Assembly (NCBI GenBank): GCA_026393755.1
Contig: JAPKZO010000039.1
Location: 1-64,000 of the forward strand
DNA: 64,000 nt
Origin: Acidobacteriota bacterium
Lineage (GTDB): Bacteria > Acidobacteriota > Vicinamibacteria > Vicinamibacterales > JAKQTR01
Direction of reading: 5' to 3'
In this document: positions 1-64,000 of the stretch, piece by piece
Position numbering within the stretch: the first letter of the stretch is position 1
Layout: the number at the start of each line of letters is the position of its first letter
Notes under the pieces: generated by a model
What the model was told of the DNA's origin: nothing
Seen by the model: only the letters and a program-made list of their open reading frames with translations
The model's database searches: none
Position numbers and translations under genes: made by a program

Positions 1-2
1 GT

Positions 3-67
3 GGCCTTTCGTTGCGGGGTTGAGGGTTGAGTGGTATCTCCTTCTACCCTCAGCGGAAGGCCTTTTT
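3..67 (+). terminator. probable rho-independent terminator of a gene left of the window
   Basis: An outer stem GGCCTT (3-8) pairs with AAGGCC (57-62). An inner stem TTGAGGGT (20-27) pairs with ACCCTCAG (46-53) through one G-T wobble. The structure is followed at once by TTTTT (63-67). The T-run lies on the + strand, so it would end a + strand gene outside the window. It does not fit as a terminator for the minus-strand gene that stops at 186. The interior loop is large, so the call is moderate. Confidence 0.45.
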
Positions 68-185
68 CAATAGAAAAGTAAGTAATCAGGGCGTGGGCCG
101 CTCCGTTGCGCGCGCACTCACGATTGACGCATCAAGGTTAGCGGGTCCCGGCAACCTCGGCCGCGACGCTCCGCCAGCCCGTTCG

Positions 186-1481
186 TCACAAGACCACGTC
201 GGCGGGCCACGGCTGTCGGCGCGCCGCGGTCCAGACCGTGTTCACGCAGTCGAGGGCGAAGTAGTTCTGGGCGAGGTGCAGCCAGAAGGCGCCGCGGTCG
301 GTGAGCGTGACGGTGCCATCACGGCGAGTCGCGAGTCCCGCCCGTTCGGCGACACGCAGCCACCGCCGCACCCGCGGCGCGTCGGGCCCCAGCGCGACAT
401 CCATCTGGTCCAATGGAATCCGCGTGTCGTAGAGCCTCCAGTACAACCACCACCAGCCCGCGAACGCCCGTGAGAACGGCATGCGAAGCGCCACGGCGCC
501 CGCCCCTTTCGTCGCGGCGCTGGTCCAGGTGTCGAGGTCGAACGTGTTGAATGCGAATCCGTCGGGCAGGTGCGAACCGGCGCCGGGCCCGATGCCGATG
601 TATCCGGTCCGCGTCACCGACGAGTATCGCGGCGCCGTCCCCTTTCGGAATCCCCACACCGACACGCGATCGAACCCGTTCGCGGCGCTCCACCGACAGA
701 TGGCGCGGTACTGCGCGCGGCGCGTCCGCCAGTCGGGCAGCCGGACCGCCTTCAAATCGAGGTACGCGCCCACGGCCGTGTAGGGGAAGGTGAAGAGCGG
801 GTACGCCGTGATCTGACTGGCACCGAGCTGCGCGGCACGGTCCAGGTCGGCCAGGAGCCCGGCAGTCGTCTGGCCGGGCAAGGCGAACATGAGGTCCACG
901 TTCACCGACGCGAACCCGCGCGAGGCCAGGAGTGCGAGCGCGCGCTCGGCGACCACCGGCGCGTACGCCCGGCCGATGGACCTGAGGTGTGCCGCGTGGA
1001 ACGATTGCACGCCGAGCGACACGAGCCCCACGCCCATGTCGTGCAGCCGGGCGACGCTGGCGGCGTCGATATCTGCCGGATTGGTCTCGATGGCGATGTC
1101 GCCCGTCAGGCGGAAGCGCAGGCGTGCCTGGTCGAGGACCGCGTCCACGCTGTCCAGCGCCAGCGTCGGCGTGCCGCCGCCGACGTAGATGCTCGTAACC
1201 TCGCAGCGTCCCACCGCTCGAGCCCACCAATCGACCTCGGCGACAGCCGCGCGCGTGTAGGCCCTGACGAGCGCGTCGTCGTGCGGGAACTTCGTATACG
1301 GACAGTAGGGGCACGCATGCCGGCAGAACGGCACGTGCAGGTACAACGAGGTCCGGTCCACCGGGGGCGGCACCCAGCCGGGCAGGGGCGCGTGGAATTC
1401 CCACCGGTGCCCCCGGCCAACGAGGCAGCGCCGGACCAGTCCCGTCGCGAGCCGCCGCCACGCGTCGGTCCGGGCGATCAC
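186..1481 (-). CDS. radical SAM protein of the HemW/HemN-like (coproporphyrinogen oxidase-like) family
   Basis: 431 aa. The radical-SAM cluster motif is Cys53-x3-Cys57-x2-Cys60 (FCRHACPYC). It is followed by the SAM-binding GGGTPT strand near residue 95, the NVDLMFALPGQT segment and a C-terminal winged-helix-like region, in the order seen in HemW. The fourth Cys of true HemN oxidases is absent (Tyr62), which favours HemW-like heme chaperones or other radical-SAM enzymes over coproporphyrinogen dehydrogenase. The start is a GTG that overlaps the TGA of the upstream radical-SAM gene (GTGA at 1481-1478), so the two are translationally coupled. The open frame continues upstream to about 2333, but that part lies under the other gene and reads as arginine-rich noise. 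The substrate is unknown; only the family call is firm. Confidence 0.85.
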   Translation of the reverse strand: MIARTDAWRRLATGLVRRCLVGRGHRWEFHAPLPGWVPPPVDRTSLYLHVPFCRHACPYCPYTKFPHDDALVRAYTRAAVAEVDWWARAVGRCEVTSIYVGGGTPTLALDSVDAVLDQARLRFRLTGDIAIETNPADIDAASVARLHDMGVGLVSLGVQSFHAAHLRSIGRAYAPVVAERALALLASRGFASVNVDLMFALPGQTTAGLLADLDRAAQLGASQITAYPLFTFPYTAVGAYLDLKAVRLPDWRTRRAQYRAICRWSAANGFDRVSVWGFRKGTAPRYSSVTRTGYIGIGPGAGSHLPDGFAFNTFDLDTWTSAATKGAGAVALRMPFSRAFAGWWWLYWRLYDTRIPLDQMDVALGPDAPRVRRWLRVAERAGLATRRDGTVTLTDRGAFWLHLAQNYFALDCVNTVWTAARRQPWPADVVL

Positions 1482-2368
1482 CAGTACCTCGCCAGCCCAA
1501 TCAGGGCACTGGGCCGCAGACGCCGCGCCTCGGCCAACTCGGTGCACGCGGCGTAGCCGCAGTCGGCGCACACATCGCCGGCCAGCGCCGACGCACGGCA
1601 GCAGACGGACTCGCCATCGACGTCGGCCACGTACGCCACCGGCAGACGCCGGGGCCATCGACCCGACGCCAGCGCCCGCAGTCCGGCGCGCGAATTCAGG
1701 ACGGGCAACCCGGCCCGGACATGCGCCAGCAGTTGCGCGATGACGGGCGCGCGTTCGGCGGCGTCCAGGAACAGGTCGTCGCGGCCGTAGTACGGCGTGT
1801 GGAAGTAGAACATGACTCCGAGCACTGGAAACGCCGTGTCCCGCACCCACCGGAGGAACGGTTCGACGCCGACGGCGGTGCGGCGATCGATGACACAGAT
1901 CACCGCCACCCTCGGATGGCCTCCGTCGCGCACGGCGCGTTCGACGTCGCAGAACACGGGCCCGCGCCGCGTGTCGAAGACCCCCGGCAGACCATCCATG
2001 CTCACCCAGACCACGTCGGCCGACGTCCTGATGCCGGCCATCCCGTTGGTATACACGTGCACGTGGAAGAAGCCCAGGCGCCGGGCTGCGGTGACGACGT
2101 CCTCCATCGTGCGCTTCCCGTCCTGCCAGAGCGTCGGTTCCCCGCCTGACAGGTACACGTCGCGGAATCCGCGTGCCCAGGCGCCCTTCAATGCCCGGAC
2201 GATCTGGGCCCAGCTCATGTCGGGGCGGCCCGTATTGGAAACGCGGCATCCTCGACACGACAGGTTGCAGCGATCGGTCAGCGCGATGCCGTAGATGAGC
2301 GGCGCCGGCCGCCGCAGGATCGCGAATCGCCACGCAAACGGCACGTAGAACCGCAGCTTGTCCAGCAC
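1478..2368 (-). CDS. radical SAM protein with a C-terminal cysteine cluster
   Basis: About 296 aa. CNLSCRGC provides the Cys-x3-Cys-x2-Cys that binds the [4Fe-4S] cluster, and YLSGGEPTL is the SAM-binding GGE motif. The C-terminus has a Cys-rich patch (CCRASALAGDVCADCGYAAC) like a SPASM/Twitch auxiliary-cluster region. The start is uncertain: GTG 2368 (reading VLDKLRFYVPFAW) is preferred because upstream residues look non-coding, but GTG 2422, overlapping the cupin stop, is also open. The gene sits directly downstream of the cupin gene and is coupled by a GTGA overlap to the HemW-like gene. The pair probably acts in one pathway. No peptide precursor or known substrate gene is visible beside it. 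Confidence 0.82.
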   Translation of the reverse strand: MLDKLRFYVPFAWRFAILRRPAPLIYGIALTDRCNLSCRGCRVSNTGRPDMSWAQIVRALKGAWARGFRDVYLSGGEPTLWQDGKRTMEDVVTAARRLGFFHVHVYTNGMAGIRTSADVVWVSMDGLPGVFDTRRGPVFCDVERAVRDGGHPRVAVICVIDRRTAVGVEPFLRWVRDTAFPVLGVMFYFHTPYYGRDDLFLDAAERAPVIAQLLAHVRAGLPVLNSRAGLRALASGRWPRRLPVAYVADVDGESVCCRASALAGDVCADCGYAACTELAEARRLRPSALIGLARYW

Positions 2369-2421
2369 GCCAGGGCGGCTCCCCTCACGGTCGCCCCCAG
2401 GCACGCGTCCTCCGGCGCGCA

Positions 2422-3084
2422 CTACTTGATCTCGATTTCCACCAGGATGGCGTTCTTCGTCCCGCGATTCACGAGCGTGTGCGTGACCGCCGAGTCGACC
2501 CAGTGCATGTCGCCGGCCTTGACCGGGTGTTGGCTGGATGCCCCGCCGGGCGCCGTCATCCGGAGGTCAACATCGGTGGCGGCGATGAGCATGTACGGCC
2601 GCGCGTGGCTGTGCTGCACGCTTGACGCACCTGGCGCGAGTTCGTAGCGATACACACGCATCCTCGCGTTCTCAGCCGCGGGCACGGCGATCGCGGGGAC
2701 TTCGGGACCGGGCGGCCGCTTGAGAACCTGGAGGTCGATCACGTCGAACACGGTGGTGCCAACGTTGTGAACGCGATGCGTGTACGGCTTGTCCTCGTTG
2801 TCTCGCGTCGAGATGAGGCCGGGCCGGACGTATTCGCGCGGACCAACCGGTTGGCCAGGGATGTCCACCGCGATGACTGCGGTGTTCAGCCGGACCGCGG
2901 CATCATCATGAGCGTGCGTGTGCATGAGTGTGGCCTTGCCGGGCTCGACCATCACGCGAAACGCCTGCACATACTCGTTCTTGAAGGCCGTCTTGTGCAC
3001 CGGCTCGTTCTCAACGGGCACGGCGCCATCCTGCAGTGACGCCGTGGCTGCCAGCAATACGAGTCCGCAAAGCGGGAAGTTCAT
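2422..3084 (-). CDS. secreted double-cupin protein
   Basis: 220 aa with an N-terminal signal peptide (MNFPLCGLVLLAATASLQ). Two cupin-like barrels can be read: one around MHTHAHDDAAV and one around VQHSHARPYML, each with the histidines that typically hold a metal. The start at 3084 is chosen because the preceding bases ATGGAGGAGCGC supply a GGAGG ribosome site 5 nt upstream. The in-frame ATG at 3096 is part of that site. Likely periplasmic and possibly metal-binding; no enzymatic role can be assigned. It is first in a possible three-gene minus-strand unit with the two radical-SAM genes. Confidence 0.78.
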   Translation of the reverse strand: MNFPLCGLVLLAATASLQDGAVPVENEPVHKTAFKNEYVQAFRVMVEPGKATLMHTHAHDDAAVRLNTAVIAVDIPGQPVGPREYVRPGLISTRDNEDKPYTHRVHNVGTTVFDVIDLQVLKRPPGPEVPAIAVPAAENARMRVYRYELAPGASSVQHSHARPYMLIAATDVDLRMTAPGGASSQHPVKAGDMHWVDSAVTHTLVNRGTKNAILVEIEIK

Positions 3085-3505
3085 GCGCTCCTCCATCGGC
3101 TTGGCGCCGGCCGTAGACTATAGGAAGCACGAGAGGCGCCTCCACTCGCGTGCCGCTGCGCGAGGTTAACACACCCGCTCTCAGACACCGTGGGCGGCGT
3201 TCGGAAGAGCCGCCCCGCCCGCCAGGCACAGTCGGCGCACACCCGTCGACATCCAGAACTCGTTTGCCTGATTCTACGCGCTGGAGTGTTCGCGATTCAC
3301 ATACGCCGCCATGACGAGAGCCATGACGAGAGCGATCACCGCGATCAGCAGCGCGCGCAAGTAGGCGACGATGCCTTCGCCAACGTGACGTCCGTTGGTC
3401 GCACGTGATTGCGCCACGCGTGAATGCGCTTGAACAACGCATCCGCTGCGGCCACAATTGGCCCCGTGTCCGGTGCGATCCCGCCCCCGGGAGATGGAGA
3501 GCCAC
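3085..3505. other. intergenic region between divergent cupin and TonB-C genes
   Basis: No convincing gene is present. The minus strand between about 3274 and 3380 could encode a short hydrophobic tail (ALLIAVIALVMALVMAAYV), but it has no ATG or GTG start and no ribosome site. The stretch must hold the promoters for the divergent genes at 3084 and 3506; no clear -35/-10 pair was found. Confidence 0.5.
3309..3332 (+). repeat. 12-bp tandem duplication
   Basis: CCATGACGAGAG occurs twice head to tail (3309-3320 and 3321-3332) in the intergenic region. It is a simple local duplication of unknown effect. Confidence 0.8.
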
Positions 3506-4504
3506 ATGGCCAGCCCCGTTCGAATCCTCGTCACCCTCGCGCTGTTGGTCGCGATCGCCATACCTGTGGGCGGACAGTCGCAGAATGCGGCGGCGGCGCC
3601 GCCATCAGTTGCAGACAGGGCGGACATCCAGGCGGCCATCAGCCATCTCGAACTGGCGCGCCAGCACTACGCGAATAACCGTCTCGCGGATGCCGAACAG
3701 GAGTTGTCGGACACGATCGATCGCGTTCGCGCGGCGCGGGCGGCAGAGGGCACCCAGCCGGCAGCCGGAGCCAGAGAACAACTGCCGCGCGCGGGGAGGG
3801 ACGTGCCATTCCCGGCGATCGTTAAACGATCGCAACCCACCTATCCGCTCGAGGCGGCCCAGCAGGGCATCAGGGGCGTCGTAATCATCGACGCCGTGAT
3901 CGACAGGACCGGCAAGGTCCGCAACGCGCGTATCGCGCGCTCGATTCCAGCGCTCGATCGAGTCTCGCTCGACGCGGTCCGTCAGTGGCGGTTCGCCCCT
4001 TCGACCCTCAATGGGGCACCCGCCGAAGTGGCGGCGACGCTCGTGCTGCCCTTTACCTTCCGCCGCGCGCCCCTGCCGACCGACGACCTCGACCTGGCCA
4101 GGTTTTACGCCGACCGCGGCGAGTTAGTGAGTGCGGAAATCGCCCTGGTCCGCGCGCGGGCGGCGATCACGCAGGAGGCCGCATGCTTCACCGATGCGCT
4201 CCCGATGGGCTGGGCCCCGATGGGCGCGAATCTCGGCCGCATCGAGCCGCCGCGGAAGATCAAGCATGTGAACCCGACCTATCCGCCGCTCGCCCAGAAG
4301 GCGCGCGTCACCGGAACCGTCGTGATGGAAGCGGTCATCGCGGTCGATGGCCGCGTCAGATGCCTGCGCGTGCTCAGGTCGGTGCCGCTGCTCGATCAGG
4401 CCGCGATCGATTCGGTGGCGCAGTGGGAGTTTACACCGGCGCTGGTGGCCGGCACGCCCGCAGCCGTGCGCCTGACGACCACGGTCAACTTTTCTCTTCA
4501 GTGA
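3506..4504 (+). CDS. secreted protein with two TonB C-terminal domains
   Basis: 332 aa. A signal peptide (MASPVRILVTLALLVAIAIPVGG) is followed by a short helical TPR-like segment (ISHLELARQHYANNRLADAEQEL). Then come two TonB_C-type domains, each with the diagnostic pattern: P-x-YP-x-A and GVV at about residues 110-185, and VNPTYPPLAQ...GTVVMEAVI near the C-terminus. Unlike TonB itself there is no retained N-terminal anchor or long Pro-rich spacer, so it is more likely a periplasmic TonB-family protein than the energy transducer. The start at 3506 has GGAGA 5 nt upstream; earlier in-frame starts lack this. Confidence 0.82.
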   Translation: MASPVRILVTLALLVAIAIPVGGQSQNAAAAPPSVADRADIQAAISHLELARQHYANNRLADAEQELSDTIDRVRAARAAEGTQPAAGAREQLPRAGRDVPFPAIVKRSQPTYPLEAAQQGIRGVVIIDAVIDRTGKVRNARIARSIPALDRVSLDAVRQWRFAPSTLNGAPAEVAATLVLPFTFRRAPLPTDDLDLARFYADRGELVSAEIALVRARAAITQEAACFTDALPMGWAPMGANLGRIEPPRKIKHVNPTYPPLAQKARVTGTVVMEAVIAVDGRVRCLRVLRSVPLLDQAAIDSVAQWEFTPALVAGTPAAVRLTTTVNFSLQ

Positions 4505-4617
4505 TTCGTGACCGATGGCGACCGACTGCAGCACTTTCCGGATCATCGTCGAACGCGATGAGTTCCGCTCGCCGGAGGCGCAGAGCGCCAGAGATGCTCG
4601 GGCCCCCGTGCGTGTCG

Positions 4618-5937
4618 CTAGCGCGCCCCGGGCGGGTGATCGAGCGCGGCGATCGTCGCGCCCGAGGCTGGGCGCGCGGCGAGGCGGGCGGCGACCGCTT
4701 CCGCCTCCGCGAATACGCGCAGCAGATTCTCGCCGGCGACTTTGGCGACGTCGGCATCCGACCAGCCGCGGCGCATGAGCTCGGCGAGCAGTGCCGGGAA
4801 CTTGTCGACGCCCTCGAGGCCGACCGGCGTCGCCTCGATGCCATCGAAGTCGGAGCCGATGCCGACGTGGTCGATGCCGGCGACCTTGCGGATGTGCTCG
4901 ATGTGGTCGGCCACCTGGGCGAGCGTCGCGGCTGGCGCCGGATGCGTGCGCTCCCACGTTTCAAGCGCCGCCCTGGCCCGTTCCGGCTGGCCGATGTAGA
5001 GACCGCCGAACGGCGGACTGTTGTAACGGACTTTCTCGGCCTGGTGGTCGGCATCCCATCGGCGGTAGGCGTCCGACACGTAGGCGGCGTAGAAGTTCAC
5101 CATGACGACGCCGCGGTTCGCGCCGACCAGCGCGAGCACGTCGTCCGACACGTTGCGCGGGTGATCGTCGAGCGCTCGCGCCGAAGAATGCGAAAAGATC
5201 ACCGGCGCCTCGGTGACCCCGAGCGCCTGTTGCATGGCCGCAGGCGAGACGTGACTCAGGTCGACGAGCATGCCGAGGCGGTTCATTTCCCGGACCACCT
5301 CGCGGCCGAAGGGCGTCAGGCCGTTGTGGGCCGGCGTGTCGGTGGCGGCGTCCGCCCAGTCGTTGTTCAACGAATGCGTCAGCGTCATGTAACGGCCGCC
5401 GAGCGCGTACAGCTGCCGCAGCACCGCGAGCGAGTTGTTGATCTGGTGGCCGCCCTCGATGCCGATGAGCGACGCGACCTTGCCGGCGTGGTGAATCCGG
5501 CGGATGTCCGCCGCCGTGTACGCCATCTCCAGATCGTTCGGATAACGCGCGGCGAGGCGCTTGACCAGGTCGATCTGCTCGATGCCGGCCTGCACGGCCT
5601 CGAGTCCCGGGAGCGCCGGCGAGACCCAGACCGACCAGAACTGGCCGCCGACATGGCCCGCGCGCAGGCGCGGGATGTCCGTCATCAACGGCAGCGCGCC
5701 GGCCGGTGCAGGGAGCTTCGCGGTATCGGCCGCGAGATCGAATGCGGCGAAGTCGCCCTTGAAGCGCCCTCGCAGGTTCTCCGCCAGGTCGTTGTGGCCG
5801 TCGATGAGCGGCGTCGCGGCGAGCACGCGCGCGACGCGCGCCGCGTAGTCGGAATTCTGAGCAGCCGCCGCGGTGACCGACACGCCCAAGGCGAGCGCAG
5901 CGCCGAGGCGCCGTAGCGAGACTGCAGTCAACAGCAT
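4618..5937 (-). CDS. membrane dipeptidase, peptidase family M19
   Basis: 439 aa with a signal peptide (MLLTAVSLRRLGAALALGVSVTAAAAQ). The zinc-site motif His48-x-Asp50 (LIDGHNDLAE), the bridging glutamate in IGIEGGHQI, the histidines in LVDLSHVS and IFSHSSARAL, and the closing HVGIGSDFDGI segment are those of renal-type dipeptidases. It hydrolyses dipeptides, often with a D-residue at the C-terminal side, in the periplasm. GGGAGAG lies upstream of the start. The gene is monocistronic and convergent with the TonB-C gene. Confidence 0.92.
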   Translation of the reverse strand: MLLTAVSLRRLGAALALGVSVTAAAAQNSDYAARVARVLAATPLIDGHNDLAENLRGRFKGDFAAFDLAADTAKLPAPAGALPLMTDIPRLRAGHVGGQFWSVWVSPALPGLEAVQAGIEQIDLVKRLAARYPNDLEMAYTAADIRRIHHAGKVASLIGIEGGHQINNSLAVLRQLYALGGRYMTLTHSLNNDWADAATDTPAHNGLTPFGREVVREMNRLGMLVDLSHVSPAAMQQALGVTEAPVIFSHSSARALDDHPRNVSDDVLALVGANRGVVMVNFYAAYVSDAYRRWDADHQAEKVRYNSPPFGGLYIGQPERARAALETWERTHPAPAATLAQVADHIEHIRKVAGIDHVGIGSDFDGIEATPVGLEGVDKFPALLAELMRRGWSDADVAKVAGENLLRVFAEAEAVAARLAARPASGATIAALDHPPGAR

Positions 5938-6040
5938 TCAGCTCTCCCTATCTGTATTTGCGCGAAGTCGATGGTGGTGTTCGCCCATTATGGACGCACT
6001 CGGAGGATTGTCACGGACAATTCGCCGTGTGCGGCGCACA

Positions 6041-6458
6041 CTACGTCGCGACTTCCACGACGGGCTCGCAGCCGGAAGATCTGGCAGTGGACCGCAGGCC
6101 GATCCGCGCGGCCAGCCGGTCGAATCGGGGGTCGCTCCGGAGCGGCTCGAACGGCGGCGAAACGCGCAGCGCCAGCAACCCGGCGTCGCGCGTGCCCAGC
6201 CCGCGCTCGAGCCACTCGAAGGCGCGGTCCGCGTCGCCGAGCCTGGCGTAGATGGAGACGATGTTCCTGATGGGCACGTGGCTCGCCGCATCGCCGGTCG
6301 TCAGGCGCTCGATAAGCGCGTGCGCTTCCGCGCTGCGGCCCGTCCGGCCGTACAGGTGGCCGACAAAGCCGAGCGTGATGGGACCGGGCGTGGAGGACAG
6401 TGCCTTCGACGATGGCGTCGGCCCGCAACTGGTCGCGTGTCACGAGCCGCCCGGGATG
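6041..6458 (-). pseudogene. decayed winged-helix/TPR regulator (N- and C-terminal scraps)
   Basis: Minus-strand frame 6041-6378 reads as the C-terminus of a TPR protein of the CadC-like or kinase-TPR kind: LGFVGHLYGRTGRSAEAHAL, then NIVSIYARLGDADRAFEWLE, ending FEPLRSDPRFDRLAARIGL. Just upstream, in another frame at 6458-6420, HPGRLVTRDQLRA matches the OmpR-type winged-helix signature that starts such proteins. The middle several hundred residues are gone and the frames differ, so this looks like an internally deleted remnant. The TPR tail is convincing; the winged-helix scrap is short and could be chance. Confidence 0.5.
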
Positions 6459-6830
6459 GTCACAAACGCCGACGGGACGGCGACCGACTCTGACGCGACG
6501 CTGTTCGGCGGCTTCGTGATGGCTCCGATGAAGTTCGGACCTTACAACGGAGTGTGGGAGAGGACAGGTCACAACAGATTCGGCACCACGGCGATCGGGC
6601 TGATGTTCGATCCTGTCACCAGCGTGGTGATCGGTTTCGCTCGCGGAAGGTCAACTCTCCGCTACGACGGGAGCAGTTCGAAGTTGGTTGGGACGCTGGA
6701 CTTCGATTTCGCCCCGTGCTCGAGCGAGTTCACCTGTCCAGACCCGACCGATCCGTCCCTCGGGTGGACCCCGCTTGGCAGCTTCCCGGTCGTCCTGTCG
6801 CGCGTCGCCCGCGTGCCAACCAGCAGCTGA
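6456..6830 (+). pseudogene. probable 3' fragment of a secreted hypothetical protein
   Basis: A 124-codon open frame from ATG 6456 reads as a well-formed beta-rich protein (GGFVMAPMKFGPYNGVWERT, then FDPVTSVVIGFARGRSTLRY, ending FPVVLSRVARVP). The composition is protein-like and unlike a shadow frame. It lacks a signal peptide and a ribosome site, and its left edge abuts the decayed winged-helix remnant, so I read it as a 5'-truncated gene. It may resemble secreted proteins of the type that contain GVW-RTG repeats; the family is not recognised with certainty. Confidence 0.45.
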
Positions 6831-6835
6831 AGTGA

Positions 6836-7210
6836 GCGGTGCCGCTGGGGCCCCCCGATTCGATCTTGGCGGGATTGGCTTTCATCTCCGCGAGGTACTG
6901 CGTCTTGTTCTGATGCCGGCCCTCGACATTGGAGACGAATTCGTTGGCGAGAAACTTCTCGACCACCGCGGTGTCCCTGGCGGGACCGGCCGCGTTCCAC
7001 TGCTGTTCGAGTTGGAAGAGCGCCTGCTCGTCCTCGCCGGTCGCGGCGGCCCCGGGCATCGGCTGGCTGCTGTTGGGAACGACCCAGTCCCATTTCCACG
7101 ACCCGTCCGCCTGACGCGAGGCAACCACCACCCAGCTCGCGGTATCGCTGAAGGGAGCGATCCCTTCGGCCTTCGGCGTGAGCTTCATCGTCCACGTGCC
7201 CCGCCCGCCC
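6836..7210 (-). pseudogene. truncated DUF4440/SnoaL-like protein remnant
   Basis: The minus frame gives the end of one NTF2-fold domain (TMKLTPKAEGIAPFSDTASW, then DGSWKWDWVVPN), a linker, and the start of a second (LFQLEQQWNAAGPARDTAVV, then NEFVSNVEGRHQNKTQYLAE). It breaks off near 6836, where the sequence becomes the neighbouring + strand fragment. Both ends are missing relative to a two-domain DUF4440 protein. It lies divergent to the intact DUF4440 gene at 7334 and may be a relative of it. Confidence 0.55.
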
Positions 7211-7333
7211 CGGCCAGGGGCCCATGAAATCCGTGCACATGAAATCCGTGCTTGCCTTAACCCTGCGCACCGGCGACAATGCCCGGAAACGCACAGTTCC
7301 GTTCACGACGGGTCCAACATCTGGAGGGCTGCC

Positions 7334-7783
7334 ATGTTCCGAAACCTGCTGCTCATCGTCGTCGCGTTGCTCACCGTCTCACCCGCCTTTGCGCAGGCGC
7401 CGAGCGCGGTCGATCGTGAGATCATCAAGCTCGAACACGACTGGAGCACGGCCTGGCAGAAGAAGGACGCCGCGTTCCTGCAGAAGCTGTTCGCTGATGA
7501 GTACCTGTTCACGGATCCCGAGGGCGTAACGTTCTCCAAGACGCAGGACATCGCCAATACCACGGCAGCAACGACGAAAGTGGAGTCCTTTCTCTTCTCA
7601 GACCTGAAGGTGCACGTGTACGGCGACACCGCCGTCGTCACTGGACTCAACACTATCAAGGCCACGGTCGTTGGAAAGGCCTCGAACGGCGCGTATCGGT
7701 TCACGGATGTGTTCGTGAAGAGGGACGGCCGCTGGCAGGTCGTCACCTCGCAGTCGACGTTGGTGGTGCCGAAGAAGAAGTAG
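7334..7783 (+). CDS. secreted DUF4440 (NTF2/SnoaL-fold) protein
   Basis: 149 aa. The signal peptide MFRNLLLIVVALLTVSPAFA is followed by a single NTF2-like domain starting EIIKLEHDWSTAWQKKDAAF and ending FVKRDGRWQVVTSQSTLV, which are the typical edges of DUF4440. Such proteins form small alpha+beta cones that bind small ligands or act as enzymes; no catalytic set can be named. GGAGGG lies 8 nt before the ATG. Confidence 0.85.
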   Translation: MFRNLLLIVVALLTVSPAFAQAPSAVDREIIKLEHDWSTAWQKKDAAFLQKLFADEYLFTDPEGVTFSKTQDIANTTAATTKVESFLFSDLKVHVYGDTAVVTGLNTIKATVVGKASNGAYRFTDVFVKRDGRWQVVTSQSTLVVPKKK

Positions 7784-7829
7784 CCGTCTTGTCGAACCGG
7801 CCCGCCGAAGAGAGGGCAAGAGGCGCGGC

Positions 7830-8243
7830 ATGACCGACGTCGAACAGATCTGGCGCGAGAAGAGCGACGACGACCTGCTGGTCGCCGCGGGAGAACTGGA
7901 CACATACGAAGAAGAGGGACAGCGCGCGATCCGCGACGAACTGCGGCGGCGCGGCCTCGAAGACCCGGTCGATCAGGCGAGATTCCTCGCGCCGGAAGAG
8001 GCAGTCGTCCAGCCGGAAGACGGAGACGAACCTCCGGCCCGGAATCCAATGTGCCTGCGCTGCGAGGTCCCGCAGCGCTACCTGGGCGCGAGGTGGTTCC
8101 GGCAGGCGGCCGACGCGGGCGCGCTCACGGAACATAAGCCCATGTTCGAGATCAACCAGTCGTTCGACATGTACGTGTGCCCGGGATGCGGGCACGTGGA
8201 CATGTACGTCGGCGGGGGGGATACCGACATCGCACGAGACTAG
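7830..8243 (+). CDS. small zinc-ribbon hypothetical protein
   Basis: 137 aa. An acidic helical N-terminus (EQIWREKSDDDLLVAAGELD) is followed by two Cys pairs, CLRC near residue 75 and CPGCG near residue 117, that can hold one zinc. The C-terminal segment FDMYVCPGCGHVDMYV resembles rubredoxin-like or zinc-ribbon knuckles. There is no signal peptide, so it is probably cytosolic. It lies 46 nt after the DUF4440 gene on the same strand. Function unknown. Confidence 0.7.
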   Translation: MTDVEQIWREKSDDDLLVAAGELDTYEEEGQRAIRDELRRRGLEDPVDQARFLAPEEAVVQPEDGDEPPARNPMCLRCEVPQRYLGARWFRQAADAGALTEHKPMFEINQSFDMYVCPGCGHVDMYVGGGDTDIARD

Positions 8244-8317
8244 CGGCGGCGTTCGCCGAACTGCACCTCACCGGGGCCCACTGGCGTCGCGACGTCAGCG
8301 GCGTTCATCGGGCCCTC

Positions 8318-8875
8318 TTACCGTAGCGTCTTCAGCGCCCCGCCCCAGGCAATCACCTGGCTGAGCATCGCGTTCAGGGACTTCTCGTGCGTGGGCGCCG
8401 GCTTGAACGTGCTGAAGTTTTCGAAGTCGGTGACGAGCGACAGCGCGACCTGCGCCCGGACATCGGCCACCTGCAACTCCCCGATCACCAGCCGCAACTG
8501 CTCAACCGCGCGCACGCCGCCAGCTGAACCATAGCTCACGAATCCGGCGGCCTTGTTGTTCCATTCACGGTAGAGGTAGTCGATCGCGTTCTTGAGCGCG
8601 CCAGACGGCCCGTGGTTGTACTCGGGCGTCACAAACACGTACGCGTCGAACGACGCGACCTTCGCAGCCCACGCCTTGGTGTGCGGCTGGGCGTACTTCC
8701 CCATGGAAGGCGGCATCGCCTCATCCAGGAGCGGCAGGTCGAAATTCTTGATGTCCACGAGTTCGAACTCCGCGTCGCTGCGCTTCGCCGCATGCTCATA
8801 GACCCAGCGGGCGACCTCCTCGGCCTTGCGGCCCGGACGCGTGCTGCCGATCACGATGGCGATCTTGATCATCAT
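8318..8875 (-). CDS. NADPH-dependent FMN reductase family protein
   Basis: 185 aa, flavodoxin-like fold. IAIVIGSTRPGRKAEEVA is the FMN phosphate-binding loop and VTPEYNHGPSGALKNAIDYL is the signature of the NADPH:FMN/quinone reductase (SsuE/chromate reductase) family. It is expected to reduce FMN, quinones or azo compounds with NAD(P)H in the cytosol. GGAGG lies 7-10 nt upstream; the start may be either of two adjacent ATG codons (8875 or 8872). Confidence 0.9.
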   Translation of the reverse strand: MMIKIAIVIGSTRPGRKAEEVARWVYEHAAKRSDAEFELVDIKNFDLPLLDEAMPPSMGKYAQPHTKAWAAKVASFDAYVFVTPEYNHGPSGALKNAIDYLYREWNNKAAGFVSYGSAGGVRAVEQLRLVIGELQVADVRAQVALSLVTDFENFSTFKPAPTHEKSLNAMLSQVIAWGGALKTLR

Positions 8876-9064
8876 GTGTCAACCTCCTGCTGAGAACGGA
8901 TGGTGGGAGCGGGCGCGTCGCCGGCACCGGCACAAGGCAATAACTGCTGCGCACCCCTGTTGGCCCCATGCTCTCCAGCGTATGGCGCTACGGGGGTTCC
9001 TGAATGTGCCATAAGACACACCTACGCAGACTGCTTTCCCACATTTCTGACCAGACCTGCGTGA

Positions 9065-9070
9065 GATAAT
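9065..9070 (+). promoter_or_regulatory. -10-like GATAAT box next to the start codon
   Basis: GATAAT at 9065-9070 ends 7 nt before the ATG at 9078, and no ribosome site lies between. This spacing would put transcription start at the ATG itself (leaderless). No good -35 was seen. Confidence 0.35.
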
Positions 9071-9077
9071 CGGCGTC

Positions 9078-10061
9078 ATGCAGAAGACATCTTCGACCCA
9101 CTCTCTGGCGCTCGCGGCCGCGCTGGTTGCGGCCATGTTGCTCACCGCCACCCTGCTGAACGCTGCTGCTCAGCGCGGACAGACAGGGCAGCCGCCGCTC
9201 TCGGCCAACCTTCAACAGGCTTCGGCGCTCATGCGCGAAGGCAAGACCGCCGACGCCATCGCGGCCGTGAAGAAAGAGCTGGAGACGAACCCCGCCTCCG
9301 CCCGGGCCGCAAACATGCTGGATACGCTCGGGGGCACGTCTGAAGCGCGCGTGGTATTTCAGCGCGTGATCGACGCCGCTCCCGATCCGGCCGCCAAAGC
9401 AACGGCCGAGCGCGCGATGGCCATGTCGTTTGCGTTCGACGGCGACTGCGCCAACACGGTGAAGCACGAGCAACTCGTGATCGCGTATTGGGTGACGCGC
9501 GAACAGGCCGAGCCGCAGAACGCGTTCTACCAGCAGGGCGAGGTGGCCAACGAGGCGGCGCGCGTCTGCATCGACGCGGGCGACCTGGCTGCCGCCGAGC
9601 GTTGGTACCGCACCGGCGCCGGGCTGGGGCTGAAGGAGCCGAGCCCGCAGACGCATGCGAAGAGCCTGTGGCAGTTCCGCCTCGCGCACGCGCTCGGCCG
9701 CATCGCGGCGCGCCGGGGCGACAAGATCGAGGCCCAGCGCCAGATTGCCGCGGCCCGGGCGGCGCTGGACGGCGATCCGGAGATGGCCAAGCAGCAGGAA
9801 CGGTTCTTCCCGTATCTGGTGGGGTACGTGGCGCTCCATACCAACGACCTGAAGACAGCCGAGGCGGAATTGACCAAGGCAGTCGGGATGGCCGGCAACC
9901 AGAACGATCCCTTCATGCAGTGCCTGCTCGCGATGACGTTCGAGAAGCAGGGACTGGACGCGAAAGCGCGTGAGCTGTACGGAAAGGCCTACGGCCTGGC
10001 GACGGGGCACAATCCGCCGGCCGCGTTCGTGCGGCGATTTGCGCGCAACAAGATCGCGTAG
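9078..10061 (+). CDS. secreted TPR-repeat protein
   Basis: 327 aa. The signal peptide (SLALAAALVAAMLLTATLLN) is followed by helical TPR-like repeats throughout: ASALMREGKTADAIAAVKKE, ANEAARVCIDAGDLAAAERW, AHALGRIAARRGDKIEAQRQ, ALHTNDLKTAEAELTKAVG and LAMTFEKQGLDAKARELY. Likely a periplasmic scaffold; partner unknown. It is convergent with the propeller diguanylate cyclase. Confidence 0.8.
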   Translation: MQKTSSTHSLALAAALVAAMLLTATLLNAAAQRGQTGQPPLSANLQQASALMREGKTADAIAAVKKELETNPASARAANMLDTLGGTSEARVVFQRVIDAAPDPAAKATAERAMAMSFAFDGDCANTVKHEQLVIAYWVTREQAEPQNAFYQQGEVANEAARVCIDAGDLAAAERWYRTGAGLGLKEPSPQTHAKSLWQFRLAHALGRIAARRGDKIEAQRQIAAARAALDGDPEMAKQQERFFPYLVGYVALHTNDLKTAEAELTKAVGMAGNQNDPFMQCLLAMTFEKQGLDAKARELYGKAYGLATGHNPPAAFVRRFARNKIA

Positions 10062-10162
10062 TCTCCCAGGGGCGCGTGTGATGCGGACGGCTTCGCCGGC
10101 AGCCTGCAATTCCTCGACGGCACAACGTTGCTCGGACGTGTCACACGCTGGACGTCACCGAC

Positions 10163-13114
10163 TCAGGCAGTCCGGTTCCGGCCGGCGTGCTTGGCCCGGT
10201 ACAGGGCGGCGTCGGCCTCTGTGACGAGCGAGGCTATCGGGATCTCTCTCGACGGCATGCAGGCGGCCACGCCGAAGCTGACGGTGACCACCGAGGCTGT
10301 CGGCGAGGCGGGGTGCGGGATCGGGAGCGACGCGACGCCGCGCCGGATCCTCTCCGCCACCTCCACGGACGCCGCCCGGTCGAGGCCGGACAGGATCACC
10401 GCGAACTCGTCGCCGCCGTATCGCGCGGGGAGTTCGCCCGCGCGACGGACCGATCGCAGGAACACGCCGGCAACCGCCGCGAGGCACCGGTCACCTGCCT
10501 GGTGTCCCAGAGAATCGTTGTAGCCCTTGAACGCGTCGACGTCGGCCATCACGAGAGCGAGAGACGTCCCGAAGCGCGCCGCACGCCGCCACTCGTCATT
10601 GAGCGCCTCGTCAAAGCGCCGCCTGTTGGCAAGACCCGTGAGCGCGTCCAGAAACGACAGGCGCGAGAGGCCTTCGTTCGCAAGCCGCAACTCCTCGGTC
10701 TTCTCCGCGACGATCCGTTCCATCTCATGCTGACGTCGCCTGAGTTGGACGGTCCGCAGCTTGTAGACCGTTCCTGCGGCAGTCAGCGTCCCTGCAACCG
10801 CGAGCGCCAGGAACCACGCGGTCTGGTAGAAGAAGGGCCGCACCGTGACGGCAAGCGGCGCCGACACCTCGCCCCACGTCTTTCCATCTGCCGACGCGGC
10901 CACCCGGAAGAGAAAGCGGCCGTGCGGAAGGCTCGGATAGAACGCTTCACGCCGGGTCCCCGCGTCCACCCAGTCGGCGGAAAGCCCGTCCATCCGCCAG
11001 CGGAACCGGACGCGATCGGCATCAACGAGCGTCATCGCGGTGTAGCGGATCGTGAGCGTTCCAGCGCCGGGCGGGAGAAGGACGGCCTGGCCAGGATCCA
11101 GCGCGACCCCGTTCGCCGTAACTTCCTCGAAGCGAACGGTCGGAGGATTCGTCGACTCCGGCAGTTTCGACGGATCGACGACGACGAGCCCCTTGTAGCT
11201 CGGAAGCCACAGACGCCCTCGGGAATCGGTCGCGCCCGCCGGAGACTGGCCTCCCGCGAAGGTCGTGCTCCGGAGCGCGTCCGAGGCTCCATAGCCAACC
11301 GATGTCACCCTGGCGAGCCGCCCCTCCGCGAATTCGTCCAGCTCGTGTCGTGACACGCGAAAGAAACCGCGGTTGCACGTCATCCAGAGATTTCCGGTGC
11401 GGTCCTCGAGGATCGTCTGCGCGATGCCATCCCAGAGCCCGTCCGTGGCGCGGATGGCAACAAACCGGCCGTCACGAAGGCGGTTGATCCCGCCTCCACT
11501 TGTCCCGATCCACAGGCTTCCGCGCTCGTCTTCGTAAAACGCCAGGACTCTGTTGGACGCGAGGCCGTCCTTCATCGTCAGGGCGGCGAACTCGCCGTTG
11601 CGGACCCGAACGAGCCCCTCTCCGGACGTCCCGAACCAGAGCGTCCCGGCGCGATCTTCGAAAATCGAGACGATCGCGTCAAGCGACACCCCCTGGGCCT
11701 TCACGGGGACAAAGCCCCGCCCGTCAAATCGTGCGAGGCCAGTCATCGTCGCGACCCAGAGCGTCCCGGCGCGATCCTGATGAATGGCGCGAACGTCGGT
11801 GCCAGAGAGGCCCTCGGGGATCCCGAACGCGGTAATCCGTCCGCTCTTCAGCCGGGCGAGGCCCGAGGTGTACGTCCCGATCCAGAGGGAACCGTCCCGG
11901 TCCTCGCAAAGCGACGAGGCCTCATCGCTGGGCAGGCCGTCCCTCATCCGGAACGTCGTGACCGTTTCGCCAACGACGCGGTTCACGCCTCCGCCGGCGG
12001 TCGCCACCCATGTCGCACCGTCGCGTGCGTGGAGAACGGCGCGCGTGTTGTCGCTCGAGAGCCCCTCGGGGACGCCGAAGACGAGGAAGTGTCTGTCTCG
12101 CAATCGGTTCAGGCCGCCGACCCAGGTCCCAACCCACAGGCTGCCCTCGCGATCGACGTGGAGAGACCACACCTGGTCCGCCGAGAGACCCTCGGCCGAC
12201 GAGAGACAGGACACACGCCCCGCGCTCATCCGGCAGAGCCCAGAGCCCCACGTCCCGATCCAGAGCGTGCCCTTCGCGTCGAGCGCGAGGGCCGAGAGTT
12301 GATTGGTCGGGAGGCCATCGGCAAGCGTAAAGGTGGTGATCCTGCCGTGAAGAACGCGCGCAAGCCCGCCGCCTGCGGTCGCCGCCCAGATCCCTCCCTC
12401 CGGATCTGCGAGGACGGCCCGGACTTCGGCATGCGGAAAGCCGTTCTCCGGACGAAGCGTTTCGAACCGGCCGCCCGAATACGAAACCAGTCCTCCACCC
12501 GTCGTGCCGATCCAGAGGACACCGTCCCGATCGAACGCGAGCGATCGGAGCTTGTCGGTGGGCAGGCCGTCGGCCTTCCGGAAGATCCGGGTGGCGCCGT
12601 TCTCCCACCGGACAAGGCCATTGTTGGTCGCCGCCCACACCGCGCCGTCTTTCGCCTGGCAGAACGACCAGACGGCGGTGCCGGCGGTCAGTTCTTTGGA
12701 GAAGGCGATCTGGAAGCGTCCATCCTTGTAGCGGACGGCGGCTCCAGAGCGGCCGATCCAGAGGTTCCCCTCGGCGTCCTGCATCAGGCCGAGAATCGAC
12801 CCCGAGCCGAGCTCGGGAGTGGTGCGGCCATCGAAAACGGTGAAGCGGATCCCGTCGAAGCGGGCGAGGCCTTCGAGCGTTCCCACCCAGAGGTAGCCAT
12901 CCCGCGTCTGGGCTAACGCCTGGACGGTGCTCTGCGGAAGTCCCTGCTCGGTCTGCCAGCGGTCGTTCTGGTACTGCGTCAGTGCGCGCGCCGGGTCCAG
13001 CGCCTCGGCTGGCAGCCGACCGGCGGCCAGCACAAACAGCAGCACCGCGACCTGCTCAATGCCGGCAAACGCGCCGCGTCTCCTCCGACGAGGTCCGAAC
13101 GCGAACCACCGCAA
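10163..13114 (-). CDS. two-component-propeller sensor diguanylate cyclase
   Basis: 983 aa. A signal/anchor region is followed by 14 propeller blades with the reg_prop signature (LWVGT, LWIGT, IWAAT and variants), consistent with two seven-bladed propellers as in BT4663-type sensors. Next come a Y_Y_Y Ig-like domain, a transmembrane helix (QTAWFLALAVAGTLTAAGTV), a short coiled coil and a GGDEF domain (ARYGGDEFAVI, GGDEF at 900-904). The domain should make cyclic di-GMP from GTP in response to a periplasmic, possibly carbohydrate, ligand. The inhibitory I-site RxxD reads RAGE here, so product inhibition may be weak. TTG 13114 is preferred as start because GGAGG sits 6 nt upstream and a TAGAAT box at 13137-13132. 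Confidence 0.88.
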   Translation of the reverse strand: MRWFAFGPRRRRRGAFAGIEQVAVLLFVLAAGRLPAEALDPARALTQYQNDRWQTEQGLPQSTVQALAQTRDGYLWVGTLEGLARFDGIRFTVFDGRTTPELGSGSILGLMQDAEGNLWIGRSGAAVRYKDGRFQIAFSKELTAGTAVWSFCQAKDGAVWAATNNGLVRWENGATRIFRKADGLPTDKLRSLAFDRDGVLWIGTTGGGLVSYSGGRFETLRPENGFPHAEVRAVLADPEGGIWAATAGGGLARVLHGRITTFTLADGLPTNQLSALALDAKGTLWIGTWGSGLCRMSAGRVSCLSSAEGLSADQVWSLHVDREGSLWVGTWVGGLNRLRDRHFLVFGVPEGLSSDNTRAVLHARDGATWVATAGGGVNRVVGETVTTFRMRDGLPSDEASSLCEDRDGSLWIGTYTSGLARLKSGRITAFGIPEGLSGTDVRAIHQDRAGTLWVATMTGLARFDGRGFVPVKAQGVSLDAIVSIFEDRAGTLWFGTSGEGLVRVRNGEFAALTMKDGLASNRVLAFYEDERGSLWIGTSGGGINRLRDGRFVAIRATDGLWDGIAQTILEDRTGNLWMTCNRGFFRVSRHELDEFAEGRLARVTSVGYGASDALRSTTFAGGQSPAGATDSRGRLWLPSYKGLVVVDPSKLPESTNPPTVRFEEVTANGVALDPGQAVLLPPGAGTLTIRYTAMTLVDADRVRFRWRMDGLSADWVDAGTRREAFYPSLPHGRFLFRVAASADGKTWGEVSAPLAVTVRPFFYQTAWFLALAVAGTLTAAGTVYKLRTVQLRRRQHEMERIVAEKTEELRLANEGLSRLSFLDALTGLANRRRFDEALNDEWRRAARFGTSLALVMADVDAFKGYNDSLGHQAGDRCLAAVAGVFLRSVRRAGELPARYGGDEFAVILSGLDRAASVEVAERIRRGVASLPIPHPASPTASVVTVSFGVAACMPSREIPIASLVTEADAALYRAKHAGRNRTA

Positions 13115-13199
13115 GGTGTGCCTCCGCGACGATTCTACCGGATCGGAGATCGGGCAGGCTTGTAATGCTGCTGGACCTCGGAACTTATCGTTGAGAATC

Positions 13200-13910
13200 T
13201 TACCGAACCCTGCCGAGCAGGTAGCCGACGGCGACTTCGACGCGAAGGATGCGCGGCCCGAGCGAGACGGGCGCAAATCCACATCGCTCGAGCAGATCCA
13301 CCTCGAATGGGACCCAGCCGCCGTCTGGGCCGATGGCGAGCGTCACTGGCCGATCCGCTTCGACGCGCGGTACCGCGGCACTCGCGGTTGGATGGGGCAC
13401 CAGGCGCACGGACCGGCCCGCCCACTCGTCGAGCTCGTCCTCGACGAACGGCCGCAACCGCTCGCGGATTTCGATCCGGGGTGGACGCGTGTCACGTGCC
13501 TGCTCCAGGCCGAGGTCGATGAGGCTGTCCAGATACGCCGGGTCGAGAACTCTCGAGTCGAAGTAGCTCTTCTCGACGCGCGCGGCGTTGACGAGCACGA
13601 TGCGATCGACGCCGAGCGATGCGACGGCGGGGATGACTCGCCTGAGCGCTTTGGGCCTGGGGATGGCCACCACGATCGAGACGCCTGCGCGCGGCGGCGG
13701 ATCAGCATCGAACGTCGGCCTGAGGCGCAGACCTTCCGGCCCCTCCGATACCACTTCCCCGGTCCCGCACTTCCCTCCACGCATCCCGACCCGCAGCGTC
13801 TCACCCGCCAGAACGCGCAGCACCTCGCGCGCGTGCTCGTGCCGCCGGCCTGTCAACAGGGCGGTCCCATCATCGAGAATGTCGCCGGGCACAAGTAGAA
13901 GGAGATTCAC
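13200..13910 (-). CDS. rsmE: 16S rRNA (uracil1498-N3)-methyltransferase RsmE
   Basis: 236 aa, the usual length. The C-terminal SPOUT knot is clear: LAIGPDGGWVPFEVDL, then FAPVSLGPRILRVEVA, which form the SAM-binding trefoil loop. The N-terminal PUA-like part has ALLTGRRHEHAREVLRV. It methylates U1498 of 16S rRNA. It starts with GTG at 13910. The gene lies upstream of the propeller diguanylate cyclase in the same direction with an 85-nt gap. Confidence 0.93.
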   Translation of the reverse strand: MNLLLLVPGDILDDGTALLTGRRHEHAREVLRVLAGETLRVGMRGGKCGTGEVVSEGPEGLRLRPTFDADPPPRAGVSIVVAIPRPKALRRVIPAVASLGVDRIVLVNAARVEKSYFDSRVLDPAYLDSLIDLGLEQARDTRPPRIEIRERLRPFVEDELDEWAGRSVRLVPHPTASAAVPRVEADRPVTLAIGPDGGWVPFEVDLLERCGFAPVSLGPRILRVEVAVGYLLGRVR

Positions 13911-14246
13911 GCCACCACCAAGTCAGGAGGATTCTACAGGATCGACATGAACCTGAATGGGAGAACGAACCCCACAGACAGAACCCTGATCGGCCGCGGC
14001 GGTCGGCGGGCTCGACGACCGGCCAGAATCTTGGCCGGGTGGTTAAGACCTTGGCCAGGTCGCCCGCTCAAATCAGCGGTCGCAAGCGACGTTAACCTCC
14101 AATTGCCTATGCAGTTGCACAGAGAATTGGCGCGGGCTCGTATCTGGCATCGCTTGTGCTTTGGAATGCCAGAGCGGGCCGCGTTAGCTCTGTCAAATTG
14201 TGGTTGAGCCGGCTAGGCAGGGGCAACGATTGTTCCAGGTGCGAAC
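13911..14246. other. divergent intergenic region between rsmE and a hybrid kinase
   Basis: No gene is seen. It holds a TAGAAT box facing rsmE (13936-13931) and a sigma-54-like element facing the kinase (see 14145). The bases around 14080-14130 are less GC-rich than the surroundings. Confidence 0.5.
14145..14160 (+). promoter_or_regulatory. candidate sigma-54 promoter (-24/-12)
   Basis: TGGCATCGCTTGTGCT has the invariant GG and GC separated by 10 nt and matches most of TGGCACG-N4-TTGCT. It faces the hybrid kinase at 14247 with a leader of roughly 75 nt. A single match in GC-rich DNA can be chance; no enhancer-binding protein gene lies nearby. Confidence 0.3.
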
Positions 14247-16103
14247 ATGAAACTCACCGTCGCGATCCTCGGGCTCATGGTTGTCGGTCTGTTGGCCGGC
14301 GTGTTCACGGCCCTCGATCTTCGACGCCCGTCTGCGCTCGAGGTCCGCGATCAGCCGGGGAGGCCTGTGCTCTCCCTGCGGGAAGAGGGCGCACAGGGGA
14401 CCGGGGAGCATCAGCCCGGAGACTCTCGCGGCGCGTTGACGCTTCTTCTCGGTCTGGTCGTTCTCGAATTCGTCGGGGGAGCCACGCTGCTCGTCCGGAG
14501 CCAGCGATCCAAGGCGAAGGTCAGAGAAGAGGCGCGGCACTGGCGCGAGGAACAGGCGTCGGCAGACGCGGCGCGCCGATCTGAGCAGCGGTATCACACG
14601 ATCATCGAAACATCACACGATGCCATCTGGACACTGGACAGGCAGGGGATCTTCACGTCCTGCAATCGTCGCGCTGAGGAGTTCAGCGGATACACGAAGT
14701 CTGAACTGATCGGGAGCAGCTTCCTGCTGCTGCTTCAGCCGGAAGAACTGCCCATCGTTCAGCAGTTGTTTGCCGCGACACTGGCGGGGACACCGCACAG
14801 TTACGAGGTGAACGTGCGGGCGAAGGACGGACGCACACTCACGCTGGCGGTCAATAGCGTGCCGCTCTATGAGGATGAGGTGGTGATCGGTGCAATGGCC
14901 TTCGGGCGGGATGTCACGAGCCAGAAACGGGCGGAGGAAGAAAACCGCAAGTGGCAGGCGGAGTTTCTCCAGGCGCGGAAGATGGAGTCGGTGGGACGTC
15001 TGGCCGGCGGCGTGGCTCACGATTTCAACAACATGCTCACCGTGATCATCGGCCAGGTCGGACTGACGCTGGAGCGACTCGACGCCGACAGTCCGATTCG
15101 TGAGGATCTCAAGACGATCCAGGAGGCCGCCGATCGGTCCGCGGATCTGACGCGCCACCTGTTGGGTTTTGCCCGCAAGCAGATCATCAGTCCCAGGGGC
15201 GTCGATCTGAACGTCACGGTCGCGGCCATGCTGAAGATGCTGGGGCGGTTGATCGGCGAGAACATCGACCTGGCCTGGCTCCCCACCGACAGCATCTGGC
15301 CGGTCCGGATGGACCCGGGCCAGATCGACCAGATCCTCGTCAACGTGGTGGTCAACGCGCGCGACGCGATCGCGGGCGTGGGAAACGTGACAATCAGGAC
15401 GGCCAACGTCGTACTCGACCCGACGTTCTGCAAGTCGCACATCGGCAGTAAGCCCGGGCAGTACGTGCTTCTGGCCATTGGTGACACGGGCGCAGGCATG
15501 GACGGGGAAATACTGAGCCATATCTTCGAGCCGTTCTTTACGACCAAGGCGATTGGGAAGGGAACGGGCCTGGGACTGGCCACGGTGTACGGCATCGTGA
15601 AGCAGAACAACGGGTACCTCGATGTCAGCAGCGAACTGGGCCGGGGAACGACCGTCAGCATCTACCTTCCTCGATCCCAGACCAAGGTCGTCGAACAAGG
15701 CCGCGTCGCGGACAGGAAGGAACCGGGAGGAACCGAGACGATTCTGCTCCTCGAGGACGAAGAGGCCATTGTGAATCTGGTCAAGCCGGCCCTGCAGCGT
15801 CTGGGGTACACGGTGCTGGCCGCCCGCACGCCGTCGGAGGGCCTGGCGCTGGCGGAGGACCACCCTGCGCCGATCCATCTGCTGCTCACCGATGTCGTGA
15901 TGCCCGAGATGAGCGGCCGCAAGTTCAAAGAGCAATTGGACAAGCTCAAGCCGGGATCCAGGTGCCTCTTCGTGTCGGGTTACGCGGCGGATGCGCTCAC
16001 CGACGACGGGGTACTCGACGAGGAGATCAACTTCCTTCAGAAGCCGTTCGCCGTCAGCGCGCTCGCCGACAAGGTCCGGGAAGTGCTGTCGCACGCGAAC
16101 TGA
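14247..16103 (+). CDS. PAS-containing hybrid histidine kinase (first of a tandem pair)
   Basis: 618 aa. An N-terminal transmembrane helix (MKLTVAILGLMVVGLLAGVF) and probably a second one (ALTLLLGLVVLEFVGGATLL) precede a PAS domain at about 115-230. The dimerisation/phosphoacceptor helix has His258 (GGVAHDFNNML), the HATPase has NARDAI, GDTGAGM and GKGTGLGLATV, and a C-terminal receiver has acceptor Asp549 (LLTDVVMPEMSG). The VAHDFNNML form of the H-box is that of the PAS/NtrB-like hybrid family. There is no output domain and no adjacent DNA-binding regulator. The next gene is a close paralogue. Confidence 0.92.
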   Translation: MKLTVAILGLMVVGLLAGVFTALDLRRPSALEVRDQPGRPVLSLREEGAQGTGEHQPGDSRGALTLLLGLVVLEFVGGATLLVRSQRSKAKVREEARHWREEQASADAARRSEQRYHTIIETSHDAIWTLDRQGIFTSCNRRAEEFSGYTKSELIGSSFLLLLQPEELPIVQQLFAATLAGTPHSYEVNVRAKDGRTLTLAVNSVPLYEDEVVIGAMAFGRDVTSQKRAEEENRKWQAEFLQARKMESVGRLAGGVAHDFNNMLTVIIGQVGLTLERLDADSPIREDLKTIQEAADRSADLTRHLLGFARKQIISPRGVDLNVTVAAMLKMLGRLIGENIDLAWLPTDSIWPVRMDPGQIDQILVNVVVNARDAIAGVGNVTIRTANVVLDPTFCKSHIGSKPGQYVLLAIGDTGAGMDGEILSHIFEPFFTTKAIGKGTGLGLATVYGIVKQNNGYLDVSSELGRGTTVSIYLPRSQTKVVEQGRVADRKEPGGTETILLLEDEEAIVNLVKPALQRLGYTVLAARTPSEGLALAEDHPAPIHLLLTDVVMPEMSGRKFKEQLDKLKPGSRCLFVSGYAADALTDDGVLDEEINFLQKPFAVSALADKVREVLSHAN

Positions 16104-16307
16104 ACTCCAGGAGTGGACGCGATCGGCGCCGACCTGCCGCATGCGCGGGGCAGACGGCGCGCTATCGTGAACTCGCGCCGCCACACGCTAACCTCCAGCA
16201 GCCTTCGTGCCGACAAACAGGCGTTGGCTCCCCGATGCCATCAGTCCGGGCGCTGGCCGGACCGAACGCGGAGTAGACTGAAGAGAACGGGCTCGAAGCC
16301 TGCAGCG

Positions 16308-18026
16308 ATGCGCAAAAGGCCGAGTGCCTCCGCGGCCGTACGTATGATCATGAAGAACGCCCTCCCAGTTCAGGACGCTGCGTCACCCGACTCTCCCGGC
16401 CCCCGACCAACGTCGCCCGGCGCCGCCAGAGGTTCGAATGACGCGGAGGCGCTGCGGCAGAGCGTCGAACGCCAGCTGCTGTATGTCACGAAGGCCGTCG
16501 AATCCACGAGTGAGGCTATCGGGATCTCGGACGCGCAGGGGCGCCACTTCTATCAGAACAAAGCGCTGTCCGATCTGTTTGGCTACGCCACGGCCGAGGA
16601 GTTGCAAGCCGCGGGAGGGGGGGCGGCGGTCGTCAAGGATCCGGCAGTGGCCAGGGCCGTGTTCGACAGTATCCTGAACGGCGGATCGTGGGCCGGCGAG
16701 CTGGAGATGGTCACGAAGAGCGGGCGTGTTTTCGAAGCCTACGAACGAGCCGATGCGATCAAGGACCATGAGGGCAACGTCGTTGGGGCGATCGGCATCG
16801 TCAGCGATATCAGCGGGCGGAAGCGATCCGAGGACGTGCTCCGCAATCTGAAGAAGGCTGAAGAAGCGCGCGACAAGATGGAGGCGCAGTTTCTCCAGGC
16901 CCAGAAGATGGAGGCGGTGGGGCGGCTGGCAGGCGGCGTGGCACACGACTTCAACAACATGCTCGGCGTGATCCTCGGGCATGTCGAACTGGCGATCGAG
17001 CAAGTCGACCCTGGGCATCCGCTCGTGGCCGACCTGGAGGGCATCCGCGCGGCGGCCAACCGCTCCGCCGACGTCACGCGGCGGCTCCTGGCGTTTGCCC
17101 GCAAGCAGACCGTCGCGCCCAGGATCCTCGACCTGAACGAGACGATGGTGGGGATGCTCGCGATGCTGCGCCGGCTCATCGGCGAGGATATCAATCTCGC
17201 CTGGCAGCCGGGGGCGGATCTGTGGTCGATCAAGATGGATCCCTCCCAGATCGACCAGATCCTGGCGAACCTGTCGGTCAACGCCCGCGACGCGATCGCC
17301 GACGTCGGCACCATCACGATCGAGACGAGAAACAGCATGCTCGACGCGGACTACTGCGCCAATCATCTGGGCTCGACGCCCGGGGAGTATGTGCGGTTCT
17401 CTGTCAGCGACACCGGCTGCGGCATGGACGCCGACACGCTTTCGCATCTGTTTGAACCGTTCTTCACCACCAAGGCCGTGGGCAAGGGCACGGGGCTGGG
17501 CCTTGCCACCGTGTACGGCGCCGTCAGGCAGAACAACGGTTTCATCGACGTCTCAAGCAAACCTGGCCGCGGGACGACGTTCACGATCTATCTGCCGCGT
17601 GACAGGAGCAACGCCAAGCCGGTTCAAACCGAAGGGGTCGAGGGGGCGGCCCTGCGCGGCGACGAGACGATCCTGGTCGTGGAAGACGAGCCGGCGCTTC
17701 TGAAGCTGACGACGCTCATGCTCAAACGGCAGGGCTATACCGTGCTGGTCGCGCGGTCGCCGGGCGAGGCCATCCGCCTGGCCACAGACTACGCCGGTCA
17801 GATTCATCTGCTCCTGACCGACGTCGTCCTGCCCGAGATGAACGGCTGGGACCTGGCCGCGCACGTCCTGTCTGTCTATCCCGACATCCAGCGCCTGTTC
17901 ATGTCGGGCTATACCTCCGATGTCGTCACCCAACACGGTGTGCTCGACCACGGGGTGTACTTCATCCAGAAACCGTTCTCGCGCGAAGATCTCGGCGCCA
18001 AGGTCAGAGAGGCGCTGGGCGGGTAG
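16308..18026 (+). CDS. PAS-containing hybrid histidine kinase (second of a tandem pair)
   Basis: About 572 aa. One PAS domain at about 55-180 (TSEAIGISDAQGRHFYQNKA) leads to His213 (GGVAHDFNNML), a HATPase (NARDAI, SDTGCGMDAD, GKGTGLGLATV) and a receiver with Asp505 (LLTDVVLPEMNG). It differs from its upstream paralogue in having no transmembrane helix, so it should be cytosolic. The start is unresolved: ATG 16308, 16344 and 16350 are all in frame and none has a clear ribosome site. It probably arose by duplication of the preceding gene, since kinase and receiver parts align nearly end to end. Confidence 0.9.
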   Translation: MRKRPSASAAVRMIMKNALPVQDAASPDSPGPRPTSPGAARGSNDAEALRQSVERQLLYVTKAVESTSEAIGISDAQGRHFYQNKALSDLFGYATAEELQAAGGGAAVVKDPAVARAVFDSILNGGSWAGELEMVTKSGRVFEAYERADAIKDHEGNVVGAIGIVSDISGRKRSEDVLRNLKKAEEARDKMEAQFLQAQKMEAVGRLAGGVAHDFNNMLGVILGHVELAIEQVDPGHPLVADLEGIRAAANRSADVTRRLLAFARKQTVAPRILDLNETMVGMLAMLRRLIGEDINLAWQPGADLWSIKMDPSQIDQILANLSVNARDAIADVGTITIETRNSMLDADYCANHLGSTPGEYVRFSVSDTGCGMDADTLSHLFEPFFTTKAVGKGTGLGLATVYGAVRQNNGFIDVSSKPGRGTTFTIYLPRDRSNAKPVQTEGVEGAALRGDETILVVEDEPALLKLTTLMLKRQGYTVLVARSPGEAIRLATDYAGQIHLLLTDVVLPEMNGWDLAAHVLSVYPDIQRLFMSGYTSDVVTQHGVLDHGVYFIQKPFSREDLGAKVREALGG

Positions 18027-18057
18027 GCGCCCGTTATCTCCTGGCTGGTGCCGGCGC

Positions 18058-21000
18058 CTACTGTCCGAGCAACTTGTCGGCTTCCGCCTTCAGGCGCGCG
18101 TAGTCCTTCTTCAGCACGGCGAGACGCTCGAACGCGTCGCGCCCCACCTTCTGATCGGTTCTCGTGCCGAGACCCGCCAGGTACGACGTGTGCGCCTGCA
18201 GCCCAGGCCTGGCGTAGCGCACGCCCTCCGGCCAGATGACCAGCTGCGAGTAGATCTTCTCGATCGCGGCGAGCCGATCCGGCGGCCCGCTGCGCGCGGC
18301 ATCACGCGCTGTACGCACGCGAGTCACCAACTGTGTCACCTGCTGGGTAAACGCGCGCATTGTGACCACGTGTTGGTACTGCTCGGTCAGATCGGCGACT
18401 GTGACGCCCGACGCCGCCACGTTCGGGTCGATGAGGACCTTGAACGGCTGCGTCTGCGAGGCGCCGCCGACGGTGAGCTTCACCTGATAGGCCCCGGGCG
18501 GCATGGTCGCGCCGTCGCGGCTCTGAACATTCCACACGACGCGATTGATGCCGGTCTCCTTGGTCACGCGCGTCTGCACGCCACCGCCGCCGCGGCCAAA
18601 CGAGGCTGGCGCCGCGTCGGGATCCGCCTGCGCCTGATCTGCCCCGCCAGCCTGCCCCGCCGAAGCCCCAGGCGAAGGCGGGCCGCCCTGCCCTGAGCCC
18701 GTCGAAGGGCCGCGTCCCCCTCGGCCGCCGCGTCCAGCGCGTCCAGCGCCAGCCACCGGGGCATCGCTGCTGTAGGTGTTCACAAGAGCGCCCTTTGCAT
18801 CGAGCACATCGACTTGCACCGGCCCCGCAGGAACTGACGGCAGGTAGTACTCGAACACCGGCCCCAGCGTGGCTGGACTCACCTGCGTGCGATACGCGTC
18901 GCGCGGCGCAAACAGCTTGACGGCGTTCTTCGCGACCGCCGGCGTCAACTGGTGAAGCCCACTCAGGTTGTCCATGATCCAGAACGCCCGGCCCTGCGTC
19001 GCCACGAGCAGATCCTTCTTGTGGATCCTGATGTCGTTGATCGGGATCTGCGGCATGTTCTGGAAGAACGCCTGCCAGTGCGCCCCATCATCGAACGAGA
19101 TGTACATCCCGAATTCCGTGCCGGCGTAAAGCAGGCCCTCGCGGTTCGGATCCTCGCGGACCACGCGCGTCGGCGTATCGGCGGGAATACCGTTCTTGCC
19201 GTCGGTGAGCCGCCGCCACGTCTTGCCGTAGTCGTCGGTCTTGTAGATGTACGGCGCGTAGTCGCCGAGCAGGTACCGATAGACCGCGTAGTACGCCGAC
19301 CCGCGCCGGTGCGGTGACGGATCGATGAACGCGACGCGCCCGCCCTCGGCCAGCTCCTTCGGCGTCACGCGCGCCCACGTCTTGCCGTCATCCCGCGTCA
19401 CACTGAACGGGCCGTCGTTCGATCCTGTCCAGATGACGCCCTTTTCGAGAGGCGACTCGCTGATGGCATAGAGCGTCGAGTAGAACTCTTCGCCCGTCAC
19501 GTCGCGCGTGATGGGCTCGCCGCTCGGGCCCTGACAGCACGCCGGAAACGCCGTCAGATCCGGCGAGATCTTCTGCCACGTCACGCCCTTGTCGCGGGTG
19601 CGATGCAGGTACTGCGACCCGAAATACAGGACGTTGGGATCGAACGGCGACGTGTTCATCGGCGACACGCGCTGGAAGCGCAGGATGAGTTCGCTGCCGG
19701 CGTTGCCATAGAGCGACTGCCCGCCGATCCAGTAGCTCCTGCTCTGCCCCGTCCGCACATCCATCACTTCGTACTGACCCTTGCACGACCCGTAGATTGT
19801 GTTCGGATCGGTCGGATGCGGGAAGATCGGGCCGGTCTCGCACCCCGGGCCGCCACGCCAGTCGGCCAGGTTATAGGGATTCGCCACGCTCGACAGGATC
19901 ACGGTGCTGTCGTCCTGCTGGGCGCCGTAGATCTTGTACGGGAAGGCGTTGTCGGCCGTCACCGCGTAGAACTCGCCGGTCACCTGATTCTGCTGCGTCG
20001 ACCAGGTGCGCCCGCCGTCGGTCGAGACGTTGGCGCCGCCGTCATTCGACTGAATCATGATGCTGCCGTCTTTGGGACTGACCCAGATGTCGTGGTTGTC
20101 GCCGTGCGGCGTGCGCAGCGTGGTCATCGTCTTGCCGCCGTCCACCGACTTGAAGAACCCTTCCGCGCCGGCGTACACGACATCCGCGTTCAGCTGATCG
20201 GCGCCTAGCGTCGTGTAGTAGAACGGCCGCTGCACCAGGGCCGGTGTCGCGTTCACAAGCGCCCACGTCTCGCCCGCGTCATCCGATCGATAAAGGCCGC
20301 CGCCGGGCTTCGCTTCAACCAGCGCATAGATGCGATTCGGATTCGCGGCGGTCGTCGCGAGATTGCCTTTGCCGATGAGTTCGCCAGGCAGGCCCGTCAT
20401 GATCTTCGTGAACGAGTCGCCGCCGTTCGTGCTCTTGTAGAACCCGCCTTCCCTGCTGCCGCTGATGATCGTCCACGGCTTGCGCTCGAGGCGCGACATC
20501 CACGCGTAGACAACGCCCGGATTGCCGGGCTGGAACTCCACGTCCATCGCGCCGAGCTCGTCGGAGAGATACAGCGTCTTCTTCCACGTCTTGCCGCCGT
20601 CGACACTCTTGAAGACTCCCCGCTCGGAATTCGCCTTGAAGATGTCGCCCGTCATCGCCGCCATGACGTGGTCCGGGTTGGACGGATGGATGCGAATGGC
20701 GCCCGTCTGGCCGCCGTCGCGGAGCCCCGCGAACGCCCACGTCTTGCCGCCGTCGATGGATTTGTAGATGCCGCGGCCGGTCGACACGTTGCTGCGTACG
20801 CCATCCGACCCGGTCCCGACGTAGATGATGTCGGGGTTGGAGTCGGCCACCGCAATCGATCCGATTGAGCCAAGCGGAATCTGCCCATCAGAAATGGGCG
20901 TCCACGTGCCGCCGCCATCGGTCGTGCGGAACACTCCTCCGCTCGCCACGCCCATGTAGAACGTCTTCGGCTGCGACGGCACGCCGGTGACCGTCGTCAC

Positions 21001-21249
21001 CCGGCCGCCGCGCGATGGACCGACGAGCCGGTAGTTCAGGCCCTTTAGCAGCGCGGGATCGACCGCCGCCATCAGGACGGGCTTGGGCCGCGGGGCGACC
21101 GGCGCCGCCTGCCGTGGCGCTGACGTGATCTGTCCGGGCGCAGCCGCGCCGCCGGCCTGTCGGGCCGCGATCACCACGGACGCGGCACACACCGACGCGC
21201 ACACCAGCGCGGCGCCCGCCGCGCGCATCAATCGAGTCGTTCGAGTCAT
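18058..21249 (-). CDS. secreted BNR/sortilin-type repeat protein ('glycosyl hydrolase' family)
   Basis: 1063 aa. The signal peptide (LMRAAGAALVCASVCAASVVIAA in the N-terminus) is followed by many BNR/VPS10-like blades of the form GVFRTTDGGGTWTPI, GIYKSIDGGKTWAFAG, GVFKSVDGGKTWKKT and YKTDDYGKTWRRLTDG. A C-terminal FlgD-like Ig segment (NRVVWNVQSRDG, MPPGAYQVKLTVGG) and a helical tail come last. Proteins of this kind are abundant in Acidobacteriota and are annotated as glycosyl hydrolases without proof. The start at 21249 has GGAG 8 nt upstream. Residues about 840-880 form a Gly/Ser/Ala-rich linker that contains an inserted dispersed repeat (see 18691). Confidence 0.88.
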   Translation of the reverse strand: MTRTTRLMRAAGAALVCASVCAASVVIAARQAGGAAAPGQITSAPRQAAPVAPRPKPVLMAAVDPALLKGLNYRLVGPSRGGRVTTVTGVPSQPKTFYMGVASGGVFRTTDGGGTWTPISDGQIPLGSIGSIAVADSNPDIIYVGTGSDGVRSNVSTGRGIYKSIDGGKTWAFAGLRDGGQTGAIRIHPSNPDHVMAAMTGDIFKANSERGVFKSVDGGKTWKKTLYLSDELGAMDVEFQPGNPGVVYAWMSRLERKPWTIISGSREGGFYKSTNGGDSFTKIMTGLPGELIGKGNLATTAANPNRIYALVEAKPGGGLYRSDDAGETWALVNATPALVQRPFYYTTLGADQLNADVVYAGAEGFFKSVDGGKTMTTLRTPHGDNHDIWVSPKDGSIMIQSNDGGANVSTDGGRTWSTQQNQVTGEFYAVTADNAFPYKIYGAQQDDSTVILSSVANPYNLADWRGGPGCETGPIFPHPTDPNTIYGSCKGQYEVMDVRTGQSRSYWIGGQSLYGNAGSELILRFQRVSPMNTSPFDPNVLYFGSQYLHRTRDKGVTWQKISPDLTAFPACCQGPSGEPITRDVTGEEFYSTLYAISESPLEKGVIWTGSNDGPFSVTRDDGKTWARVTPKELAEGGRVAFIDPSPHRRGSAYYAVYRYLLGDYAPYIYKTDDYGKTWRRLTDGKNGIPADTPTRVVREDPNREGLLYAGTEFGMYISFDDGAHWQAFFQNMPQIPINDIRIHKKDLLVATQGRAFWIMDNLSGLHQLTPAVAKNAVKLFAPRDAYRTQVSPATLGPVFEYYLPSVPAGPVQVDVLDAKGALVNTYSSDAPVAGAGRAGRGGRGGRGPSTGSGQGGPPSPGASAGQAGGADQAQADPDAAPASFGRGGGGVQTRVTKETGINRVVWNVQSRDGATMPPGAYQVKLTVGGASQTQPFKVLIDPNVAASGVTVADLTEQYQHVVTMRAFTQQVTQLVTRVRTARDAARSGPPDRLAAIEKIYSQLVIWPEGVRYARPGLQAHTSYLAGLGTRTDQKVGRDAFERLAVLKKDYARLKAEADKLLGQ
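18691..18709. repeat. dispersed palindromic repeat inserted in frame in a coding region
   Basis: CCCTGAGCCCGTCGAAGGG is the core of a widespread intergenic repeat (CCCTTCGACGGGCTCAGGG on the other strand) with partly self-complementary ends. Here it lies inside the BNR-protein gene and is translated in frame as STGSGQG within a low-complexity Gly/Ser/Pro linker, about residues 847-853. Confidence 0.6.
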
Positions 21250-21384
21250 GGACGTGTCTCCAGGCGGAACAGCAAGCGGAACAGGACCAATGTCGCCGAT
21301 AGTATTACACGTTGAAGACCTTCGTCCTTGCACAGATCACTTCAGAGAGCCAGTCCCGCCTCGCTGCCTCCGGGCAGGCGACCA

Positions 21385-21528
21385 GGTTTGAAAGGCGTGT
21401 CGCAGGTCATGATCGACAAGATCGTCAGCGTGCCACGGGCCGCGATCCGCGCAGACTGTGGCGAGTGCGACGCCAGAGAACTCGACGCCGTAGACGACGA
21501 ATTGCGCCGCTGGCTCGGGCTTGTGTGA
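21385..21528 (+). pseudogene. C-terminal fragment of a MazF/PemK-type toxin
   Basis: The frame reads GLKGVSQVMIDKIVSVPRAA then ARELDAVDDELRRWLGLV-stop, which is the characteristic C-terminal third of MazF-family mRNA interferases (VDKIV-VPR and the closing helix). The N-terminal two thirds with the catalytic Arg and Thr/Ser are missing; upstream sequence does not continue the family. A relic beside an intact VapC-type module suggests repeated toxin-antitoxin gain here. Confidence 0.6.
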
Positions 21529-21664
21529 CCGTGGTGCCCGACAACAGGATCTCGCAGTTCTCTATCGCACCGAAGTAGCGCAGCGGAACCCCGCGCTCGC
21601 GTGGGCTGACCCCGGCCACCAGACGTCGCTCGACAGCCCCAAGAGCCATCGGTCCCGGTGCGGG

Positions 21665-21691
21665 TCAGACAAAATATGATAATCTGATTGT
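21665..21691 (+). promoter_or_regulatory. AT-rich promoter/operator of the toxin-antitoxin pair
   Basis: TATGAT at 21675-21680 and an overlapping GATAAT at 21678-21683 lie just before the ATG at 21692. AATCTGATT (21681-21689) is a 4-1-4 palindrome, and TCAGA (21665-21669) pairs with TCTGA (21683-21687). This is a typical arrangement for binding of the antitoxin to its own promoter (inference). The local AT-richness stands out from its surroundings. Confidence 0.45.
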
Positions 21692-21964
21692 ATGAGAAAG
21701 ACGACCATGACGGTGACCGAGGCGGCCCGCAATTTTGCCGACTGCGTCAACCGTGCGCATTACCAGAACGTCACATTCGTGCTGCTGAGAAATGGCAGGC
21801 CCGTCGCCCGGCTCGCACCGGAGGCTGAGAAGCGCTGCACCGGCCGCGATCTGGCTGACGCGCTGGCCCACGCCGACCTCTCGCCTCGCGAGGCCAGCGC
21901 CTGGCATCGCGATCTCCGAGCCGCACAAACATCCCTCAAGACACCGAGCGCCAAATGGCGATAA
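21692..21964 (+). CDS. Phd/YefM-type antitoxin
   Basis: 90 aa. MTVTEAARNFADCVNRAHYQ followed by VLLRNGRPVARLAPE is the Phd/YefM N-terminal DNA-binding fold. The C-terminal acidic helix (LADALAHADLSPREASAWHR) should wrap the toxin. It overlaps the toxin gene by 10 nt, so it is translated first and couples toxin synthesis. It should repress its own promoter and neutralise the PIN toxin. Confidence 0.85.
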   Translation: MRKTTMTVTEAARNFADCVNRAHYQNVTFVLLRNGRPVARLAPEAEKRCTGRDLADALAHADLSPREASAWHRDLRAAQTSLKTPSAKWR

Positions 21965-22356
21965 TCCTGGACGCAGATGTCATCATCCGCGGCGAAAAGG
22001 GAACCTTCGATCTAGGGACGTGGCTGGCGAGCCGGCCGGACGACCTGTTTGAGGTGGCCTCCATCACGGTCGCTGAACTCTGGCACGGCGTGGAGAGGGC
22101 CACGGGGCCCCACAGGGCGAGGCGGCTGCATTACCTGCAGACATTCCTGTCGCCGTTGCCCATTGTTCCCTACACGGAGCACACCGCGTACGAACACGCT
22201 CGAATCTGGGCGGAACTCGAGGCCGCCGGCAAGATGGTTGGCTCCTACGACATGATTGTGGCCGCGACGGCCATCGAACGCACCAGTGTGGTCGCCACGT
22301 TCAACGCTCGCCACTTCAACGTCGTGCCGGGCCTGGCGACCATCATTCCTCGCTAA
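21955..22356 (+). CDS. vapC: VapC-type PIN-domain toxin
   Basis: 133 aa. PIN-domain acidic residues are in place: Asp6 in IILDADVII, Glu in ITVAELWHGVERA, Asp in GSYDMIVAATAIE and the terminal TFNARHFNVVPGL. PIN toxins are Mg-dependent ribonucleases that usually cut tRNA or rRNA. Its partner is the Phd-like protein at 21692 rather than an AbrB- or RHH-type VapB. Confidence 0.9.
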   Translation: MAIILDADVIIRGEKGTFDLGTWLASRPDDLFEVASITVAELWHGVERATGPHRARRLHYLQTFLSPLPIVPYTEHTAYEHARIWAELEAAGKMVGSYDMIVAATAIERTSVVATFNARHFNVVPGLATIIPR

Positions 22357-22500
22357 AGAACACGACGGGCCTGTCCCTACAGGACACCAAGCCACAGAAC
22401 AGACACGCGACAGCCGCAGGCGGCGCCGATCACCAGACCCGTCACCAGTTCCGTGTTCCCCCTCTCAAGGGTTCAGGCCGGTGGCGAGACCACGCCTCCC

Positions 22501-24534
22501 CTACCAGATCTTCACGCGCTGGGCCGGGTCGACATACAGCTTGTCGCCTGGCTTTACGTTGAACGCGGCATAGAACTCCGGCACATTGCTGAGCGGCGCG
22601 TACCCCCGCACCTTTCCCGGTGAGTGCACGTTCGACAGCACCTGCTGCCGCAGCGAATCGTCGCGCTCCTTCGACCGCCACACCTGGGCCCAGCCCATGA
22701 AGAAACGCTGGTCCCCGGTCAGCCCGTCGATGACGGGCGCGGGCTTGCCGCCGAGCGACATCTGATAGGCGCGATAGCCAATGGTCAGCCCGGTCAGATC
22801 CCCGATGTTCTCGCCGAGCGTCAACTCGCCGTTCACCTTGAGGCCGGGCAGCACCTCTATTGCGGAAAACTGCGCCACCAGGCGGGCGGTCCGCTTCTGG
22901 TACTCCGACGCGTCCTTGTCGGTCCACCAGTCGCGCATCGTGCCCGTGCCGTCGAACCGCCGGCCCTGGTCGTCGAATCCATGCCCCATCTCGTGGCCGA
23001 TCACGGCCCCGATCCCGCCGTAGTTCACCGCATCATCAGCCGCCATGTTGAAAAACGGCGGCTGGAGAATCGCCGCCGGAAACACCACCTCGTTGCGGAC
23101 GGGGTTGTAGTAGGCGTTGATCGTCTGCGGCGTCATGCCCCACTCTTCGGGATCGATGGGCTTGCCGACCTTGGCGAGCTGGAAGGCCAGTTCGGCTGCC
23201 TGCGCGCGCATCATGTTGCCCACCAGATCGTCGCGGACGATCTGGACCTTCGAGTAGTCGCGCCACTTGTTCGGGTAGCCGATCTTCGGCGTGAAGGCCG
23301 CCAGCTTCTTCTGCGCCTCAGCCTTGGTCTCTGAGCTCATCCAGTCGAGGCGGTTGATGCCGTCCTTGTAGGCCAGGCGGAGGTTGGCAACCAGCTGCTC
23401 CATCCGGGCTTTCGCCGAGGCCGGGAAATGGCGCTCGACGTACAGCTTGCCGAGCATCTCGCCGAGATTGCCGTCGATCGCCTGCACGGCGCGCTTCCAG
23501 CGCGGCCGCTGTTCGGGTGTGCCGGCGAGCGTTTTGCCATAGAACTCGAAGCGCGCGTCGACGAACGCTGTGGGCAGATACGGTGCGTAGCCGCGGACGA
23601 GCGACGACTTGAGATACGGCTTCCAGCGATCGACAGGCCACTCGCTGACGGCGGCCGCCACCGCCTTCACATAGCTTGGCTGCGCGACGATGAGGGCCGG
23701 CGCCGACGCGATCTTCAGCTCGGCGGTCCACGCGGTCCAATCGAAGCCAGGGAACTGGGTGGCCAAATCGGCGATGGCCACCTTGTTGTACATCTTCACC
23801 ATGTCGCGGGTCTCGACATTGGTCCACTGGTTCTTCGCCAGGTGGGTCTCGAGCGCCATGATGTCGGCGGCCGCGGCGTCTGGCGCCGGAAGCCCCGCGA
23901 GCTTGTGCATCGCGGCGAGGAAGCTGACGTACTTGGTCCGGTACTCGGCCAGTTTCGCGTCTTCCTTGGTGTAGTAGTCGCGATCGGGCAGGCCGAGGCC
24001 GTTCTGATAGACAAACGCGGCGTTCGTCTTCGGATCCTTGAAGTCGCCTTCGGTGAACGCGGCCAGCGGCGTATCGCACCCGAGCACGTACATATGGGCG
24101 AACGCTTTCGCGAGTTCCGACCTGGTCTTGATCGCGTCAATGGCGGCGAGTTCGGCCGTGAGCGGCGCGACGCCGAGCGTTTCGATCCTGGCTTCGTTCA
24201 TGAAGCTGGCGTAGAAGTCGCCGATCTTGCGGGCGTCTGAACCGGGCGCCCCGCCGGACTTGCCGGCGTCCTCGACAATGGCGCGAAGGTCGTCCTGGGC
24301 CTTGTCGTAGAGCACCTCGAAGCTGCCGTAGGAGGGTTTGTCGGCGGGGATGGGTGTTCTGTCGAGCCAGGCGCCGTTGACGTAGCGGAAGAAATCGTCC
24401 TGCGGGCGCACGGACTTGTCGAGCGCCGTGATATCGATGCCCGACGCCAGTGGAGGCGCGGCCGGCTTCTGGGCCGCCACGGTCGCCATCATTGCTATCC
24501 CGGTCAACACACACAACGCGATCATCCGATTCAT
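22501..24534 (-). CDS. secreted M13 (neprilysin-like) zinc metallopeptidase
   Basis: 677 aa. A signal peptide (MNRMIALCVLTGIAMMATVAA) is followed by the N-terminal M13 cap (SVRPQDDFFRYVNGAWLDRT). The catalytic half has NEVVFPAAILQPPFF, the zinc helix His514-Glu-Met-Gly-His518 and the third ligand Glu575 (GENIGDLTG). All catalytic residues are present, so it should be an active periplasmic or surface endopeptidase. The start at 24534 has GGGAGG 6 nt upstream. The terminal residues RVKIW correspond to the C-x-x-W end of homologues with the Cys replaced. Confidence 0.95.
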   Translation of the reverse strand: MNRMIALCVLTGIAMMATVAAQKPAAPPLASGIDITALDKSVRPQDDFFRYVNGAWLDRTPIPADKPSYGSFEVLYDKAQDDLRAIVEDAGKSGGAPGSDARKIGDFYASFMNEARIETLGVAPLTAELAAIDAIKTRSELAKAFAHMYVLGCDTPLAAFTEGDFKDPKTNAAFVYQNGLGLPDRDYYTKEDAKLAEYRTKYVSFLAAMHKLAGLPAPDAAAADIMALETHLAKNQWTNVETRDMVKMYNKVAIADLATQFPGFDWTAWTAELKIASAPALIVAQPSYVKAVAAAVSEWPVDRWKPYLKSSLVRGYAPYLPTAFVDARFEFYGKTLAGTPEQRPRWKRAVQAIDGNLGEMLGKLYVERHFPASAKARMEQLVANLRLAYKDGINRLDWMSSETKAEAQKKLAAFTPKIGYPNKWRDYSKVQIVRDDLVGNMMRAQAAELAFQLAKVGKPIDPEEWGMTPQTINAYYNPVRNEVVFPAAILQPPFFNMAADDAVNYGGIGAVIGHEMGHGFDDQGRRFDGTGTMRDWWTDKDASEYQKRTARLVAQFSAIEVLPGLKVNGELTLGENIGDLTGLTIGYRAYQMSLGGKPAPVIDGLTGDQRFFMGWAQVWRSKERDDSLRQQVLSNVHSPGKVRGYAPLSNVPEFYAAFNVKPGDKLYVDPAQRVKIW

Positions 24535-24621
24535 CAAAGACCTCCCTGCGCCAATTGCCTGCGGGACGGCGGTTCCTCCGCGTCCCCGCCGTCCGAATCC
24601 CAAACTACCACGCCGAGGCAC

Positions 24622-24641
24622 GGGCACGGCATGCCGTGCCC
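24622..24641. repeat. perfect 20-bp palindrome, dispersed repeat copy 1
   Basis: GGGCACGGCATGCCGTGCCC is perfectly self-complementary and lies between the M13 gene start and the stop of the ABC permease gene. A near-identical copy lies at 32075-32096, also next to a gene end. As RNA it forms a strong hairpin and may act as a 3' end stabiliser of the exporter operon; there is no T-run. Confidence 0.7.
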
Positions 24642-24651
24642 CTGCGGCGCC

Positions 24652-26379
24652 CTATTCGACTGGCTCGATGGCCGTCACATCGGTGCGGTCGAGGACGCGG
24701 CCGAGAAGTTCGGCTGCCACCCAGCATTCGACGAGGACGACACCTGCCACCAGCATCGCCGGAAGCACGATGAGCAGTGTGCCTGTCAGCCAGTAGACCA
24801 CGAACATCAGCGCGGCTGCCGCGGCGGCGCCAGGCAGCAACGACAGCGCAAGCGTCACCAGAATGCCGGCCACCATCAACAGGCGCTGTCCCATCGCGTC
24901 GATGCCGCGGGATCGGGATGCCCCGAGCGACGCCCAGGCCGGAAACATCACGGCGATCCCGTTCAGCACGACGGTCTGCGCCAGGATGACCGGCGGCGCG
25001 AGAATCGCCGCCGCCAGGGCGTACGACACACGATCGAGAAGCGCCGGCGCGGCCGCACCCATGCGCGCGACAAGTCCCCCGCTCAGCAGGCCGGCGGGGA
25101 GGATGAGCAGCCACACAATGGCCGACATCACCATGGCCGGCGCCAGCACCTCGCCGCGGACGATGGCGGCGCCAGAAACGGGCCACGTCTTGATGAGGGC
25201 GAGATGCGCGAGATCCTGCCGGAGATCGTTGCGCATCATCTGCGGGCCCATCAGGACGAGCATGCCGGCCAGCCACATGGACATCCCGGCCACGACTGTA
25301 GCGAGCCCGCCGTGGCGTCCGAAGGTCTGCGCCGCAATCGCGAGCATGATGACGATCGGCACCACGCGCACCAGCGTCCTCGCCGACAGGTAGCGGCCAA
25401 CCAGGATGAGGTTCTTCCAGAGGATGGCGGTTTCGGGCGGTCCTGTCCGACCCAATCGAAACGGCGTGGCGATCGGGCCGCGGGCCACCGACTTCGGCTT
25501 GCCCTTCTCGAGCGCCCGCTTCTCGGCATGTTCGGCGGAGGCTTCCTCGAACGACGCATCCGAGCGCAGTACCCACGCGTAGTTCAACGCGACCAGAGCC
25601 AGCGCCCAGGGCAGCGCCGATGCGAATGCCGCGGGCGAAGACGAGAGCGGAAGCCCCGCCAGTGTGCGGAACGGCCAGAGCACGATGCCGGCCGCGCCTG
25701 TCGTGCCCAGTCGCTGCAGTTCGCCGAAGAGCGCCTGCACGTCGGGCGACGCCGCGAGCACGGGCCACCCGCCGATGACGGTTTCGATCAGGACGCCGAT
25801 GGCGCCGAAGACGACGGCCAGCGGCACCCACTGGCGCAGGAGGCCGCTTCTGCCATGCTGCGCCAGGCTGCTTCGGCTGAGCGCGACCCCCATCAGATGG
25901 AGGCGCACGACTGTGAAGATCAACCAGAGCCCGATAAGGACCATCCAGCTGTTGGCAAGCGTGGATGGCCGCATGAACAGCGTGATGATCGCCGAACTGA
26001 TCAGCAGGCCCAGTTGTGAGCGGATCAGCCGGTAGTGCAGCAACTGGCGGCGGGTGACCGGCGCGGTGAACAGAAACTGCACCTCGGCGCGCGAGAACGC
26101 GATGGGTTTGCCCACGCCGGGCCACGCCCACGCCAGCGCGGCAATGGCAAACAGCACCACGCTCCCAATCACCTGAATCGGGCCGGCCAGCAACTCCAGC
26201 CCGGGCATGCCCCGAGTGCCGCGCCGCGCGCCCGGGCGCGGGCGGAAGATCGTGAAATAGAAGTACAGCACGCCGACAATGAGGCCCACCAGGTAGCGGG
26301 GCTCGCGCAGCCGCCGGAAGCGGCGGAGCGTGCGGTTCTTGAACGAACAGAACGTCAGGTAGGCGAAGGTGCCGATCAT
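24652..26379 (-). CDS. ABC exporter membrane subunit (large permease)
   Basis: 575 aa with many hydrophobic segments (for example IQVIGSVVLFAIAALAWAWP, LLISSAIITLFM, VPLAVVFGAIGVLIETVI, ILVTLALSLLPGAAAAAALM). The sequence resembles the putative ABC-exporter permeases that accompany a CcmA-like ATPase. The ATG at 26379 abuts the TAG of the ATPase gene (26382-26380), so the two form one operon and one transporter. Substrate unknown. Confidence 0.85.
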   Translation of the reverse strand: MIGTFAYLTFCSFKNRTLRRFRRLREPRYLVGLIVGVLYFYFTIFRPRPGARRGTRGMPGLELLAGPIQVIGSVVLFAIAALAWAWPGVGKPIAFSRAEVQFLFTAPVTRRQLLHYRLIRSQLGLLISSAIITLFMRPSTLANSWMVLIGLWLIFTVVRLHLMGVALSRSSLAQHGRSGLLRQWVPLAVVFGAIGVLIETVIGGWPVLAASPDVQALFGELQRLGTTGAAGIVLWPFRTLAGLPLSSSPAAFASALPWALALVALNYAWVLRSDASFEEASAEHAEKRALEKGKPKSVARGPIATPFRLGRTGPPETAILWKNLILVGRYLSARTLVRVVPIVIMLAIAAQTFGRHGGLATVVAGMSMWLAGMLVLMGPQMMRNDLRQDLAHLALIKTWPVSGAAIVRGEVLAPAMVMSAIVWLLILPAGLLSGGLVARMGAAAPALLDRVSYALAAAILAPPVILAQTVVLNGIAVMFPAWASLGASRSRGIDAMGQRLLMVAGILVTLALSLLPGAAAAAALMFVVYWLTGTLLIVLPAMLVAGVVLVECWVAAELLGRVLDRTDVTAIEPVE

Positions 26380-27111
26380 CTACGGCTCGCGCGCAGTGGC
26401 CGTGAGGAAGATCTGCTCGAGCGACGATCCGGCCGCGGCCAGCTCGGGCTGCGCCTTCAGCTGGTCGAGCGTTCCGTCGGCGATCTTCCGGCCGTGGTCG
26501 ATGATGATGACGCGTGTGCAGATCTCCTCGACCATGTGCAGCAGATGCGACGACACCATCACCGCCGCGCCGGCGCGCCCGCGCGAGACGATCGTCTCCT
26601 TCATGCGCCGGATGCCGAGCGGATCGAGGCCGGTGAGCGGCTCGTCGAACAGCAGCACCGCGGGGTCGTGCAGCAGGCCGCAGGCAATCGCCACCTTCTG
26701 CTTCATGCCGCGCGAGAGTTCCACCGGCAGCGACTGCTCTTTCCCGGTCAGTTCCAGTTCGTCGAGCAGCTTTCTGGCACGCGCCTCGACGTCGGACACC
26801 TTGTAGAGCCGCGCGGTGAGGCGCAGGTGTTCCATCACCGTGAGGTAGTCGAACAACTGCGGTTCGTCCGCCATGAACGCGAGGTTGAACTTGGCGGCGA
26901 CCGCATCCGACACGATGTCGTGACCGCCGATCGTGATAGTGCCTGTGGTGGGCGCCTGGATGCCGACCAGGCAGCGCAGTGTAGAGGTCTTGCCCGCGCC
27001 GTTGGGGCCGATCAGGCCGACGACCTCGCCGGCGGCGACGCCGAATGAGAAGTCGTCAACGGCCTTGAACGCGCCGTACGTCTTGGTCAGGTGCTGGACG
27101 TCGATCACCAT
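26380..27111 (-). CDS. ABC transporter ATP-binding protein
   Basis: 243 aa. Walker A GPNGAGKTST, signature LSRGMKQKVAIACGLLHDP, Walker B VLLFDEPLTGLDP and the H-loop SSHLL are all present. The sequence is of the CcmA/drug-export type. It is the ATPase for the membrane protein encoded immediately downstream at 24652-26379. Confidence 0.95.
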   Translation of the reverse strand: MVIDVQHLTKTYGAFKAVDDFSFGVAAGEVVGLIGPNGAGKTSTLRCLVGIQAPTTGTITIGGHDIVSDAVAAKFNLAFMADEPQLFDYLTVMEHLRLTARLYKVSDVEARARKLLDELELTGKEQSLPVELSRGMKQKVAIACGLLHDPAVLLFDEPLTGLDPLGIRRMKETIVSRGRAGAAVMVSSHLLHMVEEICTRVIIIDHGRKIADGTLDQLKAQPELAAAGSSLEQIFLTATAREP

Positions 27112-27222
27112 GCCGCAGTGTACAACGGAACGCGGGGTCGAACCGATCGGCCCGACCGGCTACAATGAGCGCGTGAATGCCCGCGAACGGGCAGGGAGCG
27201 ACGGCGGCCGGGAGGCCCCCAC

Positions 27223-28110
27223 ATGGAAACAACCGTCTGCACGCTGTGCGGCGCGAATCGGCCGCGCCGTCTGTATCAGAAATTTGGTCTCGACATCTCG
27301 AGGTGCCGGGCCTGCGGGATGGTGTATGCGGGGCCGCAGCGCCTGACGCGCGAAGAAACGTGGGCGCGCTACAGTTCGACCTACTTCTTCGGCGAGTACC
27401 TGCCTTCGCTCGGTGTCGTTGACGGGAAGGTGGATCTGGCGACACTCGACGGCCGGCACAGGCGGACTCTCGATCACATCCGGCTCTGCCGCCGACTTGG
27501 CACCCTGCTCGAAATCGGAAGCGGCGCGGGCCTGTTTCTGAAGGCCGCGGAACGCGACGGGTGGACGGTGGCGGGCCTGGAAGTGATGACGGCGGGCGCG
27601 GAGTTCGCGCAGACCACACTTGGTCTTGACGTCCGGCAAGTGGCGTTCGAGGATGCCGACCTGCCGGCTGCGGCCTACGACGTCGTCGCCGTGTTTGAGG
27701 TCATCGAGCACCTCTCCGATCCGGCCGGCAGCCTTCGCCGGATTCTCAGCCTGTTGCGGCCGGGGGGATCCGTGGCGATCAGCACACCCAACATTTCGTC
27801 GTTCAGTCATCTCGCTCTTGGCCGGGCGTGGGCAGTCCTTAGTCCTGCCGAGCACCTGTCCTACTTCAACGAGAAGACGCTCGACGAGTTGCTTAGGTGC
27901 GCCGGCTATGTGAACGTGCGCTTCGACAGGCAATACGCGGGCGACGGCCGCTACGAGACGATGCTGCCGACGCACAGTCACGAGCCGAAATCACGACGCA
28001 CGAGGGCGTACACGTCGCTGGTCAACCGCCTCTCCCCGTTCTTTCTTCGACAGGTGCAACGTCTGGGGATCGCAGATGGACTGCATTGTCTGGCCGATCG
28101 GCCGGAGTAG
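27223..28110 (+). CDS. class I SAM methyltransferase with N-terminal zinc knuckle
   Basis: 295 aa. Four cysteines in CTLCG and CRACGM within the first 35 residues form a zinc-binding knuckle. The methyltransferase domain has motif I LLEIGSGAGLFLKAAERDGW, VFEVIEHLSDPAGSL and LRPGGSVAISTPN. This architecture is common among glycan and lipid methyltransferases (Methyltransf_23 type). GGGAGG lies upstream of the ATG and TACAAT about 55 nt upstream. Substrate unknown. Confidence 0.85.
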   Translation: METTVCTLCGANRPRRLYQKFGLDISRCRACGMVYAGPQRLTREETWARYSSTYFFGEYLPSLGVVDGKVDLATLDGRHRRTLDHIRLCRRLGTLLEIGSGAGLFLKAAERDGWTVAGLEVMTAGAEFAQTTLGLDVRQVAFEDADLPAAAYDVVAVFEVIEHLSDPAGSLRRILSLLRPGGSVAISTPNISSFSHLALGRAWAVLSPAEHLSYFNEKTLDELLRCAGYVNVRFDRQYAGDGRYETMLPTHSHEPKSRRTRAYTSLVNRLSPFFLRQVQRLGIADGLHCLADRPE

Positions 28111-28169
28111 CGGAGGGCGTCAGGGGCGCCGGGGGCGGGATCGTCGAAGGCTCGCGCCAGGGGCCGACT

Positions 28170-30389
28170 TCAGCGCGGTGCGGGCTTGGAGGTGATCGGG
28201 TCGAACACGTCCGGTGATGCGGATTCGCGCCGGTCGAACGCGCGGCGCGCCTGGTCGTAGAAGGCCTGTTGCGCCAAGAATGGCGCCTCCGCGGCGTGCC
28301 GCGCCGGCACCTTCCATACGCCGTCCGGGCCCAGCCGACGGCTCTTCACGTTGTCCTTGAACAACTGGTCCAGCGCGTCGAGCACCTTCCTGCGACAATC
28401 GGGGCTGTCGACGGGAAACGCCAGTTCGATGCGCCGGTCGAGGTTGCGGGGCATCCAGTCGGCGCTCGACAGATACACCTCGTCATCGCCGCCGTTGTGG
28501 AAGTGGAAGACGCGCGTGTGCTCGAGGAAACGCCCCACGATCGAGACGACTGAAATGCGTTCGCTCAGGCGCGCGACGCCGGGTCGCAGCATGCAGGTGC
28601 CGCGGATGTTCAACTGGATGGTGACGCCCGCCCCCGACGCACGATAGAGCGCCTGGATCACGCGCTCGTCGACGAGCGCGTTCATCTTGGCGCGGATTAG
28701 CGCCGGTTGGCCGTTCTGCGCGCGGCGCGTTTCGCGCTCGACGAGCTTGAGCACCCGCTCCCGCAGTTGCGTGGGCGCCATCACCAGATGCTCCATCCGC
28801 GGAGGATCCGAGAATCCCGTCAGTGCGTTGAAGAACGCGGACGCGTCGACGCCGACGCTCGGGCGTGACGTCATCAGCCCCATGTCGACGTAGAGCCTGG
28901 CGGTCCGGTGGTTGTAGTTGCCCGTGCCCAGGTGCACGTACCGCCGGATGCCCTGCGCGGTGCGCCGGACCACGAGGCAAATCTTGGCGTGCACCTTGAG
29001 GCCGCGGATGCCGTAAATGACGTGTGCGCCGGATTCCTCGAGTGCGCGGGCCCACTTGATGTTGCGCTCCTCGTCGAAGCGCGCCATCAGTTCGACCACC
29101 ACGGTCACCTGCTTGCCCTGGTCGGCTGCCCGCTCGAGCGCGCGGATGATCGGCGAGTCCGTGCCCGGCCGATAGAGCGTCATCTTGATGGCGAGCACGT
29201 CGGGATCCTCGGCCGCCTGATCGACCAGCGCCACGACCGGATCGAACGAGTCGTACGGGTGATGGAGAAGCAGGTCGCGGCTGTCGAGCGTCTCGAAGAT
29301 GTGGCTCTCGTCGCGCGCGTCGACCAGCGGCACGCTCTTCTGCGGGATGTCGCGCAGGCGGTCAAACCCCGGGAGCTCAACCAGCGTCATCAGCGCGCGC
29401 AGATCGACCGGGCCGGCCACGCGGTAGATGTCCGGCGTGCGGACGTCAACCTGATCCGCCACCTCGGCGAGCAGCTCACGGCTGACGCCCGCCTCGACCT
29501 CGAGGCGCACCACGTCGTTGCGGCGCCGCTGGCGCAACTCCTCCTCGAGCGCCTCGACGTACGACCCGCCGCCCTCGTCATCGAGCTCGAGTTCCGCGTC
29601 TCGCGACAGTCGGATGGCCGCCGACTCGATCACCTGCTGACCGGGGAACAGCGTCTCGAGATGCGCGAGGATGATCGCCTCGAGCCACACGAATGTGACC
29701 GGATCGGCGACGCCTGCGGTTCGCGCCTCACCCCCGCGAGCGAGATCGCTCCCCGTTTTGCCGCCGCCGCCGAGTACTCTGACCAGGCGCGGCAGCCGCG
29801 ACGGCACCTGCACGATGGCGAGCCGCTGGGCCGACTCGTCTTCGCCCGGCGCCAGACACAGCGCCAGGTTCAGGCTGAGCGACGACAGCATCGGGAAGGG
29901 CCGCGCCGCATCAATCGCCAGTGGCGTAAGAACGGGCAGCACCTCTTCCCTGAAGTACGCCGTCACCGCGGCGCGCTGCGATTCGGCGAGTTCGGATAGC
30001 GTCGCGACGTGAATGCCCTCCCGCGCCAGGGCAGGCAGCAACTCGGACACGACCAGCGTGTAGAGGCGCTCCACAAGCCGATGGGCCTGGGCGGACACCT
30101 CGGCCAGTTGGCGGGATGGCGACAGCCCGGCGGCGTCCGGGTCGGCGTCTCCATCGCGCACGGCGTTGCGGAGCCCGGCCACACGCACCATCACGAACTC
30201 GTCGAGGTTCGACGCCGTGATGGCGGCGAACTTCACGCGCTCGAGCAGCGGGGTTGTCGTGTCGGCAGCCTCTTCAAGCACGCGCTCGTTGAAGGCGAGC
30301 CACGACAGTTCGCGGTTGAAGAACTGTCCCGGCTGGCGCTCGACCTTCGTCTTCGCCTTCGAGGTTCTTCCTGCGCGCTTTGCGCTCAC
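28170..30389 (-). CDS. ppk1: polyphosphate kinase 1
   Basis: 739 aa, normal length. The N-terminal domain has FFNRELSWLAFNERVLEEA and ASNLDEFVMVRVAG. The catalytic phospholipase-D-like half has the autophosphorylated histidine in IRGLKVHAKICLV (His467), then VHLGTGNYNHRTARLYVDMG. It makes polyphosphate from ATP reversibly. It starts with GTG, overlapping the TGA of ppx as GTGA (30389-30386), so the two opposing activities are translated from one mRNA. Confidence 0.96.
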   Translation of the reverse strand: MSAKRAGRTSKAKTKVERQPGQFFNRELSWLAFNERVLEEAADTTTPLLERVKFAAITASNLDEFVMVRVAGLRNAVRDGDADPDAAGLSPSRQLAEVSAQAHRLVERLYTLVVSELLPALAREGIHVATLSELAESQRAAVTAYFREEVLPVLTPLAIDAARPFPMLSSLSLNLALCLAPGEDESAQRLAIVQVPSRLPRLVRVLGGGGKTGSDLARGGEARTAGVADPVTFVWLEAIILAHLETLFPGQQVIESAAIRLSRDAELELDDEGGGSYVEALEEELRQRRRNDVVRLEVEAGVSRELLAEVADQVDVRTPDIYRVAGPVDLRALMTLVELPGFDRLRDIPQKSVPLVDARDESHIFETLDSRDLLLHHPYDSFDPVVALVDQAAEDPDVLAIKMTLYRPGTDSPIIRALERAADQGKQVTVVVELMARFDEERNIKWARALEESGAHVIYGIRGLKVHAKICLVVRRTAQGIRRYVHLGTGNYNHRTARLYVDMGLMTSRPSVGVDASAFFNALTGFSDPPRMEHLVMAPTQLRERVLKLVERETRRAQNGQPALIRAKMNALVDERVIQALYRASGAGVTIQLNIRGTCMLRPGVARLSERISVVSIVGRFLEHTRVFHFHNGGDDEVYLSSADWMPRNLDRRIELAFPVDSPDCRRKVLDALDQLFKDNVKSRRLGPDGVWKVPARHAAEAPFLAQQAFYDQARRAFDRRESASPDVFDPITSKPAPR

Positions 30390-31945
30390 GATTGCACCCC
30401 GGCGCCCCGCACCAGCAGGCGCATGCCAAACACGTCGAGAAACAGATCGGCCCGCGCCTCGCTCGCCATCCGCTCGAGCGACAGATCGCCGGTGCCATCG
30501 ACGTCGAGCACCCAGCCGTTCTCCTCGCGCCGGAGGGTGAGGTTCCGGATCTTCTGCGCGTGTTCGGCATCGAGCGCATTGGCCACGCGGAGGATGGCCG
30601 CCAGCTTGTTGACCCGCACGCGGTCCTGCCGGTCGAGTGCGATGTACGGCAGGTGTGATCGTTGCGGCAGGGCCCGGCGGTGATACCGGGCCACGTTGGC
30701 AATCACGTCCTTGTCGTCCGACGTGAGGCCGAAGATTTCGGAGGCCGAGATCAGGTACTGCGCATGCTTGTGGTGGGCGCGCAGTCCCACGAACAGGCCG
30801 ATATCGTGCAGCAGCGCGGTCACCTCCAGCAGCAGCCGATCGCGGCGCGACAACCCGTGTTCTTCCTGAAGCTGGTCGAACAGCCGTGTCGCCAGAGAGG
30901 CCACGGCGCGGGCGTGTCTGGCATCGTACCGGTACTTTTCGCCGAGCGACTCCGCGCTCGCCAGCGCCTGCGCGCCGAAATCCGTCAAATCGCCCTCGAC
31001 GCCCGCCCCGACCAGGTCCGTCAGCAGCCCCACGCGAAGCGACACGTCAGGTACAATCACCGCGGCAGCGGCCGTCTCGACCAGCAGCGCGCGGTACACG
31101 AGCAGCGCCGGCACCAGTGTCTCGGCATCCACCGGCGACAGCCCATAGCGATCCACCAGCTCGTCTTCGTCGAGCTTCTCGATGCGGGAACAGAACTCCA
31201 GAAACGCCTCGCGCGGAACTTCGCGCACGTGTCCTTCGGGCGCGTCAACCAGTTCCTGCGCGACGAACCGCACATCCTGACCGAGCGCAATGACGTGCTC
31301 CGCCTTCCGCAGCGGCATCTCGTTGCAGATGTCGGTGACGATGTTGGCGATGTGGCGGCTCATGACACGAACACTGCGATCGTGCGGGCGCTGCGCGGCG
31401 GCGAGGCCTTGCCGCATGCGCACGGACCCGAGCGCGTAGACGCCTGAGTACTTCGGCTTGGCGCTCTCGAGCAACGTCAGGTCGGCCGATCCCCCGCCCA
31501 CTTCGACCAGCAGCGTGTGGGGCGCATCGAGGGCCGGATGTCCCTTCAAGCGATCGCGGACGGCCAGGTAGGTGAGGCGGCTCTCTTCCGATCCGTCAAT
31601 GATCTCGATGAGCAGGCCCGTCCGCAGCTGCACGCGGTCGAGAAAGGTGTCGGAGTTGGACGCCTCGCGGACGGCACTGGTCGCCACCGCCCGGTAGCGG
31701 GCGACGCCATAGGTATCCATCAGCCGGCGGAAGCCCTCGAGCGCCTTGAGCGCGGCTTCCATCGACGGCGCGCCGATTTTGCCGCTCGAGAACGTGTCCT
31801 TGCCAAGCAGCACGCCGCGCGACGCCTCTTCGATGAGGAACGGGCGTTGGCCGGGCCGGACTTCGGCAACGACCAGGCGCACGGCACTGGCGCCGATGTC
31901 GATGACCGCGACGGCTTCGGGGTTCGGCGTGGATTCGTCGCTCAT
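30386..31945 (-). CDS. ppx: Ppx/GppA exopolyphosphatase family protein with C-terminal HD domain
   Basis: 519 aa. The ASKHA ATPase fold shows the phosphate-1 loop AVIDIGASAVRLVVAEV and LVEVGGGSADLTLLE. The C-terminal HD-like domain has VTALLHDIGLFVGLRAHHKH and VARYHRR. It should degrade polyphosphate and/or pppGpp. Coupling to ppk1 through a 4-nt overlap supports a polyphosphate role. The canonical IDxGSNS loop has Ala-Ser-Ala, a common variant. Confidence 0.93.
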   Translation of the reverse strand: MSDESTPNPEAVAVIDIGASAVRLVVAEVRPGQRPFLIEEASRGVLLGKDTFSSGKIGAPSMEAALKALEGFRRLMDTYGVARYRAVATSAVREASNSDTFLDRVQLRTGLLIEIIDGSEESRLTYLAVRDRLKGHPALDAPHTLLVEVGGGSADLTLLESAKPKYSGVYALGSVRMRQGLAAAQRPHDRSVRVMSRHIANIVTDICNEMPLRKAEHVIALGQDVRFVAQELVDAPEGHVREVPREAFLEFCSRIEKLDEDELVDRYGLSPVDAETLVPALLVYRALLVETAAAAVIVPDVSLRVGLLTDLVGAGVEGDLTDFGAQALASAESLGEKYRYDARHARAVASLATRLFDQLQEEHGLSRRDRLLLEVTALLHDIGLFVGLRAHHKHAQYLISASEIFGLTSDDKDVIANVARYHRRALPQRSHLPYIALDRQDRVRVNKLAAILRVANALDAEHAQKIRNLTLRREENGWVLDVDGTGDLSLERMASEARADLFLDVFGMRLLVRGAGVQS

Positions 31946-32074
31946 GGGGTCGACGGAGTCGGGCGGCGCAGCATCTCCATCCTACGGAACAGCATACACC
32001 GCCGCAGTTGGAACGCGGCGTTCCCAGCCCTGGGCCCTTTCCAGGACCCTCCCGTCTGTCATCCGAAGGGCGTA

Positions 32075-32096
32075 GGGGCACGGCATGCGGTGCCCC
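32075..32096. repeat. dispersed palindromic repeat copy 2
   Basis: A 22-bp near-palindrome with the core GGCACGGCATGCGGTGCC, one base different from the copy at 24622-24641. It lies 4 nt after the stop of the TPR/WD40 gene (minus strand, stop at 32101) and downstream of it in the sense of transcription. It is probably a transcribed 3' hairpin. Confidence 0.65.
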
Positions 32097-32100
32097 CAGG

Positions 32101-34278
32101 CTACTTCTTTGCCGTGGCGGCCTTTCCGTTCGCAGGTGGGAGGAATCGCTCCAGCACCCACATTTGGTCTGGCTCATAGCGACGCGCGTGCAGCGCGAGC
32201 CGCCGGCCGTCTGGATGAACCGCGATGTTGTTGATCAGGCCAATATTCGTGTCGTAGCGAACGACCGGTCCCCCGCCCGCCGGGATGGACCATAACTGTC
32301 CATCTCGCTCACCGGTCCCGGCGTAGGTGCTGAAGAAGATGCGTGTGCCGTCAGCGGACCAGGCCACGGCCCTGATGGTGACATGTTCCGCCGCCCGATA
32401 GACTTCTCTCCACTCTCCGGACTCAACCTGCAAGACCTTGAGAACTGACGCTTCCCGGTTCGGGCCCGTTCGCTCTTCGTAGGCGACAGCGTTGTCATCG
32501 GGCGATACGCTGATCCTCGGGTAGCTGTACAGTTCGGTGCCGCGGTAGATCTCACGCATGACCTGCGTCTCGAGGTCGGTCACGTTGAGCGTGGCAGTTT
32601 TGGTAGCCCGGTCGCTCGTCAAGGAATAGGCGCGCGCCCTGTCGTTCGAATAGGCAGCTGCCTGGAGGCGAGGGATCTTCCGAGTTATGTCTCCGGTACG
32701 CATGTCAATCGACCCGAGCGCCGACGCGCCGTCCTTTCCGTGAACCAAGGTCAGAAATGCCAATGCGTCTGCCCTGCCCGTGATGGCGTACGCCACGCCG
32801 AACAACGAAGCCGGTTCCGACAACGTCACTCGACGGCGCTTCCCCGTCTCGATGTAGAGCGTTTGGAGGACCTGCAATTCGGCAACGCTCTGCATGCCCG
32901 TCCCCGAAGACAAATAGCCGAGGACCTTCCCGTCCCGCGACCACGCCGGAGCAGTAGTCCCACCGACGTCAACCGAGGCGACATTTGACGGCGGCGCGGT
33001 GAGCATGGCCATTGACGGGTCGAGTGTCACGGTATAGACGTCGGTCGTTGAACCGCGGACGCTGTAGAAGACGCTGCCATCTCGCGTGAGAGACGAGGGC
33101 CATCCACCGAGGTTTGCCTTCACCAGTCGCGGGGCGCCAGTGGATTTCCCGTCGGTGACTGGCAAACTCCAGAGCCCAAGCGACTGCCCCCGGTCGCTCA
33201 CGAAGACCAGCGCGGACCCGTCCGGCGTCCAGCCCACCAGCTTCGTCGAGGAAGAATCGTCAAGAACGGCCGTCTGCCCACTGCCATCGGCGCGCATGAG
33301 ATAGAGATCGGAGTCGAGGACATCGGTTGGCTTGGCGCGATCAAGGGCGATATACCGGCCGTCGGGTGAGTACCGCACTCCGCTGACATGGAGCCTTCCG
33401 TTGTCTGGGCTGTCTGGCCCCGCCAGGGTTCGCATCGAGCCGTCAGACGCTCTGACGGCGACGAGGACGCCCGGGCGCGTAGAAGTCATCGCTAGCAGTT
33501 CCTGGCCGTCTGGTGACCAGTCGTAGACGGACATGATGCCGTCTCGCAACAGCCGCTGGGCGGTTCCATCCGCGTTGATGATGCGAAGCACGTACTTGTC
33601 TCCCGATGACCAGGCGTACGCGATGCGCACTCCGTCGTGAGACCAGACCGTCGAATACATGCTCATGTCGCACGCGGCTGCCGTACAGCCCGTGCTCGGT
33701 GTCAGCCGACGACTGGTGCCACTTGCCATGTCGTAGATCTGCAGGTTGTACCCGTCTCCCGATGTGAAACTCGTATAGACCAGGTACTTTCCATCGGGGG
33801 AGGCCACGCCGCCGCCGTCGTTGATCGGTGTGGGCAGCGTGCCGTTGGCCTTGGACCAGATCAGGCGGGCGGCTGCCGTCCTGGGGGCGAGTGTGGGTTC
33901 CGTGCCCAGCGCCACCAGCCGTGCCTTTGCCTGGGTTGCGAGACCCGCTTGGTCGGGGAAGTTCGCGACGACGGCCTCGTAGGCCTTGAGCGCTTCGCCG
34001 GCGCCCAGGCGCTCGTAGCAGACGCCGATGCGGAACTGGGCGCGGGCCTTTTGCTCGCGCGTGGCATCGGCCGCCGCCAACACTTTGCGGTAGCTGGCAA
34101 TGGCGGCGTCGAGCCTCCCTTCGATCTGCTCCTGGTAGTGCGCCGCTCCGAGCAGCGCGTCCGCCGTTGCCTGTTGCGTCGTCGCGGCCTTCTGCTGGCC
34201 ACTGGCGACGGCCAGCCAGCCACCACACGTGACGGTCATCAATGCCGCCACCGCCATCCGCCGTTGCCACATCTTCAT
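32101..34278 (-). CDS. secreted TPR plus WD40/TolB-like beta-propeller protein
   Basis: 725 aa. A signal peptide (MAVAALMTVTCGGWLAVASG) leads to TPR-like helices (IASYRKVLAAADATREQKAR, IGVCYERLGAGEALKAYEAV). About ten WD40-like/TolB blades follow: VASPDGKYLVYTSF, VWSHDGVRIAYAWS, DWSPDGQELLAMTS, RYSPDGRYIALD, SVSPDDNAVAYEE and AWSADGTRIFFSTY. Likely periplasmic. AGGAGG lies upstream of the ATG. It is 106 nt downstream of the unusual histidine kinase on the same strand, so the two may be co-transcribed. Specific function unknown. Confidence 0.85.
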   Translation of the reverse strand: MKMWQRRMAVAALMTVTCGGWLAVASGQQKAATTQQATADALLGAAHYQEQIEGRLDAAIASYRKVLAAADATREQKARAQFRIGVCYERLGAGEALKAYEAVVANFPDQAGLATQAKARLVALGTEPTLAPRTAAARLIWSKANGTLPTPINDGGGVASPDGKYLVYTSFTSGDGYNLQIYDMASGTSRRLTPSTGCTAAACDMSMYSTVWSHDGVRIAYAWSSGDKYVLRIINADGTAQRLLRDGIMSVYDWSPDGQELLAMTSTRPGVLVAVRASDGSMRTLAGPDSPDNGRLHVSGVRYSPDGRYIALDRAKPTDVLDSDLYLMRADGSGQTAVLDDSSSTKLVGWTPDGSALVFVSDRGQSLGLWSLPVTDGKSTGAPRLVKANLGGWPSSLTRDGSVFYSVRGSTTDVYTVTLDPSMAMLTAPPSNVASVDVGGTTAPAWSRDGKVLGYLSSGTGMQSVAELQVLQTLYIETGKRRRVTLSEPASLFGVAYAITGRADALAFLTLVHGKDGASALGSIDMRTGDITRKIPRLQAAAYSNDRARAYSLTSDRATKTATLNVTDLETQVMREIYRGTELYSYPRISVSPDDNAVAYEERTGPNREASVLKVLQVESGEWREVYRAAEHVTIRAVAWSADGTRIFFSTYAGTGERDGQLWSIPAGGGPVVRYDTNIGLINNIAVHPDGRRLALHARRYEPDQMWVLERFLPPANGKAATAKK

Positions 34279-34384
34279 CGTCGTGCCTCCTGACTCGGAA
34301 GCCTATCTCGCACACACGGTGCGCGCGTCAGAGGCGAGTCAAGATCCAGGTCAAGATTGGTCTCAGTCCCGGGGGCGAATCGGC

Positions 34385-36604
34385 TCATCCGTCGAACCGG
34401 TAGCCGAGGCCCCGCACGCCGACGACGATTCTCGGCGTGGCGGGATCGGGCTCGATCTTCGACCGCAGGTTGTTGACGTGCGTGTAGATGACGCGGTCGG
34501 TCAGGAACACGTCGGCACCCCACACGCGCTGCAGGAGTTGGTCGATCGTGACCACCTTGCCGCGGCTCTGGTAGAGCGTCCTGAGAATCTTGAACTCCGT
34601 CGCGGTCAGCCGAATCGGCTGACCCGCGTTCGCCACGTCGATTGTCCCGCCGTGCGCGGAGACGATGTGCTGGACGAGGCTCAGGCCGAGGCCGGTGCCC
34701 CGTGCGGGACCGTCAAGCGCGCGGCCGCGGAAGAAGCGATCGAAGACGTACGGCCGGTCGCTGACCGGAATGCCAACGCCCTTGTCTCTCACAGAAACAC
34801 ACAGCCCGGCCCCGTTCTGACTTGCGTCGATCCAGACCGTGTCGCAGTCTGGCGAGTACTTGACGGCGTTGTCGAGCAGATTGTGGATCGCCCTGGCGAG
34901 GGCCGACCGATCTCCACGGATGAACGCGAGTGCGTCCGGGATCGCCGATTCCAGCCGCTTGTCCTGCCCGAGCGTCGCTTGGAACTCCGCGACCGTCTGC
35001 CGCAGCCACGCCGTCGTCTCGATGTTCTCGAATTGGTATTGCTGCCGCCCCTCTTCCATCCTCGCGAAGTCCAGCACGTCCTCCACGAGCCGGCTCAGGC
35101 GCTCAGCCGCGGCGACGACCTGGGCGTAGTAGTGGTGCTTCCGATCCTCCGTCGCGACCCGGTCGTGCAGCAGCATCTCCCCGTAATGACGGATGCCGGT
35201 GAGCGGAGTACGGAATTCGTGCGACACGGCCGAAACGAACTGCGACTTGAGCCGCGCGACCGCGAGCTCGCGCGAGACCGTGCGGAGCGTGAGCGTGGTG
35301 CCCACCACGAGCGAAGCCGCCATCACGAGCAGCATCGCCACATACAGCCACTGCCGCCGTTGAAACCCCGAGAGCAGAACGTCCGGGTGCCGCAGTCGGA
35401 CGTCGATCTTCCAAGTGAGACCGGCGTGGTGGACGAGGCGCGCGGTGGCAAGCCGCGCATCCGGCGGGGGTGGAGCCCCGTCCTCGATGGACGCGAACAA
35501 CCGTGTCCCATTGGAGTCAGCGAGCGTGATTGTCACCTCGGCGAGGAGTTGGGCGAACACCGCCGGCCACACATGCTGGGAGAGGGTGGATGATGAGAGC
35601 ACGATCGCGCGCAAATGGCCGGAGGACACACTTGTGAAGACCAGGAACACCCGGTCGTCAACCTGAAGCATGCGCGTGGACGCGGGCGCTCCGCCCGCAC
35701 GGGGTTCCGAGACGATGGCTTCCACTGCGCGCGAGAGTGAGCGTTTCTCCTCTTCGCGGGCGGCGAGTTTCTCGACCTCCGCGCTTCTGGCGGCGCTGCC
35801 GCTGAAAAGGCCGCGCACTTGTCCCGAGTAGGCCCAGTACCAGGTGCGGTCGAGTCGCCAGCGCCCATCGACGAGATCGCGATAGATCGGCAAGGCGCAC
35901 GCGTCGCGTTGCTGGGCAGGCGCAACCACGCACAGCGCGCAGGTCGCCAGCAGGCCGGCCGGCACCCCGTTCACGCTTGTGCCCGCCAGGCGTTCGAGGT
36001 CTCGGTACGCGGAGGCTGCGAGGTCTTCGCGCCCCGAGTTTCGGTACGTGCGCGCGAGTCTGACAAGCACGTCGGCGCGCGCTGCGGGATCGGCGGTGGC
36101 CGCGAGCGCGCGATACGCGGCGGCCGCACGCACCAGGTCGCGCTGTTCCAGTTCGATGCGCTCGGCAGCCGCAAGCGCGGGCACGACCGGGAGCGGGGCG
36201 AGTGGCCTCGCGTCGGAAGCCGCGACCTCGTACAACAATCGGCGATCAGGCCAGACGCGAGTGCCACTCGGTCCGCTCATGACACACACCGAGAGGTCGG
36301 ACCTCTCGAGAGCCGCGCGGATCAACGGCCTGAACATGAGGGGGTCTGGACTCGACTGGAGCGGGAACGCGGCCAGCGCCGACGTCCATCCCCGCAGTTC
36401 GGTTTCAAGCGACGCCACGGCGCGGTCCGCGAGCACGTCTCGCCGTTCGCGGACCTGCTGGTCGGCCAGGCTGCGGTCCTGCCGCAGGGTAATGATACCG
36501 AGGGCCGACAGGACGAAGCCGGGCAGGATGACGGCCAAGGCGAACAGCACGAATGTGCGCCACGACATGGGCGACGTGCGGTCGAGTCGGCGTGAGGCGC
36601 GCAT
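34385..36604 (-). CDS. membrane histidine kinase fused directly to an OmpR-type winged helix, no receiver domain
   Basis: 739 aa. The first transmembrane helix is TFVLFALAVILPGFVLSALG. A large periplasmic part with TPR-like helices (LVRAAAAYRALAATADPAAR) follows, then a second helix (LYVAMLLVMAASLVVGTTL). HisKA has His462 (FVSAVSHEFRTPLTGIRHYG). HATPase has NLLDNAVKY, VRDKGVGIPV, FDRFFRG and GTGLGLSLVQHIV. About ten residues later (GGTIDVANA), without the last HATPase strand, the frame runs into GQPIRLTATEFKILRTLYQS, then VYTHVNNLRSKIEPD-like and VVGVRGLGYRFDG. That is a winged helix lacking its first strands. The join is near 34630. No receiver or acceptor Asp exists between. It looks like an in-frame deletion joining a kinase gene to its downstream regulator gene. 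Start ATG 36604 or 36568. Confidence 0.88.
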   Translation of the reverse strand: MRASRRLDRTSPMSWRTFVLFALAVILPGFVLSALGIITLRQDRSLADQQVRERRDVLADRAVASLETELRGWTSALAAFPLQSSPDPLMFRPLIRAALERSDLSVCVMSGPSGTRVWPDRRLLYEVAASDARPLAPLPVVPALAAAERIELEQRDLVRAAAAYRALAATADPAARADVLVRLARTYRNSGREDLAASAYRDLERLAGTSVNGVPAGLLATCALCVVAPAQQRDACALPIYRDLVDGRWRLDRTWYWAYSGQVRGLFSGSAARSAEVEKLAAREEEKRSLSRAVEAIVSEPRAGGAPASTRMLQVDDRVFLVFTSVSSGHLRAIVLSSSTLSQHVWPAVFAQLLAEVTITLADSNGTRLFASIEDGAPPPPDARLATARLVHHAGLTWKIDVRLRHPDVLLSGFQRRQWLYVAMLLVMAASLVVGTTLTLRTVSRELAVARLKSQFVSAVSHEFRTPLTGIRHYGEMLLHDRVATEDRKHHYYAQVVAAAERLSRLVEDVLDFARMEEGRQQYQFENIETTAWLRQTVAEFQATLGQDKRLESAIPDALAFIRGDRSALARAIHNLLDNAVKYSPDCDTVWIDASQNGAGLCVSVRDKGVGIPVSDRPYVFDRFFRGRALDGPARGTGLGLSLVQHIVSAHGGTIDVANAGQPIRLTATEFKILRTLYQSRGKVVTIDQLLQRVWGADVFLTDRVIYTHVNNLRSKIEPDPATPRIVVGVRGLGYRFDG

Positions 36605-36715
36605 CGGGACGTTAGCCTTATAGCACAGCCTCAGGGGGCAGAAGCCCGCGCTTGACTCAATCTTGACCGGAACCCATGACGTATCGACGCGACCTCCGAC
36701 CACCGGCGCATGCGC

Positions 36716-36744
36716 TTGTAGGGCGGCCTGCCCGGGCGTAGAAT
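36716..36744 (+). promoter_or_regulatory. probable promoter of the antitoxin/RelE operon
   Basis: TTGTAG (36716-36721) and TAGAAT (36739-36744) are separated by 17 nt. The -10 match is 5 of 6, the -35 only 3 of 6. The -10 box ends 9 nt before the ATG at 36754, giving a leader of a few bases at most. Confidence 0.4.
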
Positions 36745-36753
36745 TGGCTCATC

Positions 36754-36990
36754 ATGACGCAGGCAACCGCCGCAGTGCTAGCCGACGCGCTGCGCCTCGA
36801 CGAACACGCGCGAGCCGAACTCGCCGCGCAACTCATCGCGAGCCTCGACGGCCCTCCCGACGCCCGCGCAGACGTCGAGTGGGCCGAGGAGATCGAACGT
36901 CGTGTCGCGTCCATCGAAGCCGGCACGGCAGTGCTCGAGCCCTGGGACGAGGTTAAGCGTCGCATCGAGCGGGACATCCTCGGCCCGTGA
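36754..36990 (+). CDS. addiction-module antitoxin
   Basis: 78 aa. The pattern LADALRLDEHARAELAAQLI followed by a central DVEWAEEIERRVASIEAG and a closing PWDEVKRRI is that of the putative addiction-module component family (RelB/ParD-like) paired with RelE/ParE toxins. The gene overlaps the toxin by 4 nt (GTGA). It is expected to bind the toxin and repress the promoter at 36716. Confidence 0.85.
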   Translation: MTQATAAVLADALRLDEHARAELAAQLIASLDGPPDARADVEWAEEIERRVASIEAGTAVLEPWDEVKRRIERDILGP

Positions 36991-37289
36991 GCCTGCCGAT
37001 CCGGACCAGTTCGCCCGCTGCACGAGAGTTGGCCGAGGCTGTCAGCTGGTACGAATCACGGCACCGCGGCCTCGGTGTTGAACTGCTCGAAGAAGTCGCC
37101 AAGACCATCCAGCGACTGGATGCCGCGCCAGAGAGTGGAGAGTCCATGTCCTCGGACCAGAAGACGCGCCGTCTTCTGGTGTCCCGCTTCCCCTATCAAG
37201 TCATCTACCGACTTCGGTCGCACGATACCGTCATCGTCGCGCTGGCCCACGCGAAGCGCCGCCCGGGATACTGGAAGAGCCGCCTGTAG
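36987..37289 (+). CDS. RelE/ParE-family toxin
   Basis: 100 aa. AARELAEAVSWYESRHRGLG is the opening helix of RelE/ParE toxins, and LLVSRFPYQVIYRLRSHDTV with VIVALAHAKRRPGYWKSR is the closing beta-sheet of the family. GTG start overlaps the antitoxin stop. It may be a ribosome-dependent mRNase (RelE) or gyrase poison (ParE); sequence alone does not decide. Confidence 0.88.
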   Translation: MSLPIRTSSPAARELAEAVSWYESRHRGLGVELLEEVAKTIQRLDAAPESGESMSSDQKTRRLLVSRFPYQVIYRLRSHDTVIVALAHAKRRPGYWKSRL

Positions 37290-37397
37290 TCTCGGAGGGT
37301 CATTGGGCCGCGACCGCGACCACTTCTTGGCGCCCGACGGCGTCGCGTGAGAGAATCGGCCCATCTTCGCCACCCCGGCAGTCTCATGAGGACTCCT

Positions 37398-38693
37398 ATG
37401 CCAAACTCTCTCGCACGACGCGACTTCCTCACCCGCCTCGCCGCCACGGGTTTCGCGGCGGGCTTCGTCCCGTCACTCGGCGCCGCCTCGGGGACGATCT
37501 CGGACGAGCCCTTCGTCCTTCAGGCCGGGGACGACGACGCCGCGGTGTTTGCCGCAGCCCGGGCGCGATTCCTCTTTCCGACGAGCGTCACGTACTGCAA
37601 CACCGGCACGCTCGGGGCCATCCCCCGCGACGTGATGGACGTCGTCGTCAAGGGCCTCGAGCGGCTCGAAACGGAGCTGCCAGACTGGCCGTACTTCCAG
37701 GCCGACGGCGAACCGCTGACCGGCTACCAGTTGTTGACGGAATTCCGGGCGGAGGCGGGAGCCTTCATCAACGCGCCGGCCGACGAGATCGCGTTCACGC
37801 TGAACGCGACAATGGGTATGAGTTTTATGGCGAACGGGGTCGACCTGGCGGCCGCCGACGAAGTGGTCTCGACGGACCAGGAACATACCGGGGGCATCGG
37901 CGGCTTTCGACTGAGGGCCAAGCGGCACGGCGTGGTGGTGAAGGAGCTGCCGCTGGCCGGCGCGCTCGACAAGGGCCCCGACGGCGTCGTCGCGATGTTC
38001 GCGAACGCGATCACCCCGCGTACCAAGGTGATGATGTTCAGCCACATCACGTCCGGGCGCGGGATCGTGATGCCGGCCAAGGCGCTGTGCGCACTCGCGC
38101 GCGAGCGGGGCGTGCTGTCGGTAGTGGACGGCGCGCAGGCGGTAGGACAGATTCGCGTGGATGTGAAGGAGCTCGGCTGCGACGCCTACGCCGCAAGCCC
38201 GCACAAGTGGCTGCTCGGACCCAAGGGGACGGGCCTGCTCTACATCCGGCGCGACGTGCAGCCCCGGATCTGGAACACGCTGGCGAGCGGCGGGTTCGAC
38301 GACGACACCACCGGCGCGTTTCGCTTCATGCACTACGGCACGGGAAGCCCCGCCGTGGTGTGGGGCCTGCGCGCCGCGCTCCAGCTCATCAACAAGCTCG
38401 GGATCGATCGTGTGGCGCGCTGGGATGCGATGCTGACCAAGCGGCTCCGCGACGGATTCGCGACGATGCCGCACGTGCACCTGGTGTCGCCGGCCGACGC
38501 GCGATTTGCGGCCGGCATCACGACATTCGGGGTCAACGGCCATACCGGGCGCGAGTTGCAGGATGCGCTGTGGGCGAAGAAGATTCGCGTGCGCTCGCAA
38601 GGCGATCCGGGGGTGCGTCTCTCCGCGCACCTGTACGTCAGCCCGGCCGACATCGACCGCGTGCTCGACGTCGTCTCGGCGATGCGCGGCTAG
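37398..38693 (+). CDS. Tat-exported class V aminotransferase (PLP-dependent)
   Basis: 431 aa. The N-terminus MPNSLARRDFLTRLAATGF is a twin-arginine signal (RRDFLTR plus a hydrophobic stretch). The enzyme has a class V aminotransferase/isopenicillin-N-epimerase-like fold with the PLP lysine at Lys270 (ASPHKWLLGPKGTGLLYI) and cofactor Asp in SVVDGAQAVGQIRVD. The start is set at 37398 because GAGGA lies 5 nt before; an earlier ATG at 37386 is possible. Export of a folded PLP enzyme is consistent with Tat. Substrate unknown. Confidence 0.88.
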   Translation: MPNSLARRDFLTRLAATGFAAGFVPSLGAASGTISDEPFVLQAGDDDAAVFAAARARFLFPTSVTYCNTGTLGAIPRDVMDVVVKGLERLETELPDWPYFQADGEPLTGYQLLTEFRAEAGAFINAPADEIAFTLNATMGMSFMANGVDLAAADEVVSTDQEHTGGIGGFRLRAKRHGVVVKELPLAGALDKGPDGVVAMFANAITPRTKVMMFSHITSGRGIVMPAKALCALARERGVLSVVDGAQAVGQIRVDVKELGCDAYAASPHKWLLGPKGTGLLYIRRDVQPRIWNTLASGGFDDDTTGAFRFMHYGTGSPAVVWGLRAALQLINKLGIDRVARWDAMLTKRLRDGFATMPHVHLVSPADARFAAGITTFGVNGHTGRELQDALWAKKIRVRSQGDPGVRLSAHLYVSPADIDRVLDVVSAMRG

Positions 38694-38737
38694 AGGCGCA
38701 GGAACCGCAGCATGCATCGGGCATGCATCCCGGGGCG

Positions 38738-40294
38738 TCAGTCCACGCGGTAGTGGCACCCTCGGCTTTCGCGGGCCTCGGTCGCGGCCAACAGCACGAC
38801 GAGCGCAGCCTGAATGCTGTTTCTCAGCCCAATCAGCCCGTCGTTCAGCTCGGAACGCGCGTAGAACCGGCCGACCTCGAGGTGCAGCTCGCGCAGAATC
38901 TGCTGCGCCCGGTCGAGCCGCTTGCGTGTCCTCACCAGCCCCACGTAATTCCACATCGTCTGTCGGATGGTGAGCCAATCCTGCGCGACCAGCGCCGGAT
39001 CGACCGCTTCGGTCTCGTACTGCCACGGCGCAATCTCGGGCAGGTAGTAATCGCCGCCGGACGCGACGGCGCGGGCGACATCCTCGCCGGCGCGCGTGCC
39101 CCACACGAGACATTCGAGCAGTGACGTGCTGGCCAGCCGGTTCGCGCCATGCAGGCCCGTGCACGACACTTCGCCCACTGCGCGCAGACGGTGCATGCTC
39201 GATCGGCCCCACTCATCCACCGCGATGCCGCCGCAGCTATAGTGGGCCGCGGGCACGACCGGGATGGGCTGGGTCGTGATGTCGATGCCGACCTCGCTGC
39301 ACTTGGCGGAGATGCCTGGAAACCGTGAACGAATCCAGTCGGCAGGCTTGTGCGAAATGTCGAGATACGCGCAGCGCGCCCCGGTCTCGTGCATCATCTG
39401 GTGAATCCCGCGCGCCACGATGTCGCGTGGAGCGAGCGACCCATCGGGATGGTACGCGACCATGAACTCGCGCCCCGCCGCGTCAATGAGCCGCGCTCCC
39501 TCTCCCCGCAACGACTCCGAAATCAGGAAGCGCTCGCTGCCGTGGTAGAGCGTCGTCGGGTGGAACTGGACGAACTGCATGTTGATGCAGCGCGCCCCGG
39601 CACGGTACGCCATCGCCACGCCGTCACCGCACGCGCCTGCCGGGTTGGTGGTGTGCAGGAAGATGCGCCCGAGACCGCCGGTGGCGAGAATCGTCTCTTT
39701 CGCCATCAGCAGCTCAACGTGCTGCGCGGCGTGATCGAACACATATGCGCCGACGCACGTGGGAGGCGCGTACACGTCCAGCGGGTTGCGCGAATGATGC
39801 GAGAGCGTCAGCAGGTCGATCGCTGTTCGACCCGTGAGCAGGGTGACGTTCGGCTCGCGCCCGACAGCAGCCATCATCGACTCTTCGATGGACCGGCCGG
39901 TCATGTCCTCGGTGTGGATGATGCGGGCCACCGAGTGCGCCGCTTCGGCGGTCAGGTCGAGCTGCCCGTCGGTCGCGCGGTCGAAGGGCACGCCGACATC
40001 GTCAATCAGCAACTGCTTGACCAGGCGCGGGCCCTCGCGGCTCAGCAACTCGACGGCCGCGGGATCGCACAAGCCGGCTCCAGCCGCGGTGATGTCGGAT
40101 GCGAGTTGCTCCGGCGAATCTATCGCGCCGCGGTAGATGATGCCGCCCTGCGCGTGCCAGGTGTTGCTCTCCTCGGCGCGGTCGGCCTTGTTGAGCATGA
40201 CGACGCGCGCGCCGCCGCGGGCGGCCATCAGCGCGGCCGCGCAGCCGGCGAGCCCGCTGCCGATTACGAGAACGTCTGTTTCGCGCCTGTCCAT
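38738..40294 (-). CDS. nadB: L-aspartate oxidase
   Basis: 518 aa. The FAD site VLVIGSGLAGCAAALMAARG starts the protein. ETILATGGLGRIFLHTTNPA, MQFVQFHPTTLY, LRGEGARLIDAAGREFM and HYSCGGIAVDEWG are the family motifs of NadB. It oxidises L-aspartate to iminoaspartate, the substrate of NadA. It is last in the nadA-nadC-nadB operon, 4 nt after nadC. Confidence 0.96.
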   Translation of the reverse strand: MDRRETDVLVIGSGLAGCAAALMAARGGARVVMLNKADRAEESNTWHAQGGIIYRGAIDSPEQLASDITAAGAGLCDPAAVELLSREGPRLVKQLLIDDVGVPFDRATDGQLDLTAEAAHSVARIIHTEDMTGRSIEESMMAAVGREPNVTLLTGRTAIDLLTLSHHSRNPLDVYAPPTCVGAYVFDHAAQHVELLMAKETILATGGLGRIFLHTTNPAGACGDGVAMAYRAGARCINMQFVQFHPTTLYHGSERFLISESLRGEGARLIDAAGREFMVAYHPDGSLAPRDIVARGIHQMMHETGARCAYLDISHKPADWIRSRFPGISAKCSEVGIDITTQPIPVVPAAHYSCGGIAVDEWGRSSMHRLRAVGEVSCTGLHGANRLASTSLLECLVWGTRAGEDVARAVASGGDYYLPEIAPWQYETEAVDPALVAQDWLTIRQTMWNYVGLVRTRKRLDRAQQILRELHLEVGRFYARSELNDGLIGLRNSIQAALVVLLAATEARESRGCHYRVD

Positions 40295-40298
40295 ATGC

Positions 40299-41201
40299 CT
40301 ACGGTAGTGCGGGACGCGACTCCACGTCGAGCGCGAGATCCACCGATGGGGCCGAGTGGGTCAGTGTGCCGACCGAGATCGTATCGACGTCGGCTTCGGC
40401 ATACGCGCGGATGTTCTGAAGCGTGATGCCGCCGGACGCCTCGATCCAGCAGCCTCTGCCCCGTGGATGCGCGCGAATCGTGGCCACGCAGGCGGCGACC
40501 CGCTCCGGCGTCATGTTGTCGAGCAGGACGGCGTCCACGCCGCATTCGAGCGCAAGGGCAAGTTGATCGGGCGTGTCGATCTCGACCTGGATTGGCATGA
40601 CGGCTTGCGCTGAGCCCCTGGCCGCTCGTATCGCCTGCTCGACGCCGCCGGCCGCGGCGATGTGGTTGTCCTTGATGAGCACGGCGTCGAACAGACCCAG
40701 GCGGTGATTGCGTCCGCCGCCCGTCCGCACTGCGTACTTCTCGAACACGCGCAGGCCGGGCGTCGTCTTTCGCGTATCCGAGACTGAGGCCGACGTGCCG
40801 GCAATCGCATTCACGTAGCGGCGCGTGATCGTGGCGATGCCTGAGAGACGCTGGAGCAGGTTCAACGCCAGCCGCTCACCCGTCAGGATCGGCGCCACCC
40901 GCCCTTCGAGCAGCACGACCTGTGTGCCAGCGGCCACCTGCCCGCCATCGTCCACTGTCGGTTTGAAACTGAGCGTCGCATCCAGTTCGCAGAAGACTGC
41001 GCGGGCAAGATCAAGGCCGGCGATCACGCACGCCTGGCGCGCCATGATCCAGCCGCGGCCGGTCGCATGGGACGGCACAACGCGCTCAGTGGTGACGTCT
41101 CCCGTCCCGACGTCCTCCGCGAGGAAGCGCCGGATCTCGTGGCGAACCACTACCGGGTCCAGGGTGATGATGCCGCTCCGCCGCAAGGGGTCAAGGGTCA
41201 T
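40299..41201 (-). CDS. nadC: nicotinate-nucleotide pyrophosphorylase (carboxylating)
   Basis: 300 aa. Motifs include [54 protein letters not shown] (the quinolinate-binding segment), [20 protein letters not shown] and [20 protein letters not shown]. It converts quinolinate and PRPP to nicotinate mononucleotide. It overlaps nadA by ATGA (41201-41198). Confidence 0.97.
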
Positions 41202-42133
41202 GGCGCGCTCAGGTCAAGCATGCGTTGGAGCGGCGCCAGAGCCCTGACGCGCAGATCCTCCGGCATCGTGATCTCGGGTGCGCCGTCGCGTATGCACCGG
41301 TACACCTTCTCGAGCGTGTTCAGCCGCATGTACGGACACTCATTGCAGGCGCAGCCGCTGTCGGTCGGGGCAGGAATGAACGTCTTACCGGGGCACGCCT
41401 TCTTCATCTGGTGGATGATGCCCGCCTCGGTGACGACGATGAAGCTCCGGGCCGGGCTCTTCTTCGCGTACTCGAGGATCGACGTGGTCGAGCCGATGTG
41501 ATCGGCCAGCGCGAGCACGCGTTCTTCGCACTCCGGGTGCGCGAGCACGAGCGCGTCGGGATGCTCGATCTTGAGCCGGACGATGGCGCGCTCCGAAAAG
41601 ATGACGTGCACGGAGCAGGCTCCCGGCCACAACAGCATGTCGCGGCCGGTCTTCCTGATCAGATAGCGGCCCAGTTGCTGGTCGGGCGCGAAGATGATCG
41701 GTCTTCCCGCGGGCACGTGGGCGATCATGCGCTCCGCGTTGCTGGACGTGCAGATCACATCGCTCAGCGCCTTCACGCCGGCACTGCAGTTGATGTAGCT
41801 GATGACGTAGTGATCCGGGTGCGCCCGGACAAAGCGCTCGAACTCCGGTGCCGGACAACTGTCGGCAAGAGAGCAGCCAGCGGCCAGATCCGGCAGCACG
41901 ACGAGCTTGCCAGGATTGACGATCTTGGCTGTCTCCGCCATGAAGTGAACGCCACAGAACACGATGACGTCCTCGCTCGCACGGGCGGCGGCCTGGGCCA
42001 GGGCGAGGCTGTCGCCGACCACATCGGCGATGTCCTGGATGTCGGGCTCCTGGTAAAAGTGCGCCAGCACGATCGCGCGGCGTTCGCGCTTGAGGCGCGC
42101 GATCTCGGCGAACAGGTCCAGCGTCGGGTCCAC
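41198..42133 (-). CDS. nadA: quinolinate synthase
   Basis: 311 aa. The three conserved cysteines that hold the [4Fe-4S] cluster are in [14 protein letters not shown] (Cys116), [10 protein letters not shown] and [10 protein letters not shown]. It condenses iminoaspartate with dihydroxyacetone phosphate to quinolinate. It starts with GTG at 42133 and no ribosome site lies before it. A TAGAAT box ends 6 nt upstream, so this operon is a good leaderless candidate. Confidence 0.97.
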
Positions 42134-42139
42134 ACAAGC

Positions 42140-42145
42140 ATTCTA
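42140..42145 (-). promoter_or_regulatory. -10 box of the nadA-nadC-nadB operon
   Basis: TAGAAT on the minus strand (42145-42140), 5 of 6 bases of the consensus, ends 6 nt before the GTG start of nadA. Transcription would begin at the start codon. Confidence 0.45.
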
Positions 42146-42220
42146 TCAGCGGTCGGCGCGGCGAGGCTTTCACCGCCTGGTTCGTGTTTCTCGCCGCGGT
42201 CTCGCGGGTCGGATTCGACA

Positions 42221-42249
42221 TTGACGTCTGTACGCTGATTGGTATACAG
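42221..42249 (+). promoter_or_regulatory. promoter and likely operator of the GntR-family gene
   Basis: TTGACG (42221-42226), a 16-nt spacer and TATACA (42243-42248) form a good sigma-70-like promoter. The inverted repeat CTGTA (42228-42232) / TACAG (42245-42249) spans the spacer and the -10 box, where a bound repressor would block polymerase. Autoregulation by the GntR protein at 42258 is an inference. Confidence 0.55.
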
Positions 42250-42257
42250 TTTGGATC

Positions 42258-42668
42258 ATGGACCGGCCCATGGTCATCCAGATTGATCGGAGCCTCGACG
42301 AGCCTGCCTACGAGCAGGCGGCCCGCCAGATTCGAGACGCGATTGCCACCGGCGCGTTCAAGCCGCACGACCTGCTCCCTGGCGTCCGCGGCCTGGCCTC
42401 CGATCTCGGGGTCAATCTGAACACCGTTGCCCGCGCGTATCGCCTGCTCGAGGACCAGGGGTTCGTCCAGATCCGCGATCGCTCGGGCGTGGAGGTGGCG
42501 GAACCGGCGCGGCGCGCACCCGCGGAAGCCAGCGCGGCGTTTCGGGACGAACTCTGGCAGGTGTTGTTGCGCATGCGTCAGGCGGGCATGCCGCCGGCGG
42601 GCATCCGGCGGGAGATCGACCGGCAACTGGACAAGCTGTTCACGCCAGCGGGAGAAAGCGAGCGCTGA
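42258..42668 (+). CDS. GntR-family transcriptional regulator, YtrA subfamily
   Basis: 136 aa. The winged helix IRDAIATGAFKPHDLLPGVR, DLGVNLNTVARAYRLLEDQG and FVQIRDRSG is the GntR DNA-binding domain. Only about 60 residues follow it (RQAGMPPAGIRREIDRQLDK), the short C-terminus that marks the YtrA subfamily. It is the first gene of an operon with the membrane protein at 42670 (1-nt gap), the usual setting for YtrA regulators. Confidence 0.92.
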   Translation: MDRPMVIQIDRSLDEPAYEQAARQIRDAIATGAFKPHDLLPGVRGLASDLGVNLNTVARAYRLLEDQGFVQIRDRSGVEVAEPARRAPAEASAAFRDELWQVLLRMRQAGMPPAGIRREIDRQLDKLFTPAGESER

Positions 42669-42669
42669 G

Positions 42670-43800
42670 ATGGAAGCCCTGACGGTCTGGATCGTGCTTG
42701 TCGTCGAAACCATCGCGGCGGGCGGTTTCATGCTGCTCATTCCGAAGATCACGCGTCGCGGTCTGCTGTTCGGCGTCTATGTCGGAGAGGCCCGATCGAC
42801 CAGCGACCAGGCACGAGCCATCACGCAGGGATGGTACGTGGTAATGGTGGCCGCGCTGGCGGCCTCGGTGGTGCTCGGGGTCGGCCTGGCCCTCAGGCAC
42901 CCGCACTCGCCGAAGGGTGCGTTCGTGCCGCTCTTCGTTCTGCTCGGAACAACCGTCGCCAGTTACCTGTGGGCGCACATCCGGTCGCGCGCGCTGGCCG
43001 CGCCTGGCGCACCCGTGTCGGCGGCGGCGTTCGTCATCGATCAGCCCCAGTCGCTGACGATTCCGCTGATCGCCACGGCGGTCGCGCTGGTCGGCGGCGC
43101 GATGGCGGTCGGGTACGCCTGGTGGCACTTCGCCGACATGCCAGCGAGCATCCCGACGCACTTCGGCGCGAGCGGCCGGCCCGATGCCTGGTCGCCGCGC
43201 TCGTTCCGGTCGGTAATGGTGCTGCCGATCCTCACGCTGGTCGTCTGCCCGACGCTCGGCCTGATGGCCTGTCTGACCGCGCGCGCCAAACGAGCCATCC
43301 GCCAATCCGATCACGGCGTGTCGTTCGACGCGCAGATCCGGTTCCGGCGCGCAATGACGCTGTTTCTGAGCGGCACGGTCGTGCTGGTCACGCTGATGCT
43401 GACGATGATGTCCATCGGTGCGGTCCGCGTCGCGCTCGGCCTCGCCGAACGCCTGTCGGTGGTCGGGATGGGAATGACCGCCGCGCTCGTGATCTACGCG
43501 CTCGGAGGCGCCTTGTATCTGATGCTGCATTTCGGTCAGGGCGGCGCGCGGCTCGAACGATCGGCGTCGGGTGCGCCGCTGACCAACGGCCTCGCCGACA
43601 ACACCCATTGGGTACTGGGAATGTTCTACGTCAATCGCGACGATCCGTCGATCTTCGTCGAGAAGCGCTTCGGCATGGGTTACACGATCAATCTGGGCAA
43701 CCCGGCAGCCGTCGCGTGTATCGCCGCCTTCTTCATCATCCTCGGCGCTGTTCTGGGCATCTCGCTGTCGATGCCACAAAGCCACGCCCCAGTCAGGTAG
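42670..43800 (+). CDS. DUF1648/DUF5808 multi-pass membrane protein
   Basis: 376 aa with about eight hydrophobic segments. Two recognisable motifs are present: MPASIPTHFGASGRPDAWSP, the DUF1648 signature, and FVEKRFGMGYTINLGNPAA near the C-terminus, the DUF5808 signature. Such proteins (SdpI/YtrA-operon type) are often linked to GntR or ArsR repressors and cell-envelope stress; role not established. The ATG at 42670 follows the regulator stop by 1 nt. Confidence 0.85.
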   Translation: MEALTVWIVLVVETIAAGGFMLLIPKITRRGLLFGVYVGEARSTSDQARAITQGWYVVMVAALAASVVLGVGLALRHPHSPKGAFVPLFVLLGTTVASYLWAHIRSRALAAPGAPVSAAAFVIDQPQSLTIPLIATAVALVGGAMAVGYAWWHFADMPASIPTHFGASGRPDAWSPRSFRSVMVLPILTLVVCPTLGLMACLTARAKRAIRQSDHGVSFDAQIRFRRAMTLFLSGTVVLVTLMLTMMSIGAVRVALGLAERLSVVGMGMTAALVIYALGGALYLMLHFGQGGARLERSASGAPLTNGLADNTHWVLGMFYVNRDDPSIFVEKRFGMGYTINLGNPAAVACIAAFFIILGAVLGISLSMPQSHAPVR

Positions 43801-43812
43801 CGAGAGGTCCTT

Positions 43813-45252
43813 ATGCGCCGTGTAGTTTCGCGTGTCGCGCTCATCACGTTGATGTCGAGTCTCGTGTTCGCTGGTCTGGCCGTGGCCCAGCCGGGTGTGG
43901 CCGGGCGGTGGGAAGGCAGCATCAGCATCATGGGCTCACAACTCGGCGTCAGCGTGGTGCTGGCCGCCGATGGCAACACCTACAAGGCCACCATCGACAT
44001 CCCGCAACAGGGCGCCAAGGCCTTGCCGCTGACCAATGTGCAAGTGGACGCGGCGAAGGTCCATTTTGAATTGCCGGCTGGTCCGGGTTTGGCGGTCTTC
44101 GACGGCGAACTCAAGAATGACGTGATGTCGGGGACGTTCGAACAAGCCGGCATGAAAGGGACGTTCGAGCTCAAGCGTCCAGCCGCGGGTGCGACACCTG
44201 CCGTACCGGCTGCGCCAGTGCCCCCTCCTCCCTACAAGGAGGAAGAGGTGACGATCAAGTCGGGCTCGGTGACGCTGGCCGGCACCCTGACGCTTCCCGT
44301 CGCCAGCAAGCCCGCTCCCGCCGTCGTTCTGATTACCGGCAGCGGCGCCCAGAACCGGGACGAGGAGATCTTCGGCTTCAAGATCTTCCGGGGCATCGCC
44401 GACCACCTGACCAGGCACGGAATTGCGGTGCTCCGGATGGACGATCGTGGCGTGGGCGGATCGTCGGGCAGCACGAGTCAATCGACGACGGCGGATTTCG
44501 CCGAAGATGCGCTGGCCGGCGTGAGACTGCTACAGGGGCGCCCCGAGATCGACAAGACGCGCGTCGGCCTGATGGGACATAGCGAAGGCGGCCTCGTGGC
44601 GCCGATGCTGGCGGCCCGGGTCCCGGAGATTGCGTTCGTCATCATGATGTCTGGCCCGGGACTGACGGGCGAACAGATCATGCTCGCGCAGTCTGAAACC
44701 GTCGGGCGCGCGGCGGGACGCACCGAAGAGCAGGCGCGCCGCAACCAGGACATCCAGCGCAAGATGTTCACGGCGGTCCGCAGCGGGACGGGCTGGGACG
44801 AGGTGGAGGCGATGATGCGCGGCGAGATGAAGGCCGCGATCGACGCGATGCCCGACGCTCAGCGGAAGGCGATCGGCGATCCCGAGAAGTTCATGGCGGC
44901 ACAGGTCAAGGGCCAGCTCGACGCGGTCCGCACGCCGTGGTTCAAGTTCTTCCTCGACTTCGATCCGGTGACGGCGCTCGAAAAGGTGCGATGTCCTGTG
45001 CTCGTGCTGTTTGGTGGACACGACGTGCAGGTGCCGGCGGGTCCCAACCGCGCCGCCATCGAGAAGGCATTCGCACGCGGCGGCCTCAAGAACTACCGCA
45101 TCGAGGTGTTTCCGCGCGCCAATCATCTCTACCAGGACTCGGAGACCGGGGGCGTCGCTGAATACGCGAAACTCAAGAAGGAGTTCGTGCCGGGATTCCT
45201 CGATCTGATCAGCACGTGGATCGGTGAGCAGACAAAGACGGGCGGAAAGTAG
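43813..45252 (+). CDS. secreted alpha/beta hydrolase
   Basis: 479 aa. A signal peptide (RVALITLMSSLVFAGLAVAQ) and an N-terminal beta-domain of about 110 residues (GRWEGSISIMGSQLGVSVVL) precede an alpha/beta-hydrolase domain. The oxyanion region is VVLITGSGAQNRDE, the nucleophile elbow GLMGHSEGGLVAP, and the later VLVLFGGHDVQVP and PRANHLYQD supply Asp and His. The fold is that of serine hydrolases annotated as dienelactone hydrolase-like or peptidase-like. It follows the membrane gene by 12 nt. Confidence 0.88.
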   Translation: MRRVVSRVALITLMSSLVFAGLAVAQPGVAGRWEGSISIMGSQLGVSVVLAADGNTYKATIDIPQQGAKALPLTNVQVDAAKVHFELPAGPGLAVFDGELKNDVMSGTFEQAGMKGTFELKRPAAGATPAVPAAPVPPPPYKEEEVTIKSGSVTLAGTLTLPVASKPAPAVVLITGSGAQNRDEEIFGFKIFRGIADHLTRHGIAVLRMDDRGVGGSSGSTSQSTTADFAEDALAGVRLLQGRPEIDKTRVGLMGHSEGGLVAPMLAARVPEIAFVIMMSGPGLTGEQIMLAQSETVGRAAGRTEEQARRNQDIQRKMFTAVRSGTGWDEVEAMMRGEMKAAIDAMPDAQRKAIGDPEKFMAAQVKGQLDAVRTPWFKFFLDFDPVTALEKVRCPVLVLFGGHDVQVPAGPNRAAIEKAFARGGLKNYRIEVFPRANHLYQDSETGGVAEYAKLKKEFVPGFLDLISTWIGEQTKTGGK

Positions 45253-45283
45253 CCACGCCGACCCCCGATTGGAGGCCACGCTC

Positions 45284-45736
45284 ATGATGTCGCGGAAAAT
45301 TGTAGACGAGTTTCTTTCGCAGAAGACACTCGCCCTGGTTGGCGTGTCGCGCAACGGCGAGGGATTCGGCAACATGGTTCGCAAGGAACTGGCCGGCAAG
45401 GGCTACTCCGTCCTGCTGGTGCATCCCGAGGCGGACCTCATCGCGGGCGCGCCGTGCGTGCGAAGCCTGAAAGACCTGGCCACGCGCGTTGGCGGGGTCA
45501 TTCTGGTGACGCCGCCCGCTTCGACCTCGACGCTCGTGCGCGAAGCCGCGGAGGCGGGCATCCGGCGGATCTGGATTCAGCAGGGAGCCGAATCGCCCGA
45601 GGCGATCCAGTTCTGCGAGCAACAGGGGTTGGCGGCGGTCCATGGGGAGTGCATCCTCATGTTTGCCGAGCCCACGAAGTGGTTCCATCGAATCCACCGG
45701 GGCATCAACAAGGTCGTTGGCAAACTGCCTCACTGA
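45284..45736 (+). CDS. CoA-binding domain protein (YccU-like)
   Basis: 150 aa. TLALVGVSRNGEGFGNMVRK is the Rossmann nucleotide loop of the CoA_binding family, and RRIWIQQGAESPEAIQFCEQ with GLAAVHGECILMF is the rest of the fold. Binds CoA or a nucleotide; function unproven. GGAGG lies 8 nt upstream of the ATG at 45284. Confidence 0.88.
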   Translation: MMSRKIVDEFLSQKTLALVGVSRNGEGFGNMVRKELAGKGYSVLLVHPEADLIAGAPCVRSLKDLATRVGGVILVTPPASTSTLVREAAEAGIRRIWIQQGAESPEAIQFCEQQGLAAVHGECILMFAEPTKWFHRIHRGINKVVGKLPH

Positions 45737-45824
45737 GGCGTCTCGAAGTGCCCGTCGATCGGTATCATGAGGCGCGGCACGCAGACGTGTGACGATCGCC
45801 CGACGTCCAGGTGCGCTCAGGGTT

Positions 45825-45830
45825 TAGAAT
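45825..45830 (+). promoter_or_regulatory. -10 TAGAAT box of the O-methyltransferase operon
   Basis: TAGAAT ends 8 nt before the ATG at 45839. There is no ribosome site between, so the mRNA would be nearly leaderless. No clear -35 element was seen. Confidence 0.4.
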
Positions 45831-45838
45831 CACAGGAC

Positions 45839-46519
45839 ATGCGCGAGATGGTGGATGGCGCTGTCGGCGCCTACATTGAAAGTCTGTCTCTTGCCGAAGA
45901 CGCGTTGCTGACGGAGGTGCGTCGCCGAGCGAAGGCAGACGGCGTGCCGGCACTGGACAGGCTCACGGCGCGGTTCCTGCACGTGATGGCGAGCGCGATG
46001 CGAGTTCGGCGAGTACTCGAAATCGGCACGGGCTACGGGTACTCGGGGATCCACCTCGCTCGGGCCATGCCCGATGAGGGACTGCTCTTCACGTTCGAGT
46101 TGAACCCGGAACGAGCGGCCATGGCGCGCCAGCACTTCGCGCAGGCCGGGCTCACTGATCGTGTCAACGTGCTGGTCGGTGACGCGGCGCGGCTGCTCCA
46201 CAAAGTGGCGGGCCCATTCGATCTCGTTCTTCAGGATGGCGACAAGCTCAGATATCAGCCGATGCTCGATCGAATCGTCGCGCTGCTGCGGCCCGGTGGC
46301 GTGCTGATCACCGACAATGTGCTGTGGAGCGGCGATGTCGTCCCTGGGTTTTCACAAGGGACGCCTCACCACGATCCGGCCACGATCGACGCGGTCGCCG
46401 GATACAATCGTCGGCTGGCGGCCGATCCGAGGCTGATCACGACGGTGCTCCCGATCGGCGATGGAGTCGGGCTCTCGTTCAAGCGCGACGGCGCGACAGG
46501 CGAACAGGCACTCATATGA
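45839..46519 (+). CDS. class I O-methyltransferase (caffeoyl-CoA/COMT family 3-like)
   Basis: 226 aa. VRRVLEIGTGYGYSGIHLAR is motif I, FDLVLQDGDKLRYQPMLDRI carries the metal-binding Asp region, and RPGGVLITDNVLWSGDVV is the typical family end. Mg-dependent SAM O-methyltransferase; substrate unknown. It is the first of three overlapping genes with the small protein and the amidase. Confidence 0.9.
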   Translation: MREMVDGAVGAYIESLSLAEDALLTEVRRRAKADGVPALDRLTARFLHVMASAMRVRRVLEIGTGYGYSGIHLARAMPDEGLLFTFELNPERAAMARQHFAQAGLTDRVNVLVGDAARLLHKVAGPFDLVLQDGDKLRYQPMLDRIVALLRPGGVLITDNVLWSGDVVPGFSQGTPHHDPATIDAVAGYNRRLAADPRLITTVLPIGDGVGLSFKRDGATGEQALI

Positions 46520-46725
46520 CCCTTGACGACTGGCTTGATAGCGCGTGTGCCGATGCGGATCGGCGGGAACTGCCGGAGCTGAAGCCGCTGCTGGCCAACC
46601 TGGCTCAGGCGACACGGTTTCTGCGTGCGGCCGACTGGAACGATCTGGCCGGGGCCGTCCGTCAGCCGGCCGACGCCGGATTGCCAGTAAACGGCGCGCG
46701 CGGACCGCAGGGAGCGCGAGGATGA
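46516..46725 (+). CDS. 69-aa helical protein coupled to an amidase (GatC/AtzG-like candidate)
   Basis: The 69-aa frame starts at ATG 46516, overlapping the stop of the methyltransferase gene, and ends with a TGA overlapping the amidase ATG (46722-46725). It reads DWLDSACADADRRELPELKP followed by LLANLAQATRFLRAADWND. This is a short, mainly helical protein like the small subunits (GatC, AtzG) that pair with amidase-signature enzymes. Homology was not shown; the position is the main evidence. Confidence 0.65.
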   Translation: MTLDDWLDSACADADRRELPELKPLLANLAQATRFLRAADWNDLAGAVRQPADAGLPVNGARGPQGARG

Positions 46726-48086
46726 GCGCCAAGCCGCCGCACTTTCGATCGATCACCGAACTGGCGCCGCTGCTGGCCGCGCGCGCAATCACGTCGGAGG
46801 CACTGACCGAGTCCTGCCTGGCGGAGATTGCGGGCAAGAGCGAGCCGCTCCACGCCTTCATCACCGTGACCGGCGACGAGGCGCTCGATCAGGCGCGGGC
46901 GCTCGACCGCGAACTGTCTGCCGGCCGGTGTCGGGGGCCGCTGCACGGCATCCCCATCTCGCTCAAGGACCTGATCGACGTCGGCGGCGTGCCCACCACG
47001 GCGGCATCGCAGGTTCGGCAGGGTCACGTCGCGTCGAAGGACGCTCCGGTCACCGCACGGTTGCGCGAGGCTGGCGCGGTGTTTGTCGGCAAGACCAACC
47101 TGCACGAGTTTGCCTTTGGCACCACCAGTGAGGATTCGGCGTACGGCGCGGTGCGCAACCCGCACGACCCGGCGCGTTCGCCCGGCGGGTCGAGCGGCGG
47201 ATCGGCAGTGTCGATTGTGACGGGCATGTCGGTCGCGTCGATCGGCACCGACACTGGAGGCTCGATTCGTATTCCTTCGGCTGCGTGCGGCACGGTGGGC
47301 CTGAAGCCGACGTGGGGCGAAGTGCCGTGTGATGGCGTCGTGCCGCTCAGCGAATCGCTCGATCACGTCGGGCCGCTCGCCAGATGCGTGGCCGATGCCT
47401 GGCTGCTCTATCTGATCCTGCGGGGAGACCGGTCAGCTGCGCTGTGGCCGTTGCCCGCCAGGTCAGACGTCAGGGGTCTCCGCCTGGGCGTCCCGCGCCC
47501 TTACTTTCTCGACCTGGTCGACGACCAGGTTCGGCAGCGATTCGCCGAGAGCCTGGCGTGGCTGCGGCAGGCCGGGGCCGAGACGGTCGACGTGGTCATC
47601 CCGCACGCGGCAGAGATCGGGACGATCTACCTTCACACGTCGCTGCCCGAGGCGTCGGCGTATCATGCCCGCGCAATCGAGGAGCACCCTGAGCTCTACA
47701 CGCCGAATGTCCGCCTTCGGATCGAGATGGGACGGTACCTGCTGGCCGAGGATTACGTGCGCGCGCAACGTGGCCGGCGCGTGCTGCGGGCAGAGGTGGA
47801 TACGGCTCTGGCCGGCTGCGATGCGCTGGCGATGCCGACGCTGCCGATCACCGCACCGCTTATCGGCGCGAACTCGGTCGACATCGCGGGCAAGCCGGAG
47901 CCTGTTCGCAACATGATGCTGCGCGCCACGCAGCTGTTCAATCTCACGGGGCATCCGGCGATCTCGCTGCCGATGGCCCAGACGGCGGCGGGCCTTCCGT
48001 GCGGCATGCAACTGGTGGGACGCCGCCACGCCACCGAGGCGCTCCTGGGTCTGGCGTCGGCCTGTGAGGCCCACATGGCGTTCTAG
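46722..48086 (+). CDS. amidase-signature family hydrolase
   Basis: 454 aa. The Ser-cisSer-Lys triad is visible: Lys in GIPISLKDLIDVGG, Ser in the SPGGSSGGSAVSIV loop and the nucleophile Ser in IGTDTGGSIRIPSA. The GLKPTWGEVPCDGVVPLSES segment is also that of the family. The start is set by the ATGA overlap with the 69-aa gene; an earlier in-frame start at 46545 lies in that gene. Resembles GatA/AtzF-type amidases; substrate unknown. Confidence 0.92.
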   Translation: MSAKPPHFRSITELAPLLAARAITSEALTESCLAEIAGKSEPLHAFITVTGDEALDQARALDRELSAGRCRGPLHGIPISLKDLIDVGGVPTTAASQVRQGHVASKDAPVTARLREAGAVFVGKTNLHEFAFGTTSEDSAYGAVRNPHDPARSPGGSSGGSAVSIVTGMSVASIGTDTGGSIRIPSAACGTVGLKPTWGEVPCDGVVPLSESLDHVGPLARCVADAWLLYLILRGDRSAALWPLPARSDVRGLRLGVPRPYFLDLVDDQVRQRFAESLAWLRQAGAETVDVVIPHAAEIGTIYLHTSLPEASAYHARAIEEHPELYTPNVRLRIEMGRYLLAEDYVRAQRGRRVLRAEVDTALAGCDALAMPTLPITAPLIGANSVDIAGKPEPVRNMMLRATQLFNLTGHPAISLPMAQTAAGLPCGMQLVGRRHATEALLGLASACEAHMAF

Positions 48087-48115
48087 CCGCGCGCCGCCCC
48101 GGTTCGCTGACGCCG

Positions 48116-50089
48116 CTACTTGGCGCGGACGTTTCGGAGACGCACCCGGGGGTCGTTCGAATCACGCGCCGGCGATCCGGACGGATAATCGCCGCTGGAT
48201 CGCCTCACGATCAGATCGATCCTCCTGAAGGCGCGGGTCGATTTCGTGACGGGCAGGATCAGCCTCATGTCCAGCCAGAGGCCGTCACGCAGCACGACGC
48301 GATTGGCCAGGCGCCCGTCCACCATCAACTCCAGATCCGCTCCATCCTCACCGGCCGCCGGGCTGGCCGAGAGGTACAGACTTTGTGCGTCGGCGGGCAC
48401 GAACATCGTCGCACGTGGCCCGATCCATTCAAACCGGGCGTTCGACACCGGGTCGACGCTGCCCTCCGCAAAGCCATACCGCGTGCGGGACAGGTCCACC
48501 TGGTCGCTGGCCAGACGCGCGCGAAACGGCACCGACACGAAGATGAGCAGCGCGATGAGCGCTGCGGCACGCGATCTCCAGCGGCCGGAAGCCGGACGGC
48601 CGTCCTGGATCGACAGCGGCTGCTCGGTACTCGCGGAACGGCCCGAAAGAGCATCAGCCCGCGCGACGGCGAGGCCGAGCGCGATCCAGAAGCTGCAGGC
48701 AAACGCGCCAATGAGCAGCGGGTGTCCCGTCAGAAACGTCAAGAGCGTGGCGACAAGACCCAGTAGCAGGGCTCGGAGGAGTGGATCGGCATCGGCCGAC
48801 AGCGCCTGGCGGGCGCGGCGCCAGCTTGAGGCGAGCACCCACAGGAACAGACCCAGGCCCGTCACGCCCAGCTCGACGCCGATCTGGGCAAAGTTGTTAT
48901 GGGCATTCTCGGCGGCGTAGAGCGTCCTGAGCCCTTCTGGCATCCACACTCTCGAAAGGTTCCAGTACTCGGCGATCCCCACGCCGAACAGCGGCGCCGA
49001 CTTGAGCATGTCCCAGCTGAGTTGCAGGAACAGCCATCGATTCTCCAGGGTGGCCACGATCGACGACTCGGGCCCTGGGCGCCCCACGATGATCGCGTAG
49101 ACGAGGGCGACGAGGGCAACCGCCACCAGCGCGAGCCGCGCCCTGGCCTGGCGTCCGGCTCCGACCGCCATCACCGCAGCGAGTGTCAGCAGGATTGAGA
49201 ACTGGGCGGACCGTGATCCGGTCAGCCACAGGGCCGCGATGACCGCGCCGGCGGCGAGCCACCACACCGGCCGCCATCTTCCGACCATGATTCCGAGCAC
49301 CCAGAGCAGCGGGAGCGCCAGCACGAACTGCGAACCGGCGGCATTGAAGTCGGACGTGTGCACGCTCAACCGGAGCGACGTGAGCGCATAGAGCAGGAAC
49401 GCAACCGGATCGGCCTCCCGCACCAGGGCCGTTCCCAGGCGGACCAACGACAGGACACCCGCGGCGGCAATCCCGATGGCGAGCATGCGAGCCACGGCAG
49501 ACTGCAGGTCGGGGCGCCGCCTGGTCACCTGGAGCACGGCCGCCATGACCAGAACGCCTTCGAGCAGGAGCGCCGCAGGGTCCCAGTTCTGCGTTTCGAA
49601 GTGCGTCAAACGGAAATAGTCGTGCGCGAGGAGACCGGTGATCAACCGGATGAACTGCCAGGGGGGCGCGGTTGCGCTCTGCACGGCGACTGACACCACG
49701 ACGAGCGAGGCGGAGACGGCCAGCGCAAACAGCGCGAGGGGCGCCGACAGGCTGTCGTCGCGATCGAGGATTGACTGGCGCCTCACGACGCTGTGCACCA
49801 GCCAGCCGACCAGAAACGCCAGGAGGAGCGGCTCCGCCGTTCGCCCTTGCGGGGCGCCGACCATCAAGGCGATGGGCCCGCCCAGCGTCGCGAGCGCCGC
49901 GATCGCGAGCAATCCCTGCGCCGGGCGCAGCGCCGACAACAGCGTCAGGCCTGCGTAGGCAGCCCTGGCCGCGACAGGAAAGCGATCGAACCAGAAGAAC
50001 GACTGCCATAAGATCGCGACGACCGGCAACGCCAGCAGGCTGGCCCATGGCCATCGCCGCGCGCGGAGGATTTCGAGTGCGCCTCTCAT
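48116..50089 (-). CDS. O-antigen ligase family membrane protein
   Basis: 657 aa with about 12 transmembrane helices in the first 500 residues. ENAHNNFAQIGVELGVTGLG is the conserved periplasmic loop of the Wzy_C/O-antigen ligase family, followed by three helices. A soluble beta-rich C-terminal domain of about 150 residues is extra. It is likely to ligate or polymerise surface glycan. It marks one edge of the polysaccharide locus and is divergent from the methyltransferase at 50296. Confidence 0.82.
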   Translation of the reverse strand: MRGALEILRARRWPWASLLALPVVAILWQSFFWFDRFPVAARAAYAGLTLLSALRPAQGLLAIAALATLGGPIALMVGAPQGRTAEPLLLAFLVGWLVHSVVRRQSILDRDDSLSAPLALFALAVSASLVVVSVAVQSATAPPWQFIRLITGLLAHDYFRLTHFETQNWDPAALLLEGVLVMAAVLQVTRRRPDLQSAVARMLAIGIAAAGVLSLVRLGTALVREADPVAFLLYALTSLRLSVHTSDFNAAGSQFVLALPLLWVLGIMVGRWRPVWWLAAGAVIAALWLTGSRSAQFSILLTLAAVMAVGAGRQARARLALVAVALVALVYAIIVGRPGPESSIVATLENRWLFLQLSWDMLKSAPLFGVGIAEYWNLSRVWMPEGLRTLYAAENAHNNFAQIGVELGVTGLGLFLWVLASSWRRARQALSADADPLLRALLLGLVATLLTFLTGHPLLIGAFACSFWIALGLAVARADALSGRSASTEQPLSIQDGRPASGRWRSRAAALIALLIFVSVPFRARLASDQVDLSRTRYGFAEGSVDPVSNARFEWIGPRATMFVPADAQSLYLSASPAAGEDGADLELMVDGRLANRVVLRDGLWLDMRLILPVTKSTRAFRRIDLIVRRSSGDYPSGSPARDSNDPRVRLRNVRAK

Positions 50090-50295
50090 GCGGCGGCGCG
50101 CGCGTTCTGGTTCAGCAGGAGATTGGCAGTCATTGAATCAGCCGTCTGATCACCGTCTCAAAATTGTAATCTCGGTTGCGCCGGCCCCGGCAGATTACAT
50201 TCTTGTTTTTCGCCCTGGGGCCTTCAAGCCAGGACTCCGGGCCCATTGCCCTTCCCCTGTGGTAACGTGAGCGTGCTTCGCGCCGGAGACTGCCC

Positions 50296-51270
50296 GTGAT
50301 TCCAGCCGATTCGTTCGACGCCTACTACTACCAGCACTGCTGCGGGCAGCCGTATGTCCGCAATGACGTGTGGCTGGGTTCGTTTGGCCGCATCGCCGAT
50401 CGGATTGTGGCCGACATCGCGCCTGCGCGCGTGCTCGACGCGGGGTGCGCCCTGGGGTTTCTGGTCGAGACGCTCCGCGACCGGGGGGTTGACGCCTGGG
50501 GCGTCGACATCTCTCCGTTCGCGATAGAGCAGGTCTACGATCCGATCAAGCCTTACTGCCGGGTCGGTTCGGTGACCGGCGATCTGGGTGGTCCCTGGGA
50601 TCTCGTCGTGTCGATCGAAGTCGCCGAGCACATGCCGATCCGCGATGCCGAGGCGGCGATCGCAAACATGTGCGCTCAGACTACCGACATCCTGTTCTCG
50701 TCTTCGCCGGTCGACCACCGCGAACCGACGCACGTCAACGTCCACCCGCCTGAATACTGGGCGGAACAGTTTGCGCGGCACGGTTTCTATCGCGACGTCG
50801 ATTACGACGCGACATACATCGTGCCGTGGGCGGCCCGGTTCCGGAGGCGGCAGGAGACGGTGCCTCGCCTGGTGCTCGACTACGAGCGCCGCTACTGGGC
50901 GTTGCTGTCGGCGGCGACCGATGCCCGGAACTACTCGGCCGACATCCAGAACGCGCTGGCGGCGACGGAAGCCGAGCGGGACGCCTTGCTGGCCGAGCGG
51001 AGCGCGTTGCGGGTCGAGCGGGACGCCTTGCTGGCCGAGCGGGACGCCTTGCTGGCCGAGCGGGGCGGGTTGAAGACGGCGTACGACTCAATGACCGTAC
51101 AGCGCGAGGCCCTGCGGAGGGAACGTGATGACCTGCGCGACAGCCACGACCGGGTGGCCACCAGACTGAATCAGGCTCTTGACGCGATTGGCCACATGAA
51201 ACGGAGCCGCTTCTGGCGGTTGCGCGAGGCCCTGGTCCGGCTGAGGCGCCTGTTCTCAGTTCGCCGGTAG
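50296..51270 (+). CDS. SAM methyltransferase with C-terminal coiled coil
   Basis: 324 aa. Motif I is RVLDAGCALGFLVETLRDRG, followed by DLVVSIEVAEHMPIRDAEAA. The last ~110 residues form a coiled coil built from repeats of the kind ERDALLAERDALLAER. GTG start at 50296 with GGAG upstream. It resembles the glycan-chain-terminating or capping methyltransferases of polysaccharide loci that use a coiled coil as a ruler (for example WbdD); whether it does so is inference. Its 3' end overlaps the convergent glycosyltransferase gene by 15 nt. Confidence 0.85.
   Translation: MIPADSFDAYYYQHCCGQPYVRNDVWLGSFGRIADRIVADIAPARVLDAGCALGFLVETLRDRGVDAWGVDISPFAIEQVYDPIKPYCRVGSVTGDLGGPWDLVVSIEVAEHMPIRDAEAAIANMCAQTTDILFSSSPVDHREPTHVNVHPPEYWAEQFARHGFYRDVDYDATYIVPWAARFRRRQETVPRLVLDYERRYWALLSAATDARNYSADIQNALAATEAERDALLAERSALRVERDALLAERDALLAERGGLKTAYDSMTVQREALRRERDDLRDSHDRVATRLNQALDAIGHMKRSRFWRLREALVRLRRLFSVRR
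50974..51066 (+). repeat. 21-bp tandem repeats encoding a coiled coil
   Basis: GAGCGGGACGCCTTGCTGGCC recurs about four times at 21-bp spacing, exactly one heptad. One copy is diverged (SALRVER). The near-identity at the DNA level allows slippage to change coiled-coil length by whole heptads. Confidence 0.85.
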
Positions 51271-52527
51271 TCTGGACGCCACGTCGCGCGTGGCGTCCGC
51301 ATTCAGCACCCCCGTGTAGATCTCGCGGAAGCGCTCGGCGACGCGTCTCCACGTGTACCGGGCCAGGGTCTTGGTGCGGCCAGCTTCCCCCATGTTCCGC
51401 GCCCGCTCTGCAGAGCGCACGAGATCCAGAATGGCGCGCGCGAGGGCCTGATCGTCCTGGTAGTCGACGAGCAGCCCGTCCACGTCCTCTGAGATAACCG
51501 AGGGCACCGCGCCCGATCTCGCGCCAATCACCGGCTTGCCCGCCGCCCAGGCCTCGAGATACGAGATCCCGAACGATTCGTACCCCGACGGATACGCCAG
51601 CAGATCAATCGCCCCGAACAGCCACGGCTTCTTGGCGGTTGGGAAATCCACGAGGAGACGCGACTGGCGCTGGAAGTCCGCCGGCCACGCGTGCATGATC
51701 CGCTCGACGTGCGGCGTATACAGCGTCCGGTGACCGGCCACGAGCAGATTGAGATGGGGCTCCGCCTGCCACACCTGAGGCATGGCGCGGAGCAGCGTAT
51801 CCAGCCCTTTGTGGCCGCCAAGCTGCCCGATGAAGCCGACCAGCGGCCGTTTGTCGAAGCCCATGCGCCACTTGGCTTCCTCGCTGGTCACGCCGTCGTA
51901 CGTCTCGGCATCGATACCAACACCGGCGACGTGCACCCGTTCGGGCGCCGCGCCTCTCGCGATTACGTAGTCGGCCTCGAACTGTGTGAGCGCGACGTAC
52001 GCGTCGGCTTCGCGAATCGCTTTGTAGATCATCGACCGCTGGAAGCCCCAGTCGTCATCGGGATGCAGACAGCCGGTGAGCACGCACGGGCGGCCCGTCA
52101 CGTGGGCTCCGGCGAGCGCGTCGAACATGTGCAGCAACGGAAACGATGCGGCGGCTACCACGTCGCACGGCCACTCCGTGATGGCCTGGCGGAGCCCAGG
52201 CACGATGGGACCGCCCGCCAGCGCCCGAAGGCGTTGGTTGAACGGCAGTCTGAGTCTGTACGCGAGCGCTTGAGGACCGCGCAGCGCCCGGCTCACGCCG
52301 CGGCGGACGGGGAACCGCCGCACGCGCACGCCGCCGATGTCCTCCCATCCGGTCGTCAGGTGAGGCAGCCGCGGCGAGAAGAAGGCCTCCCCATTCAGAC
52401 AGTCGGTCGTGAAGACGGCGACCTGGTCGCCGTATCGCCGGGCCAACTCCTCCGACACCCGCTGAATCAACAGTTCGGTGCCGCCAATCGCGGGGGCATA
52501 GCCTTGCGTGACGTGGAGGATTCGCAT
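51256..52527 (-). CDS. glycosyltransferase family 4
   Basis: 423 aa. MRILHVTQGYAPAIGGTELL is the N-terminal GT-B domain of GT4 enzymes. The donor-side motif is VGFIGQLGGHKGLDTLLRAM, then YPSGYESFGISYLEAWAAGK (the E-x7-E type active-site stretch). Start at 52527; GGAGG lies 6-9 nt upstream. Retaining glycosyltransferase of the polysaccharide locus; sugar unknown. It is divergent from the Wzm-like gene. Confidence 0.93.
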   Translation of the reverse strand: MRILHVTQGYAPAIGGTELLIQRVSEELARRYGDQVAVFTTDCLNGEAFFSPRLPHLTTGWEDIGGVRVRRFPVRRGVSRALRGPQALAYRLRLPFNQRLRALAGGPIVPGLRQAITEWPCDVVAAASFPLLHMFDALAGAHVTGRPCVLTGCLHPDDDWGFQRSMIYKAIREADAYVALTQFEADYVIARGAAPERVHVAGVGIDAETYDGVTSEEAKWRMGFDKRPLVGFIGQLGGHKGLDTLLRAMPQVWQAEPHLNLLVAGHRTLYTPHVERIMHAWPADFQRQSRLLVDFPTAKKPWLFGAIDLLAYPSGYESFGISYLEAWAAGKPVIGARSGAVPSVISEDVDGLLVDYQDDQALARAILDLVRSAERARNMGEAGRTKTLARYTWRRVAERFREIYTGVLNADATRDVASRLPAN

Positions 52528-52567
52528 GTCCGGCAATGGAGCCCATGATAATCTAATCGCGCGAAAT
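52528..52567. promoter_or_regulatory. AT-rich divergent promoter region
   Basis: The 40-nt gap between the GT4 gene (minus) and the ABC permease (plus) contains GATAAT and TAATCT on the plus strand (52547-52554) and TAGATT on the minus strand. It stands out as AT-rich. It is the only space for both promoters if the starts are right. Confidence 0.4.
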
Positions 52568-53386
52568 ATGACCGATATGATGGACCGCGCGACCGAGCGC
52601 CCGAGCATCGGGAGCACGATTGCGGGATTGATACGCTATCGGGAACTGCTGAAGAACCTGGTCCTGAAGGACCTGAAGCTCAAGTACCGCGGATCGGTGC
52701 TCGGATTCCTCTGGTCGCTCGTCAATCCGCTTATGATGATCGGCGTGTACGCCGTCGCGTTCACGTACATCCTGCGCACCAGCGTCGAGGGATTCGTGTT
52801 CTTCCTGCTCCTGGGAATCCTGCCGTGGAGCTTCTTCGCCAGCTCGGCCACGATGTCCACCGGCGCCATCATCGACAGCGGCAGCCTGATGAGAAGCGTC
52901 AGGTTCCCGCCGGCGATCCTGCCGATCGCGACAGTGCTTTTCAACCTGGCGCAGTACCTGCTGACGATCGTCGTGTTCCTACCGCTGATGCTGCTGGTGT
53001 ACCGGGTGCCGCCATCAGGTCCGATGTTGCTGTACCCCGTCTTCCTCGGCCTGCAGGTGATGTTCACCGTGGGGGTCGCGCTGCTGCTCGCCGCGGGAAC
53101 GGCGTATTTCCGGGACATCCGGCATCTGCTTGACATCGCCCTCTCGATTCTCTTCTGGCTGACACCGATTGTGTACCCCCTGGCCCGGGTGTCAGAAGGG
53201 TTGCGGGCATTGATCCTGTTGACGCCCCTGTCGCCGTTCATCGTCGCCTACCAGCAGATCTTCTACTACCGCCAGTGGCCTGGCACCCGGGTCTGGATGA
53301 TCGCCACCGTGTACGCGTTCGGCACCCTGTGGGCGGGTGTGCGGGTATTTCTGGCGGTCGAAGACCGGCTGTCGGAGCGACTCTGA
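52568..53386 (+). CDS. ABC-2 type polysaccharide/polyol phosphate export permease (Wzm-like)
   Basis: 272 aa with six predicted transmembrane segments. LKYRGSVLGFLWSLVNPLMM is the ABC-2 signature of the Wzm/KpsM family, then LFWLTPIVYPLARVSEGLRA. It forms the channel that exports an undecaprenyl-linked glycan with the Wzt-like ATPase. The start is chosen at ATG 52568; ATG 52526 would overlap the divergent gene. Its stop overlaps the ATG of the ATPase by 1 nt. Confidence 0.93.
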   Translation: MTDMMDRATERPSIGSTIAGLIRYRELLKNLVLKDLKLKYRGSVLGFLWSLVNPLMMIGVYAVAFTYILRTSVEGFVFFLLLGILPWSFFASSATMSTGAIIDSGSLMRSVRFPPAILPIATVLFNLAQYLLTIVVFLPLMLLVYRVPPSGPMLLYPVFLGLQVMFTVGVALLLAAGTAYFRDIRHLLDIALSILFWLTPIVYPLARVSEGLRALILLTPLSPFIVAYQQIFYYRQWPGTRVWMIATVYAFGTLWAGVRVFLAVEDRLSERL

Positions 53387-54144
53387 TGGACACGGCCATC
53401 ATCGCCGAAGGTCTGTCCAAACGGTTCTTTCTGCGCCACAACCGGGCCGGCGAACTGAAAGTCCGGTTTCTGGGCGTGTTTCACGCGAACAAGCGGGAGA
53501 TGGTCGAAGAGTTCTGGGCGCTCCGGGATGTGTCGCTGTCGATTGGCCGGGGCGAGACGGTCGGCGTGGTCGGACGAAACGGTTCGGGAAAGAGCACGTT
53601 TCTGAAGCTCGTCGCCGGGCTGTACCAGCCCACCGCAGGGCGCCTGCTGGTGGCCCGCGCCGCCCGGATCGGCACGATGATCGAACTCGGAGTCGGCTTT
53701 CATGGTGAGCTGAGCGGACGCGAGAATGTGTTTCTGAATGCCTCGATCAACGGCCTGTCGCGGGGCGAGACCGAGGCCCTCTATCCCGCGATCGTCGCGT
53801 ACTCGGGGCTCGAGCACTTCATGGACGTGCCAATCAAGAACTACTCGTCGGGCATGCACATGCGGATCGGCTTTGCCATCGCCGCCAATCTCGATCCGGA
53901 CATTCTGCTGCTCGACGAGATTTTCGCGGTGGGCGATGCGGACTTTCAGCAGCAGTGCATCCATACCGTGAGGGACTTCAGGGCACGCGGCAAGACGATC
54001 CTGTTCGTTTCGCATTCGCCCGAGGCGGTACGGGCGATCTGCGACCGGGTGCTCGTCCTCGACCATGGACGGCTGTTGTATGATGGCGCGGTCGATGGGG
54101 GACTTGCCTGCTACGCGGACCTCGCGGCCACGCCGATCCGATGA
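53386..54144 (+). CDS. polysaccharide export ABC ATPase (Wzt-like), without C-terminal binding domain
   Basis: 252 aa. Walker A GRNGSGKST (63-71), signature NYSSGMHMRIGFAIA, Walker B ILLLDEIFAVGD and H-loop FVSHSPEAV. It ends right after the nucleotide-binding domain; Wzt proteins of the O8/O9a type carry an extra carbohydrate-binding domain that is absent here, so glycan recognition should be elsewhere or absent. Overlaps the next gene by ATGA. Confidence 0.93.
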   Translation: MDTAIIAEGLSKRFFLRHNRAGELKVRFLGVFHANKREMVEEFWALRDVSLSIGRGETVGVVGRNGSGKSTFLKLVAGLYQPTAGRLLVARAARIGTMIELGVGFHGELSGRENVFLNASINGLSRGETEALYPAIVAYSGLEHFMDVPIKNYSSGMHMRIGFAIAANLDPDILLLDEIFAVGDADFQQQCIHTVRDFRARGKTILFVSHSPEAVRAICDRVLVLDHGRLLYDGAVDGGLACYADLAATPIR

Positions 54145-56960
54145 CTCACGGCGCCGCTCCGACCCGGTTGCCCGCGCATGAGGGTTCCGTGCAGACTCGC
54201 CGCGACGAGATCGCAATTGAACTCGATGCCCTGGCGGCGCGCGAACGCGAATTGCGCCTGGCACTGGACGCGAATCTCGCCAGTATCAAGGCTATCAGGG
54301 CCACCTGGATCTACCGGATCACACACGTCGTGCGGCTGGTCGTTCCGCGCCGCGGAGCGGCTCAGACACTCGGGGCCGACCTGTCTCTGCCATCGGAACC
54401 GCTGCGGCCAGACGGGGATGGGCAGCCCGGGTCCGACGCCGCGCCCCAACGCGACGAATCGCCGGAACGCGTGCTGGCAAGGCGGCGAGCGGCACTGTCC
54501 CGCCTTGAGGAAGAGGCCAGCCGGGTTCACCTGCAACTGCATCACCTGATCCTCTCGCGCCCCCGGCGGGCGTGGATCCGGTTGCGCGCCAACATGGTCT
54601 TTGCCACCCACCCGTCATGGACCCTTGGCGCCCTGTGGCGGTTGATCTGCAGTCGCGGCCTGGCCGGCGGGATTGGCACGGCCCTGCATCGGTTCTTCTG
54701 GACCACCGATCTGTTTCGCTTCCATCCCTTGGAGGATCAACGAACCGATCAGCCTCACGCCGGTGACGCGATTCGGTGGCTGCCCCCGGTTCGGATCAGC
54801 CACCAGACCCGCCACGCGCTGTTCATGCACCCCACGTCGGCGGTCTCGTTCCGGTTTGCTCCTCAGGCCGGCTCGCGCGTGATCGCCGACTGCGGCCTGC
54901 TGCCGATCGTGTGGGCGAACAACCGGGGCGGCGTGGTGTTTGCGCTCGATGTCGAGGTCCCCTCGCTCGACTGGCGGACCACGCGTTCGCTTCGCATCAA
55001 TCCCGGCGAACGGTTCGCCGATCGCCGCTGGCGCCGCGTGGCCGTGCAGTTGCCGCCGGGTGCACTCCCAGAGGTCGTCGTGGGTTTCGCGACGACGCTG
55101 CCTGCGGGAGTATCCGGGGCCAACGCGTGGGCCGTCTGGGGTGAGCCGCGGATCGAATGGCGGCGGACGTTGGCCGACAGGTGGCGGTCGATTCGGGCGT
55201 TCGGTGTTCGAATCCGACGCTCGGGACTGATTGGGACGCTCCGGCAAATCAGAGATCTGCAGTCGGCCGACGAGCACACGGCGCGATACAGGCGCTGGAT
55301 CGCGATCAACACGCCGATGGAGACTGATCTCGCACAGATGGCTGCCGCGGTGGCGGGGTTTGGCATTCGCCCGCGGATCAGTGTGATCACGCCTGTCTAC
55401 AACACGGATCCGAGGTGGCTGCGCGCCTGCGTCGAATCGGTGCGCGGCCAGGTGTACCCCGACTGGGAGCTGTGCCTGGCCGACGACGGATCGACCAGGC
55501 ACGGGACTCTTCGTGTTCTGAAGGAGTACGAAGCGCTAGGCGATTCGCGGATCCATGTCGTCCACTGCGCGAGAAACGGCGGCATCTCCGCCGCGTCAAA
55601 CGCGGCGCTCGATGTGGCAACCGGCGAGTTCTTCGCCCTGCTCGATCACGACGACGAACTGGCGCCGGAAGCGCTGTATGAGGTGGCCCGCTTCCTCAAC
55701 GAGGTTCCGGACGCTGACTGGATCTACTCCGACGAAGACAAGCTCGACGCGGCCGGGGAGCGTTGCGACCCGTACTTCAAACCCGACTGGTCGCCCGAGC
55801 ATTTCCGGTCAACGATGTACACCTGTCACCTGATGGTGCTGCGTGCCAGCCTGGTCAGGGACGTGGGCGGGTTCAGGTCACGTTGCGATGGTGCGCAGGA
55901 CTACGACCTCGCGCTGCGCGTCAGTGAGCGCTCCGAGCGCATCCATCACATCCCGAAGATGCTCTACCGGTGGCGGAAGCTCCCCGAGTCGACCGCCTCG
56001 TCTGGCACCGCCAAGAACTGGGCTTCAGACGCCGGGGAACGGGCGCTGCAGGACCACGTGGCCCGCTGCGGGCTGGATGCCACCGTGGTGCCCGGCCCGG
56101 CGAACGGCCTGTACCGCGTGCGTCACAGAATCGCCGGCAAGCCGCTCGTCTCCATCATCATTCCGACCACCGGTCGTACGCGCGACGTCGAGGGACCTCA
56201 GATCAGCGTATTGGAATGCATCCAATCGATTGTGCGGAAGTCCACGTACGACCGCTACGAGCTCGTGATTGCCGATGACAGCAGCCTGCCGGAGGCGACC
56301 GAGGCGTTCCTGGAGGCGGTGCCGCACACGCGCGTGCATCATCCCGTCGAAGGCGCATTCAACTACCCCCGCAAGCTGAACGCTGCCGTGCGGGAGAGCC
56401 ACGGCAGCCACCTTCTCCTGTTCAACGACGACATCGAGGTGATCACTCCCGAGTGGATCGAGGCGATGCTCGAGTTCTCCCAGCAGGATGCCATCGGCGC
56501 GGTCGGCCCCAAGCTGCTCTATCCGGACGGGCGAATTCAGCACATCGGCGTCGTGATGGGTGTGTGCGGGCTGGCCGCGCACGCGTTTCATGGCCACGCA
56601 GGGTCCTCCACCGGCTACGGGTCGAGTGCCCTCATCATCAAGAACTACTCGGCGGTCACGGCAGCGTGCATGATGACGCGCCGCGACCTGTATGAGCGGA
56701 TGAACGGGTTTGACGAGCGTTTCGCGCTTGATTTCAACGATGTCGACTACTGCATGCGCCTTCGTCGGGCCGGGTACAGAATCGTGTTCACGCCACACGC
56801 GGAGTTGTGCCATGTCGAATCCGCGACGGCTCCGGCTCGGACCTGGAAATCCAGCGACCTCGAGCTGATGAGGACGACGTGGGCCGATGTCTGCGAACGT
56901 GATCCCTATTACAATCCCCATCTGACGCGCGACTTCCCCGACTATCGCGTCAGGATATGA
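54141..56960 (+). CDS. large two-domain GT2 glycosyltransferase with N-terminal extension
   Basis: 939 aa. Residues ~20-60 and ~110-150 are helical/coiled-coil-like, followed by a beta-rich domain at about 200-350 (FALDVEVPSLDWRTTRSLRI) of unknown family. Two GT-A domains follow: one from residue ~413 (ISVITPVYNTDPRWLRACVE; LDHDDELAPEAL; YSDEDKLD) and one from ~669 (LVSIIIPTTGR; LLLFNDDIEVITPEWIEAML; FDERFALDFNDVDYCMRLRR). Bifunctional chain-extending enzymes of polysaccharide loci have this two-domain form. Coupled to wzt by ATGA. Confidence 0.9.
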   Translation: MTHGAAPTRLPAHEGSVQTRRDEIAIELDALAARERELRLALDANLASIKAIRATWIYRITHVVRLVVPRRGAAQTLGADLSLPSEPLRPDGDGQPGSDAAPQRDESPERVLARRRAALSRLEEEASRVHLQLHHLILSRPRRAWIRLRANMVFATHPSWTLGALWRLICSRGLAGGIGTALHRFFWTTDLFRFHPLEDQRTDQPHAGDAIRWLPPVRISHQTRHALFMHPTSAVSFRFAPQAGSRVIADCGLLPIVWANNRGGVVFALDVEVPSLDWRTTRSLRINPGERFADRRWRRVAVQLPPGALPEVVVGFATTLPAGVSGANAWAVWGEPRIEWRRTLADRWRSIRAFGVRIRRSGLIGTLRQIRDLQSADEHTARYRRWIAINTPMETDLAQMAAAVAGFGIRPRISVITPVYNTDPRWLRACVESVRGQVYPDWELCLADDGSTRHGTLRVLKEYEALGDSRIHVVHCARNGGISAASNAALDVATGEFFALLDHDDELAPEALYEVARFLNEVPDADWIYSDEDKLDAAGERCDPYFKPDWSPEHFRSTMYTCHLMVLRASLVRDVGGFRSRCDGAQDYDLALRVSERSERIHHIPKMLYRWRKLPESTASSGTAKNWASDAGERALQDHVARCGLDATVVPGPANGLYRVRHRIAGKPLVSIIIPTTGRTRDVEGPQISVLECIQSIVRKSTYDRYELVIADDSSLPEATEAFLEAVPHTRVHHPVEGAFNYPRKLNAAVRESHGSHLLLFNDDIEVITPEWIEAMLEFSQQDAIGAVGPKLLYPDGRIQHIGVVMGVCGLAAHAFHGHAGSSTGYGSSALIIKNYSAVTAACMMTRRDLYERMNGFDERFALDFNDVDYCMRLRRAGYRIVFTPHAELCHVESATAPARTWKSSDLELMRTTWADVCERDPYYNPHLTRDFPDYRVRI

Positions 56961-57040
56961 CGGAGAATCGAACGATGTCGGACCTTCGGTGTGCCGCCGG
57001 GGCCGGCCGCGGAGCAAGGTGGCAACACAGGGAGTGCGCC

Positions 57041-57481
57041 ATGAGAGATCTGGTGACTTGTCGGCGCGTCGTTCGCATCGCGACCATCGCCGTCGCTCTC
57101 TCCTCGTTCCTCGCCTGCGGAGAACGGGTGAAGAACCCGGACAACGAGTTGCCACAGGGCGTCGTCGATACGCCCAAGGCGGGCGACGTGCTCAAACCTG
57201 GAAAGACCCTGGTGGGCGGCTGGGCCGTCGACGACTCGGGGGTCTCCGAGATCCGGATCTACTTTGACGGCCACTACAAGACGAGCGTGCGGCTCGGCGT
57301 GCCCCGGCCGGATGTCGCCAGAGCGATGCCCCGGTACGCGCGACGCGGCGACATCTATGGCTGGAACGTCGAGGTGGATTTTGGCATCGGTCCGGGCCCT
57401 CACACGATTCTCGTGCAGGCCATCGACGACAGCGGCGCGACCAGGGACATCGGGGTCGTCCCGGTCACCGTGCCTCAGTAG
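57041..57481 (+). CDS. small lipoprotein with an Ig-like domain
   Basis: 146 aa. The signal peptide ends in the lipobox SSFLAC (Cys26). The rest is a bacterial Ig-like fold (DTPKAGDVLKPGKTLVGGWA, SEIRIYFDGHYKTSVRLG, HTILVQAIDDSGATRDIGVV). The start at 57041 has GGAG 6 nt upstream; an in-frame ATG at 56957 lies inside the previous gene's end. It is likely an envelope lipoprotein. Function in the locus unknown. Confidence 0.8.
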   Translation: MRDLVTCRRVVRIATIAVALSSFLACGERVKNPDNELPQGVVDTPKAGDVLKPGKTLVGGWAVDDSGVSEIRIYFDGHYKTSVRLGVPRPDVARAMPRYARRGDIYGWNVEVDFGIGPGPHTILVQAIDDSGATRDIGVVPVTVPQ

Positions 57482-57492
57482 GGTCGCCAGGC

Positions 57493-59844
57493 GTGAAGCT
57501 CAGAACGATCATCTGGCCGGCGCTGCTGACTGCGGTGCTGGGCGTTCCCGTCATCAGCGCTCTCCTCCATCAGGTACCCAATACCCTGGACACCGAGATC
57601 GTGGGCGACGGAACGAAGTGGCCGGCAACCGCGGTGGATCTCGGCGTCACCTATCTTCCGGGTGGCATCAAGCGGGCGCAGATCGGCCTCTGGCAGAACC
57701 GGCCCGAGCGCATCATTGGCCACCAGGAAATCCACCTCCCGTTTGTCACGTATGACGCCGCGCCCACGCTCCTCAGCGGCGAGATCCGCATCCGGGGCAC
57801 CGAGTGCGTATACCAGGCGGAATCGGGCGCCAGAATTCCCAACGGCCGCTACATCGTCTTCAAGCGCGGCACAGGGTGTTCATCACTGTTTTTCGATTCG
57901 CTCCCCGGGCGTGTTGATCTGACTGTCACCTTCCGGGGCCCGGGCCACCTGGGTCTTGTTTCTCACTGGATCCCGGCACGTCAGTACGATCCGGAATGGA
58001 TGTCGCTCTCGGATCCGGGATCCGCTGGAGAATCGAGCATCGCCGTGGCGCACGGACTCTACGTCGATTCGTTCCCCGGGGTCGCCAGGCGCCGCGCTGA
58101 CCTCCTCTCGTACATGTGGCAGGGTTCGGTACCAACGGCGTGGCTGTGGGGCGCGGTCGCCCTGGCTCTGGCCCTGGTCTTCGCCGCCGGGATGATGCTG
58201 GCGCCGACCGACAATCGCGACGGACCCGTCAAGGCCGTTTCGGGCGCCGTGGGAATCGCCTGTCTTGGACTCGCGCTCGCGCTGCTCTACGCCGTGCTGA
58301 TTCCTCCGCTCCAGGCGCCGGATGAACCGGATCACATGCTGGCCTTTGCCAACGTCGCGAACCGTCCAGAACTGAGCGAGGGCACCGCCGCGCTGGCCAG
58401 AGCCGGCCATTTCGATCGGATTCGCTTTCACGGCGACAGCCGCTTCCGGCCCGTCGACATTGGCAGCCCGGCGTCCACGACCTGGGGCAAGGAGGTGTTC
58501 GCTCACAATGTGGCTGAGCGGAGCACAACAACATGGCTCTGGTGGAAGTTGCTGACACGGGCCGTTCGGCCGCTCGATACGGCGCACACGCTGCTGGCGA
58601 TCAGGTTCGCCGATGCCCTGCTGTTCGCATTCGTGCTCGGTCTCGCTGCGGCGCTGGTCCGGATCTCTGTTTCGGAGTCGGTCGCGGCACCGTCCGCCGT
58701 CGTGCTGGCCCTGCTGCTGGTGCCGACGCTGCCGTCCTACGCCACGCATGTATCCGAGTTCGCGGTTCTGACGTCGGCCTACGTCGTGGTGGCGGCGATG
58801 ATCGCCGGCCTCTGCCTCGATGGCCGCGGATCTCATCTGCTGGGGCTGCCGCTCGGATTGGCGATGGCGGCGGTGTTCGGAAGCGGGCGCAGCGGACTGC
58901 CGTTCGGCGCTGTTCTGGCCGCCGTGGTGGCGGGGCGCGCATGGCTCGGATCGCGGCTGGATGGTCCGGCGAGCCGCGACCTTCGCCGCAGCCTTATCTT
59001 CTGGGCCGGTCTGGGCGCCGGACTCGCAACGTTCGAACTGCTAACGACGCCGACCTTCAGAAACGGCCTGTGGCCTGGCGACGCCGGGCAGGTGCCAGAA
59101 CGCGTCAAGGCGTGGGCCGAATTGCTCCGCGCTCATCCCGGATGGATCACGGCGGCCGCCCCGGTCGGGTTCGTGCTCGAGCTGGGCACTGGGTGGATCA
59201 GACGGCGCCTGGGGAACCCGGGGCGCTTCGTCACCGGATTGGTGCGATGGGTGAGCTATGGGGCCGCCGCCGCAATCATCGTGAGTCTGATCGTCTCGAT
59301 CGTCGTGCCATATCCCACGCTCGACACGCGCGAAGTGTCTATGCCCTCGTCGGCAAGTGCGTATGCGGGCCACGTGCTTGCGGTTGCCCTGACGGGATTA
59401 CGGCTGGTTCATCACGATCTCCTGCTGTCATCATCGTTCTGGGAAGGCTTCGGCTGGGTCGATACGCTGCCCGGCGACGGGTTCATGTCGGTACTCGTCC
59501 TGCTGAGCGGGGCAGCCGCGATCGGCCTGTTCATCTACGTGGGAAAAACCCGTCAGCTTCGACGCGGCATCTGGATCGCGATGCTCGTCTGCGGGTGGGT
59601 CGCGGCGCTCGTGCTGTACGCCGTGTCGAGCTACTACCTGCATCGGAACCTCATGGGCCGCTACCTTGTGGGGTTCTACCTGACCTCGCTCGCTGTCTTC
59701 TGGAGCATTGCCGCGATCCTGCCGCGGCGGGTGCATGACGAGCCTAGTTGGCGCGCCGGCATCAGCCGCGAGTGGCTGATCGCCGCGACGGCGTGCGGCA
59801 TCCATGCCTGGGCGCTGCGCTTCATCCTGGCGCGGTACTTCTAG
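57493..59844 (+). CDS. DUF2142 multi-pass membrane protein
   Basis: 783 aa, GTG start. A periplasmic N-terminal part is followed by about ten helices; LIPPLQAPDEPDHMLAFANV is the DUF2142 signature, a GT-C-like arrangement with an acidic loop after the first helices. DUF2142 proteins sit in glycan loci and may be membrane glycosyltransferases (inference). Its stop overlaps that of the opposite-strand gene within CTAG (59841-59844). Confidence 0.85.
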   Translation: MKLRTIIWPALLTAVLGVPVISALLHQVPNTLDTEIVGDGTKWPATAVDLGVTYLPGGIKRAQIGLWQNRPERIIGHQEIHLPFVTYDAAPTLLSGEIRIRGTECVYQAESGARIPNGRYIVFKRGTGCSSLFFDSLPGRVDLTVTFRGPGHLGLVSHWIPARQYDPEWMSLSDPGSAGESSIAVAHGLYVDSFPGVARRRADLLSYMWQGSVPTAWLWGAVALALALVFAAGMMLAPTDNRDGPVKAVSGAVGIACLGLALALLYAVLIPPLQAPDEPDHMLAFANVANRPELSEGTAALARAGHFDRIRFHGDSRFRPVDIGSPASTTWGKEVFAHNVAERSTTTWLWWKLLTRAVRPLDTAHTLLAIRFADALLFAFVLGLAAALVRISVSESVAAPSAVVLALLLVPTLPSYATHVSEFAVLTSAYVVVAAMIAGLCLDGRGSHLLGLPLGLAMAAVFGSGRSGLPFGAVLAAVVAGRAWLGSRLDGPASRDLRRSLIFWAGLGAGLATFELLTTPTFRNGLWPGDAGQVPERVKAWAELLRAHPGWITAAAPVGFVLELGTGWIRRRLGNPGRFVTGLVRWVSYGAAAAIIVSLIVSIVVPYPTLDTREVSMPSSASAYAGHVLAVALTGLRLVHHDLLLSSSFWEGFGWVDTLPGDGFMSVLVLLSGAAAIGLFIYVGKTRQLRRGIWIAMLVCGWVAALVLYAVSSYYLHRNLMGRYLVGFYLTSLAVFWSIAAILPRRVHDEPSWRAGISREWLIAATACGIHAWALRFILARYF

Positions 59845-62339
59845 CGGGAAGTGATGGTCAGTCTCCAGTGGTTGACGCAGGAGACCTGATGATCGCCTTC
59901 CACTTGTGCCACGGTCGCGGTATACACGTCAGGAGTCAACGCGCTGGTGCTGCCCGCGGCTCGAAATGAGTGGGCGCCCTGCGATTCGGTTCGCAGATAG
60001 AACAGCTTCCCACGGCTGGATATCAGTTCGATCCAGCGTTCTCCAGACGGTTTCCACGCCGGTCCCGACGCCTCGCCTCTGAAATCCAGCGGGGCTCCCC
60101 GCCGGATCGTATACATCGGAGCGGGCCCCTCACCATTGATGGACGAGAAGTCGCACGCCAGCCGCAACGCCGGATCGACGATCGCACCTGGCCGTCCTGG
60201 TTCGGAGACGAACTGGCCCGTCGCTGCGGCCGGCGGCAACGGAGTGACGAATGGACGAAGATATTCTACGCTCGCGGCCTTGAAGACGGCGCCGAGCATG
60301 CCGGGACCACTCAGACGAAATTGCAGTGGGGAATCTCCCGGCGTCGCGAAATCGAACGTGGTCACACCGGACGCACTCCCCTGCCGCCTGGCCAGGACCA
60401 GTTTGCCCACGGTTCGTTCCACTTCGGCAAAGAACGGCCGCGACGGATCCGGTCTGACGAAGAACGTCGCGCGATAGTGACCGGCGAGCAGGTTCACCGG
60501 TTGTCCCAACATCTGATACACCTGCTGCGCGGGAGGGAGTCCGAGTGGCCAGAGGTACGACAATTCCTCGGTGATGTCGATGACATAGATCGGTTTCGGA
60601 TCGGCATGCAGCGTCTCCGTCAGCCTGTACAGATAGTACGGATACTGGTAGCTCACCAGCTGGAGATCGGTCATGCGGGTGGCGGAAAGGAGATGATCGC
60701 CGGGGCGCATCCAGGTCCGGATCTGTTCGGGATAGCGCGCAATCCGGACGTCGTAGTGCCCCAGTGCTTCAATTTGCAGCACGAACAGATCGCTGAGATC
60801 GAACCTCCGGTGCCAGTTGATAAAGAACTGATCGAGCGGCGTGACGAGGTGCTGTTCCTGGTAGTACGCCATGTTGGCGCACACGATCAACCGCGCATTC
60901 GCGTTGACGTTGCTCCGTGACAGAAAACTGGTGATGCGCGACACGGGGTATCCGGCGCTGCCCGCCAACGCGAACATCTCCCTGGCGCTGCTGACGAACG
61001 TCAGCGAGAAGAACGCGAAGACGAGCACCGCGGCAACGCGCTGCACTCGAAAGCGAGGCGTCAACAGAATCAAGGCACCAGCCACCAACACGAGACCGAC
61101 GGCACCCGTGATCAGATGGCGCGGCGAAAAAGAATCGACGGAGACCCACGCGAAGGAACCGACGGCGCTGACCCAAGGCACGGCGACGACCGGATTGTAG
61201 TGCGCGGCCCGGTAGATCGGAATCAATAGAAGCAGTGGCACCAGGATGAACAACGCGCGGGTACTCATCCAGGAACCCTTCAGCGAATCGGTGCCCTTCA
61301 CCGCGAACATGGCGATGAGCGGAAACGAGTAGAAGAACAGCCGTTCGTCCAGTTCACCAGTGAGTCCGCCCAGCAGGATTCCGTGAATCGTAATCTGGGC
61401 GCCTATGGTGGCTGCCAGGAGGACGGCCAGTGGGAATCGGGTGCGGCCGCACTGTGTGAACCAGAGAAGCAGCGGAATCGCCACCAACAACCCGGGGGCG
61501 AGAAGCAGATCGGCGAGATAGAGTCCGAAGACGGACGCGGTCAGATGCGGTAACCCGTAGTCACCCAAGGTGCGGCCGTACATTCCGAGCCCGGCAGACT
61601 GACTCGTGTACTTGTAGGCCTGCCAGAGTGCCTGCGTAGCGATCACGAGGCCACACATGGAGACGATCTGCCACGCAAAGCGCGGGGGGGTCTGCTTACG
61701 CCGGAGCAGGGTCGCCGTGACCACAATCACGGTGACCAACACGGCGACAGCGAAGGACAACGACGCCAGCTTCGTGAGCAGCATCAACGACAAGCAGGTT
61801 CCGCCGAGCATAGCGCGACGCCAGGTGGGCTGTTCGACCCACAGGGCAAATGCGACGAAGGCCGTCATGAAGAGCGGGTAGTTCACCGTCTCCGCCATGT
61901 ACATGCCGGCGAACAAGGTGTGTGGGAGAAACGCCGCCGCAGCCGCCATCAGATAGACGGAGAGACGGTCGAGCCCGATGAGACGGCCCAACCGGTATGC
62001 CGGAAAGACCACCAGTGAGATAAACGCACAACTGAAGAAGAGCGCCGAGATCCGTGCATTTGATCCCACCGAGTGCGCAAAGGCGACAAACAGGGGATAC
62101 AGCGGCGGCAGGGCGGTGTGGACTTCACCGCGCGTGGTGAAGCCGGCACCCAGGCGGATACTATCCCCGAGGCCGATGTACTGCACCTCATCGGTGGCGA
62201 GCAATGGGAATTTCGCTTGCGCCCGAAGACGCAGGAAATGCACGGCGACGCTGACAACGTAAATCAGCGTGAGCCACACCCATGGGGGAATAGGAGCGCG
62301 CTGCCGCCGCTCCCCGGGAAACGTCCCCAGTCCGATCAT
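59841..62339 (-). CDS. GT39/PMT-like membrane glycosyltransferase with C-terminal soluble domain
   Basis: 832 aa. The first 480 residues hold about 11 transmembrane helices; FPLLATDEVQYIGLGDSIRL with the acidic residues after the first helix is typical of GT-C enzymes that use polyprenol-phosphate sugars. The remaining 350 residues form a soluble, beta-rich part (YPYYLYRLTETLHADPKPIY and later GEGPAPMYTIRRGAPLDFRG). Start at 62339 overlaps the stop of the upstream gene by ATGA. A downstream partner of the polyprenol-phosphate glycosyltransferase-like protein is plausible. Confidence 0.85.
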   Translation of the reverse strand: MIGLGTFPGERRQRAPIPPWVWLTLIYVVSVAVHFLRLRAQAKFPLLATDEVQYIGLGDSIRLGAGFTTRGEVHTALPPLYPLFVAFAHSVGSNARISALFFSCAFISLVVFPAYRLGRLIGLDRLSVYLMAAAAAFLPHTLFAGMYMAETVNYPLFMTAFVAFALWVEQPTWRRAMLGGTCLSLMLLTKLASLSFAVAVLVTVIVVTATLLRRKQTPPRFAWQIVSMCGLVIATQALWQAYKYTSQSAGLGMYGRTLGDYGLPHLTASVFGLYLADLLLAPGLLVAIPLLLWFTQCGRTRFPLAVLLAATIGAQITIHGILLGGLTGELDERLFFYSFPLIAMFAVKGTDSLKGSWMSTRALFILVPLLLLIPIYRAAHYNPVVAVPWVSAVGSFAWVSVDSFSPRHLITGAVGLVLVAGALILLTPRFRVQRVAAVLVFAFFSLTFVSSAREMFALAGSAGYPVSRITSFLSRSNVNANARLIVCANMAYYQEQHLVTPLDQFFINWHRRFDLSDLFVLQIEALGHYDVRIARYPEQIRTWMRPGDHLLSATRMTDLQLVSYQYPYYLYRLTETLHADPKPIYVIDITEELSYLWPLGLPPAQQVYQMLGQPVNLLAGHYRATFFVRPDPSRPFFAEVERTVGKLVLARRQGSASGVTTFDFATPGDSPLQFRLSGPGMLGAVFKAASVEYLRPFVTPLPPAAATGQFVSEPGRPGAIVDPALRLACDFSSINGEGPAPMYTIRRGAPLDFRGEASGPAWKPSGERWIELISSRGKLFYLRTESQGAHSFRAAGSTSALTPDVYTATVAQVEGDHQVSCVNHWRLTITSR

Positions 62340-64000
62340 TTCAGTACCGCTGGTTCCGAAAGAAGGGAATCCGCAGGAAAGGCCCGCGCGACCACGATCC
62401 CCTGCGTGTACACGACCGGCCAGTTAATGGATACGTCCAGGACGTCCCCGTGCCTGCGCACCTCAGTCACGACCTCGTTGAGCGGCAAAGGCCTCTCGTC
62501 CGGAAACCTCCAGGCCCCTGCCAGTTCCGTCAGGAAACGCGCGACGACGTATAACCACGTCGGAGTCGGAAACGTGATGATCACCAGGGCGCCGGGTTTC
62601 GCGCGGACAAAATGCGCGTGAATGGCTCTGGCGGTATCCTGACGCCCGAAATGTTCTATCAGACCGACGCTGATCACGAGGTCGGCGGGCGCGACACTAC
62701 TCGTGGAATTGATCACATCGTCGTTGATGACTTCAACGGCTTCGTCATCGCCATGTCGTTCCCGGAATATAGCCAGGCCCCGTTGATTATTGTCAATAAT
62801 GGCGTACGCCGCGTCGGGGTATTTCGCCCTCAATCCTGAAAAGAAACAACTATTTCCGCCGCCCAGTTCACAAATTCGAGAAATGGGCGTCGTGCCATAC
62901 GTATCGACTAGTCGGTGGATTCTATCTTCGGTGAACTTGCGTGATATCGACGATGTCTTGAATGGCGCATTGTAGTACGCATCCCAGTGGGTCTTCTGCT
63001 CCCTGGTCGATCGGGCTGAGTAGACCAGTATGTTCTGGGCGGCAAAGCTCAATAGAAAGATGGTTCCCTCGGCAATGATCTTGGCGATATAGGGGCTCAC
63101 ATTGAGATATGTGACCATCGGCGCGATAAGGCTGTACGACAACATCATGAGGACCACGACGAGAATGCAATACTTGACGATCTCACTGGCCGCGCTATTC
63201 CCCGATTTGAACACCCACGACTTGCCCAGGGTGAATTGAAACGTCCCTGCTCCCAGTCGGGCGGCAGCAATGCTGAGAAACAGGCTTCCTGAGTTCAGGA
63301 GGAACAGCGCAAATATCAGGTAGTCGATGGCGGCGGTGGCCAGGGACAGTATTGAGAAGCGCAGAAACACGAAGTAGATCTTCAGTGAATCGCGCAGGTA
63401 ATTGAAGTGGGAGCCTTCGTTGTTGGCCTTGTAGATGGTGCGGATAGGGACTTCGTGAAACGTGCGCCGGCTTCTCGCCGCGCGAATCAGCATGTCCAAT
63501 TCGAAATCGTAGCCTGACTCTACTGAGCGCAGCAGATCACAAAGCACCCCTCTTGGAATACCGCGGAGCCCGGTTTGTGTGTCCACCAGGGTGACACCTG
63601 TCACCATCCTGAACACCAGGGCGGTGAGTTTGTTCCCCAGAAGACTTCTCACGGGTACGTTTCTTTCCAGCTTACGGCTGCCCAGACAAAGTGCTTCGGG
63701 AAAAGCCTGAAGAGATTCTGAAACGCGCAGAATGTCTTCTATCGCGTGCTGTCCATCCGCGTCCGCTGCGACAACGCCGACGCAGTCTTCGGCATAGTGG
63801 ACCAGGAAATGGTTGAACGCGGTCTTGAGGGCCTGGCCTTTTCCGAGATTGACGGCATGATGGAGCACTGCAACTTGATTGGAGTGGGCGGCGATGGCAT
63901 CGAACGTGCGTCGGGATGCTCCAGTGGATCCGTCATCGACAACAACGATGTATTGAGATGGATCCCGGGTGAGGCCATCTACCAAAGCAATCAACTCTTC
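62336..64000 (-). CDS. three-domain protein: GT2 polyprenol-phosphate transferase, GtrA-like helices, SAM methyltransferase (5' partial)
   Basis: At least 554 aa, cut by the right edge of the window; the first visible codons are internal. Domain 1 (~1-225) is a DPM/GT2 enzyme: IVVVDDGSTGASRRTFDAIA, VVAADADGQHAIEDI, QTGLRGIPRGVLCDLLRSVE. Domain 2 (~225-345) has four helices of the GtrA family (LATAAIDYLIFALFLLNSGS; FTLGKSWVFKSG). Domain 3 (~355-552) is a class I methyltransferase: ISRICELGGGNSCFFSGLRA, SVGLIEHFGRQDTARAIHAH. The region is visibly more AT-rich than the rest of the window, which hints at recent transfer. Confidence 0.88.
   Translation of the reverse strand, partial: EELIALVDGLTRDPSQYIVVVDDGSTGASRRTFDAIAAHSNQVAVLHHAVNLGKGQALKTAFNHFLVHYAEDCVGVVAADADGQHAIEDILRVSESLQAFPEALCLGSRKLERNVPVRSLLGNKLTALVFRMVTGVTLVDTQTGLRGIPRGVLCDLLRSVESGYDFELDMLIRAARSRRTFHEVPIRTIYKANNEGSHFNYLRDSLKIYFVFLRFSILSLATAAIDYLIFALFLLNSGSLFLSIAAARLGAGTFQFTLGKSWVFKSGNSAASEIVKYCILVVVLMMLSYSLIAPMVTYLNVSPYIAKIIAEGTIFLLSFAAQNILVYSARSTREQKTHWDAYYNAPFKTSSISRKFTEDRIHRLVDTYGTTPISRICELGGGNSCFFSGLRAKYPDAAYAIIDNNQRGLAIFRERHGDDEAVEVINDDVINSTSSVAPADLVISVGLIEHFGRQDTARAIHAHFVRAKPGALVIITFPTPTWLYVVARFLTELAGAWRFPDERPLPLNEVVTEVRRHGDVLDVSINWPVVYTQGIVVARAFPADSLLSEPAVLK

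What the first reader, a model, noticed from the sequence alone, without database searches (positions are those of the whole stretch)
50296..51270. Methyltransferase with heptad-length DNA repeats: a possible adjustable molecular ruler
The C-terminal coiled coil is encoded by nearly identical 21-bp repeats, so replication slippage would change it by whole heptads. In O8/O9a loci the coiled coil of WbdD sets O-antigen chain length together with an ABC exporter. The same locus here has Wzm/Wzt genes and a Wzt lacking the glycan-binding domain.
Basis: partly seen in the sequence, partly recalled or inferred. Interest (0 to 1): 0.5.

Follow-up and report, generated by a model that had tools for sequence, protein, structure and literature searches.

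The report
Repeat-built spacer on a glycan methyltransferase
A bacterium carries a probable sugar-chain-capping enzyme whose long spacer arm was partly built by copying a 21-letter DNA unit, a plausible but untested way for evolution to tune the length of surface sugar chains.

Summary
In detail: 4.5 copies of a 21-bp in-frame unit (50971-51064) lie in the C-terminal helix of a class I methyltransferase (MT). Codon identity (45 of 48; 0 of 100,000 simulations) shows DNA duplication. AlphaFold gives a 115-residue helix, a break and a short basic helix. The MT family, sampled mostly from Chloroflexota, has a Wzt ATPase nearby in 24 of 47 surroundings, and 14 of 46 members are fused to a double GT2 like the window's. 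This supports a polymerase-terminator system working like WbdD of E. coli O8 or Klebsiella O7 ORF6, without a kinase. Spacers span 20-138 residues in 42 members and differ by 8-21 in 6 of 13 pairs with at least 90% identical MT domains. Against whole-heptad stepping, 11 of 99 length differences are multiples of seven. In-frame 21- or 42-bp arrays occur in 4 of 42 spacers (three lineages) and 0 of 42 MT domains. Wzt lacks the cap-binding domain in 5 of 24 loci, this one included, unlike the terminated systems described in the paper consulted. Strain variation and any effect on chain length could not be tested. A new variant of a known kind; slippage tuning is unproven.

The parts
50296..51270 (+). 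Class I SAM methyltransferase with C-terminal helical arm (324 aa); by gene orientation its own transcription unit, between a divergent ligase-like gene and a convergent GT4 gene
   Evidence: ORF; Methyltransf_23 E 4.6e-12; 50-60% identity to eight relatives over the MT domain (alignment A1)
50296..50853 (+). Catalytic MT domain, about residues 1-186
   Evidence: AlphaFold model; structural matches to sugar and small-molecule MTs incl. TylM1, CalS10, CgnL, Z 16.4-17.1
50860..51204 (+). Single long helix, residues 189-303 (about 171 A if straight), presumed coiled coil
   Evidence: AlphaFold secondary structure, block mean pLDDT 68-94; oligomeric state not tested, no coiled-coil predictor run
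50971..51064 (+). 21-bp tandem array, 4.5 copies, in frame: heptads AERDALL/AERSALR/VERDALL/AERDALL/AERGGLK
51208..51258 (+). C-terminal basic helix (residues 305-321) after a break in the long helix; possible membrane or polymerase docking helix (inference)
   Evidence: hydrophobic moment 0.44 for residues 303-320; a loosely similar end motif, placed by eye, in 42 of 46 members
52526..53386 (+). wzm-like ABC-2 permease (start approximate)
   Evidence: PF01061 E 1.3e-12
53386..54144 (+). wzt-like ATPase (start inferred at ATG 53386, about 252 aa) that ends with the nucleotide-binding domain; no cap-binding (Wzt_C) domain
   Evidence: Pfam, queried from 53311: ABC_tran and a sub-cutoff AAA_21 only; 7 residues after the ATPase profile, which itself included this protein as a seed
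54141..56960 (+). Double GT2 glycosyltransferase (939 aa), presumed polymerase
   Evidence: Pfam; 35-49% identity in local alignments to the GT2-GT2 part of MT-arm-GT2-GT2 fusions
51256..52617 (-). GT4 glycosyltransferase, convergent with the MT gene and overlapping its end by 15 bp
48116..50089 (-). O-antigen-ligase-like membrane protein (Wzy_C), divergent from the MT gene
   Evidence: PF04932 E 8e-13

Best explanation
The protein is most likely the cap-adding (methyl) terminator of a polysaccharide that is polymerised in the cytoplasm on an undecaprenyl carrier and exported by the neighbouring Wzm/Wzt. Its MT domain sits at the far end of a rigid helical arm; the C-terminal basic helix docks at the membrane or on the double GT2 polymerase. 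A growing chain can be methylated only once it is long enough to reach the MT domain, so arm length biases chain length. Part of the arm was lengthened by in-frame duplication of a 21-bp unit, each copy adding one heptad (about 10 A). Shown: the array, its duplication at DNA level, a helical arm in the model, family association with wzm/wzt and fusion with GT2-GT2, and large natural variation in arm length. Inferred: substrate, capping, docking, oligomerisation and the ruler role.
For: MT-arm-GT2-GT2 in one chain in 14 of 46 members. A strong Wzt ATPase in the fetched surroundings of 24 of 47 loci (46 members plus the broken L065), in 17 of those 24 just upstream on the same strand by the coordinates. 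In L063 the order is wzm-wzt-rmlCBAD-MT-GT2GT2, and in L010 the MT lies between rmlA and rmlD. A Glycos_transf_4 (WecA/TagO-type) protein lies at contig position 68655-70439, beyond the window. The model has a 115-residue helix, a break and a short helix, like the layout that PMC11231755 describes for WbdD (passages). The MT profile reaches WbdD at E 2.5e-4 to 3.5e-4. MT-only proteins of this kind exist: O8 WbdD (PMC3482155 passages) and the E. coli O101 MT with a C-terminal coiled coil (PMC13168486 passages). DNA duplication. L060 and L088, 94% identical in the MT, differ within the spacer by one clean 21-bp and one 30-bp indel, with a further indel after it.
Against: Wzt has no cap-binding domain, whereas PMC11231755 states that all terminated O-polysaccharide examples have one (passages). 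The MT gene is not in the wzm-wzt-GT2 transcription unit. 23 of 47 surroundings, several short or at contig ends, show no strong Wzt ATPase, and L011-L013 show none of the profiled glycan genes within the 8-17 kb fetched. L012, L013, L072, L075 and L076 have spacers of only 20-23 residues. WbdD is only a remote relative, and seven other PDB sequences score better. No coiled-coil predictor was run and the model is a monomer. Length differences are not heptad multiples.
Confidence: 0.55

Rival explanations
1. The MT decorates the glycan, or adds a terminal methyl without controlling length, and length is set by coupling of synthesis to export through the CBM-less transporter, as in Klebsiella O2a. 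The arm only docks the enzyme to the polymerase.
For: Wzt lacks Wzt_C. In O1/O2 systems the transporter lacks a CBM, chain length follows transporter:synthase stoichiometry, and the O1 terminal pyruvyltransferase is not needed for length (PMC11231755 passages). Some spacers are too short for a ruler.
Against: 19 of 24 loci with a nearby Wzt ATPase have a CBD-bearing Wzt, which suits a cap that is read; the arm here is fairly long (83 residues from MT end to the end motif, family median 54).
Confidence: 0.3
2. The 21-bp array is selectively neutral: coiled coils of low complexity gain and lose short in-frame duplications, and the heptad unit is simply what a coiled coil tolerates.
For: Length differences show no excess of multiples of seven (11 of 99). 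Arrays were found in only 4 of 42 spacers, and not in the closest relative L077 nor in L007.
Against: The arrays counted in spacers, three lineages, all have periods that are multiples of 21 bp, though a heptad protein pattern itself favours that. This rival can be true together with the best explanation.
Confidence: 0.5
3. The MT acts on something other than the exported glycan (for example a lipid or small molecule) and lies in the locus by chance.
For: Own transcription unit; L011-L013 show none of the profiled glycan genes nearby; the fold matches natural-product MTs.
Against: Fusion to GT2-GT2 in 14 of 46 members and the ATPase just upstream of the MT in 17 loci.
Confidence: 0.08

Closest known systems
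WbdD of E. coli O8 (MT only) and O9a (MT plus kinase)
   Same: N-terminal MT, long C-terminal helical arm, C-terminal helix, partner multi-domain GT, ABC export (PMC3482155, PMC5082667, PMC11231755 passages)
   Different: No kinase; MT domain only remotely similar to O9a WbdD (O8 WbdD was not compared); GT2-GT2 partner; Wzt without cap-binding domain; part of the arm encoded by DNA repeats
Klebsiella pneumoniae O7 ORF6
   Same: MT, coiled coil and two GT modules, with rhamnose genes and Wzm/Wzt (PMC11231755 passages); the closest solved MT named there, CgnL 7pd7, also scores here at Z 16.4
   Different: ORF6 has a kinase and a CBM-like domain between MT and coil and is one chain; the window protein has neither and its GT2-GT2 is separate. 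Sequences were not compared directly
E. coli O101/O162 methyltransferase
   Same: One MT domain plus C-terminal coiled coil, needed for chain methylation and affecting length (PMC13168486 passages)
   Different: Its sequence was not compared here; no DNA repeats are mentioned in the passages seen
NeuO polysialic acid O-acetyltransferase
   Same: A polysaccharide-modifying enzyme with a variable number of protein heptads, each from 21 bp of tandem-repeat DNA, changed by slippage (PMC3046976 passages)
   Different: NeuO repeats are 7-bp units at the 5' end, cause on/off switching, number 2 to 93, and raise activity; here the units are 21 bp, imperfect, few and C-terminal

Membership tests
WbdD-type chain terminator | N-terminal class I MT domain | tested here: met
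WbdD-type chain terminator | MT domain homologous to WbdD's | tested here: inconclusive
   profile E 2.5e-4 to 3.5e-4, but ubiquinone and chlorophyll MTs among others score better
WbdD-type chain terminator | Kinase domain (O9a; O8 lacks it) | tested here: not met
   no kinase in Pfam, and no extra domain in the model
WbdD-type chain terminator | Long C-terminal coiled-coil arm ending in a membrane or polymerase docking region | tested here: inconclusive
   115-residue helix plus 17-residue basic helix in a monomer model; docking and oligomer state untested
WbdD-type chain terminator | Wzt with cap-binding domain (Wzt_C) | tested here: not met
   the genome's one Wzt_C match is on another contig, beside its own wzm
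WbdD-type chain terminator | Arm length sets glycan chain length | not testable with these tools
   needs glycan analysis of arm variants
Klebsiella O7 ORF6-type terminator-polymerase | MT, arm and GT2-GT2 associated | tested here: met
   as separate genes in one locus; as one chain in 14 of 46 relatives
Klebsiella O7 ORF6-type terminator-polymerase | Kinase domain between MT and arm | tested here: not met
   the MT domain runs directly into the helix at residue 189
NeuO-like variable heptad enzyme | In-frame tandem DNA repeat encoding heptads | tested here: met
NeuO-like variable heptad enzyme | Copy number varies among strains | not testable with these tools

The most novel reading that the evidence does not exclude
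An evolvable chain-length ruler without an export checkpoint: perfect 28-30 bp repeats let recombination or slippage add or remove one to three heptads (about 10-30 A) of the terminator arm, and because the Wzt does not read the cap, every resulting chain length can still be exported. Populations could then carry a heritable mixture of glycan lengths.
Probability: 0.12. Interest if true: 0.75.

Novelty: new variant of a known kind. Interest (0 to 1): 0.42.

Why it matters
Coiled-coil rulers are established in a few systems (E. coli O9a, Klebsiella O12 according to PMC11231755). This family offers a natural series of arms from 20 to 138 residues on similar MT domains, including close pairs that differ by counted residues and arms partly built from DNA repeats, so the ruler idea and the way rulers evolve could be tested on natural variants. 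The five loci that pair an armed MT with a Wzt lacking the cap-binding domain also ask whether termination can be uncoupled from export.

Tried and rejected
Own-genome search for the repeat: no copy outside this gene at two or fewer mismatches, two at three. Same-genus and same-family genomes for strain comparison: no match in G001-G004; 5 of 60 genomes matched at E 1e-10, the window's own included, and of the other four only G053 has an ortholog. Heptad quantisation of arm length was tested and not supported. The cyanobacterial sample gave only the starting genome (1 of 292). One search covered the same 82 genomes as and added nothing. The structure searches did not list WbdD among the 50 rows shown; by the tool's note this says nothing about membership. 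Literature: no paper listed (3 papers; none; none) or 64 (10 of 61 listed) is, by its title, about repeat-number variation in such terminators; led to NeuO. Searches were listings only, apart from the papers named. Hagelueken 2015 and Mann 2019 are not held and were not read, so the family may be covered there. Rows dropped: L065 (MT gene broken by a stop) and L079 (same protein as L007) are not among the 46; L066, L073, L074 and L092 gave no measurable spacer, leaving 42. Arrays not counted: a 45-bp one in L073, beyond the clear coil and not a heptad multiple; a 22-bp one in L071 (score 54) that lies after its end motif; a weak 12-bp one in L058 (score 39). Contig-end Wzt fragments with a cap-binding domain in L101 and L103, and a wzm without a found ATPase in L067, were not counted among the 24.

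Full report
What is there. ORF 50296-51270 encodes a 324-residue protein with a class I methyltransferase domain (Methyltransf_23, E 4.6e-12). Its C-terminal third contains a 21-bp tandem array at 50971-51064, 4.5 copies, score 153, the strongest array in the window. Units 1, 3 and 4 differ by at most one base; units 2 and 5 differ from the unit by 4 and 5 bases (counted). Identical amino acids use identical codons in 45 of 48 comparisons, against 18.9 +- 3.9 expected and 0 of 100,000 simulations, so the DNA itself was duplicated. Perfect repeats of 28-30 bp, 21, 42 and 63 bp apart, remain. The array supplies about 31 residues of the arm.

Structure. The AlphaFold2 model (9 sequences, mean pLDDT 84.8, pTM 0.57) shows the MT domain, one helix from residue 189 to 303, a break, and a helix from 305 to 321. 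The MT domain matches small-molecule and sugar MTs at Z 15.4-17.4 in the 50 rows shown. The C-terminal segment is basic with a moderate hydrophobic moment. The model is a monomer and no coiled-coil predictor was run, so 'coiled coil' is an inference from heptad sequence and helix.

Locus. The window holds wzm, wzt, a double GT2, a GT4 and a ligase-like gene; a Glycos_transf_4 protein of WecA/TagO type follows beyond the window. By orientation the MT gene is its own transcription unit between a divergent and a convergent gene. Wzt ends just after the nucleotide-binding domain. The genome's one Wzt_C match is on another contig, beside its own wzm.

Family. Eight relatives share 50-60% identity with the window over the MT domain. 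At E 1e-40 the family was found in 2 of 297 genomes of the window's phylum, itself included (G053, found, was not in that sample), in 23 of 301 genomes of the phylum of L010's genome, titled Chloroflexi, starting genome included, in 26 of 82 in one order of that phylum, and in 1 of 292 in the cyanobacterial sample, the starting genome itself. The window's order also holds G053, whose protein equals that of the record titled 'Acidobacteria bacterium RIFCSPLOWO2_12_FULL_66_21', so the window is by inference from Acidobacteriota. Of 46 members examined, 14 carry in the same chain a GT2-GT2 homologous to the window's 939-residue protein (35-49% identity in local alignments). Of 47 surroundings scanned (46 members and the broken L065; several short or at contig ends), 24 hold a strong Wzt ATPase: 19 with a cap-binding domain and 5 without (window, L007, L010, L063, L068). 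In 17 of the 24 the ATPase lies just upstream of the MT on the same strand (coordinates). The other 23 show none.

Arm length. Measured from the MT profile end to an end motif chosen by eye, 42 of 46 members have spacers of 20-138 residues, median 54; the window has 83. Among 13 pairs with MT identity of at least 0.9, 6 differ in length, by 8 to 21 residues. L060 and L088 (94%) differ within the spacer by a clean 21-bp indel plus a 30-bp indel; L055 and L057 carry a 42-bp duplication not found in L056, with other differences. L054 and L080-L084 all keep 47 residues. Over 99 unequal pairs at identity 0.7 or more, 11 are multiples of seven against about 14 by chance (pairs are not independent). 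Tandem arrays (score 50 or more, period 12 or more) occur in 4 of 42 spacers (window, L055, L057, L088) and 0 of 42 MT domains; arrays outside the counted stretches are told under Tried and rejected. So in-frame duplication of heptad-length DNA is a recurring but minor route to new arm lengths.

Meaning. In WbdD, insertions and truncations of the coil change modal chain length (PMC5082667 passages), and an extended coiled coil with the terminating enzyme at its far end is described as a marker of this assembly strategy (PMC11231755 passages). The window system fits that layout with an MT-only cap, as in O8 (PMC3482155 passages). It departs from it in the missing cap-binding domain, which PMC11231755 says all terminated examples have, and in that point resembles the O1/O2 transporters, where length follows transporter stoichiometry. 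NeuO shows that heptad number in a polysaccharide-modifying enzyme can be changed by slippage (PMC3046976 passages).

Verdict. The repeat is real and lies in a likely terminator arm. A ruler role is plausible, adjustable slippage is possible but unsupported by any strain comparison, and whole-heptad stepping is not the family's main mode. I do not file it as a WbdD: two features named for WbdD systems were tested and not met. The claim is that it works like one.

Noticed in passing
L007 12555-13103: The Wzt of the Acidobacteria relative has, instead of a cap-binding domain, a C-terminal stretch of about 180 residues that looks by eye like a degenerate methyltransferase domain; Pfam gave no match at E 0.1.
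   Followed up: partly
window 62336-63994 (ORF continues past the window end): One protein combining GT2, GtrA/DPMS transmembrane and (below Pfam cut-off) methyltransferase domains, an unusual fusion in the same glycan region.
   Followed up: partly
L111 9450-11623 (own genome, contig C28): A second wzm-wzt pair, with cap-binding domain, sits beside genes that look by eye like ATP synthase subunits; the other Acidobacteria genome (L112) has a Wzt with this domain beside similar genes.
   Followed up: partly
L073, between coil and GT2: A 45-bp tandem array (2.0 copies, 95% match), in frame but not a heptad multiple, in a fused relative.
   Followed up: no
L065 (G614:C54): The MT gene is interrupted by a TAG stop, a likely pseudogene.
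   Followed up: no
L011, L012, L013: Family members with none of the profiled glycan genes nearby; L012 and L013 share parts of their neighbourhood, so the MT may have another role there.
   Followed up: no
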